Source: Calothrix sp. PCC 7716 | GTDB lineage: Bacteria > Cyanobacteriota > Cyanobacteriia > Cyanobacteriales > Nostocaceae | Reading direction: 5' to 3' | Assembly: GCF_019977735.1 (NCBI RefSeq) | Contig: NZ_AP025018.1 | Location: 1,736,001-1,800,000 of the forward strand | DNA length: 64,000 nucleotides | Shown: positions 1 to 64,000 of the stretch, in pieces | Numbering within the stretch: the first letter of the stretch is position 1 | How the letters are laid out: each line of letters begins with the position of its first letter | The notes under the pieces: model-generated | The model's database searches: none | What the model saw: the letters and a program-made list of their open reading frames with translations, nothing else | Told to the model about the DNA's origin: nothing | Translations under genes and position numbers: made by a program

Positions 1-160
1 TATTGATAATAAAAATTGCTGATTCAGGCGCCGCTACATTTACACATACTACATAGATAACTCCAATTATTAAAACTTATTAAAAATGTTTGTATAAAGA
101 ATATTTGCTGTTTAATAATTGTATACTATCGTTCGTTGCACAAAAAGGTAAAATCACTTC

Positions 161-1153
161 ATGATTGACCACGATAGCTTGTTTAAAAAGTTAATACAGA
201 ATTTTTTTCTTGATTTCATCGAGTTATTCTTTCCAGATATCAGTGATGTTTTGGATAAAGACTCGATAACATTTTTCCCACAAGAGATACTGACAGATGT
301 AAGAAAAGGCGAAAAAAAGATTATAGACGTATTAGTCCAAGCAAAATACAAAAACGAGACGACGCTATTTATTATACACATCGAGCATCAGTCTTATATT
401 CAAAAAGACTTTAGCGAACGAATGTTTTTATACTTTGCCGATTTATTTAAAATCTATGGGATTCCAATAATACCAATCGTTATTTTCTCTCATGATGCAC
501 CGTTGACTGTACAACCATCTAGCTTCAACATCAGCGCTAGAGGCAAGAATGTATTGCAGTTTGATTATGAAGTTGTTCAGTTAAATCAACTCAACTGGCA
601 AGACTTCATGAATATACAAAACCCTGTTGCCAGTGCTTTAATGTCGAAAATGAAGATTGGTGCTTCAGAGCGTCCAATGGTAAAGCTAATTTCGCTACAG
701 TTACTTACTTCGTTGGGACTAAATGCTGCACAAGTCGGACAAATCTCCGGATTTATCGATACTTACCTAAAACTCAACACAGAGGAAGAAGAGGTGTTTA
801 ATTCACAAATTGCTACCATAGAATCAGAGAAAAAGGAGCAAGTTATGGAAATTGTCACTAGTTGGATGGAAAAAGGTATAGAGAAGGGTAAAGAACTAGG
901 TAGAGAGGAAGGTAAAGAACTAGGTAGAGAGGAAGGTAGGGAGGAAGGTATGCAACTAGGTAAAGAACTAGGTAAGCAAGAGGAAGCTGCATCGTTCGTT
1001 CTCCGCCTACTTCAACGTCGTTTCGGTAACTTAAGCCAAAGCCAGCAGGAACGTATTCAAGGTCTTTCCAGAAAACGTTTAGAAGAATTAGGGGAAGCGC
1101 TGTTAGATTTTAATTCAATAACCGATTTAAAAACCTGGCTCGCGCGCGTTTAA
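161..1153 (+). CDS. Rpn family PD-(D/E)XK nuclease-like protein with DUF4351 tail, copy 1
   Basis: A 330-aa protein of the Rpn / Transposase_31 type that is abundant in cyanobacteria. Residues about 1-220 form the PD-(D/E)XK-like domain, with Asp56 in the segment KKIIDVLVQ and Glu75/Gln77 in IEHQ, which fits the D...ExQ active site of this family. Residues about 238-270 are a run of charged G-x-E-L/E-G repeats, predicted as a helical linker. The last 55 residues match the DUF4351 C-terminal helical domain. Rpn proteins of enterobacteria are DNA nucleases that stimulate RecA-independent recombination; activity here is inferred. The start ATG begins the conserved MIDHDSLFKKL motif shared with the copies at 1593 and 28910. 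Its nearest homologue is the adjacent copy. Family assignment is secure, physiological role unknown. Confidence 0.85.
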   Translation: MIDHDSLFKKLIQNFFLDFIELFFPDISDVLDKDSITFFPQEILTDVRKGEKKIIDVLVQAKYKNETTLFIIHIEHQSYIQKDFSERMFLYFADLFKIYGIPIIPIVIFSHDAPLTVQPSSFNISARGKNVLQFDYEVVQLNQLNWQDFMNIQNPVASALMSKMKIGASERPMVKLISLQLLTSLGLNAAQVGQISGFIDTYLKLNTEEEEVFNSQIATIESEKKEQVMEIVTSWMEKGIEKGKELGREEGKELGREEGREEGMQLGKELGKQEEAASFVLRLLQRRFGNLSQSQQERIQGLSRKRLEELGEALLDFNSITDLKTWLARV

Positions 1154-1592
1154 ATTGTATATCACCTGGTTGCTGGCGCCTTCACAATACAACAAATGGG
1201 CGCCTTTCCACATTGGAGACAAGTTATGAAAATTGAAACTCAGCTAAATTTCAATGCAATGTGAAAGCTACTTCTATTGATGGCTTAACCCATAACCTTC
1301 AAATAAAAAAACAATACTGTACGGGCGGGTTAACCCACAACCTTCAAACAAAAAACAATCTTTGTAAACCCGCCCCCAAATCATACAATTAATTAAATAC
1401 TCACGATTACGCGACCATTTATTATGATTATTTATTGATAATAAAAATTGCTGATTTAGGCGCCGCTACATTTACACATACTACATAGATAACTCCAATT
1501 ATTAAAACTTATTAAAAATGTTTGTATAAAGAATATTTGCTGTTTAATAATTGTATACTATCGTTCGTTGCACAAAAAGGTGAAGCGACTTC
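1154..1592. other. Intergenic DNA between Rpn copies: decayed copy remnant and 45-bp direct repeat
   Basis: No intact gene is visible. Around 1225-1245 the DNA resembles the segment starting the truncated third copy (2650-2665), so it looks like a decayed remnant. Two direct copies of about 37 bp (1285-1321 and 1330-1366, period 45) share the core TTAACCCAYAACCTTCAAA. From 1433 onward the sequence is the duplicated leader of copy 2, presumably containing its promoter. Confidence 0.6.
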
Positions 1593-2585
1593 ATGATTGA
1601 CCACGATAGCTTGTTTAAACAATTAATACAGAATTTCTTCCTTGATTTTATTGAGTTATTCTTTCCAGATATCAGTAATGTTTTGGATAAAGACTCTATA
1701 ACATTTTTCCCACAGGAGATACTTACAAACGTTAGAAAAGGTGAGAAAAAAATTATAGACGTATTAATCCAAGCAAAATACAAAAACGAGACGACGCTAT
1801 TTATTATACACATCGAGCATCAGTCCTATATTGAGAAAGACTTTGGTGAAAGAATGTTTTTATACTTTGCCGATTTGTATAAAATATACGGCATTCCGAT
1901 ATTACCAATCGTTATTTTCTCTCACGACGCACCGTTGACTATACAACCATCTTCGTTCAACATTAGCGCCGGAACCAAAAGTGTAATGCAGTTTGACTAT
2001 CAAGTCGTTCAGTTAAATCAACTCAACTGGCAAGACTTTGTAAATATACAAAACCCTGTTGCCAGTGCTTTGATGTCGAAAATGAAGATGGGTGCTTCAG
2101 AGCGTCCAATGGTAAAGCTAATTTCATTACAGGTACTTGCTTCGTTGGGACTAAATGCTGCACAAGTCGGACAAATCTCTGGATTTATAGATACTTACCT
2201 AAAACTCAATACAGAGGAAGAAGAAGTGTTTAATTCACAAATTGCTACCATAGAATCAGAGAAAAAGGAGCAAGTTATGGAAATTGTCACTAGCTGGATG
2301 GAAAAAGGTATAGAAAAGGGTAAGGAACTCGGTAGGGAGGAAGGTAGAGAAGAAGGTAGAGAAGAAGGTAGAGAAGAAGGTATGCAATTAGGTATGCAAC
2401 TAGGTGAGCAAAGTGGAACTGCGAAGCTAATCATACACTTACTTCAATGTCGTTTCGGCAACTTAAATCAAAGTCAGCAGGAACGTATTCAAGGTCTCTC
2501 TGCTAAACGTTTAGAAGAATTAGGGGAAGCGCTGCTAGATTTTAATTCCATTACCGATTTAAAACACTGGCTCGCGCGCGTTTAA
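1593..2585 (+). CDS. Rpn family PD-(D/E)XK nuclease-like protein with DUF4351 tail, copy 2
   Basis: 330 aa and close to copy 1 along its length, with the same Asp56, Glu75 and Gln77 positions of the PD-(D/E)XK-like domain and the same DUF4351 C-terminus ending in LARV. The Gly/Glu linker differs: here it is a run of REEG units followed by two MQLG units, showing that the in-frame 12-bp repeats expand and contract between copies. Catalytic positions are retained, so both copies could be active; the duplicated leader implies the same regulation. Function (DNA nuclease or recombination-promoting protein) is inferred from the family. Confidence 0.85.
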   Translation: MIDHDSLFKQLIQNFFLDFIELFFPDISNVLDKDSITFFPQEILTNVRKGEKKIIDVLIQAKYKNETTLFIIHIEHQSYIEKDFGERMFLYFADLYKIYGIPILPIVIFSHDAPLTIQPSSFNISAGTKSVMQFDYQVVQLNQLNWQDFVNIQNPVASALMSKMKMGASERPMVKLISLQVLASLGLNAAQVGQISGFIDTYLKLNTEEEEVFNSQIATIESEKKEQVMEIVTSWMEKGIEKGKELGREEGREEGREEGREEGMQLGMQLGEQSGTAKLIIHLLQCRFGNLNQSQQERIQGLSAKRLEELGEALLDFNSITDLKHWLARV

Positions 2586-2655
2586 ATTGTATATTACTTG
2601 GTTGCAGGCGCCTTCACAATACAACAACAGGCGCCTTTCACATTAGGGGCAAGTT

Positions 2656-2952
2656 ATGGAAATTGTTACTAGCTGGATGGAAAAAGGTATAGAACTAGGT
2701 TGGGAAGAAGGTTTTAAAATAGGTTGGGAAGAAGGTTTTAAATTAGGTATGCAAGAAGGCGTAGAACTAGGCAGGCAAAGTGCGGCAGCAACGCTAGTTC
2801 TGTGCCTACTTCAACGTCGTCTTGGGAGCTTAAGTCAAAGTCAGCAGGAACGTATTCAAGTTCTTTCTACAGAACGTTTAGAAGAATTATGGGATGCACT
2901 GTTAGATTTTAATTCAATTACCGATTTAGAAAACCGGCTCGCGCGCATTTGA
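2656..2952 (+). pseudogene. Truncated third Rpn/DUF4351 copy (C-terminal part only)
   Basis: A 98-codon open frame starting at an ATG that corresponds to the internal Met in VMEIVTSWMEKG of the full-length copies. It keeps the glycine-rich linker (W/F-E-E-G-F variants) and the whole DUF4351 tail but lacks the complete nuclease domain. The segment just upstream (2605-2655) resembles the DNA downstream of copy 1, so the 5' part was lost by deletion rather than by a point mutation. It might still be translated as a stand-alone DUF4351 peptide, but no nuclease activity is possible. It is best read as a remnant of a larger array. Confidence 0.65.
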
Positions 2953-2993
2953 ACTCTGTTCCCCTACTGCTCTGTGTGATTAATTTTGGGTTG

Positions 2994-3010
2994 GGTGGGC
3001 ACTGCCCACC
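2994..3010. terminator. Hairpin between convergent genes
   Basis: An 8-bp perfect inverted repeat (GGTGGGCA / TGCCCACC, one-base spacer) lies between the end of the truncated Rpn copy and the convergent DUF3318 gene. It is probably a transcription stop for one or both, and belongs to a motif common in cyanobacterial intergenic DNA. There is no strong T-run. Confidence 0.45.
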
Positions 3011-3022
3011 TTACATTTAATT

Positions 3023-3616
3023 TTACCTAGGAATACCCATAGAAGATAGCCCAGCAGTTGCGCGCAAGTTCTGAGTACGAATTAATTCGATAAAATCTAA
3101 ACAAGGGCGCCCTTCTATTTTTGCTACTATTTCTATAGCATTTAGCAAATGTTCTGCTGCTTCGGTTTCGGTATAATCTCGACGTTGTGCTATTTTTATT
3201 GCGGTAGTATCGGCGCCTATTTCTGAGTCTTGGTTATTATTTTGGCGCCATATTCGTAATACAGCCATTGAACTTAAACCCACAGCAGCTATAATACCTA
3301 TAACATCTCGTTGTGCTAATTCTACAAACCCACCCAATAAACCAGCGACTACTACACCTTGATAGATATCTGGCTTAAACCATTTTACTCCTGTCAACCA
3401 ACTTACTGTTCGCAGTAACAACATGTCACGTTGGGGTTTTGTTAAACGGCGCCACAAATCAAAGTTAATATATATAGGTCTATCAGAATTCCAAGGCAAT
3501 GGAAAAGCCACATCTATCACTTTAGCTTGCTCTGGCTTGCTGACTATTTTTACTGTCATCCTGCTTGATGCTGGCATTATTTCCAACAAGCGGCGAATCT
3601 CAATGTTCTGCTCCAT
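3023..3616 (-). CDS. DUF3318 domain-containing membrane protein
   Basis: A 197-aa protein matching the cyanobacterial DUF3318 family. The N-terminal half starts with an EIRRLLEIMPASSRM-type motif and contains the family signature around INFDLWRRL and the following SWLTG. Two hydrophobic stretches at about residues 105-120 and 124-142 look like membrane segments. The C-terminal third is hydrophilic and ends in a poorly conserved tail. The biochemical role of this family is unknown. The gene stands alone between the Rpn array and a divergent small gene. Confidence 0.8.
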   Translation of the reverse strand: MEQNIEIRRLLEIMPASSRMTVKIVSKPEQAKVIDVAFPLPWNSDRPIYINFDLWRRLTKPQRDMLLLRTVSWLTGVKWFKPDIYQGVVVAGLLGGFVELAQRDVIGIIAAVGLSSMAVLRIWRQNNNQDSEIGADTTAIKIAQRRDYTETEAAEHLLNAIEIVAKIEGRPCLDFIELIRTQNLRATAGLSSMGIPR

Positions 3617-3796
3617 ATTTTTGATATAAAATTGTGATTACTAAAACAAGCAACGAGCGTGGAATCATTGGACTACAGTAATATTTTTTACATAATCAAA
3701 TAATCTTGATTAATAAATATCACATAAAAAACTTCAAAATCAAACCCACACACATACAAATCAAATCAAATCAAATCAATTCTAATTCAACATACT

Positions 3797-4051
3797 ATGG
3801 AAGCTTTTGCATTTTTTCCGCCTGACTGGACTTCGGAGGCAATTCATGCTTACGATTTTTGTTGTCCCAAGTGCCATTCGAGTAGTTTGGAAGCAACACA
3901 AGTTTGGATTAACCGACGGGCGCCTGTAACTACTGAAAATTATAAACGTAAATGGCAAGAATTTTACCGTTGCCAGTGCGGCGCCGTTTGGTGGGCTTGG
4001 AGTAATGATAGGCCACCCACCAACTTAAAAAAACCAGACGACGAACTGTAG
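3797..4051 (+). CDS. Small zinc-ribbon-like conserved cyanobacterial protein
   Basis: An 84-aa protein with a CPKC pair near residues 24-27 and a second pair CQCG near residues 58-61, an arrangement expected for a zinc ribbon. It is rich in Trp (including WWAWSND) and has a short Pro/Lys tail. I do not recognise a function; the arrangement resembles small conserved cyanobacterial proteins. No convincing ribosome binding site precedes the ATG. The upstream region contains AATCA pentamer repeats (about 3758-3780). The gene is divergent from DUF3318 and convergent with the porin at 4189. Confidence 0.65.
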   Translation: MEAFAFFPPDWTSEAIHAYDFCCPKCHSSSLEATQVWINRRAPVTTENYKRKWQEFYRCQCGAVWWAWSNDRPPTNLKKPDDEL

Positions 4052-4141
4052 TTTGGCTTCAGGAACGGAACCCAACAAAAATCCAAACAAAAAAGCCCAC
4101 CAATTGATGAGCTTCTAGCAAATTCAATTAAATCACGATTA

Positions 4142-4173
4142 TTGTAGAGACGTTACATGTAACGTCTCTACAA
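4142..4173. repeat. Dispersed 32-bp perfect palindrome of the GTAGAGACG family
   Basis: Perfect inverted repeat with arms TTGTAGAGACGTTACA, lying just 3' of the porin gene end. Members of the same family (TGTAGAGACG...CGTCTCTACA) occur near 16918, 29890, 41291, 47357, 49167 and 55351. As RNA it would form a 16-bp stem and may terminate or stabilise the porin transcript. Confidence 0.85.
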
Positions 4174-4188
4174 AATATGTTCGTATTC

Positions 4189-5922
4189 TTAGAATGTGAA
4201 GGTTGTACGCAATGTACCAATGTAAATGGTATCGTTATCGTTGTTATGTTCTGGGTTGAAAATTACTAACAACGCAGGAGTTACCGAAACGTTGTCATTA
4301 AGTTGTAATCTGTACAAAGTCTCTAAGTGGTAAGAAGTATCTTCATCTATTTGACGTATACCAGTTGCATTACCTGCACGACCAGTTGCATCTATTCCTC
4401 TAAAATTGCTACCTGTAATTCTAGGAGGTTGCCCAAAAGTAACACCTAGTAAACTACCTTTGCTACCAAAGTCTCTAAGTGCTAGGTTTGCAGCCCAGTA
4501 TGTAGCAGTTGCATCTAATCTATTGTTATCTACTCCTGTTTCACCTGAGATGTCAGCTATACCATACCATCCACCGACTGCGATTTTATCACTTAGACGG
4601 AAGTTAACTTGGGCGCCGTAATGATTTGAAGAAGTCGCAATATTACCAAAAGGTTGGCTAGCCAAAGTACTACCTAAACTTTCAAATACGTTTACACCAC
4701 CACCTGCAGTTCTAGCGGCTGTAGCAGTAGCTGCGGTAAATGGATTTTGGTAACTATGTGCATAAGTTAAACCTATACCTAATTGTCTGCTGGGTTGGAA
4801 AGCAATCTGACCAATTGCAGCGTAGTTACTCTCAAAAAGACCATCTCTATCTAACGGACTGCTAGCACGATTTTCGCGTCCACCAGCTAGATAAGCAGCA
4901 GATACGGAAATTGCACCACTGGGGTTAAAGGTAATTGTTGCACCGGCACCACCAGCACCTTGGCGGTAAATTGGGCTAAAACGACCGTAGCGAGAAATTG
5001 AACCACGGCTGGAGCTTGCAAAGTCTGGGTTAAAGTTAGGGATGTTTTCCCATACCTCACCGTTATTAGCATCAACTTTGATACGAATAGCATCGCTCAA
5101 GTTGAAAGCGTAGTTAATTTTATCGATTTCAACACCGTTATTAGTGTTATTGTCGTAAGCTAAACGGGTCATGTTGGTACCCGTAACACTGCTATTGTTT
5201 ACAGTGTTTCCTGATTGCAAACGAATTTGCAACTGGTCTTTTCCACTAAAACTGCTGAGTAAGTTCAAACGAACACGCTGCGAGAAAACGGTGCTGCTGT
5301 TTTCGTCTAAATCTCTTCTTGTAGCTGGAGCACCAGTAACTAATGTACGAGAACTAACTGCTTGTTCTTCGCCAAAAGCATCAGAAACGCTAAAGATTGC
5401 TTCCCCGACTAACTTGGTTGTGGTGGAGAACTGGTTTGCTTCCAATTCAGCAGTGCGTGCTTCTAAGTTGTCAACGCGACCACGTAGGGTTGCTAGTTCT
5501 GCACTAAATTCTTCTTGTAAGCGTTGTAATGTCGCTAGGTCTTCTTTTCTAACCAGGTCAGCGGTTGCTGTTGCGATTAATTCGTTTACGCGGTCTAAAC
5601 AAGCGTTCAAACCTGCTGCGAATTCATAACGAGTTAGTGCGCGGTTTCCACGATAGGTTCCGTTAGGATAACCTGCGATACAACCGTAACGTTCTACTAA
5701 TGACTGTAATGCTTGGAATGCCCAGTCAGTAGGTTGTACGTCTGAAAACTGTGAAACTGATGTTACCTGACCTATATTATCGGACTTTTGGGCTTGTGCC
5801 ATTTCGCTAACCGAAGGCACGTTACCATTCATTTCGCCTGCTAAAGCGCTGTTTGCAGTAGCAAATGCCGCAGCTACAACAACCGGGCTTAACTTAATCG
5901 TGTTCCAAAGTAGTTTACGCAT
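4189..5922 (-). CDS. Iron uptake porin (SLH plus OprB-type barrel)
   Basis: An outer-membrane porin of the cyanobacterial Som / iron-uptake porin family, about 577 aa from the ATG chosen here. A signal peptide of about 28 residues (KLLWNTIKLSPVVVAAAFA) is followed by an SLH domain (about residues 45-105, with FSDVQPTDWAFQALQSLVE and the GYPNGTYRGN loop) that anchors to peptidoglycan. A short coiled coil (about 108-165) precedes a long beta-rich OprB-type barrel ending in the C-terminal aromatic TTFTF. A GTG six codons upstream (5940) is an alternative start; I prefer the ATG because the GTG lies in a leader motif (GGTGTGAGTGAG) conserved in front of the second porin. It is paralogous to the gene at 6602 but separated from it by a repeat-rich gap, so probably transcribed separately. 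Confidence 0.9.
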   Translation of the reverse strand: MRKLLWNTIKLSPVVVAAAFATANSALAGEMNGNVPSVSEMAQAQKSDNIGQVTSVSQFSDVQPTDWAFQALQSLVERYGCIAGYPNGTYRGNRALTRYEFAAGLNACLDRVNELIATATADLVRKEDLATLQRLQEEFSAELATLRGRVDNLEARTAELEANQFSTTTKLVGEAIFSVSDAFGEEQAVSSRTLVTGAPATRRDLDENSSTVFSQRVRLNLLSSFSGKDQLQIRLQSGNTVNNSSVTGTNMTRLAYDNNTNNGVEIDKINYAFNLSDAIRIKVDANNGEVWENIPNFNPDFASSSRGSISRYGRFSPIYRQGAGGAGATITFNPSGAISVSAAYLAGGRENRASSPLDRDGLFESNYAAIGQIAFQPSRQLGIGLTYAHSYQNPFTAATATAARTAGGGVNVFESLGSTLASQPFGNIATSSNHYGAQVNFRLSDKIAVGGWYGIADISGETGVDNNRLDATATYWAANLALRDFGSKGSLLGVTFGQPPRITGSNFRGIDATGRAGNATGIRQIDEDTSYHLETLYRLQLNDNVSVTPALLVIFNPEHNNDNDTIYIGTLRTTFTF

Positions 5923-6330
5923 CTTTGTATTCTCACTCACACCTACGTAATTATCTTACATGTGTCTGGGCGTTTTTGCTCATTTCTACAAAGATTTAAT
6001 TTAAATTATTTGCATTGGATTTATAAATAAAAGTCTTGACAATTCGTCAAATTTCTGGAATGCCGTATTTTACCCCTGTCAAGCCAGTTCAGCATTAGCC
6101 ATGATTTTACCTCCCAGCAGGTTAAGGCTAGGTTATGGAGGTTAAAAATGTACCTATACAGTTGTGGAAGTGTTATGGAACCTAGATTTTTATATGTAAC
6201 ATTTTTTACATAAAATTTTAGAAAAATTTGGGCACAAAAAAGCTGTTGATAACGTCCTAATACTTCTTGTTCAAAATTCGCCTGTTCTAACATAATTAAC
6301 AGAGTATATTTTTGTCAACAAGGTAAACTT

Positions 6331-6517
6331 GGCAACGGATGATAAACGGATGTAACGGATAACTGATTTTAAATAACTAGAAACCGGGCTTCTTACTGAG
6401 GATATTGCTAAAAAACGTTGATTTATCTTGAAGAAGCCCGGTTTCTTGATACTTATCGGACGCGGCGCCTGTTATAAACAAGTAAATCATCCGTTACATC
6501 CGCTCTCATCCGTTGCC
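6331..6517. repeat. Nested foldback element
   Basis: Outer arms with GGCAACGGATG and CGGATGTAACGGAT on the left reappear inverted at 6486-6517. Inside them a second inverted pair, AGAAACCGGGCTTCTT (6379-6394) and AAGAAGCCCGGTTTCTT (6431-6447), forms an inner hairpin. The whole is about 190 bp of self-complementary DNA in the gap between the two porins. The inner arms belong to a family also seen near 16411, 27651 and 56471; the outer motif recurs near 33258. The rest of the 5923-6601 gap shows no supported gene. Confidence 0.75.
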
Positions 6518-6522
6518 AGAAA

Positions 6523-6547
6523 ACCCCCATCTGGATTATATGGGGGT
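6523..6547 (-). terminator. Rho-independent terminator of the second porin gene
   Basis: On the minus strand ACCCCCAT and ATGGGGGT form an 8-bp GC-rich stem followed by TTTTC, about 55 bp past the stop codon of the porin at 6602. A good match to an intrinsic terminator. Confidence 0.7.
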
Positions 6548-6601
6548 GGGATTAAATTATTGGAGGATTACTGGAAAAAGACAATCAACTAAGAGAAAAT
6601 C

Positions 6602-8389
6602 TTAGAATCTGAAGGTAGTACGAACAGTACCAACGTAAACGGTGTCGTTACGGTCGTTGTGTTCTGGGTTGAAGATAACCATTAAAGCTGGAGCAACAGT
6701 GATGTTATCGCTGATTTGCATCCGGTAAAGAGCTTCTAAGTGGTAAGAGGTATCAGAATCTTTTTGCTCGATTCGTGTTCTAGTACCATTTACTAGAGCT
6801 ACTGTTGGATTGAAGTCGCTGCCGGTTACCTTGGGAGCTTGACCGAAGGTTAAAGCAAGCATATTACCTTCTTTGATGAAGTCTTTAACTGTCAAGTTAG
6901 CAGCCCAGTAGAACATCTCTGCGCTGTCACCTTTGACTACTACATCACGATTTCTGATTTGGGCAGCTGTGGCGCCAACAGCGTTGGTTTCAGCAGTAGC
7001 GTTAGAGAAACCTAACCAACCGCCAAAAGCAACTTGAGGGTTGAATTTGTAGTTAGCTTGCAAACCGTAGTGGTTGGAAGAAGTAGGAATGTTAGCGGTA
7101 GTACCAGAAACAAATGGTGCGTTTGCTAAATTGCTACCAGTCGAGCCAAATAAGTTTACGCCACCAGCAGAATTTTGGTAGCTACGAACGTAAGCAGCAC
7201 CTAAGCTGAAGTTGTCGTTGACTTTGTAAGCAACTTGCCCTAAAGCAGAGTAGTTACCATCAAACAAACCTCTACCAACTGAAGGGTCGTTTGTAACGTT
7301 GTTGCTACCACCAGCTAAGTAACCAAAAGAAGCACTCAACTTACCTGCAGGGTTAACGGTAACGGTTGCACCAGCACCACCAGAACCTTGACGGTAGATA
7401 GGGCTGAAACGACCGTAGCGAGAAATAGAACCTTGGCTAGAGCTAGCTAGGTCTGGGTTGAAGTTGTTGACGTTCTCGAAGAACTCACCATTGTTTGCAT
7501 CAACAGTGACGCGAACTTTGTCGCTCAAGTTGAATGCATATCTGATTTTGTCGAGTTGAACGTTGTTGCTAGTGTTGTTGTCAAATGCCAAACGGGTCAT
7601 GTCAGTACCCGTAGCAGCAGAAGTACCTACAGGAGCCGTGCTTGCACCAGCATTGTTATTGCTGAGAACGTTTCCAGCTTGCATACGAATTTGCAATTGG
7701 TCTGTTCCACTGAAACTGCTGTTAAAGCTTAGACGTATACGGTCAGATAAGGTTGTGTTGCTGTCTAATCTTCTAGGAACTGCTGCTGTTGGAGTAACTC
7801 CGTTAACAACTGGGTTGTTAATTAAAGTACGTGAACTAACTGCGGCATCATCACCAAAAGAATCAGAAATGCTAAAAATAGCTTCGCCAGATAGCTTGGT
7901 GGTGGTGGAGAACTGTTTCTTCTCTAAAGTGGTGGTGCGCGCGTCTAATTCATCTACACGACCACGTAGGGTTGCGAGTTCATCAGCGAACTCTTCTTGT
8001 AAGCGTTGCAATGCACTTAAATCGTCTTTTCTAACTAAATCTGCGGTGGCTGTGGCAATCAATTCATTTACACGGTCTAAGCACGCATTTACACCAGCCG
8101 CAAACTCATAACGAGTCATTGCACGGTTGCCACGAAATGTACCGCCAGGATAACCTGCGATACATCCGTAACGCTCTACTAAAGACTGTAATGCTTGGAA
8201 AGCCCAATCGGTAGGCTGTACATCAGAAAACTGTGAAACTGAAGTTACTTGTCCGATGTCGTTCGATCCTGCTAGTTTAGCTACTGATGTTTCGTTTGCT
8301 TCAACTGCAAATGCGCTGTTTGAAGCAATGAATGTTGCAGCAACTAAAACTGGCGCCAACTTGATAACGTTCCAGAATAGCTTTGTCAT
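6602..8389 (-). CDS. Iron uptake porin (SLH plus OprB-type barrel), second copy
   Basis: About 595 aa from the ATG at 8389; an in-frame upstream start at 8440 would add 17 residues with no signal-peptide character. Architecture equals the porin at 4189: signal peptide (MTKLFWNVIKLAPVLVAAT), SLH domain with FSDVQPTDWAFQALQSLVE and GYPGGTFRGN, coiled coil, then a beta barrel ending TVRTTFRF. The N-terminal halves of the two proteins are nearly identical while the barrels differ in loop insertions, so substrate selectivity may differ. The family mediates passive uptake of inorganic ions including iron across the outer membrane. A Crp/Fnr regulator gene lies immediately upstream on the same strand, and a terminator follows. 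Confidence 0.9.
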   Translation of the reverse strand: MTKLFWNVIKLAPVLVAATFIASNSAFAVEANETSVAKLAGSNDIGQVTSVSQFSDVQPTDWAFQALQSLVERYGCIAGYPGGTFRGNRAMTRYEFAAGVNACLDRVNELIATATADLVRKDDLSALQRLQEEFADELATLRGRVDELDARTTTLEKKQFSTTTKLSGEAIFSISDSFGDDAAVSSRTLINNPVVNGVTPTAAVPRRLDSNTTLSDRIRLSFNSSFSGTDQLQIRMQAGNVLSNNNAGASTAPVGTSAATGTDMTRLAFDNNTSNNVQLDKIRYAFNLSDKVRVTVDANNGEFFENVNNFNPDLASSSQGSISRYGRFSPIYRQGSGGAGATVTVNPAGKLSASFGYLAGGSNNVTNDPSVGRGLFDGNYSALGQVAYKVNDNFSLGAAYVRSYQNSAGGVNLFGSTGSNLANAPFVSGTTANIPTSSNHYGLQANYKFNPQVAFGGWLGFSNATAETNAVGATAAQIRNRDVVVKGDSAEMFYWAANLTVKDFIKEGNMLALTFGQAPKVTGSDFNPTVALVNGTRTRIEQKDSDTSYHLEALYRMQISDNITVAPALMVIFNPEHNDRNDTVYVGTVRTTFRF

Positions 8390-8500
8390 TATTTTTCTCT
8401 CACTCACACCTAGTGGTTTTATCATTGAGCTGCTTCTCATAGTCTTTTTCCTCTACGAGAATTTACTTATGACTTCCAAACGAAGTGTAGCAAGAGTCGA

Positions 8501-8520
8501 TGGCTGATTTCTGTCAGCCA
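8501..8520. terminator. Hairpin between crp-like gene and porin
   Basis: A 7-bp stem (TGGCTGA / TCAGCCA) with a 6-nt loop sits just downstream of the Crp/Fnr gene. It lacks a T-run, so it may be an attenuating hairpin or part of the porin leader rather than a full terminator. Confidence 0.4.
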
Positions 8521-8533
8521 CCGCACGTTTTAT

Positions 8534-9181
8534 TTATTTTCGCTGAATGGTATTCTGGTTACTATTTGCTGGTGTACGTAAGATAATTCGACGCTTGTGA
8601 CGAACCATTGTGTTCTCTTCTTCAAACTGTTGCAACAAACGAGTTACGGTAACTCTAGTAGTATTTAATACTTCAGCCATTTCTTGGTGAGTAACATTGA
8701 GGTCAATTAATTTACCTTGCTCAACGTCACGACCAAATTTCTCGCTCAACCATACTAAGAATTGCCACAAGCGTAGAGAAATAGGTTTACGGTGTACTAT
8801 GCTCAACAACTCTTCTGCTTGCTGAATGTGTGACAAGAATGAGTTAATGTCTTGATGCCACAACTGAGGAGGAACAACACTAACTTCAACGCTGGTCAGA
8901 CATTCAATTTGGTAAGGCTTTACACGTGACAAAGGGTAGCCGATTAAATCTCCAGGTCCCCAATATCCCAAGGTGATGAACGTTCCATCTTCGCTCCATG
9001 TCAAAGTCCGAACGGCGCCACGCTCGATTTTCCATAACACGTCATTACGTGCAGGAATTGTTTCGCGACGAGTAAATAACCGTTGCTGCAAACCAGATGT
9101 ATTTGTACTGGTGTTTGTGTTGGTATTGGTAGCTGAATTCTGTGGAATACCATTTGTGTTGCGGCTTGTGGAATACATCAT
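8534..9181 (-). CDS. Crp/Fnr family transcriptional regulator
   Basis: A 215-aa protein with a cyclic-nucleotide-binding-like beta-barrel (about residues 35-115, with LGYWGPGDLIGYPL resembling the Crp GDL turn), a dimerisation helix, and a C-terminal winged helix (about 160-205) containing VTHQEMAEVLNTTRVTVTRLL, the Crp-type helix-turn-helix. The N-terminus has a low-complexity Asn/Thr run. The consensus Arg-Ser phosphate-binding residues of CAP are not evident, so the ligand is uncertain. It is about 145 bp upstream of the porin at 6602 in the same orientation and could regulate it; that is inference. It is not obviously NtcA. Confidence 0.85.
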   Translation of the reverse strand: MMYSTSRNTNGIPQNSATNTNTNTSTNTSGLQQRLFTRRETIPARNDVLWKIERGAVRTLTWSEDGTFITLGYWGPGDLIGYPLSRVKPYQIECLTSVEVSVVPPQLWHQDINSFLSHIQQAEELLSIVHRKPISLRLWQFLVWLSEKFGRDVEQGKLIDLNVTHQEMAEVLNTTRVTVTRLLQQFEEENTMVRHKRRIILRTPANSNQNTIQRK

Positions 9182-10766
9182 AGTTGCTGATAGGTAAATA
9201 AATGTGTTTTGTGGATTTAAACTTTGTCGAAGGTATCCTGGCGATCTGCCCTAAATAAGCAACTAGTGGCAGAATTCATTCAGGAACATTTGGCAATTTA
9301 ACTGGCACACGAATGCACGGTTATACCCAAAGATAGATGCCTAAAGGCTTATACTTTAATACCCTGGTAGAAACTAAATATATCAACCAAAACTTTTTAG
9401 CCATCTAACAATCACATTTCTTAAGCTAAGTCGTAATAATTACTTAGTAACTGTGACTGATTGATTGTTGATATTTTTATCTAAGCAACACTTCAATACA
9501 TACCTGCTTTTGTTTAAAATTAACAGAAGCTGATACTTTAAACTACATTCGCAATAGCTACTCAGGACATAACTTGCTGTTCCTGATGTATTTTAAATTA
9601 CTTGATAATTATTGTCAAATAATTACTTTGCTCAGATTCAACCGAATCTCGCAGTTTATTATGCTTCGCAGTGCTGATTTGTAGCAAGGCAGCCTAAGTA
9701 AAGTTGCAAAACAGCTTCACTTAAACTTATTGCAAGTTGTATTCAATGGCAGCGACTATTAATTTTCTAACTGCTCACCACATACAATGTTCCTCAATTG
9801 CTTTTAATCAATAACCTGTAATATTTAGGTCAAAGATACGATTCACATGATTCACATATTGTTATGAATCTTTCTTTGTAAGGAGCTTGACGTTCAATCG
9901 CATTATTGTCCTTTTTTACGTCATTGTCTGTCACCTTTTATACATTGATTTTATTTATGGTAACAAACTATTCAATGTAAGGTTTGTATGTTGAATTTAA
10001 CGGCGCCTAGTCTGATTAACAAATGCTTGTAGGCATGTAATATCCACAGAATCAGCGTATTCGATTTTTCCCTGATGTTTTTATAAAAATTTTGCACCAG
10101 CAATTATTATCTGATATAATAAATATCCACTCACCTGAATGCCTAGCGCCAAAGTTATTTATGTAACTTTTGGAAGAAGTAAGAATATTGTGTTAGCAAT
10201 ATCTTCTCTTCGTAATTGTACCAGACCGATGAGTGCCATCAGAAACACTTTATTGGTGCCTCTGCTAATTTAATCTGGCAAGATTAAGAATAGGTAAGCG
10301 TTACATAAAATGTATGTCATTTAACCGATATTTAACTTAGAGTAACAAATTTAACTAGCAAGTACTTAAAAACGCAAAGTCTTGTCTAGTAATGGCTGTA
10401 TAGTTCAAAATTAAGTGCGTTGAAATTTATACTTAAATATACGTATATATTTCTTAAGAATTACTTCATATTTGAAGTAGCTTTTAATACTTTATTCAAA
10501 TACTCAAACTCAACAATCATAATAATATGCCTTTTTATAAAGATTAGGTAACTAACATATACCTTTATCTATAATATCTATAAACTTTCAAAGCATGTAT
10601 AACGAATTACTTTACTACTCTATCTAAAATAATAAACTATTTTCAGTAGATGCATTAATTTATTAGATATAACGTATTAAGTGCTGTCTCCGATATCTAC
10701 CTTAAGGAGTAATTTGTCTATAAATTTATGAATCAATACGATACGCAGCTAAATATAACAAGATTA
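9182..10766. other. 1.6-kb AT-rich region without a recognisable gene
   Basis: No reading frame with convincing protein character was found on either strand, and no tRNA or rRNA features were seen. The right part (10380-10740) is very AT-rich. A weak imperfect hairpin lies around 10175-10215. One GGCGCC site occurs near 10001. This is unusually long for a gap in this window, whose other gaps are mostly under 900 bp, so an unrecognised RNA gene or decayed gene is possible. Confidence 0.5.
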
Positions 10767-11450
10767 TTAAGAACGTTGACCTGTAACTATATACGCGACC
10801 CGTTGACCGATATTAGTGGCATGGTCTGCCATTCTTTCTAAGCAACGAATTGCTAATCCTAAAAGTAAATATGGTTCTAAGGCGCCGCTAATACCGTGTT
10901 GTTGAGCCAAAGCGTTATAAACTCGTTCATAAGCGTTATCAACTGTGTCATCAAGATATTTAATACTACGTGCATTAACTTCATCTAAATCGGCGAGTGC
11001 GACTAAGCTAGTTGCTAACATTGCTTGTGCATGGTGCGACATCATCGCAATTTCTGGAAGCAAACGATGCTGAGGATAAGGAAATATTTTGACTGCTATT
11101 TCTCCTAAGTCTTCGGCATAATCGCCAATGCGCTCTAAATCTCGCACTAGCTGCATAAATGCACTTAAACACCTTAAATCTCTATCGGTAGGTGCAAGAC
11201 TTGTCATTATCAATGTGCATTCTAACTCAATTTGCCGATAAAAAGTGTCGATTCTTTTATCGATTTGAGGCAGTTCAAGGGCTGCTCTTAGGTCGCGAGC
11301 GAACAATGCTTGATGACTAAGGCGAAAAGATTTCTCTGTTAAGGCGCCCATACGCAGTACATCTCGCTCAAGGCGCCGGATATCGCGCGTTAGTTGAGAT
11401 TCAGAATTGTTACTGCTGTTACTGCCGTGATTAGAAAGTGGAGCTTTCAC
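10767..11450 (-). CDS. phoU: Phosphate signalling complex protein PhoU
   Basis: PhoU links the Pst phosphate transporter to the PhoR/SphS-type sensor kinase and keeps the regulon off under phosphate-replete conditions. The protein (228 aa from the GTG at 11450) shows the two-repeat helical bundle, with metal-binding PhoU signatures around RDLERIGDYAEDLGEIA and CLERMADHATNIG. The longer frame starting at 11498 adds residues unlike other PhoU N-termini and nearly abuts the upstream stop, so I prefer the GTG, which puts a KAPLS-type start shortly before the conserved RDIRRLERDVLRMGAL. It is third in an sphR-sphS-phoU cluster, which fits co-regulation by phosphate. Assignment is firm. Confidence 0.92.
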   Translation of the reverse strand: MKAPLSNHGSNSSNNSESQLTRDIRRLERDVLRMGALTEKSFRLSHQALFARDLRAALELPQIDKRIDTFYRQIELECTLIMTSLAPTDRDLRCLSAFMQLVRDLERIGDYAEDLGEIAVKIFPYPQHRLLPEIAMMSHHAQAMLATSLVALADLDEVNARSIKYLDDTVDNAYERVYNALAQQHGISGALEPYLLLGLAIRCLERMADHATNIGQRVAYIVTGQRS

Positions 11451-11500
11451 GCTTCGGTAATTCTCAAATAGAGAAGATAATTCTAACAATAATATCAACT

Positions 11501-12814
11501 TTAAAATTTTGCCATTATCCCTGGTAAGACTATTTGCATCCAGGCGCCTCCAGTTTCCGGATGATTCATAGCTTTGATTGAGCCATTATGTGCTATTATA
11601 ATTTGCCTAACTATAGCTAACCCAAGACCAGTACCAATTGTCGTTATGCTTTCTTCTGATGCCGTGGCGCGAGTTCGGGAAGTGTCACCTCGGTAAAATC
11701 GCTCGAATACGTGGGGTAAGTCTTCTTCTGAAAACCCAAATCCAGAATCAACTATATTAATCTCCACACTTGGCAAATAATTACTGGTGTTACCTTCAAC
11801 TTGCTCTTGGCGAGCGTTAATTTTCACATCAACATGAATTTTAGCACCAGGCAGATTATATTTAATGCAGTTATCAAGTAAATTCATAAATACTTGAAAC
11901 ATTCTCGAAGAGTCGGCACTAACCCATACATGGTCAGGCCCAGAATACATAAAATGCATATCTCGCTGTTGCGCGCTGAGTTCAAGTGTTTCCCAAACAG
12001 AAATTATCAGCGAGCGTAGGTCTACAGTTTGTCGAGCTAACTGCATTGTCGGATTGGTTTCGAGTTGGGTCAAATCTAACCAGCTTTGCACCAAATTAAT
12101 TAAGCGGTCAACTTCGAGCATCAAACGGTCAACCCAGCGCTTCAACGGTGAATCTAAACGGTCTTGTAAAGTTTCTACTACAAGCCGAATCGATGTTAAA
12201 GGTGTCCTTAGCTCGTGTGCTAAGTCAGAAAATGCCCGGTCTCTAACCTGATTAACTTCGAGTAACGGCTGACGGTTTTCTAGAAACACACCAACTTGAC
12301 CTTTGGGTAAAGGCAATCCAGTTGCACGAAGAACCAATGACTTTATATCTACCATTGCCGCCACGTTCTCAAAAGAGGGGTGATACTCCCACTCTTTAAT
12401 TTGTAACTGTTGACGTTCGCGTGTTCGTTCAACTAATCTATCCAGTTCATACGAACGCACCAGTTCTACCAGTAATCTAACTTGTCCTGGTTGCCAACGC
12501 TGTAAATACAATATTTCGCGTGCTTGTTCGTTACACCACAACAATTGATTTTGGTCATCTAGCTGTAAATAACCAATTGGTGCGAACTCTAACAAATCTT
12601 GATAAGTTTGTAATTGCTGCTGTAGCTGTAACCCTTGGTATTTTACCAATGCAAGTTCATGACGCAACCGGGGAATTAATGGTAGCGCCACTTTCGATGA
12701 TTGAGCGGTTAGGGGTCGCAGTACTTGTGATATATAGCGGTTTAGTTGAAACTGCTGCCACACCCAAATACTCAAACCAACCACCAAACCCAAACAAAAA
12801 CTCAATAACACCAT
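11501..12814 (-). CDS. sphS: Phosphate sensor histidine kinase SphS (PhoR type)
   Basis: A 437-aa membrane-anchored sensor kinase. An N-terminal hydrophobic segment (about residues 2-20) is followed by a PAS-like domain (about 75-185), a HisKA domain with phospho-acceptor His200 in SDLAHELRTPLTS, and a HATPase_c domain with N-box (LLDNCIKYN), G1 (DSGFGFSEEDL) and G2 (GTGLGLAIV). The order sphR-sphS-phoU on the minus strand identifies it as the phosphate-limitation sensor of cyanobacteria, which phosphorylates SphR. Only about 70 bp separate it from sphR, so the two are probably cotranscribed. Confidence 0.9.
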   Translation of the reverse strand: MVLLSFCLGLVVGLSIWVWQQFQLNRYISQVLRPLTAQSSKVALPLIPRLRHELALVKYQGLQLQQQLQTYQDLLEFAPIGYLQLDDQNQLLWCNEQAREILYLQRWQPGQVRLLVELVRSYELDRLVERTRERQQLQIKEWEYHPSFENVAAMVDIKSLVLRATGLPLPKGQVGVFLENRQPLLEVNQVRDRAFSDLAHELRTPLTSIRLVVETLQDRLDSPLKRWVDRLMLEVDRLINLVQSWLDLTQLETNPTMQLARQTVDLRSLIISVWETLELSAQQRDMHFMYSGPDHVWVSADSSRMFQVFMNLLDNCIKYNLPGAKIHVDVKINARQEQVEGNTSNYLPSVEINIVDSGFGFSEEDLPHVFERFYRGDTSRTRATASEESITTIGTGLGLAIVRQIIIAHNGSIKAMNHPETGGAWMQIVLPGIMAKF

Positions 12815-12886
12815 TACCTGTCACTTGCTCGTTTATCTATATAAACTAGCAACTAAGTTGATTTTACGAAAATAAAACTTAATTAA

Positions 12887-13651
12887 TTATCCAAATCGAT
12901 AGCCAAAACCACGTACAGTTACAATATACTCTGGGTGACTTGGGTCTTGTTCGAGCTTTTCGCGTAACCAGCGTATATGTACGTCAACTGTTTTGCTATC
13001 ACCTACAAAGTCTGGACCCCATACTTGGTCTAATAACTGTTCACGCGACCAAACTCGTCGTGCATAGCTCATAAATACTTCTAACAAGCGAAATTCTTTT
13101 GGTGATAAGTTCACTTGCTGTCCCCGTACCAAAACGCGACATTCTTGGGGGTACAATGTTACTTCTTTATATTGTAAAACAGGAGATTGCGGTAATGCAC
13201 TCAACCGCTGGCGCCGTAATAATGCCCGACAACGTGCCACTAACTCTCGAACACTAAACGGTTTAGTCAAGTAATCATCGGCACCAACCTCTAAACCTAA
13301 CACACGGTCGGTCTCGCTACCCTTCGCACTCAACATTAAAATTGGTACAGGATTACCTTGTTGACGTAAAAATCGACAAATATCTAAACCATTAATTTGC
13401 GGCAGCATTAAATCCAAAATTACCAAATCAAAATTATTCTCACTTGAATTCGATTCGTTACCCTTCAAATAATCAACTGCCGAACGTCCATCCGAAGCTG
13501 TTACTACCACATACCCTTCACCCTCTAAAGCCATCAGTAGCATTTCGCGTATCAATTCTTCGTCTTCTACTACCAAAATGCGGCTTGTTTGTACGAACTC
13601 CGTATTCGAGGGATACTTACTTAGTTCATTAGTATACATTGATGATATCAC
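12887..13651 (-). CDS. sphR: Phosphate response regulator SphR (PhoB/OmpR type)
   Basis: A 254-aa response regulator: REC domain (about residues 22-145) with acidic pocket VEDEE, phospho-acceptor Asp80 in VILDLMLP and Lys130 in YLTKPFS, then an OmpR/PhoB winged-helix DNA-binding domain (about 155-253) ending with the YIVTVRGFGYRFG signature. It activates phosphate-starvation genes through Pho boxes in cyanobacteria. First gene of the sphR-sphS-phoU cluster. The N-terminal 20 residues before RILVVEDE are not conserved, so a start a few codons downstream (MYTNELSK) is also possible. Confidence 0.92.
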   Translation of the reverse strand: MISSMYTNELSKYPSNTEFVQTSRILVVEDEELIREMLLMALEGEGYVVVTASDGRSAVDYLKGNESNSSENNFDLVILDLMLPQINGLDICRFLRQQGNPVPILMLSAKGSETDRVLGLEVGADDYLTKPFSVRELVARCRALLRRQRLSALPQSPVLQYKEVTLYPQECRVLVRGQQVNLSPKEFRLLEVFMSYARRVWSREQLLDQVWGPDFVGDSKTVDVHIRWLREKLEQDPSHPEYIVTVRGFGYRFG

Positions 13652-14098
13652 TTTATGAGGTTTTCGCTTGCAGAAATCTTGATTATTGCTTATGCGTACT
13701 AAATGGTTCGGAGTAATTACTAAAACTTATAAAAAGTAATTTACACAAAGACACCCACCCAATTATAGACCAAACTCAGTAGAAATCATGAGAAGTTCAT
13801 TCTTGTTCGTGGTCAAAGTACCAATAAATAGCGGTGCCTAATCGTTTACCTCTTTTTTCATCACTCTCTTGACAAGCCAGATTTTCCTTTGTATACTTAA
13901 TTTAGTACAATAGAACTAAATTAAGTTGTAAGAAACATAGTTTCAAGGACTTAATGAAGTCGTTTTCAGCATTTTCACCCTACCAAAAATAAGCATTTCA
14001 AGGCTAGCCTAATGTCTGCATGGGTAATGCCTTGGTATGGCTGTGCGTTTGCGAGAATTTTGAATTTCGTATATTTCGTATATTAGGAGTTTGTTTGT
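13652..14098. other. Divergent intergenic region between sphR and the coiled-coil gene
   Basis: No gene is visible. It must carry promoters in both directions and contains the perfect inverted repeat at 13895-13926. AT-rich sequence, and an AGGAG at 14085-14089 serves the downstream gene. Confidence 0.5.
13895..13926. promoter_or_regulatory. Perfect 12-bp inverted repeat, operator-like
   Basis: ACTTAATTTAGT and ACTAAATTAAGT flank an 8-nt spacer, in the divergent promoter region 170-240 bp from the flanking starts. AT-rich dyads of this kind are typical of dimeric regulator sites; a chance hairpin is the alternative. Confidence 0.4.
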
Positions 14099-15070
14099 AT
14101 GGACGTTGCGAATAAAGACGCGAAACGGCAGTTAATGCAAGCTTTTGAGCAAATTATTGCAGAGCGTAAACCAATTGAGTCGAAGATAGCTACAAAGCTC
14201 GAAGTTGCGGAGAAAGCTAAAAATAAACAAATTCTCGAAGCCGCTTCTACATATACTGTTGATAGTATAGTTAAAAGCTTGGCAGATTTACAGCTAGAGT
14301 TTGGTGCCATTGTCAATAGCTTATCTGAGAAGTTAGCAAAAGAGAACTCGAAGCTTGATGAACTCAACCGAGGTATAGAGATTGAAACTACTCTGTTGCA
14401 AGAAATTCAACAAGTAAGAGTCGTTGCAGATGCGGTTGATATTTTGACCCAGGAGCATCAAGAGAAATTGAAAACTCTTGAACAAGATACCCTTCAGAAG
14501 CGTGAAGAATTATCCAAGGAAGCAGCACAAGCTCGTAAAGATTGGCTCAAGGAACAAGCCGAGTTTGATGAAGCGGTACAAGTGTATAATCAACTGCTTT
14601 TCAAACAGCGTCAGCAAGAAACTGAAGACTATCAGTATAAACTCGAAAATACTCGTAAAATTAATACCGACGCATACGAAGCTAAAAAGCGTAACTTAGA
14701 ACGCGAACTAAAAGAAGGCGCCATAACAAGAGAAAAAAATTGGGCAGAACGTGAGATAACCCTGAAAGCAAATCAAACATTGTTGGGTGAATATCAAAAT
14801 ATTGTCACTGCATTTCCAGCAGAATTAGAAGAAGCAGTTAAGAAAGCGCGCGAAGAAGCAATAAAAGATACAAGCCAAAAAGCCAAAGTTGAAGCTGACT
14901 TACTTGAGAAAGAGTGGGAGGGAGCGAAGCAGAGCTACGAACTCAAAGTCAAGTCTCTCGAAGAAACAATCCAAAAACAAGTCGAACAAATCGAAAGTAT
15001 CTCTACCCAACTCCAAACAACGCTCAAACAAGCACAAGATTTGGCAATGCGTGCGTTTAGTAGTAATTAG
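14099..15070 (+). CDS. Coiled-coil protein, first of a paralogous pair
   Basis: A 323-aa, highly charged protein rich in Glu, Lys, Gln and Ala, predicted to be almost entirely alpha-helical coiled coil, without signal peptide or membrane segment. Its N-terminal 50 residues are basic and helical; the last 40 residues (KSLEETIQKQVEQIESISTQ and the following TLKQAQDLAMRAF) align with the C-terminus of the neighbouring gene at 15293. Start supported by AGGAG nine bases upstream. Adjacent coiled-coil-rich paralogues forming cytoplasmic filaments (LfiA/LfiB) have been described in Anabaena; this pair could be their counterpart, but I assign that only from architecture and gene order. Probably a cytoplasmic structural protein. 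Confidence 0.75.
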   Translation: MDVANKDAKRQLMQAFEQIIAERKPIESKIATKLEVAEKAKNKQILEAASTYTVDSIVKSLADLQLEFGAIVNSLSEKLAKENSKLDELNRGIEIETTLLQEIQQVRVVADAVDILTQEHQEKLKTLEQDTLQKREELSKEAAQARKDWLKEQAEFDEAVQVYNQLLFKQRQQETEDYQYKLENTRKINTDAYEAKKRNLERELKEGAITREKNWAEREITLKANQTLLGEYQNIVTAFPAELEEAVKKAREEAIKDTSQKAKVEADLLEKEWEGAKQSYELKVKSLEETIQKQVEQIESISTQLQTTLKQAQDLAMRAFSSN

Positions 15071-15115
15071 CACTTTAGTGCTAGAAAGTACTGGGAAAGT
15101 ACTAAAGTACTTTAT

Positions 15116-15283
15116 TACAACAAAAAAGGAACAACAAAAAAGGAACGACAAAAAAGGAACAACAAAAAAGGAACGACAAAAAAGGAACGACAAAAAAGGA
15201 ACGACAAAAAAGGAACGACAAAAAAGGAACAACAAAAAAGGAACAACAAAAAAGGAACGACAACAAAGGAACAACAAAAAAGG
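15116..15283 (+). repeat. Array of 12 tandem 14-bp repeats containing Shine-Dalgarno cores
   Basis: Twelve contiguous units of consensus AACRACAAAAAAGG, varying mainly at the fourth base (A or G) with one CAACAAAGG variant near 15262. Each junction reads AAAAAAGGAAC, which contains an AAGGA ribosome-binding core. The final unit runs into AAGGAGAATAAAA and directly provides the ribosome binding site for the GTG start at 15293. The period is not a multiple of three, so the array is unlikely to be coding, although frames through it stay open and give Lys/Arg-rich nonsense. Confidence 0.92.
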
Positions 15284-15292
15284 AGAATAAAA

Positions 15293-16396
15293 GTGCCAGC
15301 GAAAAAGCCAACAGATAAAAACACTAAAGCTGAAATCCTCCAAGCATACGAAGAGTTAGCCAAAGAGAAGGCAGCATTAAAAACAGAGCTTGATGCAACC
15401 AAAAGTAGTTCAAATAATAGTACAAATCAGGCGCCTAAAACCACAGTCAAAGAAAAACCAGTAGTAACAGAGAAAACAACTATGAATTCCGGAGCAAGCA
15501 TTCAACAAAAAATGAACTCGACGATTGAAAGCTTGATTAAAATTCAAATGGGGTTTGGAAGTGCTGCGAATGAATTATCTGAACTATTAACAGCAAGAGC
15601 ATTAAAGCTTGCAGAAGTCAAGCAATCTTTTGAACAAGAAGTACAGCAACTCCAAGAACTACATAAGCTAGAAGTAAAAGAGAATACCCTAGATACTCTC
15701 ATCGAAACTTATGAAAATAACTCTAAAACTTACCAAGAAGAGTATTTAAAGCAGTCAGAAACGCTATTACAGCAAATTCAGGAAATGCGAAGTTCTTGGC
15801 AAAAGGAACAAGAAGCGCATAAGTTAGCAATCAAAGAACGTAATGATAATCTTTCTCGAACTCGTCAGCGTGAAGAATCTGGGTATAAATATGACTTAGA
15901 ACTGCAACGCAAACTCGCAATAGACGAGTACGAACAGCAACAAAAAGCTTTATATACTCAGCTAGAGGAATTACAGCAAGAAACCAATAAACAATGGGAA
16001 GCTCGCGAAAAAGGTATTTCTGAGCGTGAGCAACAATTTGAAGAATTAAAAGCGAAAGTCGAAGCTTTACCCAAAGAAAAAGAAGCAGCAATTAAGAAAG
16101 CAACTGAAGAAGGTAAAGGAATTGCATATTACCAAGCCAAAATTAAATCTGACTTGTTAGCAAAAGATGTAGACGGACAAAAGCGCTTCTACGAACAAAG
16201 ACTTCAATCTTTAGAGCAAACTATTTCTAACCAAGACGCGCGCATTCAAAATCTTTCCAGACAGCTTGAATCTGCGTTAAAACAAGTTCAAGATTTGGCA
16301 GTCAAGGCAATAGAAGGTTCTTCGAGTGTAAACTCTTATCAAGCAATGAAAGAAATTGCTTTAGAACAAGCCAAAAGTCAAATGAAAGCTAAATAA
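15293..16396 (+). CDS. Coiled-coil protein, second of a paralogous pair
   Basis: A 367-aa charged protein with a low-complexity Lys/Asn/Ser/Thr N-terminus (about residues 1-65) followed by about 290 residues of continuous predicted coiled coil. Similarity to the gene at 14099 is clearest in the middle (charged runs around RTRQREESGYKYDLELQRK) and near the C-terminus (SLEQTISNQDARIQNLSRQ then ALKQVQDLAVKA). Starts with GTG seven bases after AGGAG, the end of the 14-bp array; no ATG lies nearby. The arrangement suggests the two proteins are made from one transcript and may co-assemble, which is inference. A strong bidirectional terminator follows at 16410. Confidence 0.78.
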   Translation: MPAKKPTDKNTKAEILQAYEELAKEKAALKTELDATKSSSNNSTNQAPKTTVKEKPVVTEKTTMNSGASIQQKMNSTIESLIKIQMGFGSAANELSELLTARALKLAEVKQSFEQEVQQLQELHKLEVKENTLDTLIETYENNSKTYQEEYLKQSETLLQQIQEMRSSWQKEQEAHKLAIKERNDNLSRTRQREESGYKYDLELQRKLAIDEYEQQQKALYTQLEELQQETNKQWEAREKGISEREQQFEELKAKVEALPKEKEAAIKKATEEGKGIAYYQAKIKSDLLAKDVDGQKRFYEQRLQSLEQTISNQDARIQNLSRQLESALKQVQDLAVKAIEGSSSVNSYQAMKEIALEQAKSQMKAK

Positions 16397-16409
16397 TATA
16401 TTGGGTTCA

Positions 16410-16447
16410 GAAACCCGGTTTATCAAATAAACCGGGTTTCTTTTATT
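16410..16447. terminator. Strong hairpin terminator, probably bidirectional
   Basis: AAACCCGGTTTAT and ATAAACCGGGTTT pair as a GC-rich stem followed by CTTTTATT on the plus strand, and preceded by A-rich sequence that gives T-rich DNA on the minus strand. It lies between the convergent coiled-coil gene and the 40-aa peptide gene and belongs to the AAACCCGG dispersed family. Confidence 0.75.
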
Positions 16448-16568
16448 AAGGCTTATTCTTTTTGCTATTATTATTTTGTTTGGATGAATCATTTCCTGGT
16501 ATAAAACCTGCTTCGCGAATTATTGGTTGACCTACTGGGGGTGGATTTTGTCTTTTAGGTTTTGCCAT
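16446..16568 (-). CDS. Small basic Pro/Lys/Asn-rich protein, 40 aa
   Basis: A 40-codon gene starting MAKPKRQNPPPVGQPIIREA and ending KKNKP. An ideal ribosome binding site, AAGGAG six bases before the ATG, supports translation. The protein is basic and probably disordered, with no signal peptide, Cys or membrane segment. The gene at 16658 on the same strand encodes another 40-aa protein of the same layout (basic start, two or three prolines by residue 10, Gly-Phe near residue 21, Lys-rich tail ending in Pro), so the two look like paralogues. Function unknown; I cannot link it to a named family. Confidence 0.6.
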   Translation of the reverse strand: MAKPKRQNPPPVGQPIIREAGFIPGNDSSKQNNNSKKNKP

Positions 16569-16657
16569 AATAATCTCCTTGGTAATTTGTGTTTACAGTT
16601 GATAATGTTTATTTGTCGTATCTATTGAGAAAATTGAAATATTAGTAAATAAAGAAT

Positions 16658-16780
16658 TTATGGAGTTAATTTTTTGGTTTTGTTTTTGTCACCATTAGGT
16701 TTATTCGTATCTACAGTAAACCCGTTATCTGTTTTAAATGGTCTATCTTTTGTGGGTGGAGTTGGTCTTCTTCGTGACAT
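16658..16780 (-). CDS. Small basic Pro/Lys-rich protein, 40 aa, paralogue of neighbour
   Basis: A 40-codon gene starting MSRRRPTPPTKDRPFKTDNG and ending KKLTP. AAAGG nine bases before the ATG is an acceptable ribosome binding site. Lengths and layout match the gene at 16446: basic N-terminus, PP near residue 8, a GF dipeptide at residues 20-21, and a Lys/Asn-rich tail. The two genes are about 90 bp apart and probably form one transcript reading towards the coiled-coil pair. No function can be assigned; small nucleic-acid-binding or precursor peptides are both possible. Confidence 0.55.
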   Translation of the reverse strand: MSRRRPTPPTKDRPFKTDNGFTVDTNKPNGDKNKTKKLTP

Positions 16781-17182
16781 TTTAGTTTACCTTTGTTGTG
16801 GTTGGTTACAGGTATTACTACATATGTCGTTTTCTTGAATCCGGAAATGAAAAATATTTTTTTTGACATTAGTTACTATGTATTAATGCTGAAATATTAG
16901 AGTTATTGCAAACAAAAATAGAGACGCAGTGCGTCTCTATAAAGAGGAAACCCATTAAATTTTTGTTTATTTATAAAGATATTGAAAAAGATATTGAAAA
17001 AAATATTGAAATTACAAATTAAAAGATAGCTGAGAAGCTCTGGAGTAAAATAAGGAACACACAGGCTTTGTAACTATCCATAACTTGAGATACACTTTAG
17101 TAAATTCTGAATCCGGAAATATTGGAAAATATTAAAGTAAAATATTTTAGAACAGGCAGGATGCCTGTTCCACTTGTTTTTA
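16781..17182. other. Gap with hairpin repeat, no gene seen
   Basis: AT-rich DNA holding the promoter region of the small peptide genes, a GTAGAGACG-family hairpin (ATAGAGACGCA / TGCGTCTCTAT, 16918-16940), and short GATATTGAAAAA repeats near 16977-17005. Near 17150 an ACAGGCAGGATGCCTGTTCC hairpin of the GGCATCC repeat family ends close to the hisA stop. Confidence 0.6.
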
Positions 17183-17956
17183 TTATGCGAAGGTAGAAAA
17201 GTCTAGGTTTGGAGGAATATCTTGAATGCGTCCGGGGCCTACTGCTTTTATGGCTTCACGCAAGTTAACATCACCTGTGTAAATAGCGCGTCCAACAATT
17301 GCACCTGTTACACCTTGGGGTTCGAGAGCAAGTAAGCTAAGTAAATCGGTGATAGAACTAACTCCACCAGAAGCGATAATTGGAATTGAAATTTTACTAG
17401 CAAGTTCGCGAAGTGCGTCAAGGTTGGGGCCTTGCATAGTACCATCACGATGGATATCGGTGTATATAATAGCCGAGGCGCCTAATTCTTGCATTTGTAT
17501 TGCGAGTTGGGTTGCTTGTATTTCTGAAGTTTCTAGCCAACCCCGTGTAGCGACAAGACCATTGCGAGCATCAATACCAACAATTATTTGACCGGGATAT
17601 TCTTGTGCTAGCGTTTGAACTAATTCAGGTTTTTCAACTGCGACGGTACCTAATATACAGTAGCGTACACCTACATCAAAAAGCTGTTTAACACTTTCTG
17701 AGTCGCGTAACCCTCCACCAACTTCTACAGGTATTGAAACTGCTTGGGTAATTGCTTGTATTGCTTCGAGGTTTACTAGTTTACCCTGTTTGGCGCCGTC
17801 TAGGTCTACCAAATGTAATCGAGTGGCGCCTGCTGCAACCCATTCTTGAGCAACTTCAGCAGGGTTTTCATTAAAAACTTGCGACTGCGCGTAGTCTCCT
17901 TGATAAAGTCGTACACAACGTCCTTCGAGTAAATCAATTGCTGGAATAACTTCCAT
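17183..17956 (-). CDS. hisA: Phosphoribosylformimino-AICAR phosphate isomerase HisA
   Basis: 1-(5-phosphoribosyl)-5-[(5-phosphoribosylamino)methylideneamino]imidazole-4-carboxamide isomerase, fourth step of histidine biosynthesis, cytoplasmic. 257 aa, the usual length. It shows the (beta/alpha)8 barrel with general acid/base residues Asp8 ([19 protein letters not shown]) and Asp129 (VGIDARNG), and two phosphate-binding motifs (VEVGGGLRD and IASGGVSS). The first residues MEVIPAIDL match the family start. No other his genes are nearby, as is typical in cyanobacteria. Confidence 0.96.
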
Positions 17957-17970
17957 AGCGTTCCTATAAA

Positions 17971-18011
17971 TAAAAGGGGACTGAGAATTCTTTTTTATTC
18001 TCTCCCCCTTT
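17971..18011 (-). terminator. Terminator of the L,D-transpeptidase gene
   Basis: On the minus strand AAAGGGGgAGAGAAT pairs with ATTCTCagTCCCCTTT around an A-rich loop and is followed by TATTTA. It sits between the L,D-transpeptidase stop and hisA, so hisA likely has its own promoter. Confidence 0.65.
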
Positions 18012-18037
18012 GCTTATATTTTTTACAGTGTTGGAAC

Positions 18038-18559
18038 TTAACGATGTACAACTACAGGTGTACCAATCGATGCCCAACTATATAGAGTTCTAGCTTGCTT
18101 GGGTCGTAAATTTACACAACCTCGACTAACAGGGGTGCCAAAGCTATTATGCCAATAGGCGCCGTGAATACCATAGCTACCGTCGTAGTACATAACGCTA
18201 GGAACATTTTTCCTGTCATAGTCTTCACCACGCATTCTCGCTTTGCGGTGTTTGCTTTGGATATTAAAAACACCTGTTAATGTTGGGTCTTTTCTTCTTC
18301 CAGTAGAAACCAGCATCGAATAAACAGGTGTTCTACCTCGCCAAGCTACTAATTTTTGTTCAGATAAATCTACCTGAATCCAACGACGCTCTGACTGTTT
18401 GAGTCTTTGAATCGATTGACGAATTCTAGAACCCTTTGATTGCGCTAAAGCTTCTGTAGAACTTGCACCCAGAGAACCGAGAGTTATTGCTGCACCAACA
18501 AATATTGCTGTTAGGGGACGCACCCAATTGTTAGGAATCCAATTTTTCATAATTTGCAT
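18038..18559 (-). CDS. L,D-transpeptidase, YkuD domain
   Basis: A 173-aa exported enzyme that forms 3-3 peptidoglycan cross-links or attaches proteins to the wall. The N-terminus is a signal peptide (hydrophobic core about residues 14-32, AQA-like cleavage region near 40). The YkuD domain (about 60-172) carries the catalytic signature: IHG at 131-133, His137, and SRGCVNL with nucleophile Cys148. The N-terminal part of the domain has the WIQVDLSEQKL start characteristic of short YkuD proteins. A second Met at residue 4 could be the real start. It is flanked by a terminator on the 3' side and not clearly in an operon. Confidence 0.9.
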   Translation of the reverse strand: MQIMKNWIPNNWVRPLTAIFVGAAITLGSLGASSTEALAQSKGSRIRQSIQRLKQSERRWIQVDLSEQKLVAWRGRTPVYSMLVSTGRRKDPTLTGVFNIQSKHRKARMRGEDYDRKNVPSVMYYDGSYGIHGAYWHNSFGTPVSRGCVNLRPKQARTLYSWASIGTPVVVHR

Positions 18560-18661
18560 TCAGTTAATGATTTTTCAGCAAATATCGGCATATTGCCGTG
18601 GTGTGTGAGGTAGCTCTAATTACATAGTATTATTCGTTTGTTTCATTTTTAACATATCAAA

Positions 18662-19300
18662 TTACCCAACATCTAGGGTTTGAAGAAGTTTTTTCGCATT
18701 TTGAGTAATGAGTTCCCAATTTTGCGCTTCTATCAATGCTTTTGGAAATAGTTCTCCACTTAACCCTACTGCAACGGCGCCTGCAGATAAGAACTGTAAT
18801 GCATTGTCTATAGTCACACCTCCCGTCGGAATAAGGGGGATATGTCCGAGAGGCCCTTGTAAACTTTTGATATAATTAGCGCCACCGAGTGATTGAACAG
18901 GAAATACTTTAACCGTTGCAGCGCCTACTTTCCAAGCTGTAACAATTTCTGTAGGAGTTAAGGCGCCGGGAATAACTGGTATATTTTGAGCCATACCAGT
19001 ACGAATTAGTTCAGGGTCAACGTGTGGAGTAAAAATGTATTGCGCTCCACAATCAATCGCCAATTCCAAATCTTGTAAATTGAGTACTGTTCCTGTACCA
19101 ATAATACAGTCTGGCAATTCACAACGCAGCTTGGTAATTAAATCTACACTTGAATCACTATTCCAAGTAATTTCAATTAAACGCATTCCTGATGCTGCAA
19201 CGGCAAGCGCCATTTGCCGTCCCATCTCAAGTTTAGGCGCCCTAATTACAGCAAATGCACGATTCTTACGTAATATCGATAACCAATTATCAGCCATCAA
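18662..19300 (-). CDS. eda: KDPG/KHG aldolase (2-dehydro-3-deoxy-phosphogluconate aldolase)
   Basis: Bifunctional 4-hydroxy-2-oxoglutarate aldolase / KDPG aldolase, cleaving KDPG to pyruvate and glyceraldehyde 3-phosphate in the Entner-Doudoroff route. 212 aa, normal length. Class I barrel with Glu43 (RLIEITWNS), the GTGTV strand at 69-72, Schiff-base Lys131 (TVKVFPVQ) and the phosphate loop IPTGGV. The second Met (residue 2) could be the start. No edd gene is seen nearby; an Entner-Doudoroff branch operates in some cyanobacteria, so the role in this organism is inferred. Confidence 0.93.
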   Translation of the reverse strand: MMADNWLSILRKNRAFAVIRAPKLEMGRQMALAVAASGMRLIEITWNSDSSVDLITKLRCELPDCIIGTGTVLNLQDLELAIDCGAQYIFTPHVDPELIRTGMAQNIPVIPGALTPTEIVTAWKVGAATVKVFPVQSLGGANYIKSLQGPLGHIPLIPTGGVTIDNALQFLSAGAVAVGLSGELFPKALIEAQNWELITQNAKKLLQTLDVG

Positions 19301-19411
19301 TTCTTGACTATTAAATAAACTTATTAATTCAATTTACATTAGTTTGATTTTTCTCTCTACAAATGTATTCTAATTAAATACACGTAGAAAACAGTTTATA
19401 TTTGTGCTTGC

Positions 19412-20494
19412 ATGATAGCAAAAAAAATACTTGACAAAACAGCCATTAGTATGATTTTACTTCTGGCGATAACTTGTAGCTTGGCGCCAACAATATTAAA
19501 AGCCCAAAAAATAACATCCCCTGCAACATCAAAAATCGCTCTAAGCAATTCATACAGCTTACGAGTACATATATGGGATGTCTCAGATTTAGCGTTCACA
19601 AAAGATGGAAAAACTTTAGTCAGTGGTAGCTTGGACGAAACGATTCAAGTATGGGATTTATCGAAGCGTAAGTTAGTACGGTCGTTACCTGGTAATAAAG
19701 ATGGTGTAAATGCCGTAGCTTTAACACCTGACGGACTAACTTTAGCAAATGCGGGTGGTTCGGCAAAACCCAATACTGATACTTCTATTCGCATCACGAA
19801 CTTAAAAACAGGTAAAGTGATTCGCACTTTAACGGGTCATACACAAGGTATTACTTCTTTGAGTATAAGTCCTTCGGGGCAAACTCTCGTTAGTGGCAGT
19901 TATGACAAAACCATCAAACTGTGGAATTTAAACACAGGTCAACTAATCAATACACTAACGGGACATGGCGCCTGGGTGCGAGCAATAGCAATTAGTCCAG
20001 ACGGTAACACCCTAGTAAGTGGAGGCGGTTCACTTTCAGAGAATACCGATACATCTATTAAACTATGGGATTTACGCACCGGAAAACTAATTCGTAGTAT
20101 TACAGCAAATACTAATGCCGTTAGTTTTGTAAATTTTACACCTGATGGACAAACTATAATTAGTGGTGATGAAACCGCCATCAAAACATGGAACGTCTCA
20201 AACGGTGAGTTGATAAATACTATAAAAGCACCATCAGCCGAAGGGATCAAAGCAATTGCGATTAGTCCCGACGGTACAACAGTAGCTACAACTTCTTTAG
20301 ATGCATCAGTAAGATTATGGAATCTAGCTTCAGGAAAACTTGTAAAAACTGTTGTCCCTGCTGCCAATAACCAAAATTTAGACCGTATATACCCTAGCAG
20401 CGTTCGCTTTAGCCCAGACGGTAAAACCATCGCCATCGGACATGGTGGAGGCGCCTATAACTCCCAATTCCAAATAAACCTACAACCAATATAA
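19412..20494 (+). CDS. Secreted WD40-repeat protein
   Basis: A 360-aa protein with an N-terminal signal peptide (hydrophobic segment at about residues 12-31) and about seven WD40 blades from residue 52 to the end. Repeats such as GHTQGITSLSISPSGQTLVS followed by KLWNLNTGQL show the GH...WD spacing with a conserved T-L-V-S-G-S turn. WD40 beta-propellers mediate protein interactions; the signal peptide places this one in the periplasm or outside. Such proteins are numerous in filamentous cyanobacteria. The last blade is imperfect (ends INLQPI). No partner gene is evident. Confidence 0.88.
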   Translation: MIAKKILDKTAISMILLLAITCSLAPTILKAQKITSPATSKIALSNSYSLRVHIWDVSDLAFTKDGKTLVSGSLDETIQVWDLSKRKLVRSLPGNKDGVNAVALTPDGLTLANAGGSAKPNTDTSIRITNLKTGKVIRTLTGHTQGITSLSISPSGQTLVSGSYDKTIKLWNLNTGQLINTLTGHGAWVRAIAISPDGNTLVSGGGSLSENTDTSIKLWDLRTGKLIRSITANTNAVSFVNFTPDGQTIISGDETAIKTWNVSNGELINTIKAPSAEGIKAIAISPDGTTVATTSLDASVRLWNLASGKLVKTVVPAANNQNLDRIYPSSVRFSPDGKTIAIGHGGGAYNSQFQINLQPI

Positions 20495-20521
20495 ACATTA
20501 ATCTTTTACTCTTCTCTTCTC

Positions 20522-20554
20522 TTGTCTTGTGGAGCGGGCATCCCTGCCCGCCCC
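20522..20554. repeat. Dispersed GGCATCC hairpin repeat
   Basis: CTTGTGGAGCGGGCATCCCTGCCCGC: arms GCGGGCA / TGCCCGC around TCCC. The same design (CTTGTGG + inverted repeat around GGCATCC) recurs at 28758, 30078, 38226, 42541, 42607, and in variant form at 17150 and 45503. Confidence 0.8.
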
Positions 20555-20674
20555 TATAAATATCTGCCCATCCCAAAAAATACCACCCTCAATTCAGTCG
20601 CGAGCAAGATGCAACGGCGTAAATAAAAATTTAAGCTCATAGCAATAAACTTTAAAATAATTGTAGCTAAAAAT

Positions 20675-21505
20675 ATGCCTCTCCATAAACTTGCTAGCTT
20701 CGACCCAACTTATAAAGAAACATTTGGTGGTGATGACGTTAAAGGCTTAGAACTGTATACCGAAGGCGGTACTCACATTGGTTCAGTTGATGATGCATTA
20801 GTTGATGACGATGGAAAGTTTCGTTATTTAGTTATCAATACAATGCATGGCTCAACAAATAAAACTATTTTATTACCAATTGGACTATCTCGAATTGCCT
20901 ATAACGAATCGCGCGTCTATGTCGATGGGCTGAGTAAAGAACAAGTCGAACATCTACCAGAATATAAAGACAGCATGGCAGTTGATTACGACTACGAAGA
21001 AGGAGTACGACAAGCGTATCGTCCAGCAACCCAGAATACAACATACAACCGTGACACATACAATTATCAACAAGACTCTAACTTGTACGATTTGAACGCA
21101 CGCGACAATCAGACATTCAAGTTATACGAAGAACGATTAATTGCCAATAAAAATCGTGTCAAAGCCGGAGAAGTGACTCTTGGCAAACATATCGAAACAG
21201 AAACCGCAACAGTTACAGTCCCCCTAGAAAAAGAGCGAGTAGTAATTGAACGAGTTTCAACACCATCTAGCGAAGCAGTAGTAGATTCTACAATAATAAA
21301 CTTCCAAGAAGGAGAAATCGCGCGGATTGAAGTTTACGAAGAAACACCAGAAATTCGTAAAGAAGCATATGTACGCGAAGAAGTGCGAATCAAAAAAATA
21401 GTTGAGCAAGAAAACTTTGAAGCCAAAGAAACAATTCGTCGCGAAGAATTAGACATTGATACTCAAGGCGATTTAAATGTCAACGACAGAAAGACCAATA
21501 TGTAA
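20675..21505 (+). CDS. PRC-barrel and DUF2382 domain protein
   Basis: 276 aa. The N-terminal half (about residues 15-95) is a PRC-barrel: the segments GLELYTEGGTHIGSVDDALV and FRYLVINT are characteristic. The C-terminal part (about 145-265) is the DUF2382 domain, with the conserved YEERLIANKNRVKAGEVTLG and several VRKEAYV/EEVRIKK-type repeats; it is strongly charged. A Tyr/Asn/Gln-rich linker joins the two. Cyanobacterial proteins of this type are often stress-associated, but no activity is established. Cytoplasmic by composition. Confidence 0.88.
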   Translation: MPLHKLASFDPTYKETFGGDDVKGLELYTEGGTHIGSVDDALVDDDGKFRYLVINTMHGSTNKTILLPIGLSRIAYNESRVYVDGLSKEQVEHLPEYKDSMAVDYDYEEGVRQAYRPATQNTTYNRDTYNYQQDSNLYDLNARDNQTFKLYEERLIANKNRVKAGEVTLGKHIETETATVTVPLEKERVVIERVSTPSSEAVVDSTIINFQEGEIARIEVYEETPEIRKEAYVREEVRIKKIVEQENFEAKETIRREELDIDTQGDLNVNDRKTNM

Positions 21506-21522
21506 ATGTCTATTTTAAAATC

Positions 21523-21617
21523 CCCCCTTGCCAAGAAGTTGTGTGTACACGACAGCCTTAATAAGGGGGGTAATAAGCGCTCTTTCCCCCCCTTATTAAG
21601 GGGGGGGGTAGGGGGGA
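21523..21617. repeat. C/G-run hairpins of the CCCCCTTATTAAGGGGG family with embedded TGTGTACAC motif
   Basis: Runs of CCCCCTT and AAGGGGG form hairpins 3' of the DUF2382 gene. The first arm is interrupted by a segment containing TTGTGTGTACACGACAGCCTT, which matches the ends of the MITE-like element at 44580. Related CCCCC/GGGGG repeats occur at 44541 and 63060. Confidence 0.75.
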
Positions 21618-21631
21618 TTAGTATAGTTTGG

Positions 21632-24145
21632 TTATGTTAATATGGCGCCACCCATTAGGCGTTCGTGTCGATATTTTAATTCTTCTTTCATTAAAAACCA
21701 ACGGTCTAATGTGGGGTCAATTTCCATGATTTTTTCTGCTGCATTACGTGCGAGTATTAATATTTGTTCGTCTTCTACTAAGCTTGCTAATGTGAAGTCT
21801 GCTACTCCTGATTGTTTTCTTCCTAATACTTCGCCGGGACCACGAAAACGCATGTCCATTTCTGAGATGAAAAAGCCGTCTTGTGATTGTTCTAATACTT
21901 TTAATCGTTGTTGGGCATCGGCACTTTTGGAACTGCTCATTAATAAACAATATGATTGTGCGGCGCCTCTTCCAACACGACCACGTAATTGGTGTAATTG
22001 TGATAATCCAAATCTTTCGGCGTTTTCAACGAGCATTACTGTGGCATTGGGTACATCAACACCGACTTCTACAACAGTGGTGGATACTAATATTTGTGTT
22101 TCTCCGTCCCTAAATTTAGTAATTGCTTCATCTTTCTCTGCTGAACTCATGCGTCCATGCAGTAACCCAACTTTAAAGTCTGGAAATATGACTTCTTGTA
22201 GGTTTTGATGTTCTTCTACGGCGGAACGTAAATCGAGTTTTTCTGATTCTTCGACTAATGGTAATACTACATATACCTGGCGCCCTTGAGCTATTTCGCG
22301 ACGCATTAAGTCGTATGCGTCTTCGCGCTGACTAGCCATTAGTGGGGTGGTTTTAATGGCTTGGCGCCCTGGTGGTAATTCGTCTATTTGGCTTACGTCT
22401 AAGTCCCCGTGTATTGTTAATGCTAGGGTACGGGGAATGGGAGTGGCGGTCATTGTTAATACATGAGGCTGGGCGCCTTTTTGCTGTAGTTTAGCGCGTT
22501 GTTCGACTCCGAAGCGGTGTTGCTCGTCAATTACTACTAGACCAAGACGATTAAAGTTTACTGGGTCTTGTATTAAGGCGTGAGTTCCTACTAGTAATGG
22601 TAGTTCTCCGGTTTCGAGATGCGCGTGAATTTGGCGCCGTTTTGATGCTTTTGTTGAACCTGTTAGTAGTTCGACGGGAAGATGCAATAAGTTAAACCAG
22701 CTTACTAGTTTACGATAGTGTTGTTCTGCTAATACTTCGGTTGGCGCCATTAATGCACCTTGATATCCTGATTGTATAGCAGCTAGTAATGCTATTACGG
22801 CTACTACTGTTTTACCAGAACCTACATCACCTTGTACTAGGCGATTCATTGGTACTGTTTTTTGAAGGTCGCCAAGTATATCGTTAATTACTCGCTGTTG
22901 GGCGCCTGTGAGTTGGAAGGGTAAAATCTTATAAAATTCGTCTACGAGTTGCCCTTTCGGAACAAGTACTGCACTAGTTTGAATTTGTTTAGCTTTGTGC
23001 TGACGTTGAAGTAAACCTAGTTGAAGGTAGTAAAATTCATCGAATACTAAACGACGACGGGCGCCTGTTAATGAGTCGCTATCTGGAGGAAAATGGATGT
23101 TGTTAATGGCATCTTTTAATTCCATTAAGTTGTATTTGTCGCGCAAACCTTTTGGTAATGGGTCTTTAATTAGTTGTGCTGCTGGCATTGCTGCTGTTAC
23201 AGCTTGGCGAACTAAAGATGCTACGACTCCTTCGGTAAGAGCGTATATTGGTACTACTCGTCCGATTGTTAAAGATTCTATTTCATCACCTGGATTGGCT
23301 AATACTTCTATTTCCGGATTATCTATTGTTTTACCGTATTTACTTGCTTTTACTAATCCACATACTGCTACTACTGTGCCGGCTACATATTGACGCTTGA
23401 TGCTTTCTTGCCAAGCTCGACTCGAATAACGGGCGCCTGCGTAAAAACGACCAATTTTAAGGCGCCCAGTGTTGTCGCGCAGTTGTAATTCTAATATTGT
23501 TAATTTTTTATTTTTTGGACTTGTAAAACAACTACAGCTTTTTATTGTTGCCACTATAGTTACTGTTTCTCCGGCTTGTAGTTCGTTGATGCGAACTTGA
23601 CGCGCGTAGTCAATGTGGTCGCGGGGAAAGTAATATAGTAGGTCGCGCACGGTATATAAACCAAGCCGAGCTAATTTATCGGCTTGACGCGGACCAATTT
23701 CGGATAATTCGCTAATTTTTTGGTTGAGTCCTGGGGCAAGTCGGCGTGATATTTCGGCGCCGATAGGAGATTTAGTTTTTGGAGTTTTATAGTTTGGTTT
23801 TGATTCTGATACTGAGATTTTTGGAGTAGAGGTTTTTGGAGTGGCGATTTTTTCTACTTCCACCCCGGATTCAGTAGAAATAAATTGATGGATGTAGCGA
23901 CGAGTTTGAGCGACTAAACTCTGGCGTGAGGCAATATCAAGGCTTGAATAATCAGCATATTCGGCTGCTAGTTGTTGCCAACGGTCACGTTCTTCACTTG
24001 GTATTCCTGAAGGAAATTTACCAAATGTTAAGCACAAAAATTCACTGAAGCGGTATTGCCGACCCACCAAGTCGGTGAAGCCTTGTTCCGCTTCTATTGC
24101 CAAAGCTTTTTGTAATCTTAACCAGTCTGGTTTCTCAATAGCCAT
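21632..24145 (-). CDS. recG: ATP-dependent DNA helicase RecG
   Basis: RecG reverses stalled replication forks and migrates Holliday junctions. 837 aa, the length typical of cyanobacterial RecG, which carries an extra N-terminal region (here about 1-140, ending in a Pro/Lys/Ser/Thr-rich linker). The wedge/OB-fold domain spans about 145-340 (QKISELSEIGPRQADKLARL, YYFPRDHIDYA). The helicase core follows with Walker A GDVGSGKT (439-446), DEQH box (540-543), TATPIPRTL, and C-terminal motifs VVEVGVDVPNA and QLRGRVGRG. It starts 26 bp after the gene at 24172 ends, so the two are cotranscribed. Confidence 0.97.
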   Translation of the reverse strand: MAIEKPDWLRLQKALAIEAEQGFTDLVGRQYRFSEFLCLTFGKFPSGIPSEERDRWQQLAAEYADYSSLDIASRQSLVAQTRRYIHQFISTESGVEVEKIATPKTSTPKISVSESKPNYKTPKTKSPIGAEISRRLAPGLNQKISELSEIGPRQADKLARLGLYTVRDLLYYFPRDHIDYARQVRINELQAGETVTIVATIKSCSCFTSPKNKKLTILELQLRDNTGRLKIGRFYAGARYSSRAWQESIKRQYVAGTVVAVCGLVKASKYGKTIDNPEIEVLANPGDEIESLTIGRVVPIYALTEGVVASLVRQAVTAAMPAAQLIKDPLPKGLRDKYNLMELKDAINNIHFPPDSDSLTGARRRLVFDEFYYLQLGLLQRQHKAKQIQTSAVLVPKGQLVDEFYKILPFQLTGAQQRVINDILGDLQKTVPMNRLVQGDVGSGKTVVAVIALLAAIQSGYQGALMAPTEVLAEQHYRKLVSWFNLLHLPVELLTGSTKASKRRQIHAHLETGELPLLVGTHALIQDPVNFNRLGLVVIDEQHRFGVEQRAKLQQKGAQPHVLTMTATPIPRTLALTIHGDLDVSQIDELPPGRQAIKTTPLMASQREDAYDLMRREIAQGRQVYVVLPLVEESEKLDLRSAVEEHQNLQEVIFPDFKVGLLHGRMSSAEKDEAITKFRDGETQILVSTTVVEVGVDVPNATVMLVENAERFGLSQLHQLRGRVGRGAAQSYCLLMSSSKSADAQQRLKVLEQSQDGFFISEMDMRFRGPGEVLGRKQSGVADFTLASLVEDEQILILARNAAEKIMEIDPTLDRWFLMKEELKYRHERLMGGAILT

Positions 24146-24171
24146 TTCGATTTCTGGATTTCGCTCTTTAT

Positions 24172-25356
24172 CTATAAATCATCAAACCAACTTGCACGCC
24201 AAGCAGCTTCAGCTTGTGCAACTGCTAGTTCGCGTTGTTTTTTAAAGTAGTCACGACGCAGTTTATGTAACTGACCATGAAGAATACGGAGTTGCTTACG
24301 GGTTACAGAAACTTGGGAATCAGCAAATTCAATTTCTGGTAACCGTAAGTTAACTGCCATAATTTGTGTTAAACTAGAATCGCCTTTTTTTTCACTTTCT
24401 ACTTCTATTACAACGCTTAAAACATTGGGTGGCCCGGGCATAACATCGGCAGCTTCAGATACAGTTGCAGCAGCTTCTATAACTGGTTCGGGTAGTTTTT
24501 TAGGTAAAATGTCAGATTTTTGCAGTAGCAAATTAGCTTCGCGCGAAAGCTTTTTGAGTGCAAATTGTGTAGATATTTCAAGACTCTGCACCCATCGGTT
24601 AATTTCCATTGGGTTTGAGGCATTAATATCCGAAAAACGTAAAGGAACTGGATTTATTAGTGGAAATATTGGAATTTTAGGGAATCGATGAATCGTTTTG
24701 TTTGCTTCAGATTTTTTTTCAGGTTGCGAAGGCGCCGATTCCTCTTCCTCGCTGTCGTCGGTGTCTTCGTCGTCAAATTCCTCCATATCCTCCATGTCCT
24801 CTATGTCCATGTCCATATCTTCCATATCTTCCATATCTTCCATGTCTTCCATGTCTTCCATGTCAAAGGGAGACCCTTCGCTTGCCAATAACTCAATAAA
24901 CGATAAAGGAATTGCTGAGGAGGAATTTTCTTGCTGATTTTTTCTCTCGTCTTGCTCGTCAGTTGCATATGCAGTGTCTATTTCTCTAGCATCTGCTTCT
25001 TTCACATCTGCTGATTTTTGTTGTGTGGCATCGTGCAGTATTAATGTATTATCTTCATTGGGTGCAGGCTCTGCTCCTGGCTTTGTGTACTTCTCTAACT
25101 GCTCTGCTGTCTGTGTGCCAAGATTACGGATTGATTGCTGCAATTTTTGCCTTTGATTCAAAGACAACCGTAAAAATATTTGTGGGTATCCTTGGGTACA
25201 CAAATGGTAGGTAGCTAAAATTAACTGCTGCCGTACTGCTTTACCTAGCGCGGCAAAATAATTAGTGTAAGACTCCTGTAATGAGTTCGCAATTCCACTT
25301 GCAGTCTCTTCTAATGCTTTGATATCTTTCTCGATTCGCTCAATCGCTCTCGCCAT
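24172..25356 (-). CDS. Conserved cyanobacterial protein with acidic Asp-Met repeat, upstream of recG
   Basis: A 394-aa protein of unknown function. Residues 1-120 are helical (IERIEKDIKALEETASGIAN, then an ATYHLCTQGYPQIFLRLSLN segment), residues about 120-230 are an acidic, disordered region with repeated EDM triplets encoded by 9-bp tandem repeats, and the C-terminal 160 residues are again helical, with TRKQLRILHGQLHKLRRDYF and a final AEAAWRASWFDDL. The N- and C-terminal parts look conserved while the middle is freely variable. It precedes recG by 26 bp on the same strand; a shared role in DNA maintenance is only suggested by that linkage. Confidence 0.75.
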   Translation of the reverse strand: MARAIERIEKDIKALEETASGIANSLQESYTNYFAALGKAVRQQLILATYHLCTQGYPQIFLRLSLNQRQKLQQSIRNLGTQTAEQLEKYTKPGAEPAPNEDNTLILHDATQQKSADVKEADAREIDTAYATDEQDERKNQQENSSSAIPLSFIELLASEGSPFDMEDMEDMEDMEDMEDMDMDIEDMEDMEEFDDEDTDDSEEEESAPSQPEKKSEANKTIHRFPKIPIFPLINPVPLRFSDINASNPMEINRWVQSLEISTQFALKKLSREANLLLQKSDILPKKLPEPVIEAAATVSEAADVMPGPPNVLSVVIEVESEKKGDSSLTQIMAVNLRLPEIEFADSQVSVTRKQLRILHGQLHKLRRDYFKKQRELAVAQAEAAWRASWFDDL

Positions 25357-25465
25357 AAGCTTTTTCTGTCCATATATTTATATAACTACAAAAAATTTGA
25401 CTGAAAATATTTACCTTAGTACTTGTGTATGTAGATATTATAGATTATAGAGTTTTGGAATGTTA

Positions 25466-25500
25466 AATCAAAAACAGGTCAGGCTCAAAGCTTGACCTGC
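25466..25500 (-). terminator. Rho-independent terminator of tsf
   Basis: On the minus strand CAGGTCA and TGACCTG pair around an AGCTTTGAGCC loop, followed by TTTTTGATTT. It lies about 30 bp beyond the tsf stop codon, a textbook intrinsic terminator for the rpsB-tsf transcript. Confidence 0.85.
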
Positions 25501-25529
25501 CATGATATGAAGTGTTTATAAGCGCACTT

Positions 25530-26471
25530 TTACTTGGCGCCTATTTGTGCTGCGACTTCATCAGCAAAGCTCATTTCTTGTTTCTCGATACCTTCACCTA
25601 GAACAAAGCGAGCAAAGCGCTTAACTTCGATGGTATCACCGAGTTTGTTACTTGCTTGCTTAACTAACTCCTCTACGGTGATGCTTTGATCACGAATATA
25701 AGGCTGGTCAACCAAAGTCATTTCTTTGAGACGTTTGTCAATTCGTCCCTGAACGATTTTTTCTTTGATATTATCAGGCTTATTCGCGAGGTCATCGCGT
25801 CCCATTTCAATTTCTTTTTCTTTTTGAGCAATTTCAGTGGGTATTTCTTCGACGTTGACATACTCAACGTTTGGACATGCTGCAACTTGCATCGCGATGT
25901 TGCGTGCCAAAGTTTTAAATTCTTCGTTATTTGCAGCAGTATTTTGGCAGTCTAATTCAACTAGAACACCAACTCTTCCACCTGTATGGATGTAGCTTTC
26001 AACTACACCTTGTGTTCCTTCCGACAGTGAGAAATTTTCTAAGCGACGCACTTGCATGTTTTCACCCAACTGTGCCACTTGTTGCTTTAAAATTTCAGCA
26101 ACTGTTAAATCTTCATTCTCAATATAAGGTTGAGACAACAGTTCCGAAACGCTACTTGCGGTAACAGCTTGAAGAGCAAGATTGCTTACAAGAGCTTTAA
26201 AAGCATCATTACGCGCAACAAAATCGGTTTGGCAGTTTACTTCTAGCAAAACACCAACACGACCATCTTGTTGAACAGAAGTCTCAACAAGCCCTTCAGC
26301 AGTCACTTTTCCTGCTGCTTTATCAGCTTTGGAGATACCTTTTTGCCGTAACCATTCGGAGGCTTTTTCAATATCACCTTCGTTTTCTTTTAGTGCTTTT
26401 TTACAGTCCATCATGCCGGCGCCAGTTTTTTGGCGCAGCTCTTGGACAAGTTTTGCAGATACTTCCGCCAT
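25530..26471 (-). CDS. tsf: Translation elongation factor Ts
   Basis: EF-Ts regenerates EF-Tu-GTP by nucleotide exchange. 313 aa with the N-terminal UBA-like domain and signature [19 protein letters not shown] (residues 10-28), then two dimerisation domains starting [15 protein letters not shown] and [15 protein letters not shown]. The presence of a second full-length dimerisation domain and a C-terminal helical module ending [14 protein letters not shown] is typical of cyanobacterial and plastid EF-Ts. It lies downstream of rpsB on the same strand with a heptamer-repeat spacer between. Confidence 0.97.
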
Positions 26472-26497
26472 ATTGCCTCAATCCCTAAACTAATGAG

Positions 26498-26657
26498 TTG
26501 AAAGTGCTGAGTGCTGAGTGCTGAACTAAGAGTGCTGAGTTAAGAGTGCTGAGTGCTGAGTTAAGAGTTTAAAGTTACTAACTTCTAACTCCTAACTTCT
26601 AACTCCTAACTCCTAATTCTTAACTTACTACTCAGCACTCAGCACTCAGCACTCATT
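26498..26657. repeat. Heptanucleotide tandem repeats (STRR) forming a large inverted structure between rpsB and tsf
   Basis: Left part: repeated AGTGCTG units with AGTTAAG variants. Middle: repeated CTTCTAA / CTCCTAA heptamers. Right part: ACTCAGC units, which are the reverse complement of the left arm. The whole 160-bp spacer can fold as one long imperfect hairpin between the two cotranscribed genes. The same heptamer family occurs at 33106, 36587 and 58984. Confidence 0.9.
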
Positions 26658-26663
26658 ACTCTT

Positions 26664-27446
26664 TTATTCTTCTTCGTCTTCCGACTTGTATTCGCTGTAG
26701 TCGGTATCATCGAACTCTTCTTCGCCGCCTTCGTAGTCTTCAAACTCTTCTTCGGCTTCTAACTGACCGTGACGACCTTCGTAAATTGCGTCTGCGAGTT
26801 TGCCGATTATTAACTTAATCGAACGAATCGCATCGTCGTTAGCTGGAATAGGAATATCTACTACATCGGGGTCGCAGTTAGTATCTAACATTGACACGAT
26901 GGGTATGCTTAATTTTTGACATTCCTGAACAGCATTATACTCACGACGTTGGTCAACAATTACCACTACATCGGGTACTTTCCGCATCGTTTTGATACCA
27001 CCGAGGTACTTCTGTAACTTCGTCATTTCTCGACGCAGCATTGAAGCTTCTTTTTTCGGTAATAAGTCTAAGGCGCCGCTTTCTTCACGACGTTCCAAGT
27101 CTTTTAAACGGTCTACACGGGTTTTAATTGTTGCCCAGTTTGTGAGCATTCCACCTAACCAGCGTTGGTTAATATAGTGTGAGCCACATCGAGCTGCTTC
27201 TTGAGCGATAATACCTGCTGCTTGGCGCTTGGTTCCTACAAATAGAAACTTTTTGCCGGACTCAGCTTGAGAACGCATATAGTTATATGCTTCATCCATC
27301 AACTGAGCGGTTTGCACCAAATCAATAATATGTACACCGTTGCGAGCAGTGTAAATATAAGGATCCATTTTAGGGTTCCAGCGGCGGGTTTGATGCCCAA
27401 AGTGAACCCCTGACTCCATCATTTGAGCCAATGAAACTACTGGCAT
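26664..27446 (-). CDS. rpsB: 30S ribosomal protein S2
   Basis: Small-subunit ribosomal protein. 260 aa from the ATG at 27446, which begins [20 protein letters not shown], the usual bacterial S2 start, and is preceded by AGGAGA nine bases upstream; a longer frame to 27509 adds 21 atypical residues. Family motifs include [30 protein letters not shown] and [17 protein letters not shown]. The C-terminal 35 residues are an acidic tail ([14 protein letters not shown]) typical of cyanobacterial S2. Transcribed ahead of tsf as in most bacteria. Confidence 0.97.
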
Positions 27447-27650
27447 GTCTACTTTTCTCCTATTCGGGTTAAACCTCCATCCTGGTGTATCTCCATTGCC
27501 AAAAGGCAAAAAATTAAATTGGAAACACCCGACGTATTCCAGGATGTGTGGAATTTAAAGAACCATACAAGGTTAACACATTTTAGCAGGGGCTTTGATG
27601 GCGGTTTTTATGAAAAAAACGGTGTATTTTCACCCGGTTGCACCTTGCCC

Positions 27651-27731
27651 TAGAAACCGGGCTTCTTTACGATAGATTACAAGTTCACGCACAAAATCTC
27701 ATCAGAAGCCCGGTTTCTTTACGATAGATTA
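27651..27731. repeat. Inverted pair of the AAACCGGGCTTCTT repeat family
   Basis: AGAAACCGGGCTTCTTTACG at 27651 and AGAAGCCCGGTTTCTTTACG near 27706 form opposing arms, each followed directly by the same ATAGATTA tail. The second copy overlaps the 3' end of the glycosyltransferase gene and supplies its last codons and stop. It can terminate that minus-strand transcript. Confidence 0.75.
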
Positions 27732-28669
27732 GGTTTCATTTCCGAGTATGCTTGGTAAACTCCCTTAACGTTGTACCAGTTTAGGAAAATTCTTGCTAGC
27801 TCTAAAGCTAACTGCGATTTGCCAATACTTATTAACCAACGTAACAAGGGGAGCATTGTGCGTTCGTTCAAAAAACCGTTTAAAGAAAGGGTTCCCCACA
27901 AAATACGATGTAGCAAAGTCATTTGAATCATCATTCGCACTTCCCAAGTGGGATGCTTTTGATAGAATAAGACTCCCATACGTCCACGCTGTATTTCTTT
28001 GTCTATTAAGTTGGGGATTTGTTCGGTGTTGAATGCAGGGTGCCAATGATAACCTACTGCTTGCGGACATTTGATTAATTTTAGACCGAGATTTTTGAGC
28101 CGAACTCCAAGTTCTAAGTCTTCCCAGCCATATAATTGAAAACCTGTATCAAATAATCCTGCTTTTTCTAGCCAGTGTTTAGGTATGGCAACATTACCTG
28201 TGGCAAAGAATGCTGCTGAAAAGTCTGTTATTTTATAAGGTTCCGAAGTTGGATTTTCAAAGTTAGCTGTGTTAATGACGGCGCCGTATGTAAAAAATTT
28301 ATCACTGCCTAGTTGAGCTTGCCCAGCCACAAGAGCATCAGCGTGAGACTGCAAAAAGGTTTCGGTAACAACTAAATCACTATCTATAAAGATAATTGTA
28401 TCACCATTCGCTTTCTCAACTCCCAAATTACGCGCAGCAGCAGGGCCAGCATGGTTTTGTTCAAAAGTTCGCACATGTGGAAACTCACTTTGGTTTGAAC
28501 TTAACCACTCTAAAGTTCCATCTGTCGAACCATCATCAACAACAACAACCTCATATCCTGTCACCGTTGATGTAACTTGCTGCGTTTCTAATGCTCGCAG
28601 ACACTTCTCTAATATAGGTTTACGATTATAAGTTGGAATAACAACGCTAAAATACACTTTCTCACCCAC
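27719..28669 (-). CDS. Family 2 glycosyltransferase
   Basis: A 316-aa GT-A fold inverting glycosyltransferase. Motifs: VVIPTYNRK near residue 9, the nucleotide-sugar motif VVVDDGSTDGT (about 44-54), and the DxD metal site in IIFIDSDLV (about 92-100). A later GWEDLELGVRLKNLG region (about 180-195) corresponds to the acceptor/ED motif of GT2 enzymes. The C-terminal 80 residues include a moderately hydrophobic segment. Substrate unknown; likely polysaccharide or glycolipid assembly. The final NLS and stop codon lie in a dispersed repeat, so the C-terminus is probably not under strong constraint. Confidence 0.88.
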   Translation of the reverse strand: MGEKVYFSVVIPTYNRKPILEKCLRALETQQVTSTVTGYEVVVVDDGSTDGTLEWLSSNQSEFPHVRTFEQNHAGPAAARNLGVEKANGDTIIFIDSDLVVTETFLQSHADALVAGQAQLGSDKFFTYGAVINTANFENPTSEPYKITDFSAAFFATGNVAIPKHWLEKAGLFDTGFQLYGWEDLELGVRLKNLGLKLIKCPQAVGYHWHPAFNTEQIPNLIDKEIQRGRMGVLFYQKHPTWEVRMMIQMTLLHRILWGTLSLNGFLNERTMLPLLRWLISIGKSQLALELARIFLNWYNVKGVYQAYSEMKPNLS

Positions 28670-28757
28670 TATTTATATATATCTGTCTTCAAGAATAAGA
28701 CAGTCAGCACTTTATCGCAGTTCCTCTAGGTAACATTATCATCCCTCTTGTGGCCAT

Positions 28758-28785
28758 CTTGTGGAACAGGCATCCCTGCCTGTTC
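28758..28785. repeat. Dispersed GGCATCC hairpin repeat
   Basis: CTTGTGGAACAGGCATCCCTGCCTG with arms AACAGGCA / TGCCTGTT, the same family as at 20522 and 42541, located in the divergent region between the glycosyltransferase and the fourth Rpn gene. Confidence 0.8.
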
Positions 28786-28909
28786 AAAAATGTATACTAT
28801 TTATCTTTATACATGTATCAATCAATAAATATTACAGAATGATTCACATTTGAGCAAATATAATGAATAATTAAGTACCAACAAGTACAAAAACCAGCTG
28901 CATCCACAT

Positions 28910-29878
28910 ATGATCGACCACGATGGTTTATTCAAAAAGCTATTAAATAATTTTTTCCCAGAGTTCATAGAGCTATTTTTCCCAGATATTAGTAACTATT
29001 GGCAGCGTAACTCACTCCAATTCTTGCCACAAGAAATAATTACAGATATCATTGATGGTGAAAAGAAGATTGTAGATATATTAGTACAAGCTTTATTTCA
29101 AAATCAGGAAAAGTCATTTATTATACATGTCGAACACCAGTCATATACTAAAAATAACTTTAACCAAAGAAATTTTTTATACTACACGCATTTGTATAAA
29201 GAGTATCGTCTGCCCATATATCCCATCGTTATATACTCCCATGATGCACCATTAACCCAAGAGGCATCTTCTTTTAACATTGACTTTCCTGACTGGGCGC
29301 CTCTTAACTTTAAATACCGAGTTGTACAATTAAATCAATTAGACTGGCAAGATTTTGTTAATATCAGAAATCCAGTTGCTTGTGCTTTGATGTCCAAAAT
29401 GCGAATGGGCGCCGAAGAACGACCAACTGTAAAATTATTATCACTACAATTACTCACTTCGTTGGGACTTAACCCCGCACAAGTTGAGTTAATCTCAGGA
29501 TTTATCGGTACTTACCTTAAACTTAACGCGGCTGAAGAAGCTGAGTTTCAAAGACTAATTGCTACTATAGAACCAAGAAAGCAGGAGGAAGTTATGGAAA
29601 TCGTTACAGATTGGATGGAGCGTGGAATAGAACAGGGAATAGAACAGGGAATAGAACAGGGAATAGAACAGGGAATAGAACAGGGAATAGAACAGGGAAT
29701 GCAACGCGAAGCTGTCTTGTTCGCTCAACGTTTACTTAATCGTCGCTTTGGTAACTTAAGTACTCAGCAACAACAACGAATTCAAAGTCTTTCCACGCAA
29801 AAGTTAGAAGAATTGGGAGAAGCGCTGTTAGATTTTACTTCTGTTGGTGATTTAGATACTTGGTTGAGTCAGTGTTAA
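28910..29878 (+). CDS. Rpn family PD-(D/E)XK nuclease-like protein with DUF4351 tail, distant copy
   Basis: 322 aa, a diverged relative of the genes at 161 and 1593. Asp56, Glu75 and Gln77 of the PD-(D/E)XK-like domain are retained at the same positions (KKIVDILVQ; VEHQSYT). The linker before the DUF4351 tail is a perfect array of six GIEQ units, encoded by identical 12-bp repeats at about 29633-29704, where the other copies have REEG/KELG units. Clearly the same family but not part of the tandem duplication. Function inferred as DNA nuclease or recombination factor. Confidence 0.85.
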   Translation: MIDHDGLFKKLLNNFFPEFIELFFPDISNYWQRNSLQFLPQEIITDIIDGEKKIVDILVQALFQNQEKSFIIHVEHQSYTKNNFNQRNFLYYTHLYKEYRLPIYPIVIYSHDAPLTQEASSFNIDFPDWAPLNFKYRVVQLNQLDWQDFVNIRNPVACALMSKMRMGAEERPTVKLLSLQLLTSLGLNPAQVELISGFIGTYLKLNAAEEAEFQRLIATIEPRKQEEVMEIVTDWMERGIEQGIEQGIEQGIEQGIEQGIEQGMQREAVLFAQRLLNRRFGNLSTQQQQRIQSLSTQKLEELGEALLDFTSVGDLDTWLSQC

Positions 29879-29888
29879 GAGATTGACT

Positions 29889-29920
29889 ACGTAGAGACGT
29901 GATTAATCACGTCTCTACAT
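29889..29920. repeat. GTAGAGACG-family hairpin
   Basis: GTAGAGACGTGATTAATCAC with its complement: 14-bp perfect arms, about 10 bp past the Rpn stop codon. Identical core to the element at 55351, and probably acting as the gene's terminator. Confidence 0.8.
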
Positions 29921-29942
29921 TTTAATTTTGTTACGCCTCATA

Positions 29943-30068
29943 ATTTGCAGTAATGGTGATTCGATAGAAATACCTTTTAAAGGAAATTCGGGACGAGTTC
30001 AGGTTAAAGTTGTTGGAAACGAAACCATTTCGACTACACAATGGAAGTATACATTTTATTATCCTTAG
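29943..30068 (+). pseudogene. Possible C-terminal gene remnant
   Basis: A 41-codon open stretch reading ICSNGDSIEIPFKGNSGRVQ and ending WKYTFYYP before TAG. It has protein-like composition (alternating hydrophobics, beta-strand pattern) but no start codon or ribosome binding site upstream, and the repeat at 29889 cuts in just before. It may be the tail of a deleted gene or a chance frame. Confidence 0.3.
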
Positions 30069-30077
30069 ATTTTTACA

Positions 30078-30110
30078 TTTGTTGTCTTGTGGGGTAGGCA
30101 TCCTTGCCCG
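30078..30110. repeat. Dispersed GGCATCC hairpin repeat, decayed copy
   Basis: CTTGTGGGGTAGGCATCCTTG then CCCGCC: same family as 20522 with an imperfect stem, in the 29879-30240 gap that otherwise shows no intact gene. Confidence 0.65.
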
Positions 30111-30240
30111 CCTATTCTATATCATTAATATTTGTAACAAGTATTAAGATTCCTCACAAGTTCCTCACATTCTCGAAATACTTTTGAAGTAGAGCAAGAG
30201 TAAGCCTTGCAATACTACCAATGAAAGATGAGTGTTGAAT

Positions 30241-30426
30241 ATGAGTAACTGTCCTTGTTGTTCTAATGTATTGCTAAGGCATGTACGAGGTAATCAAGTC
30301 TACTGGTTTTGCCGTAATTGCTGGGAAGTTATGCCTACTTTTGATGAAAAGTATGTTTCTTCAAGAGTCACTTTGCTAGAAACACGTAAAAAACAAGATA
30401 AATGGGAGATATACTCCGCAGGATAG
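30241..30426 (+). CDS. Small zinc-ribbon protein
   Basis: A 61-aa protein with two CxxC pairs: CPCC near residues 4-7 and CRNC near residues 24-27, spaced as in a small zinc ribbon, followed by a charged tail ending IYSAG. An ATG three codons after an upstream GTG is chosen as start. Resembles small conserved cyanobacterial proteins; no function is known to me. A terminator follows at 30550. Confidence 0.6.
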   Translation: MSNCPCCSNVLLRHVRGNQVYWFCRNCWEVMPTFDEKYVSSRVTLLETRKKQDKWEIYSAG

Positions 30427-30549
30427 TTGTCAATATAATAACAAAATAGGTAATAAGCTATAGATAAAATTTTGAGAAGCATAATAATTACTGGGTGCAT
30501 GGAGTTTTAATTATTTAATTAGCGAAAAATTTGTTGAATTTACAATATG

Positions 30550-30580
30550 AACTCGGTTGTTTGGGAAAACCGAGTTTATT
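30550..30580 (+). terminator. Intrinsic terminator
   Basis: AACTCGGTT and AAACCGAGTT form a 9-bp stem followed by TATTTTAG, between the zinc-ribbon gene and the following kinase gene. Confidence 0.65.
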
Positions 30581-30668
30581 TTAGTACTCTTATGTAAAAT
30601 CGAAGCTACTCAAAGTTAAAAGTTTAGATATAGATGATGTAACTAAATTTGGTACTCTAGTTAAAGCA

Positions 30669-32702
30669 TTGCAGCAAGCAATCGAACCATCTCCTTTATC
30701 AGCATCTGTGATAGAAGAAGTAGAAGACGAACGAGCGGTTGCTCGGATTTTAGTAGTTGATGATGACCCCAAAATTTTAGCAGTTTTGGAAACTTTGCTT
30801 GCTCCGTGGGGGTTACAAGTTTGGACATTAGAGAATCCCCAGAATTTTTACAACACACTTCAAACCGTTAAGCCCGATTTAGTACTTTTAGATATAGAAA
30901 TGCCACAAATTAGTGGAATTGAACTATGTCAACAAGTTCGGAATGATAGCGATTGGAGCGATTTGCCTATTTTGTTTCTGACAGTTCATAATGATGCAGG
31001 AATTATAAATCAGGTTTTTACCGTCGGCGCCGATGATTTTGTCAGTAAACCAATAATTGGTCCTGAGCTAGTCACTCGCATTCTCAACCGTTTGGAACGT
31101 AATAAGCTGCGAAGAAAGCACGCACAAGCTTCGTTACGTCACATAAATCGTATGCTTAAAGCTCTTTCAGCTTGTAATAAATCATTACTACGCGCGCAAA
31201 ATGAGGTAGATTTGTTACGGGATATATGTAACATACTTACTGAAATTGGAAAGTATAAATCGGTATGGGTAGGTTTTGTCGAAACCGAAGAACCACTTAG
31301 TATTGTTTCAGTTGCATCTTCAGGTAATACAGAAAGAACTAATTTATTGGATGTTGCAATTAAAGCTGTTACTACTGCTAAAACCTTTATAATAAAACAA
31401 GAAAATAATATTAGTGTCTCAATACCTTTGATATGGAAACAAAAACCATTTGGTATTATCAATATTTTTGGAGAACCAGATACTTTTGATACTGAGTTTA
31501 TTAAGCAACTAGAACAATTAACTGCTGATTTGGCGTATGGTATTATTTCACTACGTCGAGAGCAAGAACGTACTAATGAACTAGTTAAAGTCAATCAAAC
31601 TTTGCAGTGTGAACTTGAAAGACGCTTACAAATGCAAGAAGCACTGCGAAATTCTCAAGCTTTGTTTGAAGGTATTGTTAGCATTGCCTCGGATGCGATT
31701 ATTTCGATTGATAGCCAACAGTGTATCACTTTGTTCAACTCCGGCGCCGAGAGAATATTTGGTTATTTAGCATCCGAAGTATTAGGTGAACCTCTCGATT
31801 TATTATTACCTCAAAGATATACTAAAATACATCGGCGCCATGTATCAGAATTTGAAACATCTCCAAACCCGTCCAGAAAAATGGGAGAACGACGGGAAAT
31901 ATATGGCAAACGAAAAGATGGTACAGAGTTTCCTGCTGAAGCTTCGATATCTAAATTGAAATTAGGGGATGAAACAGTTTACACGGTTTACTTGCAAGAT
32001 GTCAGCGACAGAAAGCAAATCGAACGCATGAAAAACGAGTTTATATCAGTCGTCAGTCACGAACTGCGAACTCCATTAACATCAATTCATGGTTCACTGG
32101 GTATGTTAGCAAGTGGTTTACTCAAACCAGACTCACAACAAAGTCAGCGTTTACTACAAATAGCAACCGATAGTACCGAACGTTTGGTCAGATTAATTAA
32201 TGACATATTAGATATAGAGCGTATCGAGTCAGGTCGGGTTAAAATGTCTAAACAAATTTGTAACGCTGCTGATTTGATCACCGAAGCTGTTAATGTCATT
32301 CAACCTCTTGCCGAAAAAGCAGGGATAGTTTTATCGGTGACAAAGTTATCTGTAGATGTGTGGGTAGACCCTGACCGGATTGTTCAAACATTAACTAATT
32401 TATTGAGTAATGCGATTAAATTTGCGAAACCTGATACAAATGTTTGGTTAGAAGCAAAACAGCAAGATAAAGAAGTGTTGTTTATTGTTAGGGATAATGG
32501 ACGTGGTATTGCGTCCGATAAACTAGAAATTATTTTCGAGCGATTTGAACAGCTTGATGCTTCTGACGCACGTCGGCAAGATGGCACAGGTTTAGGGTTA
32601 GCAATTTGTAAAAGTATAATTCAGCAGCATAATGGAAACATCTGGGTAGAAAGTACCTTGGGTGAGGGGAGTACTTTTTACTTCACAATTCCAATCGGGT
32701 AG
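30669..32702 (+). CDS. Hybrid sensor kinase: REC-GAF-PAS-HisKA-HATPase
   Basis: 677 aa from a TTG. N-terminal REC domain (about 25-145; VDDDP, Asp75 in VLLDIEMP, Lys127 in VSKPII), a GAF-like domain (about 170-305), a PAS domain (about 330-440; GIVSIASDAIISID and the KDGTEFPAE region), HisKA with His464 in SVVSHELRTPLTS, and HATPase_c with NAIKFA, DNGRGIASDKLE and GTGLGLAICKS. Receiver-first kinases usually take input from another kinase. The 5' end is uncertain: the frame is open back to 30585 and reads protein-like, but an ATG at 30592 is one base out of frame. It is followed 18-24 bp later by a REC protein, a likely partner. Confidence 0.88.
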   Translation: MQQAIEPSPLSASVIEEVEDERAVARILVVDDDPKILAVLETLLAPWGLQVWTLENPQNFYNTLQTVKPDLVLLDIEMPQISGIELCQQVRNDSDWSDLPILFLTVHNDAGIINQVFTVGADDFVSKPIIGPELVTRILNRLERNKLRRKHAQASLRHINRMLKALSACNKSLLRAQNEVDLLRDICNILTEIGKYKSVWVGFVETEEPLSIVSVASSGNTERTNLLDVAIKAVTTAKTFIIKQENNISVSIPLIWKQKPFGIINIFGEPDTFDTEFIKQLEQLTADLAYGIISLRREQERTNELVKVNQTLQCELERRLQMQEALRNSQALFEGIVSIASDAIISIDSQQCITLFNSGAERIFGYLASEVLGEPLDLLLPQRYTKIHRRHVSEFETSPNPSRKMGERREIYGKRKDGTEFPAEASISKLKLGDETVYTVYLQDVSDRKQIERMKNEFISVVSHELRTPLTSIHGSLGMLASGLLKPDSQQSQRLLQIATDSTERLVRLINDILDIERIESGRVKMSKQICNAADLITEAVNVIQPLAEKAGIVLSVTKLSVDVWVDPDRIVQTLTNLLSNAIKFAKPDTNVWLEAKQQDKEVLFIVRDNGRGIASDKLEIIFERFEQLDASDARRQDGTGLGLAICKSIIQQHNGNIWVESTLGEGSTFYFTIPIG

Positions 32703-32726
32703 GGGCATTTTTTTCATGGTGTGTAT

Positions 32727-33116
32727 ATGAAGCGAATTTTAGTAGTAGATAACGAAGAATATATTCAAGAAGTTACGAAAATTTGCTTAGAAACTGTTGC
32801 AGGTTGGGAAGTAATAACAGCAGGTTCTGGAATGGAATGTGTATCAAAAGCTCTTAGTGAGCTACCTGATGCGATTTTACTCGATGTGATGATGCCCGAT
32901 ATAGACGGTATTGCGACCTTCGAGAAACTTCAAGCAAATTCTGTCACTCAAAATATACCAGTAATATTACTAACAGCAAAAATTCAAGCTAGCGATAGGC
33001 GCCGTTATGCGGAGCAAGGCATAAAAGACGCTATTGCCAAACCTTTCAACCCAACAGAATTAGCAAATCAAGTTTCGGCTATTTTAGGTTGGAAAGAAAT
33101 AAGTAATGAGTGCTGA
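32727..33116 (+). CDS. Stand-alone response regulator (REC only)
   Basis: About 129 aa, consisting of a single receiver domain: acidic pocket VDNEE near residues 7-11, phospho-acceptor Asp53 in ILLDVMMPDIDG, Thr in LLTAKIQ and Lys in AIAKPFN. No output domain, so it acts through protein contacts or as a phosphate relay. The ATG at 32727 is preferred to the GTG two codons upstream. It follows the hybrid kinase at 30669 closely and is probably its partner in a phosphorelay; this is inferred from order. Confidence 0.88.
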   Translation: MKRILVVDNEEYIQEVTKICLETVAGWEVITAGSGMECVSKALSELPDAILLDVMMPDIDGIATFEKLQANSVTQNIPVILLTAKIQASDRRRYAEQGIKDAIAKPFNPTELANQVSAILGWKEISNEC

Positions 33117-33195
33117 GTGCTGAGTGCTGAGTGCTGAGTGCTGAGGAGCCATCGCCGTGGGCGGCTGCCGACTTGAGGCGAATGGCGTTGCTGAG
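33106..33195. repeat. Heptamer array with embedded GC-rich hairpin
   Basis: AGTGCTG heptamers (33106-33144) overlap the end of the receiver gene and lead into a hairpin with GCCATCGCC and GGCGAATGGC arms. A CAACGGATGTAACGGAT motif like the foldback at 6331 follows near 33257. No gene is supported between 33117 and 33344. Confidence 0.8.
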
Positions 33196-33344
33196 TAGTT
33201 CATTTAAACTTTACTCTTGCAAAATCTTCTTTATGAGTATTTATGCTTTACTTGCAACGGATGTAACGGATTGGTTTATGCGTTTTAGCAAAGTTATTAG
33301 GATAGGCGCCTAAAATGGAGTTATCGTCACTTTGCGCGCGAACT

Positions 33345-33920
33345 ATGACTCAAGTCAAAACCAAGCTTACCGTTGAAGAATTTATGCAGCTTCCCGAAGG
33401 AGATACTATATATGAGTTAGTTGACGGAGAAGCAGTTCCTAAATTTAAAAACGATACGATGTCACCAAAATTTTTTCATAGTTCCACAGCAGGTGCATTA
33501 TTTATACTACTGTCTGCGTGGGCAGAAGGAAGAGGGCGGGTTGTTATAGAATGGGCAATTAAGTTAACACGGGATAAACAAGATTGGGTTCCTGTAGCCG
33601 ATTTAACGTATGTTTCCTATAATCTTCTCCAAGAGGATTGGTTAGAAGACGAAGCTTGTCCTGTTGCACCCGAATTAATTATTGAAATTATTTCCCCTGG
33701 TCAAACTTTTGGGGAAATGACGGAAAAAGCAATTGACTATTTGAAAGCTGGGGTTAGACGAGTTTGGGTTATCGATACTAAAGCAAAAACTATTACTATT
33801 TTGTACCCGGATGCTCTGCCTCAAACCAAGCGAGGTGCCGATATTTTAGAGGACACCCTATTGTCAGGGTTAAAAATTACACCACAGCAAATTTTTCAGA
33901 AAGCTAAAATTCAGCTTTAG
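33345..33920 (+). CDS. Uma2 family restriction-endonuclease-fold protein
   Basis: 191 aa from the ATG starting MTQVKTKLTVEEFMQLPEGD. Matches the Uma2 (DUF820) family, abundant in cyanobacteria, with a PD-(D/E)XK-like core: ELVDGEAV near residue 25, the PVADLTYVS strand, PELIIEIISPGQTF and the FGEMTEKAIDYLKAGVRRVW helix and strand. Members are often numerous per genome and their function is not established. A longer frame from 33315 adds 10 residues without support. Confidence 0.88.
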   Translation: MTQVKTKLTVEEFMQLPEGDTIYELVDGEAVPKFKNDTMSPKFFHSSTAGALFILLSAWAEGRGRVVIEWAIKLTRDKQDWVPVADLTYVSYNLLQEDWLEDEACPVAPELIIEIISPGQTFGEMTEKAIDYLKAGVRRVWVIDTKAKTITILYPDALPQTKRGADILEDTLLSGLKITPQQIFQKAKIQL

Positions 33921-34148
33921 GTGAATAATAAATTATACTGGTGTAAATTCTAGTAATCAAAAAGAAAAGCAGTTTTTATCAAATATCTGTAGTCTGAGCT
34001 ACAAAATTATCAGCAAAGAAATTATTCAAGATAAGAAGATAGTTTATACAAACCCTAAATAAATGATAGGGCAATTTACAGTTACATGTGATATACCCGA
34101 AGTAAGGGGGTATTTTCCCTGGTAACTAAAGCGTCTATTTTAGGGGGT

Positions 34149-36584
34149 ATGCAAGCGATGGTATTAACCAAGAACACTCTATCTCAATCCTCCATAGAAC
34201 AAGCTTTTATCCTTTGGTTTGATTCGGTTGGTATAAAAGATATTCCCTTGGTTGGTGGGAAAAATGCCTCATTGGGAGAGATGATTCAACAACTCAAACC
34301 TCAAGGTGTTAATGTTCCTAATGGTTTTGCTACTACCGCATACGCTTATCGATATTTCCTACAGTCCGCACAGTTAGAAGAGAAGCTTCGCAAGTTATTT
34401 CATGACCTTGATGTTGAAGATATTAATAATCTTAAACTTGTCGGTGCCGAAGCGCGCGCTTTATTAATGAATACTCCTTTTCCAGCAGATTTGGAGGATG
34501 CAATAAGCGGCGCCTATCAAAAGCTGTGTGAGCAGTACAATGAAAATACTGACGTTGCAGTGCGTTCTTCTGCAACTGCTGAAGATTTACCCGATGCTAG
34601 TTTTGCAGGACAGCAAGATACTTATCTGAATATTACGGGTATTGAAGCGGTTTTAAATGCGTGTCATCGCTGCTTTGCTTCCATATTTACTGACCGTGCA
34701 ATATCTTACCGTGAAGCTAAAAACTTTAACCATTTTGATATTGCCCTTGCTGTTGGAGTGCAAAAAATGGTGCGTTCTGACTTAGCGACATCGGGAGTAA
34801 TGTTTAGTATTGATACTGAAACGGGTTTTGAAAACACTGCACTTATTACTGCTGCTTATGGGTTAGGTGAAAATGTAGTGCAAGGAACCGTAAATCCCGA
34901 TGAGTATTATGTATTTAAGCCAACATTAAAAGACGGATTTCGACCCATTATAAATAAGAAGTTGGGTAGTAAAGCTTTGAAGATGGTTTACTCTGGGTCA
35001 ACAACTAATAATATTTCAGTATCTAATGAAGACCAAAATAGATATGCTCTTACGGATGATGAAATATTACAGTTAGCTTCGTGGGCATGTTTAATTGAAG
35101 ACCATTACTCAATTATAAACGGCGCCACAAGTCCAATGGACATTGAGTGGGCAAAAGACGGTATAACAAACCAGCTATTTATAGTGCAAGCACGTCCTGA
35201 AACCGTACAGTCACAGAAAAACCATGCAGTATTAAGAACATATAAGCTGTTAGGAGAAGAGAAAAATCTTTTGGTGACAGGTCGTGCAGTTGGGGAGATG
35301 ATTAATCGAGGTAAAGTTAGGGTCATTGTTGACACAGACAAAATTAATGAGTTTCAACCAGGTGAAGTACTCGTCACAGATAGAACTGACCCAGACTGGG
35401 AACCAATAATGAAGCGTGCGAGTGCTATTGTGACAAATTCGGGTGGAAGAGTATGTCACGCTGCAATTATTGCGCGGGAATTGGGAGTTCCGGCAATTGT
35501 TGGCTGTATTAATGCAACACAGGTGTTAGAAACTGGTCAAGAAGTAACTGTTTCTTGTGCAGAAGGTGAAGAAGGACGAGTTTACAGTGGGTTATTACCT
35601 TTTGAAGTTGAAGAAATACCCTTAGAGAATTTACCTCGTACTCGTACTAAAATTTTAATGAACGTTGGCAACCCACAGGAAGCGTTGAAATTATCAATGA
35701 TTCCTAACGATGGAGTGGGTTTAGCGCGCACTGAGTTTATTATTGCCAACCAAATTCAAACACACCCAATGGCTTTGCTACGTTACAACGAGTTAAAAGA
35801 CGAAGTTGCAAAAGCTAAAATAGCAGAAATGACGGCACAGTACGAAGATAAATCGCAGTATTTCGTTGATAAGCTAACACAAGGTGTCGCGACTATTGCA
35901 GCAGCATTTTATCCGAAACCTGTAATTGTCAGAATGTCAGATTTTAAGAGTAACGAATACGCTAATTTACTAGGTGGTAGACAATTTGAACCCAACGAAG
36001 AAAACCCAATGCTAGGATGGCGAGGCGCCGCGCGTTATTATGATGCAGGTTATCGCGATGCATTTGCGTTAGAATGTCGCGCTCTCAAAATTGCTCGTGA
36101 TTCTATGGGTTTAGTAAATTTGATACCAATGATACCCTTCTGCCGTACTCCATCAGAAGGACGTTTGGTAATTGAAGAAATGGCTAAAAATGGATTAAAG
36201 CAGGGTGATAAGGGTTTACAGATTTATGTAATGTGCGAATTGCCCAACAATGTCATTATGGCATCCGAGTTTGCCGAAGTTTTTGATGGATTCTCGATTG
36301 GTTCAAATGACCTAACACAGCTAACGTTAGGAATTGATAGAGATTCGTCATTAGTAGCTGCGTTATTTGACGAACGTAGCGAAGGTGTTAAACGAATGGT
36401 AAAAATGGCAATTCAAGCTGCAAAGCGCAAAAATCGTAAAATAGGTATTTGTGGACAGGCGCCTAGTGACTATCCAGAATTTGCCCAGTTTCTAGTCGAA
36501 GAAGGAATTGACACAATTAGCTTAAACCCTGACTCAGTTTTAAAAACAATGCTAGAAATCGCTAAAGTAGAAAATGGAAAGTAG
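34149..36584 (+). CDS. ppsA: Phosphoenolpyruvate synthase
   Basis: Converts pyruvate plus ATP and water to phosphoenolpyruvate, AMP and phosphate; gluconeogenic. 811 aa, normal length. N-terminal ATP-grasp domain (VGGKNASLGEM; RSSATAEDLPDASFAGQQDT), the swivelling phospho-His domain with His437 in GGRVCHAAIIARELGVPAIV, and the C-terminal PEP-utilising barrel (GVGLARTEFI; GSNDLTQLTLGIDRDSS; ICGQAPSDYPEF). A second ATG at 34158 has better spacing from AGGGGG (34142-34147) and may be the true start. Upstream 33921-34148 has no gene. Confidence 0.96.
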   Translation: MQAMVLTKNTLSQSSIEQAFILWFDSVGIKDIPLVGGKNASLGEMIQQLKPQGVNVPNGFATTAYAYRYFLQSAQLEEKLRKLFHDLDVEDINNLKLVGAEARALLMNTPFPADLEDAISGAYQKLCEQYNENTDVAVRSSATAEDLPDASFAGQQDTYLNITGIEAVLNACHRCFASIFTDRAISYREAKNFNHFDIALAVGVQKMVRSDLATSGVMFSIDTETGFENTALITAAYGLGENVVQGTVNPDEYYVFKPTLKDGFRPIINKKLGSKALKMVYSGSTTNNISVSNEDQNRYALTDDEILQLASWACLIEDHYSIINGATSPMDIEWAKDGITNQLFIVQARPETVQSQKNHAVLRTYKLLGEEKNLLVTGRAVGEMINRGKVRVIVDTDKINEFQPGEVLVTDRTDPDWEPIMKRASAIVTNSGGRVCHAAIIARELGVPAIVGCINATQVLETGQEVTVSCAEGEEGRVYSGLLPFEVEEIPLENLPRTRTKILMNVGNPQEALKLSMIPNDGVGLARTEFIIANQIQTHPMALLRYNELKDEVAKAKIAEMTAQYEDKSQYFVDKLTQGVATIAAAFYPKPVIVRMSDFKSNEYANLLGGRQFEPNEENPMLGWRGAARYYDAGYRDAFALECRALKIARDSMGLVNLIPMIPFCRTPSEGRLVIEEMAKNGLKQGDKGLQIYVMCELPNNVIMASEFAEVFDGFSIGSNDLTQLTLGIDRDSSLVAALFDERSEGVKRMVKMAIQAAKRKNRKIGICGQAPSDYPEFAQFLVEEGIDTISLNPDSVLKTMLEIAKVENGK

Positions 36585-36586
36585 AA

Positions 36587-36690
36587 AGTGCTGAGTGCTG
36601 AGTTCTGAGTAAAGAAGTTCAAAGCACTCAGCACTCATTACTCAGCACTCATTACTCAGCACTCAGCACTCATTACTCAGCACTCATTAC
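36587..36690. repeat. Heptamer STRR array between ppsA and PMT-family gene
   Basis: Starts with AGTGCTG units, then switches to the reverse complement as CACTCAGC and CACTCATTACTC units up to ten bases before the next start codon. Inverted halves can fold as a hairpin, as at 26498. Confidence 0.88.
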
Positions 36691-36699
36691 TTCTAACTC

Positions 36700-38223
36700 A
36701 TGAGTAAAAAATGGTTTCAAATAGGTTTGGTGAGTGTGTTTTTGCTATCACTCGCTTTACGGTTTTGGGGACTCGGAAGATTCAATACGCTTGTATTTGA
36801 TGAGGTTTACTACGCGAAGTTTGGTAATGATTATCTGATAGGTGTGCCGTTCTTCGATGGTCATCCGCCATTTGGTAAGTTAGTTATTGCTTTGGGTATT
36901 TGGATTGGTAAACATGTACCTTGGTGGCAAAGTGAAGTTAATGGTTTAGCGGGGTCGTTAATGTCTCCGCTTGCTTACCGTTGGATGAATGCTTTTACTG
37001 GTTCGTTTATTCCTTTACTTACTGCTGGTATCGCTTATCAACTTAGTCACCGTCGCAGTTTTGGTTTAATTGCTGGGTTATTTACCGCATTGGACGGTAT
37101 TTTTATTGTCGAAGCACGTTACGCTTTGATTAATCAATATATAGTTATCTGCGGTTTACTGGGTCATTTTTTGTTGCTTTTAGCACTTAATAAGAAAAAT
37201 CAACGGCGCCCCCCTGAACGTTTACTATATTTAGCATTAGCAGGTATAGCTTTTGGCACCTCAATTGCGACTAAATGGAATGGTTTATGGTACCTTTTGG
37301 GCGCCTATACTATGTGGGTTATCGCTTGGGGATTTGAGATATTACGCTCTAAAACAAGCAATAGCGAGACAGATGCAGAATATGCACATAAATTTAGCAA
37401 TAAAGCCTTTGGTAGTCAGACTGCAACTAAATATAGAGCAAAAGTTCTGCAAATATCTCCACTTCAAAACTTGACGCAGTTAAATCTTTTTCACGTTGGC
37501 ATATATTTGGGAATTATTCCCGTTATTATTTACAGTGTTATTTGGATTCCCCATTTATTACTTGACACCAAATACAACTTTATTGAGGTTCACAAACAAA
37601 TCTTAGGGTTCCACGGACGTATGGGTGGCAACAACGTGTCGGTTCACCCGTACTGTGCAGCTTGGTATAAGTGGCCACTTATGACTCGACCGATGGCGTA
37701 TTATTATCAGACTACCCAAAGTTTTCAAGACCCTTTACCTGTGTTTGGCCCACCGTTACCACAAGGTGCAGGCAAAGTTATTTATGATGTTCACGCAATG
37801 GGGAATCCGTTTTTGTGGTGGTTTGGGTTAGCGGCAATTATACTTTTATTTGGGATGCTTGTTTGGAAATTAGTGGCGCCTTCGTTACAAAAACAGCGCT
37901 TAGTAGTACCACAGCTAACTACCGATATTTGGATTGGTTTATACTTAGTAGTAAATTATTTAGTTAATTTAATGCCGTGGGTAAAGGTAACACGGTGTTT
38001 GTTTATTTACCACTATATGACGGGGGTAGTGTTTGCTTTTATGGCAATAGCTTGGGTTGTAGACCAATTACTTCGCAGTTATATAGCTACCCTGCGCGCG
38101 TTAGGTGTAACTATAACATTTGTAATTATCGGGGCTTTTATATTCTGGTTGCCATTATATCTAGGTTTACCACTCACGTCAGAAGCGTACAAATTACGAA
38201 TGTGGTTTAATTCCTGGATTTAA
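36700..38223 (+). CDS. PMT-family membrane glycosyltransferase
   Basis: 507 aa with about ten hydrophobic segments. The N-terminal region has the lumenal/periplasmic loop motif FDEVYYAKFGNDYL (acidic pair characteristic of GT39 protein-mannosyltransferase/phospholipid-carrier dependent enzymes) after a first membrane helix, and later FDGHPPFGKL and TKWNGLWYLLGAY. Family enzymes transfer sugars from a polyprenyl-phosphate carrier to acceptors on the outer face of the inner membrane. Acceptor unknown. The start ATG is immediately after the heptamer array and no classical ribosome binding site is visible. Confidence 0.88.
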   Translation: MSKKWFQIGLVSVFLLSLALRFWGLGRFNTLVFDEVYYAKFGNDYLIGVPFFDGHPPFGKLVIALGIWIGKHVPWWQSEVNGLAGSLMSPLAYRWMNAFTGSFIPLLTAGIAYQLSHRRSFGLIAGLFTALDGIFIVEARYALINQYIVICGLLGHFLLLLALNKKNQRRPPERLLYLALAGIAFGTSIATKWNGLWYLLGAYTMWVIAWGFEILRSKTSNSETDAEYAHKFSNKAFGSQTATKYRAKVLQISPLQNLTQLNLFHVGIYLGIIPVIIYSVIWIPHLLLDTKYNFIEVHKQILGFHGRMGGNNVSVHPYCAAWYKWPLMTRPMAYYYQTTQSFQDPLPVFGPPLPQGAGKVIYDVHAMGNPFLWWFGLAAIILLFGMLVWKLVAPSLQKQRLVVPQLTTDIWIGLYLVVNYLVNLMPWVKVTRCLFIYHYMTGVVFAFMAIAWVVDQLLRSYIATLRALGVTITFVIIGAFIFWLPLYLGLPLTSEAYKLRMWFNSWI

Positions 38224-38585
38224 TCTTGTGGCACAGGCATCCTGCCTGTGTAGTTAGTAATTATTTTTACCACAGAGACCACGAGAGTTCACAGAGAAGA
38301 GGAACATCGCGTCTCTACATTTACGTTATTTTTATCACTTCTTATCTTTTATACACATATATATATATTACTTAACAAAAGCGAGATTAGGTAAATTAGT
38401 ACATTTTACATTTATTATTCATCAGTGAATTTACTTGTTGTTAAAATCTTAAAGCGAGAAAATAAAAATAAGATTAATTTGTATCTTGGTAGGTTGGGTG
38501 GAGTAACGGAACCCAACAAATCGCGAGTATTTATGTTGGGTTCCGCAAAGCCTCCACCCAACCTACGTTTGGAGAGGGGACTATA
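38224..38585. repeat. Mosaic of dispersed repeats upstream of the phytochrome gene
   Basis: In order: a CTTGTGGCACAGGCATCC hairpin (38226), an ACCACAGAGACCACGAGAG segment related to 52150, a half copy of the GTAGAGACG element (38305), TA-rich DNA, and a large inverted repeat (38491-38564) with arms AGGTTGGGTGGAG and CTCCACCCAACCT plus inner CGGAACCCAACA / TGTTGGGTTCCG. No gene. The phytochrome promoter must lie here. Confidence 0.8.
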
Positions 38586-40889
38586 ATGATTAATGATACA
38601 AGTTTACAAAGCGTTGATTTGACGCATTTAAGAGAGGCGCCAATTCATTTCAATACTCAAATTCAGCCGCATGGTGTGCTGATTGTTTTACAAGAGCCTG
38701 AATTAAGCATATTACAGGTGAGTAGTAATGTATATACTCACTTTGGCGTAACTGAGTCAGATTTGTTAGAAGGAACGCTTTTTGATTTACTCGACCCTTT
38801 TCAGGTTGAGCAAATTCAAACTGGGTTGACAGCAGAAAGTCTTGATTATTTGAACCCAACGAAAATATGGGTGCGGAAAAGAGGTGATGATTATGCTGTA
38901 TTTGATGCTGTTTTTCATCGCACGTCGGAAGGTTTGCTGGTTTTAGAGTTAGAACCGACTTTTGCACACGAAAATATTCCGTTCTTAAGCTTTTATCATT
39001 TAGCGCGTACTTCCATCAATAGGCTTGAGTCTACTACTAATCTTCGCGATTTTTGCCAAATTATTGTGCAGGAAGTTAGAAAGATTACTGGGTTTGATAG
39101 GGTAATGCTATATAAGTTTGACCATGATGGACATGGTTCTGTCATTGGGGAAGAAAAGCTTAGTCATTTGGAGTCATATTTAGGGTTACATTATCCTGAG
39201 TCTGATATTCCTAAACCTGCACGTAAATTGTTTGCTTCAAATTGGATTCGTTTAATTCCTGATACTCACGCTGAACCCGTAGAAGTTGTACCTGCAATAA
39301 ATCCAATTACCGAGTCACCAGCAAATTTAACTAATTCGGTATTGAGAAGTGCTTCAAAATGTCATATCGAATATCTACATAATATGGGTGTCGGCGCCTC
39401 GATGACAATTTCTTTGATAAAAGACGGTCAGTTGTGGGGTCTTATTGCATGTCACCATCAAACACCGAAATATGTTTCTTACGAATTGCGTAAAGCTTGC
39501 GAGTTTTTAGGAAGGGTAATATTTTCGGAAATATCAGCGCACGAAGAAACTCAAGATTATGATTACCGAATGCAGCTTACACATATTCAATCGAAACTGG
39601 TTGAATATATGTCGCAATCAGAAAATTTTGTTGATGGTTTGGTACAGCATCAACCGAATTTACTAAATTTAGCTAACGCACAAGGTGCAGCAGTTTATTT
39701 TGGCGGAAAATACACGTTAATTGGTGAAACTCCCAAAGAAGAAGATTTAAATTATCTTATTCAATGGCTACAAGCGAACGTAAATGAAGATGTATTTTAT
39801 ACCAATTCGCTACCACAGCATTATCCAGATGCGGAAAAATACAAAAACGTTGCCAGTGGGTTACTAGCGATTCCGATTTCTAAACGTAATTATGTACTGT
39901 GGTTCCGTCCTGAAGTTATACAAACTGTAAATTGGGGTGGTGACCCAAATAATGCGTTTGAATTAAGTCAAGCAGAAGGAGATTTACGCATCAGTCCACG
40001 TAAATCGTTTGAATTGTGGAAACAAACGGTACGGTTGACTTCGTTACCTTGGCAGTTGGTTGAGGTAAAAGCAGCGTTGGAATTACGCAAAGGAATTGTT
40101 AATATTGTATTGCGGCAAGCTGATGAATTAGCTCAACTCGCGCGTGACTTGGAACTATCTAATGCTGAGTTGAAAAAGTTTGCTTATGTAGCTTCGCACG
40201 ATTTGCAAGAACCATTAAATCAAGTGGCAAATTATGTGCAGTTGTTAGAGATGCGCTATAGTAATGAACTTGATGAGGATGCGACTGAGTTTATTAATTA
40301 TGCCGTCGAAGGTGTTAGCTTAATGCAAACCTTAATCGATGATGTATTGGCATATTCTAAAGTTGATGTGCAAGCGGTTGAATTTGAATTAACAGATGCA
40401 AATACATCTTTAGAACGTGCGTTAACACATTTACGTCAGCGTACAGCAGAAACCAAGGCAATAATTACGCATGATGATTTGCCGACGGTTATGGCAGACC
40501 GCACCCAGTTAATGCAGTTGTTCCAGAATTTGGTTGGTAATGCCATTAAATTCCACAGTGACGAAACACCCAAAATTCACATTAGTACAACTAGACTTGA
40601 AGACGAGTGGTTATTCTCGGTGTATGATAACGGTATTGGGATTGATCCGAAATTCAGCGAACGTATCTTTGTAATTTTTCAGCGTCTACATACGCGCGAT
40701 GAGTATCCAGGTACGGGAATGGGACTAGCAATTTGCAAAAAAATCATAGAATGTCACCGAGGACGGATTTGGGTTGAGTCCAAACTTGGAGAAGGCGCCA
40801 CTTTTTACTTTACACTTCCGGTTGGAGGACAGCGTAGTGAGCGGAGAGGACGTAAAGTCCAGAACAATATTTTTGGTCGAGGACAATAA
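38586..40889 (+). CDS. Cyanobacterial phytochrome (Cph1 type) sensor histidine kinase
   Basis: 767 aa: PAS (about 15-125), GAF (about 145-320), PHY (about 335-510), HisKA and HATPase_c. The GAF domain has every chromophore landmark of Cph1 at the same numbering: Asp207 in PESDIP, Cys259 and His260 in SKCHIEYLHNMGV, and His290 in ACHHQ. The PHY tongue motif PRKSF is at 471-475. Phospho-acceptor is His538 (VASHDLQEPL) and the ATPase shows NAIKFH, DNGIGIDPKF and GTGMGLAIC. Cys259 implies covalent phycocyanobilin and red/far-red switching; biochemistry is inferred. The last residues overlap the next gene. Confidence 0.95.
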   Translation: MINDTSLQSVDLTHLREAPIHFNTQIQPHGVLIVLQEPELSILQVSSNVYTHFGVTESDLLEGTLFDLLDPFQVEQIQTGLTAESLDYLNPTKIWVRKRGDDYAVFDAVFHRTSEGLLVLELEPTFAHENIPFLSFYHLARTSINRLESTTNLRDFCQIIVQEVRKITGFDRVMLYKFDHDGHGSVIGEEKLSHLESYLGLHYPESDIPKPARKLFASNWIRLIPDTHAEPVEVVPAINPITESPANLTNSVLRSASKCHIEYLHNMGVGASMTISLIKDGQLWGLIACHHQTPKYVSYELRKACEFLGRVIFSEISAHEETQDYDYRMQLTHIQSKLVEYMSQSENFVDGLVQHQPNLLNLANAQGAAVYFGGKYTLIGETPKEEDLNYLIQWLQANVNEDVFYTNSLPQHYPDAEKYKNVASGLLAIPISKRNYVLWFRPEVIQTVNWGGDPNNAFELSQAEGDLRISPRKSFELWKQTVRLTSLPWQLVEVKAALELRKGIVNIVLRQADELAQLARDLELSNAELKKFAYVASHDLQEPLNQVANYVQLLEMRYSNELDEDATEFINYAVEGVSLMQTLIDDVLAYSKVDVQAVEFELTDANTSLERALTHLRQRTAETKAIITHDDLPTVMADRTQLMQLFQNLVGNAIKFHSDETPKIHISTTRLEDEWLFSVYDNGIGIDPKFSERIFVIFQRLHTRDEYPGTGMGLAICKKIIECHRGRIWVESKLGEGATFYFTLPVGGQRSERRGRKVQNNIFGRGQ

Positions 40890-41280
40890 AGCTGATATTC
40901 GTCTTATCCAAGAAGTATTGAAAAACAGCCTACTTCCTCACCAAGTAATCACTGCTCGTGATGGTGTCGATGCAATGGCGTATTTAAATCAGGAAGGTGA
41001 GTATAAAGATGCACTACGTCCAGATTTAATATTGCTCGATTTGAATTTGCCCAGAAAAGATGGACGTGAGGTACTAGCGGAGATTAAGACTGACCCCAAA
41101 TTACGTCGTATACCTGTGATAGTACTGACGACTTCGAGTAATGAGGAGGATATTTATCACAGCTACGATTTACACGTAAATTGCTACATTACTAAATCTC
41201 GCAATCTCAGCCAGCTTTTTCAAATTGTCAAAATAATTGAGGATTTTTGGTTGTCTGTGGTGACTTTGCCCCTTGAATAA
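40837..41280 (+). CDS. rcp1: Rcp1-type response regulator of the phytochrome
   Basis: A 147-aa receiver-only protein of the Rcp1 family: acidic pocket VEDNKAD, phospho-acceptor Asp68 in LILLDLNLPRKDG, Thr in LTTSSNEED and Lys120 in YITKSRN. The C-terminal sequence DLHVNCYITKSRNLSQLF and VVTLP is diagnostic of Rcp1, which accepts phosphate from Cph1. The GTG start at 40837 follows GGAGG at 40824-40828 by eight bases and overlaps the phytochrome gene by 53 bp in another frame, implying translational coupling. A longer frame from 40774 lacks such support. Confidence 0.93.
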   Translation: MSGEDVKSRTIFLVEDNKADIRLIQEVLKNSLLPHQVITARDGVDAMAYLNQEGEYKDALRPDLILLDLNLPRKDGREVLAEIKTDPKLRRIPVIVLTTSSNEEDIYHSYDLHVNCYITKSRNLSQLFQIVKIIEDFWLSVVTLPLE

Positions 41281-41290
41281 AACAAAATCT

Positions 41291-41340
41291 GGAGACGTGA
41301 TATATTCCCTGCGGGACACTACGTGAACACGTCTCTACAT
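41291..41340. repeat. GTAGAGACG-family element, imperfect
   Basis: GGAGACGTGATATATTCCCT through CACGTCTCTACAT: outer arms match the palindrome family but the loop contains an extra GGGACACTACGTGAAC insertion. A GTG within it could extend the next gene, but is unlikely to be used. Confidence 0.7.
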
Positions 41341-41349
41341 TTATTGCTT

Positions 41350-42537
41350 ATGGTTGAAAGCTTGGTCAAAATTTTGCTAATTGAAGACAACTTGGCAGAA
41401 GCTAGGTTGTTACAAGAGTTGCTGACTGGCGCCACACATAAATCTTCGGAGTTTTCGTTATTACATGTAAAACGTTTGGGAGATGGGTTACGCGAGTTAA
41501 GTCAATGTCAAATTACTGATATTAAATGTCCATTTGATGTAGTTTTACTCGATTTAACGCTTCCCGATAGCGATGGACTCGCTTCGCTCCCACCTTTGAT
41601 TAATTTGGCGCCAAGTTTACCAATTGTTGTGTTAACTAATACTAACGATGAAGAATTAGCTTTAGATGCGGTGCGACAAGGCGCCCAAGATTATTTAGTT
41701 AAGCGTCAAATAAACGGCGCCATGTTGTTACGTTCTTTGAGGTATGCTATCGAGCGGAAACATGCGCTAGAAAATTTACGTACAGTTAACCACACGTTAG
41801 AAATGCGTGTAGAAGAATATACTGCGGAATTAATTAAAAAACAAGAAATCAACGAGTTCAAAAGCGAATTTGTCTCAATGCTATCTCATGACATTCGCAA
41901 TCCACTTAATACAATCTTACTTGCCGCAGGATTACTACAAAACAACGAAGCTAGATTATCACCAGAGAAAAAGCACTTACACTTTCAGTTAATACGTTCT
42001 GCAATAAAAAATATGGCGCAGCTTTTAGACGAAGCGTCATTTATTGGTAAAGCTGATGCAGGAAAGGTTCATTGTGAATTAGACGAAATTAATTTAGAAA
42101 CATTTTGCCGTCAACTTATTCACGAAGCACATCTAACAATTAGTGAAAAACGCCTTAATGTTATATACGAAAGTAGTGGCGCCACCAGTACCGGGTTATG
42201 GGATGAAACTTTGCTCAGACATATTTTAGGTAATTTACTCAATAACGCAATTAAGTATTCGCACGAAGGTGGAGATATTCGTTTTCAGTTATTTAGCGAT
42301 ATACATCAGGTAACTTTTAAAATACAAGACTCTGGTATTGGTATACCACACGAAGATTTGCCTAAACTTTTTCATCCTTTCCACCGTGCAGAAAATGTTG
42401 GCGCCATACCAGGTACAGGGTTAGGATTATCAATAGTGAAAAAATGCGTTGATGCTCATGGTGGTAAAATATCAGTTTCAAGTCAAGTAGACATAGGTAC
42501 TACTTTTACTGTTATTTTGCCTTTAGTTTCTGAATAA
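41350..42537 (+). CDS. REC-histidine kinase (receiver-first hybrid kinase) in the phytochrome cluster
   Basis: 395 aa from the ATG at 41350. REC domain (about 5-130) with LLIEDNLAEA, phospho-acceptor Asp68 in VVLLDLTLPDSDG and a KRQINGAML helix end, a short coiled-coil linker, then HisKA with His180 in SMLSHDIRNPLNT and HATPase_c with NAIKYS, DSGIGIPHEDL and GTGLGLSIV. It lies 70 bp downstream of rcp1 on the same strand, so it could receive phosphate from the phytochrome kinase as an additional branch; that is inference from order. Confidence 0.88.
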   Translation: MVESLVKILLIEDNLAEARLLQELLTGATHKSSEFSLLHVKRLGDGLRELSQCQITDIKCPFDVVLLDLTLPDSDGLASLPPLINLAPSLPIVVLTNTNDEELALDAVRQGAQDYLVKRQINGAMLLRSLRYAIERKHALENLRTVNHTLEMRVEEYTAELIKKQEINEFKSEFVSMLSHDIRNPLNTILLAAGLLQNNEARLSPEKKHLHFQLIRSAIKNMAQLLDEASFIGKADAGKVHCELDEINLETFCRQLIHEAHLTISEKRLNVIYESSGATSTGLWDETLLRHILGNLLNNAIKYSHEGGDIRFQLFSDIHQVTFKIQDSGIGIPHEDLPKLFHPFHRAENVGAIPGTGLGLSIVKKCVDAHGGKISVSSQVDIGTTFTVILPLVSE

Positions 42538-42540
42538 TTA

Positions 42541-42637
42541 ATCTTGTGGAACAGTCTTGTGGAACAGGCATCCCTGCCTGTTATTCAATATTGTTTACTA
42601 ATTAAGAGGCGGGCAAAGATGCCCGCTCCACAAGATG
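42541..42637. repeat. Two opposed GGCATCC hairpin repeats
   Basis: CTTGTGGAACAGGCATCCC (about 42553) and the reversed form GGGCAAAGATGCCCGCTCCA (about 42610-42629) face each other around 30 bp of AT-rich DNA. The first carries a duplicated CTTGTGGAACAG start. Confidence 0.8.
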
Positions 42638-42652
42638 TTATTTAACTTGTAG

Positions 42653-42926
42653 CTAATCTTTCTTCTCCACTTGATGCAATAATTTCAAAATCTGTTGATA
42701 ACGCTTATTTGTTAACTCCTCTGTGTAAATAATTTTACCTGCATCATGTAAAGCAACGCCTAAGCGAACAAAATTGCATCTACTTTAATACCAATTTGTT
42801 CAATTTTATACAGTAATAAATCAGCAGCTTCTCCAACTAAACGTACATGGCGAATTAACTTTAAAGAGGCGCGAATCGCAGTTTTAATAATTCATAAGCA
42901 TCATTTACACTTCGAGCTTCTTTCAT
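42653..42926 (-). pseudogene. Broken HD-domain protein gene
   Basis: Starting MKEARSVNDAYELLK at 42926, the frame breaks in an A-run near 42880; the protein resumes one base out as TAIRASLKLIRHVRLVGEAA and LLLYKIEQIGIKVDA, breaks again near 42777, and resumes as NFVRLGVALHDAGKIIYTEE before a divergent tail and stop. The ALHDAGKI segment is the HD metal site of HD-type phosphohydrolases. Two single-base deletions account for the breaks, and the normal C-terminal portion is missing. It is a clear pseudogene. I recognise the sequence as a small cyanobacterial HD-domain family, with no named function. Confidence 0.8.
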
Positions 42927-43147
42927 AAAAATTCATCATTCTCATAGTCTCGCTTGACCGTAGCACAGGTGCCTAGCTTGTAGCACATTCTTACAAATTG
43001 CTGTACAATCATACTACTGGTATGCCAAATATATGCCTAAGCGTGGCTTTTAAAATTGCAGCCCATAAAATTTAATAACGTAGAATAAGCGCGCTGTATA
43101 GAAGCGTAGGAAATGTTAACCTTAAATTTTAAGTAAGAAGATTATAT

Positions 43148-44119
43148 ATGGTTACTCTCATTGACTCTCAAAGCGGTTTAAGCGAAATCGAAATGCTGAA
43201 CCAGGGAATGCACCACAAAATTGCCAATGAAATTGCTATTCTCAAAAGCATCGCTTATGACATATTGGAGTTTTCCCAGAATGAAGACTTACCTCTCAGT
43301 AGTATTGTTCAGGATATTGATTATATATTCTCACAAATCACTTGCCGCAAGACAGAGGGAAAGTTAAAAATTGCTGAAATACCTCATAATGATTATGAAA
43401 AAAAATCGGCAATACTTTCTCAGACCGCTCACGATATTTCTGATTTTGTCAATAAGAAGTTAGCAGTTATCAAATCTGAAGCTCAATTAGCAATACTGCA
43501 ATTTCAACCTAACACTCCTCACTACAAAGACTTAAATAAGTTCTTAGTTCAGTTAGAACTTACCCAAGCAGCACTTGATGACCTGAAGACAATGAATGAG
43601 GGAATTGTAATTAAGCATCATAATTTTCTTGTTAAAAAGTTATTTGAGAGGTGGGAAACAAATCCTAAAATTCAACATGCAACTATTTATTTAGACATTC
43701 GTAATGGCAATCAAGAATTTAAAGGTGACGAGGAAAAAATCAAAAGTGCCATTCAAGAATTAGTAGAAAATTCTCTTAAGCATAACCCCGATAAACCTGA
43801 TTTAGAAATTCACATTACTTCTAAGGATGTAGTAAATCTTCCAGAAAGTAGGGATTATAACATTTCTAGCGAACAAAAATATCTTTTGATTGAGTTTGCA
43901 GATAATGGTAAGGGTGTACCGGACGACAAAAAAGATTGGATATTTCAACCTTTGAAAACAACTTCTCCTAGAGGCAAAGGTAATGGCTTAGGTCTTTTTA
44001 TTATTCGCAAGACTTTGGCAAAGATGAATGCTTACATCCATGAAAGTGGAAAAAATGGAGTGAAATTTGAAATATTCATACCATATGAGAACGATACTCA
44101 TACCACAGTCAATCATTAA
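43148..44119 (+). CDS. Histidine-kinase-like ATPase protein
   Basis: 323 aa. The C-terminal third is a HATPase_c domain: N-box with ELVENSLKHN (about residues 206-215), G1 DNGKGVP (about 257-263) and G2 GKGNGLGLFII (about 277-287). The N-terminal 190 residues are predicted helical, with paired short helices, and contain TAHDISDFVNKKLAV and LDDLKTMNEG segments, but I see no canonical HisKA phospho-acceptor, REC or transmembrane domain. It is probably a soluble kinase or ATPase with a divergent dimerisation module. It directly precedes an AlbA_2 fragment by about 10-25 bp, which suggests an operon or a disrupted two-gene unit. Confidence 0.75.
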   Translation: MVTLIDSQSGLSEIEMLNQGMHHKIANEIAILKSIAYDILEFSQNEDLPLSSIVQDIDYIFSQITCRKTEGKLKIAEIPHNDYEKKSAILSQTAHDISDFVNKKLAVIKSEAQLAILQFQPNTPHYKDLNKFLVQLELTQAALDDLKTMNEGIVIKHHNFLVKKLFERWETNPKIQHATIYLDIRNGNQEFKGDEEKIKSAIQELVENSLKHNPDKPDLEIHITSKDVVNLPESRDYNISSEQKYLLIEFADNGKGVPDDKKDWIFQPLKTTSPRGKGNGLGLFIIRKTLAKMNAYIHESGKNGVKFEIFIPYENDTHTTVNH

Positions 44120-44128
44120 TAAATATAA

Positions 44129-44506
44129 AATGAAGACCTGAGATTGAGCGTTCTCAAAACAATTGCTGCATTTCTTAATTGTGATGGAGGAACTCTGATT
44201 ATTGGTGTAGAAGATAATGGTAATATATTTGGTTTAGAAAAAGACCTGTCATTACTCTCTAAGAAAAATCTTGACCAATTTGAACAGACAATCATCAATC
44301 TCATTTGCGACCGTATTGGCGCCAGCTTCACTCAACTAGTTAAAATTAGGTTTGAAAATCTTGAAGGTAAAGATGTTTGTGCTGTTGATGTAAGAAAATC
44401 AGCCAAGCGAGCTTTTATGAAAGGTAAGGAAAAACTGGAGTTTTATATTAGAGCAGGTAATACCTCGAAATCGCTTGAAGTCCCAGATATATATGATTAT
44501 ATGTGA
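44129..44506 (+). pseudogene. 5'-truncated AlbA_2 (Schlafen/AAA_4) domain gene
   Basis: A frame open from 44129 reads NEDLRLSVLKTIAAFLNCDG and continues with GTLIIGVEDNGNIFGLEKDL, a match to the AlbA_2 domain (PF04326), through a basic segment (CAVDVRKSAKRAF) to the FYIRAGNTSKSLE motif and stop at 44506. In full-length proteins the domain begins about 30-50 residues earlier with an E-x-E-F-K motif, absent here. An ATG at 44130 is out of frame by one base, so translation would need the TTG at 44144. Fragment or frameshifted remnant is most likely; a functional short form is possible. Confidence 0.6.
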
Positions 44507-44540
44507 ACTAAAAGATTGCAACTAAATTATATAATCCCCC

Positions 44541-44579
44541 CAACCCCCTTGTTAAGGGGGGCTAAGAACACTTCTCTTG
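44541..44579. repeat. CCCCC/GGGGG hairpin repeat
   Basis: AACCCCCTTGTTAAGGGGGG hairpin, same family as 21523 and 63060, abutting the MITE-like element. Confidence 0.7.
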
Positions 44580-44810
44580 TCCCCCCTTATCAAGGCTACG
44601 GTGTACACACAAGTCGCTAAAATCCTTATCCCGCCTGGGATTAAAAATCCCAGTCTAATAGCACAAGTCCATTTAAATGATGATTTTAGCTATCAGACTT
44701 AGGTTTACTTTAGTTGGCATTTATTTGAGCATTTAAGGGGTGCTTAAGACCCGAAACGTATGCGGGGACTACTTGTGTGTACACGGTAGCCTTATCAAGG
44801 GGGATCAATT
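44580..44810. mobile_element. MITE-like element with about 30-bp terminal inverted repeats
   Basis: Left end CCCCCTTATCAAGGCTACGG with TGTACACACAAGT; right end ACTTGTGTGTACACGGTAGC with CTTATCAAGGGGG: near-perfect inverted termini about 230 bp apart, with no coding capacity between. An internal GGGATTAAAAATCCC hairpin lies near 44638. A partial end is found inside the repeat at 21523, indicating mobility of the family in this genome. No transposase is in the window. Confidence 0.65.
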
Positions 44811-44927
44811 TCCAATTCTTTTATAAAACTTGATGATTTCTCAGTAAATATTCACACGTAATAGGCGCCTTTTTTATGCCATATTAGTTTAATTAACAGT
44901 ATAGTTATACTATTAAGTGTGAATAAT

Positions 44928-45470
44928 ATGACGGAATTAGCAGTGATGAGCGTTGAAACTGCACGTACTGTTGCACAAGACCCTTCGACGGAGCCTTTCT
45001 CACTTGAACTGATAGCGTTGTATGGGGATGTAGAACTAGGTAAAAAAGCACCCTTAACAGTATTAGACAAGCTCGCAAAAGATACACGTCAAGCTGTAAA
45101 AATAGCTGTTGCGAACAATCCTAAAACTTCTATTGAAACATTAGAAGCGATTATAAGAGCAGACAAGTATCATAGTAAACCAAGTTTAGCTGCATTAAAA
45201 CATTTGCTCTTAAGGGCGCCTTCTCGTGCAGAAAAACATCTTTTACATTATTACGAACAAATGGGTGATTCTGAGTTATCTAATTTTATTTTAGAACATC
45301 CTGCGGCGCCGATAGATTTACTAAAGAAAAAGCTGCGTTTGCTTTCTTGGATGGAACGCTATACTATTACACAGAATTCTAAAAGCTCACGGGCAATATT
45401 GGAAATTTTGGCTAAAGATGCTAACTGTGTTGTTTGTGCCGCTGCAAAAGAAAGGTGGATTTCTCTGTGA
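44928..45470 (+). CDS. Leucine-rich-variant / HEAT-like helical repeat protein
   Basis: 180 aa (a GTG three codons upstream is an alternative start). It consists of short helical repeats; two are visible as VLDKLAKDTRQAVKIAVANN and ILEILAKDANCVVCAAAKER, the form of leucine-rich-variant (LRV) repeats. A central Lys/Arg-rich helix pair contains KHLLLRAPSRAEKHLLHYY. The end coding WISL and stop falls in a dispersed repeat (45463-45490). Such proteins mediate protein contacts; partner unknown. AT-rich 5' region with weak ribosome binding site. Confidence 0.7.
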   Translation: MTELAVMSVETARTVAQDPSTEPFSLELIALYGDVELGKKAPLTVLDKLAKDTRQAVKIAVANNPKTSIETLEAIIRADKYHSKPSLAALKHLLLRAPSRAEKHLLHYYEQMGDSELSNFILEHPAAPIDLLKKKLRLLSWMERYTITQNSKSSRAILEILAKDANCVVCAAAKERWISL

Positions 45471-45547
45471 ACTCTGTGTCTCTGTGGTAAAATAACTAAC
45501 CTTGTCACTGCACAGGCAAGATGCCTGTGCTACATTAGGATGCCTGT
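45463..45547. repeat. Dispersed repeats at convergent 3' ends
   Basis: CTCTGTGAACTCTGTGTCTC TGTGG (45463-45487) is a single arm of the family at 52150 and supplies the stop codon of the gene at 44928. From 45503, CACAGGCAAGATGCCTGTGC and a second partial copy AGGATGCCTGTGC belong to the GGCATCC family; the second copy forms the last codons of trmB. Confidence 0.75.
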
Positions 45548-46183
45548 GCTACATTTTTCAAATACTACACGATAAACAGGTTCACCTTTGCTTTGTGTCG
45601 AAATTTCCCTTTCGGTAGGTACAGGTAATGGATTTTCTGCTAACCATTCTCCAGTGCCTTGAATTTTAAATGCTGGATTTTCTAAAAACCTCGCGCGCAT
45701 TTCTTCAGCAACAAATTCTATATCTGATTGTAAAAATACAATACCCGACGGCGCCATAAATTCGGCTAATTCTGTAACTAACTCAGGTTGAACTACACGT
45801 CTTTTAGCATGACGATTTTTAAACCAGGGGTCAGGAAATTGAATTGAAACTCGCTGTAATACACCTGGAGGTAGTGTAGATAATAATGGTTTGAGTGAAT
45901 TATTGGCGTTGCAAAATAAATAATGTACGTTGGTTAAGTTTAATTCTGAACGTGTGATATTCGCATCTTCTACTAATGGTTTGCGAATTTCTAAACCTAA
46001 AAAATTCCAGTCAGGTTGGAGTGGCGCCATTTGTAATATAAATCTTCCACGCGCACAACCGATATCTAAGTGTAAAGGTTGATTAAGTTTGGTATAGATT
46101 TGTTCCCATTGAATTGGGTTTGTTGGTGCTAGGTACTTGTATGATAGCGGATTGACATGCTGCCGAACTCTGACGCGAGCCAT
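45530..46183 (-). CDS. trmB: tRNA (guanine-N7-)-methyltransferase
   Basis: Methylates G46 of tRNA using S-adenosylmethionine. 217 aa. Motifs: LDIGCARGRF (AdoMet site), LEIRKPLVEDA, the VSIQFPDPWFKNRHAKRR motif that defines TrmB, and LQSDIEFVAEEMR. The catalytic and substrate-binding residues look intact. The last seven residues (CSTGILM) are encoded by a dispersed repeat and are not typical of the family. Upstream ATG begins MARVRVRQHVNPLS, a normal start. Divergent from the metallophosphoesterase gene. Confidence 0.93.
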   Translation of the reverse strand: MARVRVRQHVNPLSYKYLAPTNPIQWEQIYTKLNQPLHLDIGCARGRFILQMAPLQPDWNFLGLEIRKPLVEDANITRSELNLTNVHYLFCNANNSLKPLLSTLPPGVLQRVSIQFPDPWFKNRHAKRRVVQPELVTELAEFMAPSGIVFLQSDIEFVAEEMRARFLENPAFKIQGTGEWLAENPLPVPTEREISTQSKGEPVYRVVFEKCSTGILM

Positions 46184-46264
46184 ATTGTTAAACGTTATAC
46201 TTTTCTATAATGATTGTTTTTTTTGCTTTTTTTACACCGTTACTTTAAAATTACCCTTAGTTCA

Positions 46265-47362
46265 ATGATTCCGAACTTTCGTTTTGCTGTAGTCAGCGAT
46301 TTGCATATCGCACTTCCTCATACTATTTGGGATCACCCTAGTCGGTTTCATTTGGTTGAGGTGAGTATTCCCGCTTTTGAAAGTGTACTTGAGCATTTGA
46401 TGCAAATCGATTTAGATTTTATTTTGTTGCCTGGTGATTTAACTCAACATGGCGAACCTGATAATCATAACTGGTTGCAGCAACGTTTGGCTAAGTTACC
46501 TTTCCCAGCTTATGTTATTCCTGGTAATCATGATGTTCCTGTTTTGGAAGCAAATAGTCAATCGATTGCTTTTAAAGATTTTCCCAAGTATTATCGTAAG
46601 TTTGGTTACGAGAACGACGAACTATATTATACTCGTTTGATTTTACCAGGTGTACGGTTAGTTGCTCTTAATTCTAATGCTTTTAATGAACAAGGAAATT
46701 TAATTGGGCGCCTAGTTCCGCAACAATTACAGTGGTTAGACAAAGTGTTGGCTAATGCTCAAGATGAGCTTGTGTTAGTAATGATACATCATAATGTGGT
46801 GGAGCATTTACCTAATCAAGCGCGCCACCCAATGGCTAATCGCTATATGCTAGAGAATGCAAGCGAGTTATTAGAGGTGTTACGGCGTTATCAAGTTAAG
46901 CTTGTTTTTACTGGGCATTTACACGTTCAAGATATTGCCGAAGATAACGGGGTATATGATATTACTACTGGTTCATTGGTAAGTTATCCACATCCTTATA
47001 GAATATTTGAGTATCGACAGGATGAATTGGGAAATAGTCGGTTGCAGGTTTTATCGTATCGCGTTGAGTCTGTACCTGAATTTCCTAATTTACAATGTTA
47101 TTCGCGCACTTGGATGGGCGACCGTAGTTTTCCTTTTCTCGTTAGGCTGTTAACGTTGCCACCTTTAAGTTTACCTGTAAGTAAAGCTGAAGAGTTGGCA
47201 CCGACTTTACGCGATTTTTGGGCAAATATTGCTGATGGTGATGCTGTGTTTGATTATCCGCAATTCCCAAAAGAGGTTAGTAATTATTTTTACAAGTATG
47301 CTGCGATGACAAAAGAGGGTCATCCGGCGTTGATTGATAATAATATTTCATTATTGTTGTAG
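46265..47362 (+). CDS. Metallophosphoesterase
   Basis: 365 aa from the ATG starting MIPNFRFAVVSDLHI. Calcineurin-like fold with all metal motifs: DLHI (about residue 11), GDLTQHG, GNHD, MIHHNVV and GHLHVQ, in order. Similar to CpdA/3',5'-cyclic-AMP phosphodiesterase-type proteins, but substrate cannot be told from the sequence. The C-terminal 100 residues form an additional region seen in cyanobacterial members. Its TAG stop lies in a palindrome shared with the convergent FIST gene. An upstream start at 46214 adds a non-conserved hydrophobic peptide. Confidence 0.85.
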   Translation: MIPNFRFAVVSDLHIALPHTIWDHPSRFHLVEVSIPAFESVLEHLMQIDLDFILLPGDLTQHGEPDNHNWLQQRLAKLPFPAYVIPGNHDVPVLEANSQSIAFKDFPKYYRKFGYENDELYYTRLILPGVRLVALNSNAFNEQGNLIGRLVPQQLQWLDKVLANAQDELVLVMIHHNVVEHLPNQARHPMANRYMLENASELLEVLRRYQVKLVFTGHLHVQDIAEDNGVYDITTGSLVSYPHPYRIFEYRQDELGNSRLQVLSYRVESVPEFPNLQCYSRTWMGDRSFPFLVRLLTLPPLSLPVSKAEELAPTLRDFWANIADGDAVFDYPQFPKEVSNYFYKYAAMTKEGHPALIDNNISLLL

Positions 47363-47388
47363 AGACGCGATATATCGCGTCTCTACAA
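47357..47388. terminator. 32-bp perfect palindrome containing the stop codons of two convergent genes
   Basis: TTGTAGAGACGCGATA and its complement form a perfect palindrome of the GTAGAGACG family. The TAG in the left arm (47360-47362) ends the metallophosphoesterase and the mirror-image TAG in the right arm (47383-47385) ends the FIST gene on the other strand. As RNA it is a long stem, so a bidirectional terminator is likely. Confidence 0.88.
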
Positions 47389-48591
47389 TTGGCGGCAGAT
47401 GCCAAAGACGGATGTGAAAGCGTGGAGAAATGTTCTGCCTTTAACGGGGCCAATTTCGCCACCGCAGAAAAATCCGCTTAGGGGTATGTTGTGGAGGTAG
47501 CGTTGGAATAAGTGCGAGTCAAAGTTAGGTTGACCGTATAGACCTTCACCTCTTCCTAAACAAGAAAACATTAAGGCGCCTACAGGAGTTTCTTGCCCAA
47601 AATGCTCTTTTTGATAACTTTGTAGAAATAATTCTAGGTCTTCAGCACTGGTTTGGGCGTCACGAATATGAAATTGTAAGCGCTGTCCTGGACGCACTAC
47701 ATCTCCTATGGCGATGGCGCCTGCTGAGGGGTCAACGCCAAGAATGCTACGTATCAAAAAGTCGCCTTGCTGTAAATTTTGTTTAAATTCGTCCATTGCG
47801 ACCCCCACAAACAACCAGTTCTGCGCTAGCATTTTTTCTTCTTCGCTGAGGTCAGCAACTAAGTCACGTAATACTGCGAGGGGCACTTTGTCGTTGAGTT
47901 CAAGGATAATATTGCGGTCACCTCTGGTTACTTGTAGCGGTTCGCCAATAGGTCGGCATCCTTGGGCGACTATTGTATCGACAACAATATTGCCACTCAA
48001 AGCTACCCCTACCAAACCATCACGGTACATTTTGCCGTTGTAAAACAAAGCAACTCGACTGCCAAACCCACCACTACCACTCGCTTGACCACCTAATGTC
48101 ACCGAACCAGGATAAGCAAAATCTAGTCCTTGCAGTAAATCATTTACACCCGTTGAGAATGTCCCGGAAAACAAAATAAATTTTGGGACTGGGTTTGCGG
48201 GCACACCAATAAAATCAACCCAAGCATCCGGCGAACTATCTAAATCGGGTAGTTCATCTAGGGTAATATGAAATGCCTGGACATTAACATCTGGTAAGTA
48301 GGCTAAAGTTAACGCGAGCGCGGGTTCCGCTTCGAGTTCCTGTGTTTGATTGTGAGCATTTGTACCAACTATGCCACCACCACTACAACCTATTAACACA
48401 GGTACAGAAAGCTTTAGAGCCAACAACGGTAATAACCTTGAATACTCGCTTGTAAAGGCACTCGAAATAAATACCAGTCCCAAATGAGGTTCGTGCGTTA
48501 ACTGCGAAGTGGCTTTCTCTACTACTTCGTTAACAGCTGCTTCTAATGAAGGACGGGTTGATAGGGCATTCGCCCATTGCATTCGTGCCAT
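47383..48591 (-). CDS. FIST domain protein
   Basis: 402 aa with the FIST_N domain (about 25-220; HLGLVFISSAFTSEYSRLLP, GCSGGGIVGTN) followed by FIST_C (about 225-375; GRGEGLYGQPNFDSHL and FCGGEIGPV). FIST proteins are predicted small-ligand sensors, perhaps for amino acids, often linked to signalling kinases. No kinase is adjacent here. Full-length and intact. It converges on the metallophosphoesterase with the shared palindrome. Confidence 0.9.
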   Translation of the reverse strand: MARMQWANALSTRPSLEAAVNEVVEKATSQLTHEPHLGLVFISSAFTSEYSRLLPLLALKLSVPVLIGCSGGGIVGTNAHNQTQELEAEPALALTLAYLPDVNVQAFHITLDELPDLDSSPDAWVDFIGVPANPVPKFILFSGTFSTGVNDLLQGLDFAYPGSVTLGGQASGSGGFGSRVALFYNGKMYRDGLVGVALSGNIVVDTIVAQGCRPIGEPLQVTRGDRNIILELNDKVPLAVLRDLVADLSEEEKMLAQNWLFVGVAMDEFKQNLQQGDFLIRSILGVDPSAGAIAIGDVVRPGQRLQFHIRDAQTSAEDLELFLQSYQKEHFGQETPVGALMFSCLGRGEGLYGQPNFDSHLFQRYLHNIPLSGFFCGGEIGPVKGRTFLHAFTSVFGICRQL

Positions 48592-48898
48592 GAGTTTGTG
48601 TAAGGCTTCGGTTTAAGCGTGGTGTTATACCTAATCTTAGACTAACGGTAATTGTATATTCGGGTTTTACAGTAAAAATTATTCGCCTAAATCTTAAAAA
48701 ATCAATAAGGATATCCAGAATTGGTACGAGTTATTGTGTATTGATAGTATTGAGATGTAAAGTATAGGAATATATACCCAGACGTAGCGTCAACTCGCTA
48801 AAATGGTGTTTACATCAACCTAGAATGTGTTTTTTCCATCAAAACCATGCTGGTAGAATCAGAAATAATCTGTTTGACAATCACTTAAGGTAATACCA

Positions 48899-49117
48899 AT
48901 GAGTATCCAAGAAAGAATCCAACAAGAACTCGAACAAGCTCGCGCTGTTTGTGACGCCACTGGTGGTGAGTCGTCTGAGTGCGCTGCTGCTTGGGACGCT
49001 GTTGAAGAACTTCAAGCTGAAGCTTCACACCAACGCCAAGAAAAACCAAAAAACTCTTTAGAACAATACTGCGACGCTAACCCAGAAGCTGCTGAGTGCA
49101 GAGTATACGAAGAATAA
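48899..49117 (+). CDS. cp12: CP12, Calvin cycle regulatory protein
   Basis: 72 aa. CP12 is a small intrinsically disordered protein that, under oxidising conditions in the dark, binds GAPDH and phosphoribulokinase to switch off the Calvin cycle. It shows both redox cysteine pairs (Cys18/Cys28 and Cys58/Cys67) and the core motif AWDAVEEL (31-38). The C-terminal ECRVYEE is the GAPDH-binding end. The 48592-48898 upstream gap shows no other gene and should hold its promoter. Monocistronic by spacing, with a palindrome downstream. Confidence 0.96.
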   Translation: MSIQERIQQELEQARAVCDATGGESSECAAAWDAVEELQAEASHQRQEKPKNSLEQYCDANPEAAECRVYEE

Positions 49118-49166
49118 TACTGTACTTAGTATACAACCTGGTTTCTGGTTTGATTTTCGTTCCCCC

Positions 49167-49200
49167 ATGTAGAGACGCGATGTTCCTCGCGTCTCTACAT
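49167..49200. repeat. GTAGAGACG-family hairpin
   Basis: ATGTAGAGACGCGA and TCGCGTCTCTACAT with a TGTTCC loop, 50 bp after cp12; likely its terminator. Confidence 0.75.
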
Positions 49201-49255
49201 TTTGGATTATCGTTATTATTATGTTATATTTTACACTTTATATTTTTGTGTAATT

Positions 49256-49849
49256 ATGGGTAATGTTGCTTGGTATCGTGGACTAGTTTGGCTTGATTAT
49301 CGATTAGCTATATTATTTACCGTAGTTATTCCTTTAATCTTGCTAATTTGGGCTTTTGTTCAAAAAGCTCAACCAATACAGCATTTGTTGATGATTTACT
49401 GGCGAGTGGCTAGTTTGTTAGTTATTACGCTTTATTTAATGATTGCTCAGTATCCGGTTGCTTTTCTTTCTGGGTTACTTGCGCGGATTCTAGTTCCAAT
49501 TTCATTATGGTTTTGGGTAGACTTGAATGATGAGATTGAATATCAGTCAGGCGCCTTAAAGTTAATTTTTACCTCGTGGCGATGGGCAACCACCTTTTAT
49601 TGTATTCTAGGTGTTATGGCATTAACTCCTGCACTAGGTTGTGGGTTTTCTGATACCGCTATCAAGACTAGTACTTGTCAACTGTGGTTAGAGGCGCCTT
49701 TAACATTTAAAGATATTTTCCACGCTAATACGAAAGTACCATTTTTAGGGATACTTGGTATTTTGGGTTTGATAATTTATGTTATTTACCTAAGTTATTT
49801 CGTAATTGTCAGACTTGGCAAACAAGGACGGTCAGCAACCGAACAATAA
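49256..49849 (+). CDS. DUF3177 membrane protein
   Basis: 197 aa from the ATG beginning MGNVAWYRGLVWLDYRLAIL; a longer frame from 49202 starts in a repeat and lacks support. Matches the cyanobacterial DUF3177 family, with six predicted hydrophobic segments and the conserved ARILVPISLWFWVDLNDEI loop in the middle. Integral membrane protein of unknown function, found across cyanobacteria. The small gene at 49892 follows on the same strand. Confidence 0.85.
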   Translation: MGNVAWYRGLVWLDYRLAILFTVVIPLILLIWAFVQKAQPIQHLLMIYWRVASLLVITLYLMIAQYPVAFLSGLLARILVPISLWFWVDLNDEIEYQSGALKLIFTSWRWATTFYCILGVMALTPALGCGFSDTAIKTSTCQLWLEAPLTFKDIFHANTKVPFLGILGILGLIIYVIYLSYFVIVRLGKQGRSATEQ

Positions 49850-49891
49850 AACGAAACCTGGGTTTTAACCCAGGTTATAGAAATAAGTATC

Positions 49892-50188
49892 ATGAACTTA
49901 GTTGAAAAAAGACTAGAAAATTATACAATTAAACGTCCTTTTCAAGTTTTAGTCGTAACTGCGCTTGTAGATGGTGAAGAGGACGAGATTACTGTTTTCA
50001 AAGGATTTTCGAGTTCGTTGGTGCGTGGAACACCTTCTGACCCCGATGTGCCAGTTTTACCAGATAATGCTAATATACTAAGTATAGATATAGTTGCTAG
50101 CCCTTATAATCCTGAAGCCCCTCGTTATATCGAGCAAAATTTATCTTGGTCGGTTATGCAAGCTCGGTTATCAGATGTTGGTGTGTAA
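49892..50188 (+). CDS. Conserved cyanobacterial protein, 98 aa
   Basis: 98 aa, no signal peptide or membrane segment. It resembles a small protein conserved in cyanobacteria: an N-terminal KRPFQVLVVTALVDGEEDEI strand-rich part, a loop with FSSSLVRGTPSDPD, and a C-terminal PRYIEQNLSWSVMQARL. I do not know a function. Follows DUF3177 by 40 bp, so the two may be cotranscribed. Confidence 0.7.
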   Translation: MNLVEKRLENYTIKRPFQVLVVTALVDGEEDEITVFKGFSSSLVRGTPSDPDVPVLPDNANILSIDIVASPYNPEAPRYIEQNLSWSVMQARLSDVGV

Positions 50189-50514
50189 GCGCGTGCAGTA
50201 GGCGATTCAAAAAGCTTTATAGTTATTTAAGTACAAACAAAGTAATTAAAATTACAATGTAACAAAAGCATCCGCATCAAGATATTGTAAAAAGTCTAAC
50301 TCTTTGTTACGCAATCGCAAAATTATGTTAACTTATTATGAATAATCATAAATATCAGAATAAATAGTGATTTGTCGTATCCACTCTAGGGTAGATTTTT
50401 GTTTTTAACGCCATTCCCAATTATAGTCACGAGGCAGACGTAGCTTAATTTAAGCGTCTGTGAGAGTTTCGTATTACACTCATCCTTCGCGTAACATTTA
50501 CACTCCCATTCATC
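50189..50514. other. guaA upstream region
   Basis: AT-rich intergenic DNA without a supported gene. I see no convincing purine riboswitch; the guaA promoter presumably lies here. Confidence 0.5.
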
Positions 50515-52137
50515 ATGAATACAGCGGTGACTCTACTTACAGAACAAGTGTCTCAAGAAAAACAGCCTTTGAGACTTATTACTCGTCAAATCGTAGTTAT
50601 CCTCGACTTTGGCTCTCAGTACTCTGAACTAATAGCTCGTCGAGTTCGCGAGACTCAAGTATATTCCGAAGTCCTTTCCTATCGCACCACAGCAGAGCAA
50701 ATTCGTCAACTAAATCCTAAAGGAATTATTCTTTCGGGTGGTCCAAGTTCAGTTTATGATACAGGCGCCCCACATTGTGACCCAGAAATTTGGAATCTAG
50801 GCATACCCATAATGGGTGTTTGCTACGGTATGCAGTTAATGGTGCAGCAGTTGGGGGGAGAAGTATCGCGTGCGACTAGAGGTGAATATGGAAAAGCCTC
50901 ATTATATGTAGATGACGCAACAGACTTACTGGCAAACGTTGAAACTGGTACAACAATGTGGATGAGTCACGGTGACTCTGTAACCACTATGCCATCGGGT
51001 TTTGAGTTATTGGCACATACCGATAACACACCCTGCGCTGCCATAGCGAATCATGCTCATAAACTTTATGGGGTACAATTTCACCCAGAAGTCGTTCACT
51101 CACATGGTGGAGGAGCATTAATTCGTAATTTTGTTTACGACATTTGTGAATGCGAACCAACTTGGACGACCGACGCATTTGTAGAAGAAGCAGTACGCGA
51201 AATTCGTGCGCGTGTAGGAAACAAGCGCGTTTTACTTGCTTTATCTGGAGGAGTTGACTCTTCGACACTCGCATTTTTACTTTATAAAGCTATTGGTGAA
51301 CAGCTTACATGTATGTTTATTGACCAAGGCTTTATGCGGAAGTTAGAGCCAGAACGACTAGTAAAATTGTTCAAAGAAGAGTTTCATATACCTGTAGAGT
51401 ATGTCAACGCACGCCAACGCTTTTTAACTGCGCTTGATGGGATTACTGACCCAGAAGAAAAACGGCGTATTATCGGACACGAGTTCATTAGAGTGTTCGA
51501 GGAAGAGTCAAGACGTTTGGGACCATTCGATTATTTAGCACAGGGAACGCTATATCCTGATGTTATTGAATCTGCTGATACTAACGTAGACCCACAAACA
51601 GGTGAACGGGTAGCAGTAAAAATTAAAAGTCATCATAACGTTGGTGGGTTGCCCAAAGACCTACGATTTAAACTTGTTGAACCGCTTCGTAAGCTTTTCA
51701 AAGACGAAGTACGCAAAGTCGGACGTTCAATTGGTTTACCAGAAGAAATAGTTCAACGTCATCCCTTCCCAGGTCCTGGTTTGGCAATTCGTATTTTAGG
51801 CGAAGTTACTGCTGATAGGTTAAATATATTACGCGATGCTGACTTAATTGTACGGCAAGAAATTAACCAAAATGGTTTATATCATGATTGCTGGCAAGCT
51901 TTTGCAGTATTACTACCAATAAAAAGCGTTGGTGTAATGGGCGACCAGCGTACTTATGCGTACCCAATTGTTCTGCGAATTGTTACTAGCGAAGATGGAA
52001 TGACAGCAGATTGGGCCCGCGTACCCTATGACGTTTTGGAAGTAATTTCTAATCGTATAGTTAACGAAGTTAAAGGTGTTAACCGCGTTGTCTATGACAT
52101 TACCTCGAAACCACCTGGAACTATAGAGTGGGAATAG
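50515..52137 (+). CDS. guaA: GMP synthase (glutamine-hydrolysing)
   Basis: Converts XMP to GMP using glutamine and ATP. 540 aa. N-terminal class I glutamine amidotransferase (about 25-215) with nucleophile Cys103 in GVCYGMQL and His190/Glu192 in QFHPEV; ATP pyrophosphatase domain with SGGVDS (244-249); C-terminal dimerisation domain ending [16 protein letters not shown], the universal GuaA end. An extra N-terminal stretch of about 20 residues precedes [14 protein letters not shown]. Complete and apparently functional. Confidence 0.97.
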
Positions 52138-52149
52138 GCGCCCTTATTT

Positions 52150-52222
52150 CCTCTCTGTGTTCTCCGTGTCTCTGTGGTAATAAAGAATTTTTCACCACAG
52201 AGGCGCAGAGTACACAGAGGAA
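52150..52222. repeat. Large inverted repeat of the CTCTGTGG family
   Basis: CCTCTCTGTGTTCTCCGTGT with CTCTGTGGT pairs with ACCACAGAGGCGCAGAGTAC and ACAGAGG, around an AT-rich loop. Related single arms occur at 38270 and 45463. It may terminate guaA. The rest of 52138-52446 shows no gene. Confidence 0.8.
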
Positions 52223-52446
52223 GAGTATAAAAATAGTGAAAAGTCCATATAATTGATAAGTGCCTCAATCAAGTATCTGGACTCTTAATAATGTGTGTAA
52301 ATCGTGAGATTTATTGAATTGTAAAAAAGTTTAGTAGCTTTTTGCTTCGGAATTATTACTGAATAAAATACTGTGTATTTTTTAGTTTACGTGATTTGGC
52401 TGAGAATAAAATTGTTACAAAATACACATTTTTATCGAGATATAGT

Positions 52447-55188
52447 TTATGTAGATATAGGGAATCGAATTGTAAAAGTACTTCCCTGTCCTTCACCTAG
52501 ACTTGTGGCAGTAATTGTACCACCATGTAATTCAATGATGTGACTTGCAATTGCCAGCCCTAAACCTAAACCCTGGCGCCTACCGCTAGAATTATCTTGT
52601 TGATAACGTTCAAATATTTGGGGTAAAAACTCTGGCTTAATACCTATACCTGTATCTTTAACGTCTATTTGAATGTAATTTAAATCTTGATTTCCTTGCC
52701 AAGCGTGTTTAATTGATAAATATACTTCGATACGCCCACCTACGTCGGTAAATTTTAGCGCGTTGGAGAGTAAATTTCCCATTACCTGTTGCAAGCGATG
52801 AATATCACCAGAGATAGGAGGTATTGAGTTATCAAGTACTGTTACAAAGCGAATGTTTTTAGCGTTGGCGTCTGGATAAGCTGTTTCGATAGCACCTGTG
52901 ACAATAGTATAAAGGTTAACTGGCGCCAGTTCTAATTGCAGCTTACTTCTGAGGATACGCGAAATATCGAGCAAATCTTCAAGAAGTTTAGCTTGAGACT
53001 TGGCGTTGCGTTCAATTGTTTGAAGTGCTTTTTGAGTTGCAGCTTCGTCAAATTTGCGCGTTTGAAGTAACTTTGCCCAACCTAAAATAGCATTTAGAGG
53101 AGAGCGCAAGTCGTGTGATACCATCGCGACAAATTCATCTTTGGCACGGTTTGCTGTTTCTGCTGACTGTCGTGCTTTTTCTTCGAGTTCTAATAAATGC
53201 TTGTAACGTTCTTCGCTTTGCCGTAGTGCCGCTTCTGTTTGTTTAAGCTGAGTTAAATTTATGATAAAACAAGCACTGTAACCATCTTCTCTACCCTCCA
53301 TTTGGGCAATACCAAGTAAGATGGGAACGCGCGTACCGTCTTTGTGAAAATACTCTTTTTCAAATGGAGTACAAATTCCGTTTAATTGTAGTTCTTTAAT
53401 TTTTTCAGCATCAAGTTTTTTAAATTCTGATGGGGTTATTGTATCCCAACGCAGAACCCCTGCCTCAATATCGGCGCCTGTGTAGCCAAACATTTCTAAA
53501 AAAGCATTGTTTGCTTCATAAATACGACCACTGGCATCACCAAAATAAACACCTACAAAATTTGAGTCAACAATACGCCGAAACTTAGCTTCACTTTCAC
53601 GCAATGCAGCTTCTGTTTGTTTTGCAACAGTAATATCAGTAGCATTACCAACTACTCGTGCGACATCTCCTTCCGAATTACGAATTATCTTACCTTTATC
53701 TTCCACATACCGATAGTTTCCATCTTTAGAACGTACTCGGTAGGACAAAGTATAACAATCTTGCTCGGTCATTATAGCATCAAGAGCGCTTTTCAAATCA
53801 TTAATATCATCAGGATGAATTAATTGATACCACCATTCAACTGTTGGCTCAACTTCCGCAGTATCATAACCGAAAATCCGCGTTATTCCATCGCTACGTT
53901 CTATAGTGTTACCAAGAGTGTCCCAATCATAAATCAAGCTATTAACAGCGTGCGCTGCCAATTGAAACCGTTCATTACTTTTGCGGAGTGATTCCTCAGT
54001 TCGCTTATGTTCTGTAATATCGAGTGCAGTCCCAACAATTTGACGGGGTGAATTATCAAAATTACGCTTAAAAATAACTTCTTTACTTAATAACCATCTC
54101 CATTCCCCATTTTTATGTCGCATCCTATACTCAGTTTCAAGAGTATCACCATCCTGAAGTGTATTAAAACGCTCAAGCAGTTGAGGCAACCGTAACACAT
54201 CCTCTGAATGCATAAGTAAAGTAAATAATTGGGCGCCCATCGCTTCAATTTCGGATGTCGTATAACCTAACACTTCGCCAATTTGACGATTTACATAGAC
54301 GTTACGTTGCTCAACTAAGTCATAAACGTATAGTAAACCTGGTGTAGCTGTGGCGATGCGCTCGATAAAATCCTCAGCTTGCTTTTTGGCTGTAACATCA
54401 CGCCATGATGCAACAATTCCATCTCCCATTTTGGAAATCCGAATATCGAATACGCGCGTTGACAACTGTTTGCCAAAAACGTCAGTATATACAAGTGATT
54501 CCTTTATTAAGGGTTGACCAGTTTCAACGACATAACAATATTTATCGAATAAACCACTCGTGCGTGTTGCAGGAAATAATTCACACACCAACTTACCTAG
54601 CTGCTCTGAGTTGCTCAACATATTCGCTTCACAAGCGGCAGCATTGACATATTCAAACCGAAAATCAATTATATTACCTTCTTTGTTACGAACTGCCGAA
54701 TAAAAGCCGAAGCAGTCGAGTGAATTTTCGATGGAAGTACGAAAGCGTTCCTCACTAGAAAGCAATTTTCGGCGTAAACGTACATTTTCGACTGCTGAGT
54801 GTAATGTTGAGCGTAAAATTTCGGGTGTGGTTTCTCGCTTTACTAAATAATCTTGTATACCGCTTTTCATTGCTTGGACTGCAATTGCTTCGTTTCCCTG
54901 CGCGGTTATCATTATCGCAGCAGGCAGCCAGGTACGCGGTTGCTCATTGATTTGCTTTTTGAATTCGTCAATTAGCTCTAACCCATCGACATCAGGAAGC
55001 AAAAAGTCGAGTAAAATTACATCTGGCTGAAATTGGCGCCATGATTCAAGACCGCTTTTGCCAGTTGCGGCTTCGACAATTGTATAGTTATATTTTGTGT
55101 CTTGCTGTAAACAATGGCGGTAAAGCTCCCGTTCGCTAGGAGAATTGTCAATAATCAGGACAGTTAGCTCAGTCGTCATGTTTCCCAA
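52447..55188 (-). CDS. Multi-PAS hybrid histidine kinase with N-terminal receiver
   Basis: 913 aa: REC (about 5-130; LIIDNSPSER, Asp61 in VILLDFLLPDVDG, VKRET end), four PAS/PAC modules (about 145-270, 275-395, 400-525 and 530-655, each with GNYR/GEWRW/GTRVPI-like PAC signatures), a short coiled coil, HisKA with His692 in AMVSHDLRSPLNA, and HATPase_c with NALKFT, DTGIGIKPEFLP and GLGLGLAIASH. No membrane segment, so a cytosolic multi-input kinase. Ligands of the PAS domains are unknown; partner regulator not adjacent. Confidence 0.9.
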   Translation of the reverse strand: MGNMTTELTVLIIDNSPSERELYRHCLQQDTKYNYTIVEAATGKSGLESWRQFQPDVILLDFLLPDVDGLELIDEFKKQINEQPRTWLPAAIMITAQGNEAIAVQAMKSGIQDYLVKRETTPEILRSTLHSAVENVRLRRKLLSSEERFRTSIENSLDCFGFYSAVRNKEGNIIDFRFEYVNAAACEANMLSNSEQLGKLVCELFPATRTSGLFDKYCYVVETGQPLIKESLVYTDVFGKQLSTRVFDIRISKMGDGIVASWRDVTAKKQAEDFIERIATATPGLLYVYDLVEQRNVYVNRQIGEVLGYTTSEIEAMGAQLFTLLMHSEDVLRLPQLLERFNTLQDGDTLETEYRMRHKNGEWRWLLSKEVIFKRNFDNSPRQIVGTALDITEHKRTEESLRKSNERFQLAAHAVNSLIYDWDTLGNTIERSDGITRIFGYDTAEVEPTVEWWYQLIHPDDINDLKSALDAIMTEQDCYTLSYRVRSKDGNYRYVEDKGKIIRNSEGDVARVVGNATDITVAKQTEAALRESEAKFRRIVDSNFVGVYFGDASGRIYEANNAFLEMFGYTGADIEAGVLRWDTITPSEFKKLDAEKIKELQLNGICTPFEKEYFHKDGTRVPILLGIAQMEGREDGYSACFIINLTQLKQTEAALRQSEERYKHLLELEEKARQSAETANRAKDEFVAMVSHDLRSPLNAILGWAKLLQTRKFDEAATQKALQTIERNAKSQAKLLEDLLDISRILRSKLQLELAPVNLYTIVTGAIETAYPDANAKNIRFVTVLDNSIPPISGDIHRLQQVMGNLLSNALKFTDVGGRIEVYLSIKHAWQGNQDLNYIQIDVKDTGIGIKPEFLPQIFERYQQDNSSGRRQGLGLGLAIASHIIELHGGTITATSLGEGQGSTFTIRFPIST

Positions 55189-55350
55189 GCCACAGTGTAA
55201 ATATATACAGTATTGGGCAAATTAATCAATCGGTTTGCTATAATTAATACAGACAATATTATTCGCCACAAAATATTAATAACATATTTCAATCTCCTAT
55301 AATTTTAAAGACATTGTAAATACTACTGCTGAACGATTTTTAAATCCTGA

Positions 55351-55380
55351 TGTAGAGACGTGATTAATCACGTCTCTACG
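55351..55380. repeat. GTAGAGACG-family hairpin
   Basis: TGTAGAGACGTGATTAATCA and its complement, core identical to 29889, ten bases past the end of the CDF transporter gene; probable terminator of that gene. Confidence 0.78.
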
Positions 55381-55389
55381 GTTGACGTT

Positions 55390-56277
55390 TTAGTAACTAA
55401 TTTGCTTGGATACATAGCTGGCTGGTTCTACGTGTATCATGATTCTGGCTGGGGAAAATCTATCTTCTAGGAGTTTTTCTACTTGTTCAGTGATGCGGTG
55501 AGATGTTTCTACGTCAGGAGCATCTACTATTAAATGCATTTCTATAAATACTTGGCGCCCAATAACTCCACGCGAGGCAATACTATGACAGTTGACAACT
55601 CCAGGGACTGAGAGTGCCAAGGAATGAATAACTTCGGGAGCAACTGCCATTTCATCTACAAGCCACGGTAAATTTTCTTTTAATACTGTCCACCCACTCC
55701 AAAATACTAGTAGTGCTACAGGGAAGGATAAGACTATATCTAACCATTGATATCCTAACCACACACCAATCAATCCTGCGATAACTGTTATCGTTACCCA
55801 AATATCGCTCATTGTATGGGTTGCGTCAGCAATTAAAATGTTACTTTTTACGCGCCTACCTACGCGACGTTCATAAAATGCTACAAAAATGTTTACACCC
55901 AATACTAGTAGTAGTATCCATAGTTCTGAGGGAGTAATTTTTACTGGTTTGCCACCGTTGATTATTTTTTCGACGGCGCCTTGAATTATTTCAAAACAGG
56001 CAATTCCTAAAAAAGCAGCAATTCCCAATGCTCCCACAGCTTCAAATTTTTGATGCCCATAAGGATGTTCACGGTCAGGATAGGGAGAAGAAAAGCTACT
56101 GGTAATCAATCCTAGTACATTATTGGCACTATCGGTAACACTGTGCAGCGCGTCGGCAAGCAAGCTCAGGGAACCAGTCAAAGTTCCAACAAAAGCTTTT
56201 AGCACCATTACAAAAATATTTAACAGCAGTGTGATGAGTAAAACTCTTCTAACAACACCACGATTATCATAATTCAT
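55390..56277 (-). CDS. Cation diffusion facilitator transporter
   Basis: 295 aa inner-membrane metal/proton antiporter with six predicted membrane helices. Metal site motifs ADALHSVTDSANN in helix 2 and IADATHTMSDIWV in helix 5 give the His/Asp pairs of CDF proteins, and a C-terminal cytoplasmic domain carries EMHLIVDAPDVETSHRITE. The HPYGHQKFE loop motif is typical. Metal (zinc, iron, manganese or cobalt) cannot be assigned from these residues with confidence. Confidence 0.93.
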   Translation of the reverse strand: MNYDNRGVVRRVLLITLLLNIFVMVLKAFVGTLTGSLSLLADALHSVTDSANNVLGLITSSFSSPYPDREHPYGHQKFEAVGALGIAAFLGIACFEIIQGAVEKIINGGKPVKITPSELWILLLVLGVNIFVAFYERRVGRRVKSNILIADATHTMSDIWVTITVIAGLIGVWLGYQWLDIVLSFPVALLVFWSGWTVLKENLPWLVDEMAVAPEVIHSLALSVPGVVNCHSIASRGVIGRQVFIEMHLIVDAPDVETSHRITEQVEKLLEDRFSPARIMIHVEPASYVSKQISY

Positions 56278-56470
56278 ACAGTATATTTTACATCCATGCC
56301 TCTATTTATACTGTAGAACAAATCGCACAAAATAAATGTTGCAAACCCTTACATACTATAGCTTAGATATTTCTTTAGCCGCTATATTATACTTAAGTTT
56401 ATTGCGAGTTCTTATCATTTTATATTTATTTATATTTAAATACGGCTTATTAAGTAAGTTGTTACGCACA

Positions 56471-56685
56471 GAAACCGGGTTTCTTGTTGATGTATAGTGA
56501 TGAAAACGAGATTTTTCATAGAAACCCGGTTTCTTGTTGATGTATAGTAATGAAAACGAGATTTTTCATAGAAACCCGGTTTCTTGTTGATGTATAGTGA
56601 TGAAAACGAGATTTTTCATAGAAACCCGGTTTCTTGTTGATGTATAGTGATGAAAACGAGATTTTTCATAGAAACCCGGTTTCTT
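56471..56685. repeat. Tandem 50-bp repeats with AAACCCGG hairpin arms
   Basis: Four consecutive 50-bp units plus a partial fifth. Each contains GAAACCCGGTTTCTTGTTGA and TGAAAACGAGATTTTTCATA. The first unit has the arm in GAAACCGGGT form and the others GAAACCCGGT. Units differ at single bases (GTGATG versus GTAATG). Lies immediately before the start of the gene at 56704; the 56278-56470 part shows no gene. Confidence 0.92.
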
Positions 56686-56703
56686 TGACGAGATAATAAA
56701 ATT

Positions 56704-57054
56704 ATGTCTAGTACTCACTTAACATTAAACTTGGGCGAAGGTTCTATATCTTTTAGCTTTTCTGAGTCTGCTGCACGCGACTTGAAAGCTGCACTCGACC
56801 AATTGATAATGAGTCTCAAAGCTGTTTCGACGGCAAAAAGTGGTGGAGGCGCCAAACCAACTCCTCAACGTCCTGTAGAGTATAGATACACAGGAGAAGT
56901 GTTTCTGGAAATTTTTTGTAACCCAAATATCTGGGCAACACCTTTTGCGGCTAAAGTTCTAATTACCGTGCGCGATGCCACTATTAAACTAACTACAGAA
57001 GCTGAACTCACCCGAATTATAGAAGATGTGAATCAGTACTTAGAACAATTTTGA
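56704..57054 (+). CDS. Conserved cyanobacterial protein, 116 aa
   Basis: 116 aa, soluble. N-terminal half reads [20 protein letters not shown] with a following helix ([16 protein letters not shown]); a Gly/Pro/Lys linker; then [20 protein letters not shown] and a beta-strand with [19 protein letters not shown] recognise no named family. No clear ribosome binding site: the 50-bp repeat array runs to within 20 bases of the ATG. Followed by a GC-rich hairpin at 57077. Confidence 0.65.
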
Positions 57055-57076
57055 CAAGCGGTTCAAAATTAAAAAA

Positions 57077-57105
57077 GGAGCAAGTGTTGCTGCCAGCACT
57101 GCTCC
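57077..57105 (+). terminator. Hairpin downstream of the 116-aa gene
   Basis: GGAGCAAGTGTTGCT pairs with AGCACTGCTCC, a GC-rich stem just after the stop codon. No strong T-run follows, so termination strength is uncertain. Confidence 0.45.
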
Positions 57106-57337
57106 GGGAATTGAAAAAGACTCAAGCAATGAATTTTTATAGTTCCTTCTGTGATTACACCAACGCAATTAAGCGCTAAAAATCATTTTGATATATCCTC
57201 ACTACAACAGGGATGAATAGGGACTCACGGGTGTAATAAATCCGTATTATGTAAGTTTTACTATTTTGGAACTTTAAAGTTTTTAGCCAAGATTTAAGTT
57301 AACAGGGAATAATTAAATCATGGATTGGGAGTAAGTA

Positions 57338-57379
57338 GGTTGTGAGCAGAGATTTTTCAGACTGGCAGTCTGCACAACC
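57338..57379. ncRNA. Candidate structured RNA or regulatory hairpin
   Basis: GGTTGTGAGCAGA pairs with TCTGCACAACC (11 bp with a 2-nt bulge), and an internal near-palindrome CAGACTGGCAGTCTG offers an alternative fold. It lies in a gap between converging genes 57054 and 57450 with nothing coding. A small RNA, terminator or operator are all possible. Confidence 0.3.
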
Positions 57380-57449
57380 CACGAAAGGTTGTTAAATCTA
57401 TGGTGACTTAATCTTAAGCCCAACCCAAAAAACCGAACGTTCAGATTAA

Positions 57450-57686
57450 TTAGTCGTTTTCCCATTCCTCACGACCAATTAAGTCGGCGATGCGGTCTCG
57501 CAGCAAAAAGTCGCATTTTTCTAATTCACACTCAATACAAACCCATTCTCTGGCTGGAATGTACTGGCATAAGGTATAAATGGGCTGCTGTCTGCTTACA
57601 ACCCCTTTCTGCACCAGCCGACGTGCTTCGTCTTGAATCACGCCTAGAGAATAGTAACTGATAGAAGGCACCGTATTGACACTCAT
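57450..57686 (-). CDS. DUF4327 family small protein
   Basis: 78 aa, matching the small cyanobacterial DUF4327 family: SLGVIQDEARRLVQKGVVSR followed by QQPIYTLCQYIPAREWVCIE and a final LLRDRIADLIGREEW. Function unknown; soluble and mostly helical. The ATG starts after a short non-conserved segment (MSVNTVPSISYY). Its stop is about 60 bp from the candidate hairpin at 57338. Confidence 0.72.
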   Translation of the reverse strand: MSVNTVPSISYYSLGVIQDEARRLVQKGVVSRQQPIYTLCQYIPAREWVCIECELEKCDFLLRDRIADLIGREEWEND

Positions 57687-58552
57687 ATTATTTACTCACG
57701 AATTACACTTAACTAGTGTTCCCGAAATTGCACTAAAACTAACGCAGCAAAAAAATTTACTTATGGCTTGAGTTTTGTAGTTTGCTATACGGAACTATTT
57801 CCATTCTGGCGCTACACACCTTCAAATTATCTAAAGAAATGTGAAAAAAATCAATATCTCCTGACATATTTATCACCTGCTATCTTCTGTTCTCAGTGTT
57901 GAGCCATACTTTTAGACACATATTACTTTGCGGCGCTGACATGTCATTGCTTAAGCCCTCCAAAGCAAAATAGAGTGTTTTGATTAAGTGGCAAAACAGC
58001 GCAAAAGTAAGAACTGAAGGGCAGATTTGACCATAGTTATCGATGAAATATGTGGCGGTGGCATACAATCAAAACTGTTTTTCGTTCATAAGATACACAC
58101 AAATTACCTGCCTAGGTTGAAGGTATAAACTAGCTCACGACTTAAGTGTTAACATACCTCATTTGCCCTTACGATTTATCTTGTCTTAAAGGTTTCTTAA
58201 ACAAGTATTAAACAAGGTTAAGAATTTACTGGGTGTATGATTACAGATTTTTATGTGTAACAAAAAGACGATTGCCAAGCATTTCAATGTTAGTATAGCA
58301 AACAATGGCAAGCATAAAATTCCATTAAGGCAGTGCAATTACATAAATTATCGGGCTAAAAATATAACCGTTCTAGATAAACACGCTTAAAAACAGCAGG
58401 CGCCCTGGAAAGATTAACTATTATAAATTTATATAACATTTATTAAAAGAACCAATATCAAGCGACAAAACTGTGATGATGGAAACCAAAAGCTTGGGGG
58501 AACAATTTTCAGAACCTTGGTTTGTATTGATCCCCTGCTTTAGAGCTACCTC
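57687..58552. other. 866-bp gap without a recognisable gene
   Basis: Low-complexity AT-rich DNA between DUF4327 and rbfA. Short frames here (for example on the minus strand at 57880-58068) lack a ribosome binding site and protein-like composition. One GGCGCC lies near 58401. No hairpin or RNA signature stands out. Confidence 0.5.
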
Positions 58553-58957
58553 TTACTCCTCTTCTTGGTCTCCTTGTGAATCATCTACTGAATCATCAAC
58601 CGGACGTTCGTTGCGAATACGATTGAGCAGCGATAAAACATTAGTACCACGCTCAATTGAATCATCCTCAACAAACATGACTTCTGGAGTACGACGTAAA
58701 CGTACTCTTGAGCCAAGTTCGCTGCGGACGTAACCAGTAGCAGATTTTAGACCAGCCATTGTTTCGGCTTTGGCTTCTTGGGTTCCATAAATGGAAACAT
58801 AAATTTTGGCATGTTGCAAATCGCCAGAAACATTAACATCTGTGACGCTGACCATTCCTGTTCCCACACGGTCATCTTTAATGCCGTTAAGCAGCATTTG
58901 ACTGACTTCTCGTTTAATCAATTCTGCAACGCGCTCAACGCGACGATTATTAGCCAT
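58553..58957 (-). CDS. rbfA: Ribosome-binding factor A
   Basis: 30S maturation factor needed for 16S rRNA processing and cold adaptation. 134 aa from the ATG at 58957 starting [20 protein letters not shown], with GAGGAG upstream; a frame from 58990 is not supported. The KH-like fold motifs are present: [20 protein letters not shown] and [18 protein letters not shown]. The acidic C-terminal tail ending DSQGDQEEE is longer than in E. coli. Downstream of DUF751 on the same strand. Confidence 0.95.
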
Positions 58958-58983
58958 AATATTTTCAGTCTCCTCAATCAAAA

Positions 58984-59062
58984 ATAGCACTCAGCACTCA
59001 GAACTCAGCACTCAGAACTCAGCACTCAGCACTCAGAACTCAGCACTCAGAACTCAGAACTT
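58984..59062. repeat. Heptamer STRR array between DUF751 and rbfA
   Basis: About eleven ACTCAGC / ACTCAGA heptamers in tandem in the short spacer of the DUF751-rbfA pair. Same family as at 26498, but all one orientation. Confidence 0.9.
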
Positions 59063-59066
59063 TAAA

Positions 59067-59273
59067 CTAAACCGGGGTTAAGCCGAGCATTGCGCGTAAT
59101 GTTAAGCTTACAAACACAAGGCTGCTTACTAAGATACCAATTAAGGCGATTACAGTTATTGGACGCTTGAGTAATGGCGCCATTGGAGCGAAGAGGTTGA
59201 GTAACACGCCAAGAAGGGTTGTAATAAAGTAGCGGGGGTAGCGGGAAATATTCTCCCAAAAACCGTCAAACAT
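59067..59273 (-). CDS. DUF751 family membrane protein (Ycf33 homologue)
   Basis: 68 aa with two predicted membrane helices. Matches DUF751 / Ycf33: WENISRYPRYFITTLLGVLL at the start and KRPITVIALIGILVSSLVFV later, ending TLRAMLGL. Ycf33 is plastid-encoded in some algae and conserved in cyanobacteria; function unknown. The rbfA gene follows, a common neighbour. Confidence 0.88.
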   Translation of the reverse strand: MFDGFWENISRYPRYFITTLLGVLLNLFAPMAPLLKRPITVIALIGILVSSLVFVSLTLRAMLGLTPV

Positions 59274-59402
59274 TTGATTTTATACTGCCTTAGTTTTAGT
59301 ATAGGTTTTCAAGCACATACAATTCATTCTAATGTACGTGGCAGCAAAAAGGCGCCGTGTAGAGACGTTGACGAGTGGGAGCTTGACCAATTGTATTAAA
59401 AA

Positions 59403-59433
59403 GAAATCCCGCTCTGCGATAGAACGGGATTTC
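59403..59433 (-). terminator. Rho-independent terminator of the HetZ-family gene
   Basis: On the minus strand GAAATCCCG and CGGGATTTC form a 9-bp stem followed by TTTTTAAT, about 115 bp past the HetZ-family stop codon. The remaining 59274-59549 gap holds only a half copy of the GTAGAGACG repeat (near 59359). Confidence 0.82.
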
Positions 59434-59549
59434 CTATAATTAATGATTAAGTGTAATAATTTCACGTATTTAGAATTAGAATAAACGCTACAAACTAGTT
59501 TGAAATATTTTTAACTCTAAGTTAATAACTTGAAGTTAAGTTAATTCAA

Positions 59550-60770
59550 TTAACCAGCTTGCGCTTCGGCATGACCGTTACGAATTGTCCATGCTAATTC
59601 CAAAAGTTGAGTCCAGCGTTTTTGCAGTTGTTTTGGTGTGCATTTAACAGTTTTAGCAATAACTTGGTCATTAATAAGTGCTGTTTTTAGTTGCAGAATT
59701 TGTTGCTGTTGATCTGTTAGCTGGCTGACAAAATTTTCCCACTGCTGCGAAGATAACCCCAATTTCTGCTCGATACCCGCACCTAACCACTGATGTACTA
59801 GTTGCCAATTGTGAGTACGAGCAAATTTTTCAACGTGGTATTTAAAGCGTTGTTGCAAGTAGTCGCGTTGACGGCTAGTTAAACCTAAAATATGATCTAT
59901 TTCAGGAGCAGATAAGTCTTGGAGTTTGAGTGTTAAATAATCTATACAGTCTTTTTGACCTTGCGCTTCGAGGTAGCTCATAAGTTCTTGAACAACGCGG
60001 TTACGTTCTGAATCTTCAGCGGGATCAAAGTTTCCTTGTGACACTAACTGCGCGCGTAATTGCTGTACAGTCGAGTTACGTTGGTAAGCTTCAGATTCTT
60101 CGGTACGTGAACCTTCGAGTGCTGCTTCAAAGTCAACAGTTGTTTCTTGTGGTTGGCGCCGGCTAAAACCTTGAGCGCGTAAAATAATCAATTGTTGGTT
60201 ACAACCACCGGGTAGGTTAATTCGGCGTTTTGCATATTGTTCAGTAAATGCCATGTACTCAGCTAACTGTAACTTGGTACGTGGTGAGTAATTTTCGGCT
60301 AGTTCATTTTCACGGCGAAAAGCTTTGATGGCTTCGATATAAAATGCTTGTAAGAAATCTTCAATCAAATTATAGCGTGCGTCAAACCCTAGCTGAACAT
60401 TAGGAGTTGAGATATGGCGGTATACCATTGAACCCAAGCTGCTATGTAATTCTACACGACCTCTTTGAGAACCAAGTTTGTAGTAATGCAGGCACTTTTG
60501 AATACGATGTCTTGCTAAGGTTAGTAACCAGGAATTAATTTCTCCGGAAGTTTGAATACGAGAGCTTTTATCGCAAATGCGTTCTACTTCGCGTGCAATG
60601 CGTGCTGAGACAGATTTAACACAGGCTTCCGAGGCTTTGATTTGTGGTTGTAATTCCTGACAAAGTAAATCGATTAACGTATTATCTGTGACAGCAGTAA
60701 ATTCAGTAGAGAATTCGACGGAAGCGGGCTGGTTTGCGATTGAGACGTTGTTGATGAAGTTAGATTTCAT
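59550..60770 (-). CDS. HetZ-family protein (heterocyst differentiation)
   Basis: 406 aa from the ATG at 60770, preceded by AGGA with nine bases spacing; a frame from 60803 adds 11 residues without support. It resembles HetZ and HetZ-related proteins of Anabaena/Nostoc, with SGEINSWLLTLARHRIQKCL, SQRGRVELHSSLGSMVYRHI, TKLQLAEYMAFTEQYAKRRI and the C-terminal LGLTSRQRDYLQQRFKYHVE, a sigma-factor-like helix-turn-helix region. HetZ is required for early heterocyst commitment. Whether this is HetZ itself or a paralogue cannot be settled without comparison to the species' other copies. Confidence 0.75.
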   Translation of the reverse strand: MKSNFINNVSIANQPASVEFSTEFTAVTDNTLIDLLCQELQPQIKASEACVKSVSARIAREVERICDKSSRIQTSGEINSWLLTLARHRIQKCLHYYKLGSQRGRVELHSSLGSMVYRHISTPNVQLGFDARYNLIEDFLQAFYIEAIKAFRRENELAENYSPRTKLQLAEYMAFTEQYAKRRINLPGGCNQQLIILRAQGFSRRQPQETTVDFEAALEGSRTEESEAYQRNSTVQQLRAQLVSQGNFDPAEDSERNRVVQELMSYLEAQGQKDCIDYLTLKLQDLSAPEIDHILGLTSRQRDYLQQRFKYHVEKFARTHNWQLVHQWLGAGIEQKLGLSSQQWENFVSQLTDQQQQILQLKTALINDQVIAKTVKCTPKQLQKRWTQLLELAWTIRNGHAEAQAG

Positions 60771-61058
60771 GATTTTTTTTCCTGGAAGATAGCACCGTAA
60801 CAAGTGCGAGCAAATTTTGGGCGATTGCTTTTTAACCGCTCACATCTATGACTGTATAGAATTAAAAAAAGTTACGGGTATCTACTTGTGTCGGTTTCTT
60901 TGAAATGCCACACTGCGACTGGCACATGGGCGCCCGACAATAGCTATTATGGTCTCAAACGCTTATACTGCAAGACTTCGACCACCATCTACATCTGTCT
61001 ATTTTTAGTGGAGAAAGTGTGACACTTTTAAAAGTGGCGCCAAACACAACTTTTTGTT
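60771..61058. promoter_or_regulatory. Upstream region of the HetZ-family gene, with a palindrome
   Basis: No coding sequence. A perfect 14-bp palindrome CACTTTTAAAAGTG is at 61025-61038, adjacent to GTGTGACAC and the Sua5/YciO gene end. The Anabaena HetR-binding palindrome (GAGGGGTCTAACCCCTC-like) was not seen. The spacer must contain the HetZ-family promoter. Confidence 0.45.
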
Positions 61059-61736
61059 TTAGGAATAAAAATCAACAACGCCATCAACAACCCCTAGCCC
61101 TTGACGGACTAATACTGCTTCGTCCCCTGTTAGGTCTAAAATTGTGGATGTATTGTTGGTTGGTTCCTCGCCTGTATCGACGATTACATCAACAAAATCA
61201 TCCAAACGGTCAAATAATTCTGCTTGTGTAATACCAAGCTTAAAATGTGTATCAAAATTTGTATCAAAATCTGTATCAATACCATCCTCGGTTGGCAAGT
61301 GCGCGCTCGTTGAGATTATGGGATTCCCCAACGCTGACAGCAAAGCCAAGCACACATTATGATTGGGTACTCGAATGCCAGTAGTTTTGCGTTTAGGATT
61401 TTGTACTAATTTCGGTACTAGTTTAGTGGCAGGTAACAAAAATGTGTATGGTCCAGGAATCAAGCGCTTCATAGTTCGGTAAGCGTTATCGCTCACAAAA
61501 GCGTATGTGGCAATATCTGAAAGCGAGGAACATAAAAACGTTAAAGGTTTGTTATTTGCTAGCTGCTTTATTTGTCTAACTCGTTCCACCGCTGATTTAA
61601 CATTCAAGTCACAACCTATGGCATAAACTGTATCAGTAGGATACAGCATTACTGCACCACGCCTCAGTTCTGCTTGTATTTGTTCTATTCCACGGGTTTG
61701 GGGATTTTCAGGATGGATTGAAAAAATTTTTGTCAT
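61059..61736 (-). CDS. Sua5/YciO/YrdC-family protein
   Basis: 225 aa, the L-threonylcarbamoyladenylate synthase fold that makes the precursor of tRNA t6A, or a YciO-type relative. Motifs: LYPTDTVYAIGCD near residue 33, KQLANNKPLTFLCS, a GPYTFLLPAT segment and ISTSAHLP. The PTDTVYAIGCD form and lack of the Sua5 C-terminal domain make YciO subfamily most likely. Divergent from larC with 44 bp between starts. Confidence 0.87.
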   Translation of the reverse strand: MTKIFSIHPENPQTRGIEQIQAELRRGAVMLYPTDTVYAIGCDLNVKSAVERVRQIKQLANNKPLTFLCSSLSDIATYAFVSDNAYRTMKRLIPGPYTFLLPATKLVPKLVQNPKRKTTGIRVPNHNVCLALLSALGNPIISTSAHLPTEDGIDTDFDTNFDTHFKLGITQAELFDRLDDFVDVIVDTGEEPTNNTSTILDLTGDEAVLVRQGLGVVDGVVDFYS

Positions 61737-61780
61737 AGATTGGAGTCGCCGTTAACCACTAGTCATTTACTACTATTAAT

Positions 61781-63058
61781 ATGAGTAAAGTTGTTTATCT
61801 TCAATGTCCGACGGGTATTTCGGGCGATATGTGTCTAGGCGCCTTGGTAAGTTTAGGTGTCCCGGTTGAGTATTTGACAGAAAAGCTTAATTCTTTAGGA
61901 ATTGAGAACGAGTATACTATTACCTCTGAATTAGTCCACCGCCACAGCCAAGAAGCAACAAAAGTTCATGTAAATTTGGTGGGACAAGATCATCATGGGC
62001 ATCATCATCACCATGACCATCATCATGGGCGCCATTTGCCAGAAATAGAGGCGATGATTTTGAAGGCACAGTTACCAGCGCGTGCAGAAGCATGGAGTTT
62101 AGCGGTGTTTCGGCAGTTAGCGGTTGCAGAGGGTGCAGTACATGGTGTCGCACCAGAACAAGTACACTTTCATGAAGTTGGCGCCGTCGATGCGATAGTT
62201 GATATTGTAGGCACTTGTTTGGGTTTAGATTGGTTAGGTATTGATAATAATGAAGATGGTTTACCTTTACTTTATTGTTCAGCATTGCCAACAGGTGGTG
62301 GAACAGTGAAAGCAGCACATGGAGTAATGGCTGTTCCTGTTCCTGCGGTATTAAAGTTATGGGAAGCGCGCGGAGTCCCTGTTTATAGTAATGGTATTGA
62401 GAAAGAATTAGTAACGCCAACTGGTGCAGCGATAGTGACGACTCTAGCAAAACAATTTGGCGCCGCTCCAGCAATGAGTATAAAGCAAGTTGGACTTGGG
62501 GCTGGAAGTATAAATTTATCTATATCAAATGTTTTGCAGGCTTGGTTAGGTCATTCAAACTCAGAACAAAATGTTTCATTAGAGAGCAGTCCTTACATTG
62601 AAACAGTTTCTGTTCTTGAAACGCAAATCGATGATTTAAACCCGCAAGCTATAGGTTATTTGTACGATGAATTATTGACTGCTGGCGCATTAGATGTATT
62701 TACGCAGTCCATCGGTATGAAAAAATCACGTCCAGGAATTTTATTAACTGTGATTTCGAGGCAGGAAAAAATACAGCAAATTCAAGAAATTTTATTTCGG
62801 GAAACTACAACTTTAGGAATTCGTTGTTCGACGCAGCAACGTACTACACTGCAACGTCAAATGGAAACGGTCGAAACTGGTTATGGAACTGTATCTGTAA
62901 AAATTGCATGGCTTGGAGAAGCGACGAATAAAGTAGTGACGAATGTTCAACCCGAATACGAAGATTGTGCTTCTTTGGCAAGAAAATATAATATACCTTG
63001 GCGCCAAATTCAACGTCTAGCTTTACAAAGTTGGTATCAAAACAATAAGGATAGTTGA
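61781..63058 (+). CDS. larC: Nickel pincer cofactor biosynthesis protein LarC
   Basis: Inserts nickel into the pyridinium-3,5-dithiocarboxylate mononucleotide cofactor of lactate racemase-type enzymes. 425 aa, a single uninterrupted frame covering both LarC1 and LarC2 parts. Motifs: LQCPTGISGDMCLGAL at the start, a His-rich metal-binding stretch near residues 71-87, HFHEVGAVDAIVDIVG, the GTVKAAHGVMAVPVPA segment, and TPTGAAIVT. The C-terminal part with MKKSRPGILLTVI is the LarC2 region, with no frameshift. No larA or larB lies in the window. Confidence 0.93.
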   Translation: MSKVVYLQCPTGISGDMCLGALVSLGVPVEYLTEKLNSLGIENEYTITSELVHRHSQEATKVHVNLVGQDHHGHHHHHDHHHGRHLPEIEAMILKAQLPARAEAWSLAVFRQLAVAEGAVHGVAPEQVHFHEVGAVDAIVDIVGTCLGLDWLGIDNNEDGLPLLYCSALPTGGGTVKAAHGVMAVPVPAVLKLWEARGVPVYSNGIEKELVTPTGAAIVTTLAKQFGAAPAMSIKQVGLGAGSINLSISNVLQAWLGHSNSEQNVSLESSPYIETVSVLETQIDDLNPQAIGYLYDELLTAGALDVFTQSIGMKKSRPGILLTVISRQEKIQQIQEILFRETTTLGIRCSTQQRTTLQRQMETVETGYGTVSVKIAWLGEATNKVVTNVQPEYEDCASLARKYNIPWRQIQRLALQSWYQNNKDS

Positions 63059-63059
63059 T

Positions 63060-63090
63060 CCCCCCAACCCCCCTTAACAAGGGGGGCTAA
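63060..63090. repeat. CCCCC/GGGGG hairpin repeat
   Basis: CCCCCCAACCCCCCTTAACA and AGGGGGGCTAAG: same family as 21523 and 44541, directly after larC, and probably its terminator. Confidence 0.7.
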
Positions 63091-63150
63091 GAGATAATGC
63101 AAATTCCCCCGAATTCACGGGGGATAATTTGGATTATATTATATCCGTTT

Positions 63151-63717
63151 TTACTTAGATTCCTTAAGACCACGCTTTACTGTTTCAGTTTCATCAATGC
63201 CTGCTCGCTTGATGCCTTCAATTGGATTTCCAATTGTTTTTTCAGTTTGATCTGCTGCATAGCCAGGAGCATCTTTTGCATTGTTCTTGATGTTTGTCAA
63301 GCCCTTTTTGGTAGACTTACCGAAACTATCTGCTTCGTCCTGCAATTTCTCTTTAACAGACTCAGCTTTTTCTTGAACGTTTTCTCCTAATTTGTCGCTA
63401 TCTCTTGCAACGCGACTTGCATTTTCAGCAACGTTAGATGAACTTTTCTTAATATTTTCTTCTGCTTGACGCTTAAGTGCTTCAGCACGAGATTTTACGC
63501 TACCAAGTGCGCGTGAGTCTCTATCGCTAAAGTTATTCATTCCGCCTTCGTAATCATTAAGAGCACCTGTATCTTTTGGTGCATAATATTCAGATTTTTC
63601 TCCGGCATTAGGCTTTAATGTAGCAGCTAGGGAAGTACTGACGCTTGAAAAAAACAAGAACAAGCCTAATACTACAACAGCTAAAGCCTTTAACGGACGC
63701 AAGTTTTTCATTACCAC
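63151..63717 (-). CDS. Secreted or lipid-less LEA-like helical protein
   Basis: 188 aa (alternative ATG at 63711). N-terminal signal peptide with hydrophobic core (about residues 12-30, LAVVVLGLFLFFSSVSTS). The mature part is highly hydrophilic, with repeating AENAxRVARDSDKLGENVQE-like amphipathic heptads and a 40-residue Lys-rich end. Composition recalls late-embryogenesis-abundant / low-temperature-induced cyanobacterial proteins. Start supported by AGAGGAG. The neighbouring gene has the same charged character, so they may be a pair. No enzymatic motif. Confidence 0.6.
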   Translation of the reverse strand: MVMKNLRPLKALAVVVLGLFLFFSSVSTSLAATLKPNAGEKSEYYAPKDTGALNDYEGGMNNFSDRDSRALGSVKSRAEALKRQAEENIKKSSSNVAENASRVARDSDKLGENVQEKAESVKEKLQDEADSFGKSTKKGLTNIKNNAKDAPGYAADQTEKTIGNPIEGIKRAGIDETETVKRGLKESK

Positions 63718-63756
63718 TGCTCCTCTCTATTTAAGTTTCTAATTGATTGGTTATAA

Positions 63757-64000
63757 TTATTGAACGGCTGGATTTGGCTTGAATTCAGGTCGAGATCCGG
63801 CTTCGTCTGCCTTATCTTTTAAAAACGCAGATGCATCTTTAACTGATTCAGTTACTGTTTCAACTCGGTCTTTAAGACGTTCACCAACACCTTCTTCGCG
63901 TTGAATTAAACCACCTGGTTTTGGTTGAAAATCTTTTTCGGTGATGATGGGCATTTCAGCCTCTTTTTGAGCGCGACCTGCTGGAGTTTCGGCGCCGGGA
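63757..64000 (-). CDS. Partial gene: charged LEA-like protein, 5' end beyond the window
   Basis: The frame continues past the right edge of the window; the visible part is about 80 residues of C-terminus. It contains PIITEKDFQPKPGGLIQREE and an amphipathic stretch VGERLKDRVETVTESVKDAS followed by AFLKDKADEAG. The internal ATG at 63954 is not necessarily the start because coding continues upstream without a stop. Composition matches the neighbour at 63151, so likely a related stress-type protein. Function unknown. Confidence 0.6.
   Translation of the reverse strand, partial: PGAETPAGRAQKEAEMPIITEKDFQPKPGGLIQREEGVGERLKDRVETVTESVKDASAFLKDKADEAGSRPEFKPNPAVQ

Follow-up and report, generated by a model that had tools for sequence, protein, structure and literature searches.

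A twelve-copy tandem array of Shine-Dalgarno motifs before a paralogous gene of Calothrix sp. PCC 7716, probably grown from that gene's own ribosome-binding site

We find that the start codon of one gene in Calothrix sp. PCC 7716 is preceded by twelve head-to-tail copies of a 14-bp unit, each containing the Shine-Dalgarno (SD)-like core AAAGGA. In all likelihood this array is an expanding repeat, one that may help to leave the start accessible, and not an established switch. The array lies at 15117-15284 on the forward strand of the window (the whole 64,000-nucleotide stretch of DNA that was analysed, part of a 12.4-Mb genome). Our preferred reading, to which we assign a probability of roughly 0.58, is that of a minisatellite derived from the downstream gene's own ribosome-binding site (RBS): tandem duplication of that site would have generated the repeat, only the start-proximal copy would initiate translation, and the upstream copies, T-free and hardly folding, would do no more than provide an unstructured strip for ribosomes to land on (standby), keeping the start region away from a hairpin behind the preceding gene. 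The effect of such a strip would be small and would saturate after a few copies, leaving copy number to drift more or less freely. A regulatory role of the array is unproven.

TRF reported the array with a period of 14, 12.0 copies, 94% matches and a score of 287, compared with a top score of 62 among 20 dinucleotide shuffles of the window, confirming the twelve tandem units of the original prediction (which had set the array off by one base, at 15116-15283). The unit is ACRACAAAAAAGGA, one of the twelve bearing an additional change, and the variants are ACAACAAAAAAGGA (six copies), ACGACAAAAAAGGA (five copies) and ACGACAACAAAGGA (one copy). AAGGA had been claimed for every unit, and indeed the longer AAAGGA is present in 12 of 12, with only two positions varying among units and with the two halves of the 14-bp unit dissimilar; selection could also explain this unmutated core, though with just two variable positions. 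Base content is A 113, G 30, C 25 and T 0, so that no start or stop codon occurs inside the array on the forward strand. The array ends a few nucleotides before the start codon in the sense direction, as do other start-proximal tandem repeats (e.g., TAACTGA): 8 nt separate the end of the last AAAGGA, at 15284, from the GTG at 15293, the next copy up being 22 nt away, and the earlier statement that only the last unit is correctly spaced thus holds. Together with the following G, this last unit (15271-15284, forward strand) yields AAGGAG, the presumed working SD on account of its spacing, its pairing energy and its being the sole SD of the same core in two relatives.

Neither the pair of units nor a period-14 pattern of AAAGGA turned up anywhere else in exact-match searches of the whole genome, and no complementary stretch of at least 8 nt to the array was found within about 150 nt on either side. 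We considered and rejected several further readings of the array. A genome-wide class defined by three close AAGGA motifs gave 27 matches, 10 of them the array itself, vs. 35 for the reversed control; the sole Rfam match up to an E-value of 1 was a miRNA model scoring far below its gathering score; and bending of the DNA by phased A-tracts would, by our own reasoning, cancel, because a period of 14 bp does not make a whole number of helical turns and each tract is rotated by about 120 degrees from the one before.

The array separates gene A (14099-15070, forward strand, 323 aa, ATG start) from gene B (15293-16396, forward strand, 367 aa, GTG start, with matches in 129 of 192 genomes of the family, a few of these weak). 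The two proteins are paralogous (BLASTP, 32% identity over 333 aa, E = 1e-42), as had been proposed. The coiled-coil label given to them fared less evenly: a few database names agree with it, most names read "hypothetical protein", and no Pfam or NCBIfam family reached cut-off in a search of the gene products. The GTG start at 15293 is supported by the same codon being GTG in five relatives (L004-L008) and ATG in two others (L009 and L010).

Both genes are predicted to form a two-gene operon in which the array is co-transcribed. A putative operon promoter, TTGACA-17-TATACT, lies at 13869-13897 on the forward strand with 11 of 12 consensus matches; promoter-like matches in the scan numbered 4, compared with 5.2 in shuffles, i.e., at chance level. 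The TTGACA and TATACT hexamers, with varying bases between them, stand 1.2-1.4 kb ahead of gene B not only in the window but also in 5 of 5 same-genus relatives (L004-L008), and among the two more distant loci a similar match is present in L010 and none in L009. The promoter evidence, as far as comparison goes, points upstream of gene A. An intrinsic-terminator-like hairpin (16409-16441, forward strand), with a 15-pair stem followed by TTTATT, would close the operon, and the same scan detected no terminator-like site between genes A and B on the forward strand. The 222-bp spacer between the genes contains an inverted-repeat stretch (GCACTTTAGTGC; AAAGTACT...AGTACTTT; 15065-15115, forward strand), which appears as a stem in the RNA fold, followed by the array. 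The exact double motif of this stretch occurs once in the genome, and its length differs among relatives. The palindromic AAAGTACT stretch also looks unstable in its own right, with an 18-bp version present about three times in the spacer of PCC 7103, and the genome has a second site (L002) that resembles 15096-15130, at 91% across 32 bp.

Comparison among relatives speaks for growth of the array at this site. The closest relative among those compared, Dulcicalothrix desertica PCC 7102 (L004), with 97% identity in gene B, has five units in its spacer, two of them 13 bp long (one A shorter). In Calothrix HK-06 (L006) and PCC 7103 (L008), the GTG is preceded by one ACAAAAAAGGAG, reading ttattacaaaaaaggaga up to that codon, which equals one unit core and is the only SD of that core there, and FI2-JRJ7 (L005) and NIES-4105 (L007) carry a lone SD of another sequence. 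Unit counts within the genus are therefore 12, 5, 1 or none, differing between species; copy number is not invariant, and the variation between relatives anticipated by the original prediction is supported. Because a single SD of the same core, five units and twelve units all occur among relatives, we infer that the array grew from gene B's own SD, an origin that these comparisons make well supported. A gene B tree built from eight rows pairs the window with PCC 7102 at a support of 96/95 (the branching among L005, L006 and L008 is not settled), which places array growth most simply on their shared branch. Moreover, the ACGAC variant is found in 6 of the 12 window units and in none of those of PCC 7102, so duplication continued after the two split. 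The same counts bear on a coding use of the array, which is crossed by an open reading frame at 14889-15290: both the 0, 1 and 5 units of relatives and the unit length of 14 bp, which changes the reading frame, speak against it.

A further copy-number difference comes from a protein record (P0001) that is identical to gene B over all 367 aa but begins upstream of the array. Of all unit numbers from 1 to 12, only five agrees with the length of its 39 extra codons, and its spacer has, as penultimate unit, the odd variant also seen in the window, suggesting a copy-number difference between near-identical genes, unless assembly collapsed the array. With five units, the frame from a GTG at 15078 enters gene B to give this 406-aa record, whose N-terminal extension is probably spurious, making repeat number at the array a trap for gene calling. 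Differences of this kind might also mark a contingency (tuning) locus, in which frequent copy-number change is selected for varying gene B expression among cells or strains. The 12, 5, 1 and 0 units within one genus, the five in P0001 and the occurrence of both 13-bp and 14-bp units would suit such a locus; by our reasoning, however, frameshift cannot turn the gene off when the units are not part of the reading frame, and we consider this reading very improbable.

We next set the array against orthologous spacers across the family. From 97 gene B loci, 79 usable spacers with a located gene A-like upstream neighbour were obtained (76 distinct), after dropping 18 loci (13 lying in the opposite orientation, 4 in which gene A had no match of its own and 1 with an implausible spacer); in 16 of the 79, extrapolation put the start at a codon that is not ATG, GTG or TTG, and the ends of these spacers may be a few codons off. 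Counting AAGGA, AGGAG or GGAGG as an SD-like site, the distinct spacers had none in 29 cases, one in 45, two in one and five in one (PCC 7102). Put differently, 78 of 79 measured spacers have at most two SD-like sites, and inner copies occur in PCC 7102 only. This distribution weighs against the possibility that the array is an mRNA stabiliser, whose purine-rich SD copies would hold 30S subunits or S1 and thereby protect the gene B half of the message or fix processing behind the hairpin. A hairpin and a purine-rich strip do stand between the two cistrons, and a similar role in transcript stability or translational coupling has been proposed for tandem repeats such as the STRR in the hupS-hupL spacer (PMC2670836), but with the array missing in 78 of 79 measured orthologous spacers we find this reading quite improbable.

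Pairing and folding predictions bear more directly on how the copies may act. Four 16S-like ends read in the genome finish in GGATCACCTCCTTT, and the array motif matches the host ribosome. By computation, the last unit pairs with the 16S tail at -8.9 kcal/mol and the inner units at -5.8 kcal/mol; lacking T and hence any start codon, an inner unit cannot by itself initiate translation. Folding predictions leave the array almost free of pairing (mean unpaired probability 0.93), and the centroid structure has it fully open; in the minimum-energy fold its first two bases are paired and a weak 4-pair helix joins 15254-15258 to the start codon. In shortened versions of the window spacer, the predicted cost of opening the start region was 5.8, 4.7 and 3.8 kcal/mol for 1, 2 and 3 units and 4.2, 4.2 and 3.4 kcal/mol for 5, 8 and 12 units, a fall that is not quite steady and from which most of the predicted gain in accessibility would come with the first two or three copies. 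Natural spacers are not ordered by copy number alone, with predicted costs of 3.4 kcal/mol for 12 units, 5.7 for 5 units (PCC 7102), 6.2 and 3.8 (PCC 7103) for 1 unit, and 6.7 and 7.9 for none. With regard to possible sequestration of the RBS, predicted costs across sequence contexts were 3.0-4.9 kcal/mol in the window and 3.7-4.3 kcal/mol in one-unit PCC 7103. The pairing energies, the absence of start codons and the early-saturating opening cost lead us to prefer the view that one SD does the work and that the strip upstream of it is tolerated and of mild help.

The originally suggested roles in tuning ribosome loading and setting the stoichiometry of the two genes, and the stacking of ribosomes over the array, find no support in these results. 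Several points weigh against a role in dosage: inner copies are weaker SDs, have no start codon and occur in only 1 of 79 spacers (PCC 7102), and the predicted accessibility gain comes mostly from the first two or three copies. One form of such a role would be an antenna, in which inner SDs bind 30S subunits that slide or hop to the last SD, such that copy number sets the output of gene B relative to gene A. All copies match the anti-SD of the genome, the strip is predicted to be almost unpaired, and the two products are paralogues that may polymerise together. Published work on ribosome standby is relevant here, with the likeness that an unstructured stretch upstream of the SD is usable by ribosomes, and the array presents such a single-stranded stretch upstream of the RBS in its predicted fold. 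The host in the study of standby-module leaders was reportedly E. coli. Leaders with two to four standby modules had the same translation rate, i.e., no cooperativity (PMC3936740). Standby sites need no SD motifs, whereas the array repeats the SD itself, and no strong structure is predicted to lock the start here. Given these data, the weakness of the inner SDs and the 78 of 79 orthologous spacers that manage with at most two SD-like sites, we consider the antenna unlikely, and the survey described below adds a point on each side.

To place the array in a wider context, we searched 192 genomes of the window's family, which we take to be GTDB's Nostocaceae, for AAAGGA occurring three times at a 14-nt step, and found it in 54 of 192, compared with 16 of 192 for the reversed motif. 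Among the matches listed, AAAGGA arrays are mainly heptamers, combining AAAGGAC with AAATGAC, AACTGAC or AAATAAC. From these matches we took 96 AAAGGA loci, leaving out the target and its PCC 7102 counterpart, and dropped 2 near-duplicates (94 retained); as controls, 33 reversed-motif loci were reduced by 14 duplicates to 19, and 50 AACTGAC loci by 1 to 49. Scoring the distance from the last AAAGGA to an ATG or GTG that opens a frame of at least 100 aa, we found a sense start 3-14 nt away in 43 of 94 AAAGGA arrays, most commonly at 9 or 10 nt, compared with antisense starts in 0 of 94 and with 0 of 19 reversed-motif arrays; within 3-30 nt, the counts were 51 of 94 sense and 3 of 94 antisense. 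The genes behind these starts belong to 25 protein families (43 loci, 3-14 nt) or 28 (51 loci, 3-30 nt). Pfam named 19 of the 20 family representatives submitted out of the 28, and those with a start at 3-14 nt include ribosomal proteins L4, L6, L13 and L16, EF-Tu, ATP synthase epsilon, a phycobilisome linker and NifU.

The proportion of AAAGGA arrays ending at the SD place (43 of 94) favours the antenna, and the SD-less AACTGAC arrays, which are likewise sense-oriented (8 of 49 at 3-14 nt and 19 of 49 at 0-30 nt, antisense 0 of 49), speak against it. The two kinds of array differ in ending at SD distance (43 of 94 vs. 8 of 49, p = 0.0005) and not significantly in nearness to starts over the wider range (51 of 94 at 3-30 nt for AAAGGA, p = 0.11), both p-values being optimistic because arrays in related genomes are not independent. 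The AACTGAC control thus tempers an SD-specific reading of the survey. Similarly, among 60 hand-picked arrays, the 13 built on AAGGAG (L155-L167) had no sense start within 3-25 nt and an antisense start in two cases. We regard as decidedly unlikely the broader proposal that SD copies act as an antenna whose length is an evolvable translation dial for one paralogue, with the same device used family-wide at core genes.

Before rplF, in the 30 best-matching of 190 genomes with a match, AAAGGA occurs within 110 nt in 0, 1, 2, 3, 4 and 5 copies in 2, 5, 5, 10, 5 and 3 genomes, respectively, and 28 of these 30 retain the copy nearest the start (counted by eye). The sequences suggest the same pattern as for the gene B array, with the last copy constant and the others free. 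At L192, L197, L241, L274, L288, L289, L293, L295 (rplF) and other loci, AAAGGA heptamer arrays end at the SD position of core genes, a situation found in many genomes of the family, between which copy number varies.

Heptamer arrays with AAAGGA every 7 or 14 nt are frequent elsewhere in the family, which raises the possibility that a dispersed heptamer (STRR) copy landed at this locus, instead of local growth of an SD. The unit, however, is not a heptamer pair of the STRR family, it occurs at this locus only in the genome (exact matches), and a single-unit core stands at the same spot in relatives; we consider this origin mostly refuted and extremely unlikely. The array resembles STRRs in being an intergenic tandem repeat of a filamentous cyanobacterium (PMC2670836). 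It differs from them in that STRRs usually have a 7-bp unit and many dispersed copies and the one described can form a hairpin, whereas the array has a period of 14, one locus by exact matches and no complementary stretch of at least 8 nt within about 150 nt.

A closer likeness in position is to the TAACTGA heptamers found directly before start codons in Beggiatoaceae and some cyanobacteria (MacGregor 2015, PMC4679880). TAACTGA differences between two Cyanothece strains are mostly in 7-nt steps, i.e., whole units, about 10% of repeat-bearing regions in the BOGUAY genome also have an SD, and the orientation of these repeats is likewise not universal, only 6 of 22 intergenic sets in a Microcystis sample having faced a downstream start (PMC4679880). 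Both are tandem repeats directly upstream of starts, but TAACTGA is a 7-bp SD-less unit present in many sets, and the gene B array is a single one whose 14-bp unit is the SD itself. The array thus differs from start-proximal heptamers and STRRs in unit length, in its single locus and in repeating the SD, and no paper on tandem SD arrays was among the matches listed in open-licence PubMed Central.

For genes A and B themselves, a comparison can be drawn with ZicK and ZacK, which we take to be Alr4504 and Alr4505, encoded by neighbouring genes. Those genes are paralogous neighbours in one operon. ZicK and ZacK are coiled-coil-rich Anabaena proteins that are interdependent and reported to form heteropolymers (PMC7766704), and the alr4504 and alr4505 products are treated as partners in a proteomic paper (PMC8147232). 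Genes A and B resemble them by description, as paralogous neighbours in a predicted operon, and the database names from the protein search do not identify either product as ZicK or ZacK. If the likeness is true, the stoichiometry of A and B might be a sensible target for tuning, and if the antenna reading is true, cyanobacteria would have in tandem duplication an inexpensive means of altering protein dose. The 0, 1, 5 and 12 copies of an RBS before the same gene form a natural series that makes testable an old question, namely whether extra upstream SDs help, hinder or do nothing.

Beyond the family, a gene B relative at 38% identity (L075) lies on a contig labelled Cytophagales, a non-cyanobacterial assignment that may reflect transfer or binning error. 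Other tandem repeats also occur in the window, such as 12-bp repeats at 887-975, 2331-2382 and 29624-29700 (the last with 6.4 copies and 100% matches) that are perhaps coding, as their period is a multiple of three, and heptamer arrays of other sequence (e.g., AGTGCTG, CTAACTT and AGCACTC) at 26494-26661, 33107-33145, 36623-36700 and 58986-59061. Finally, the terminator-like hairpin at 16409-16441 has AGAAACCCGGTTT in common with a 50-bp repeat unit at 56470-56685 (4.3 copies, 98% matches).
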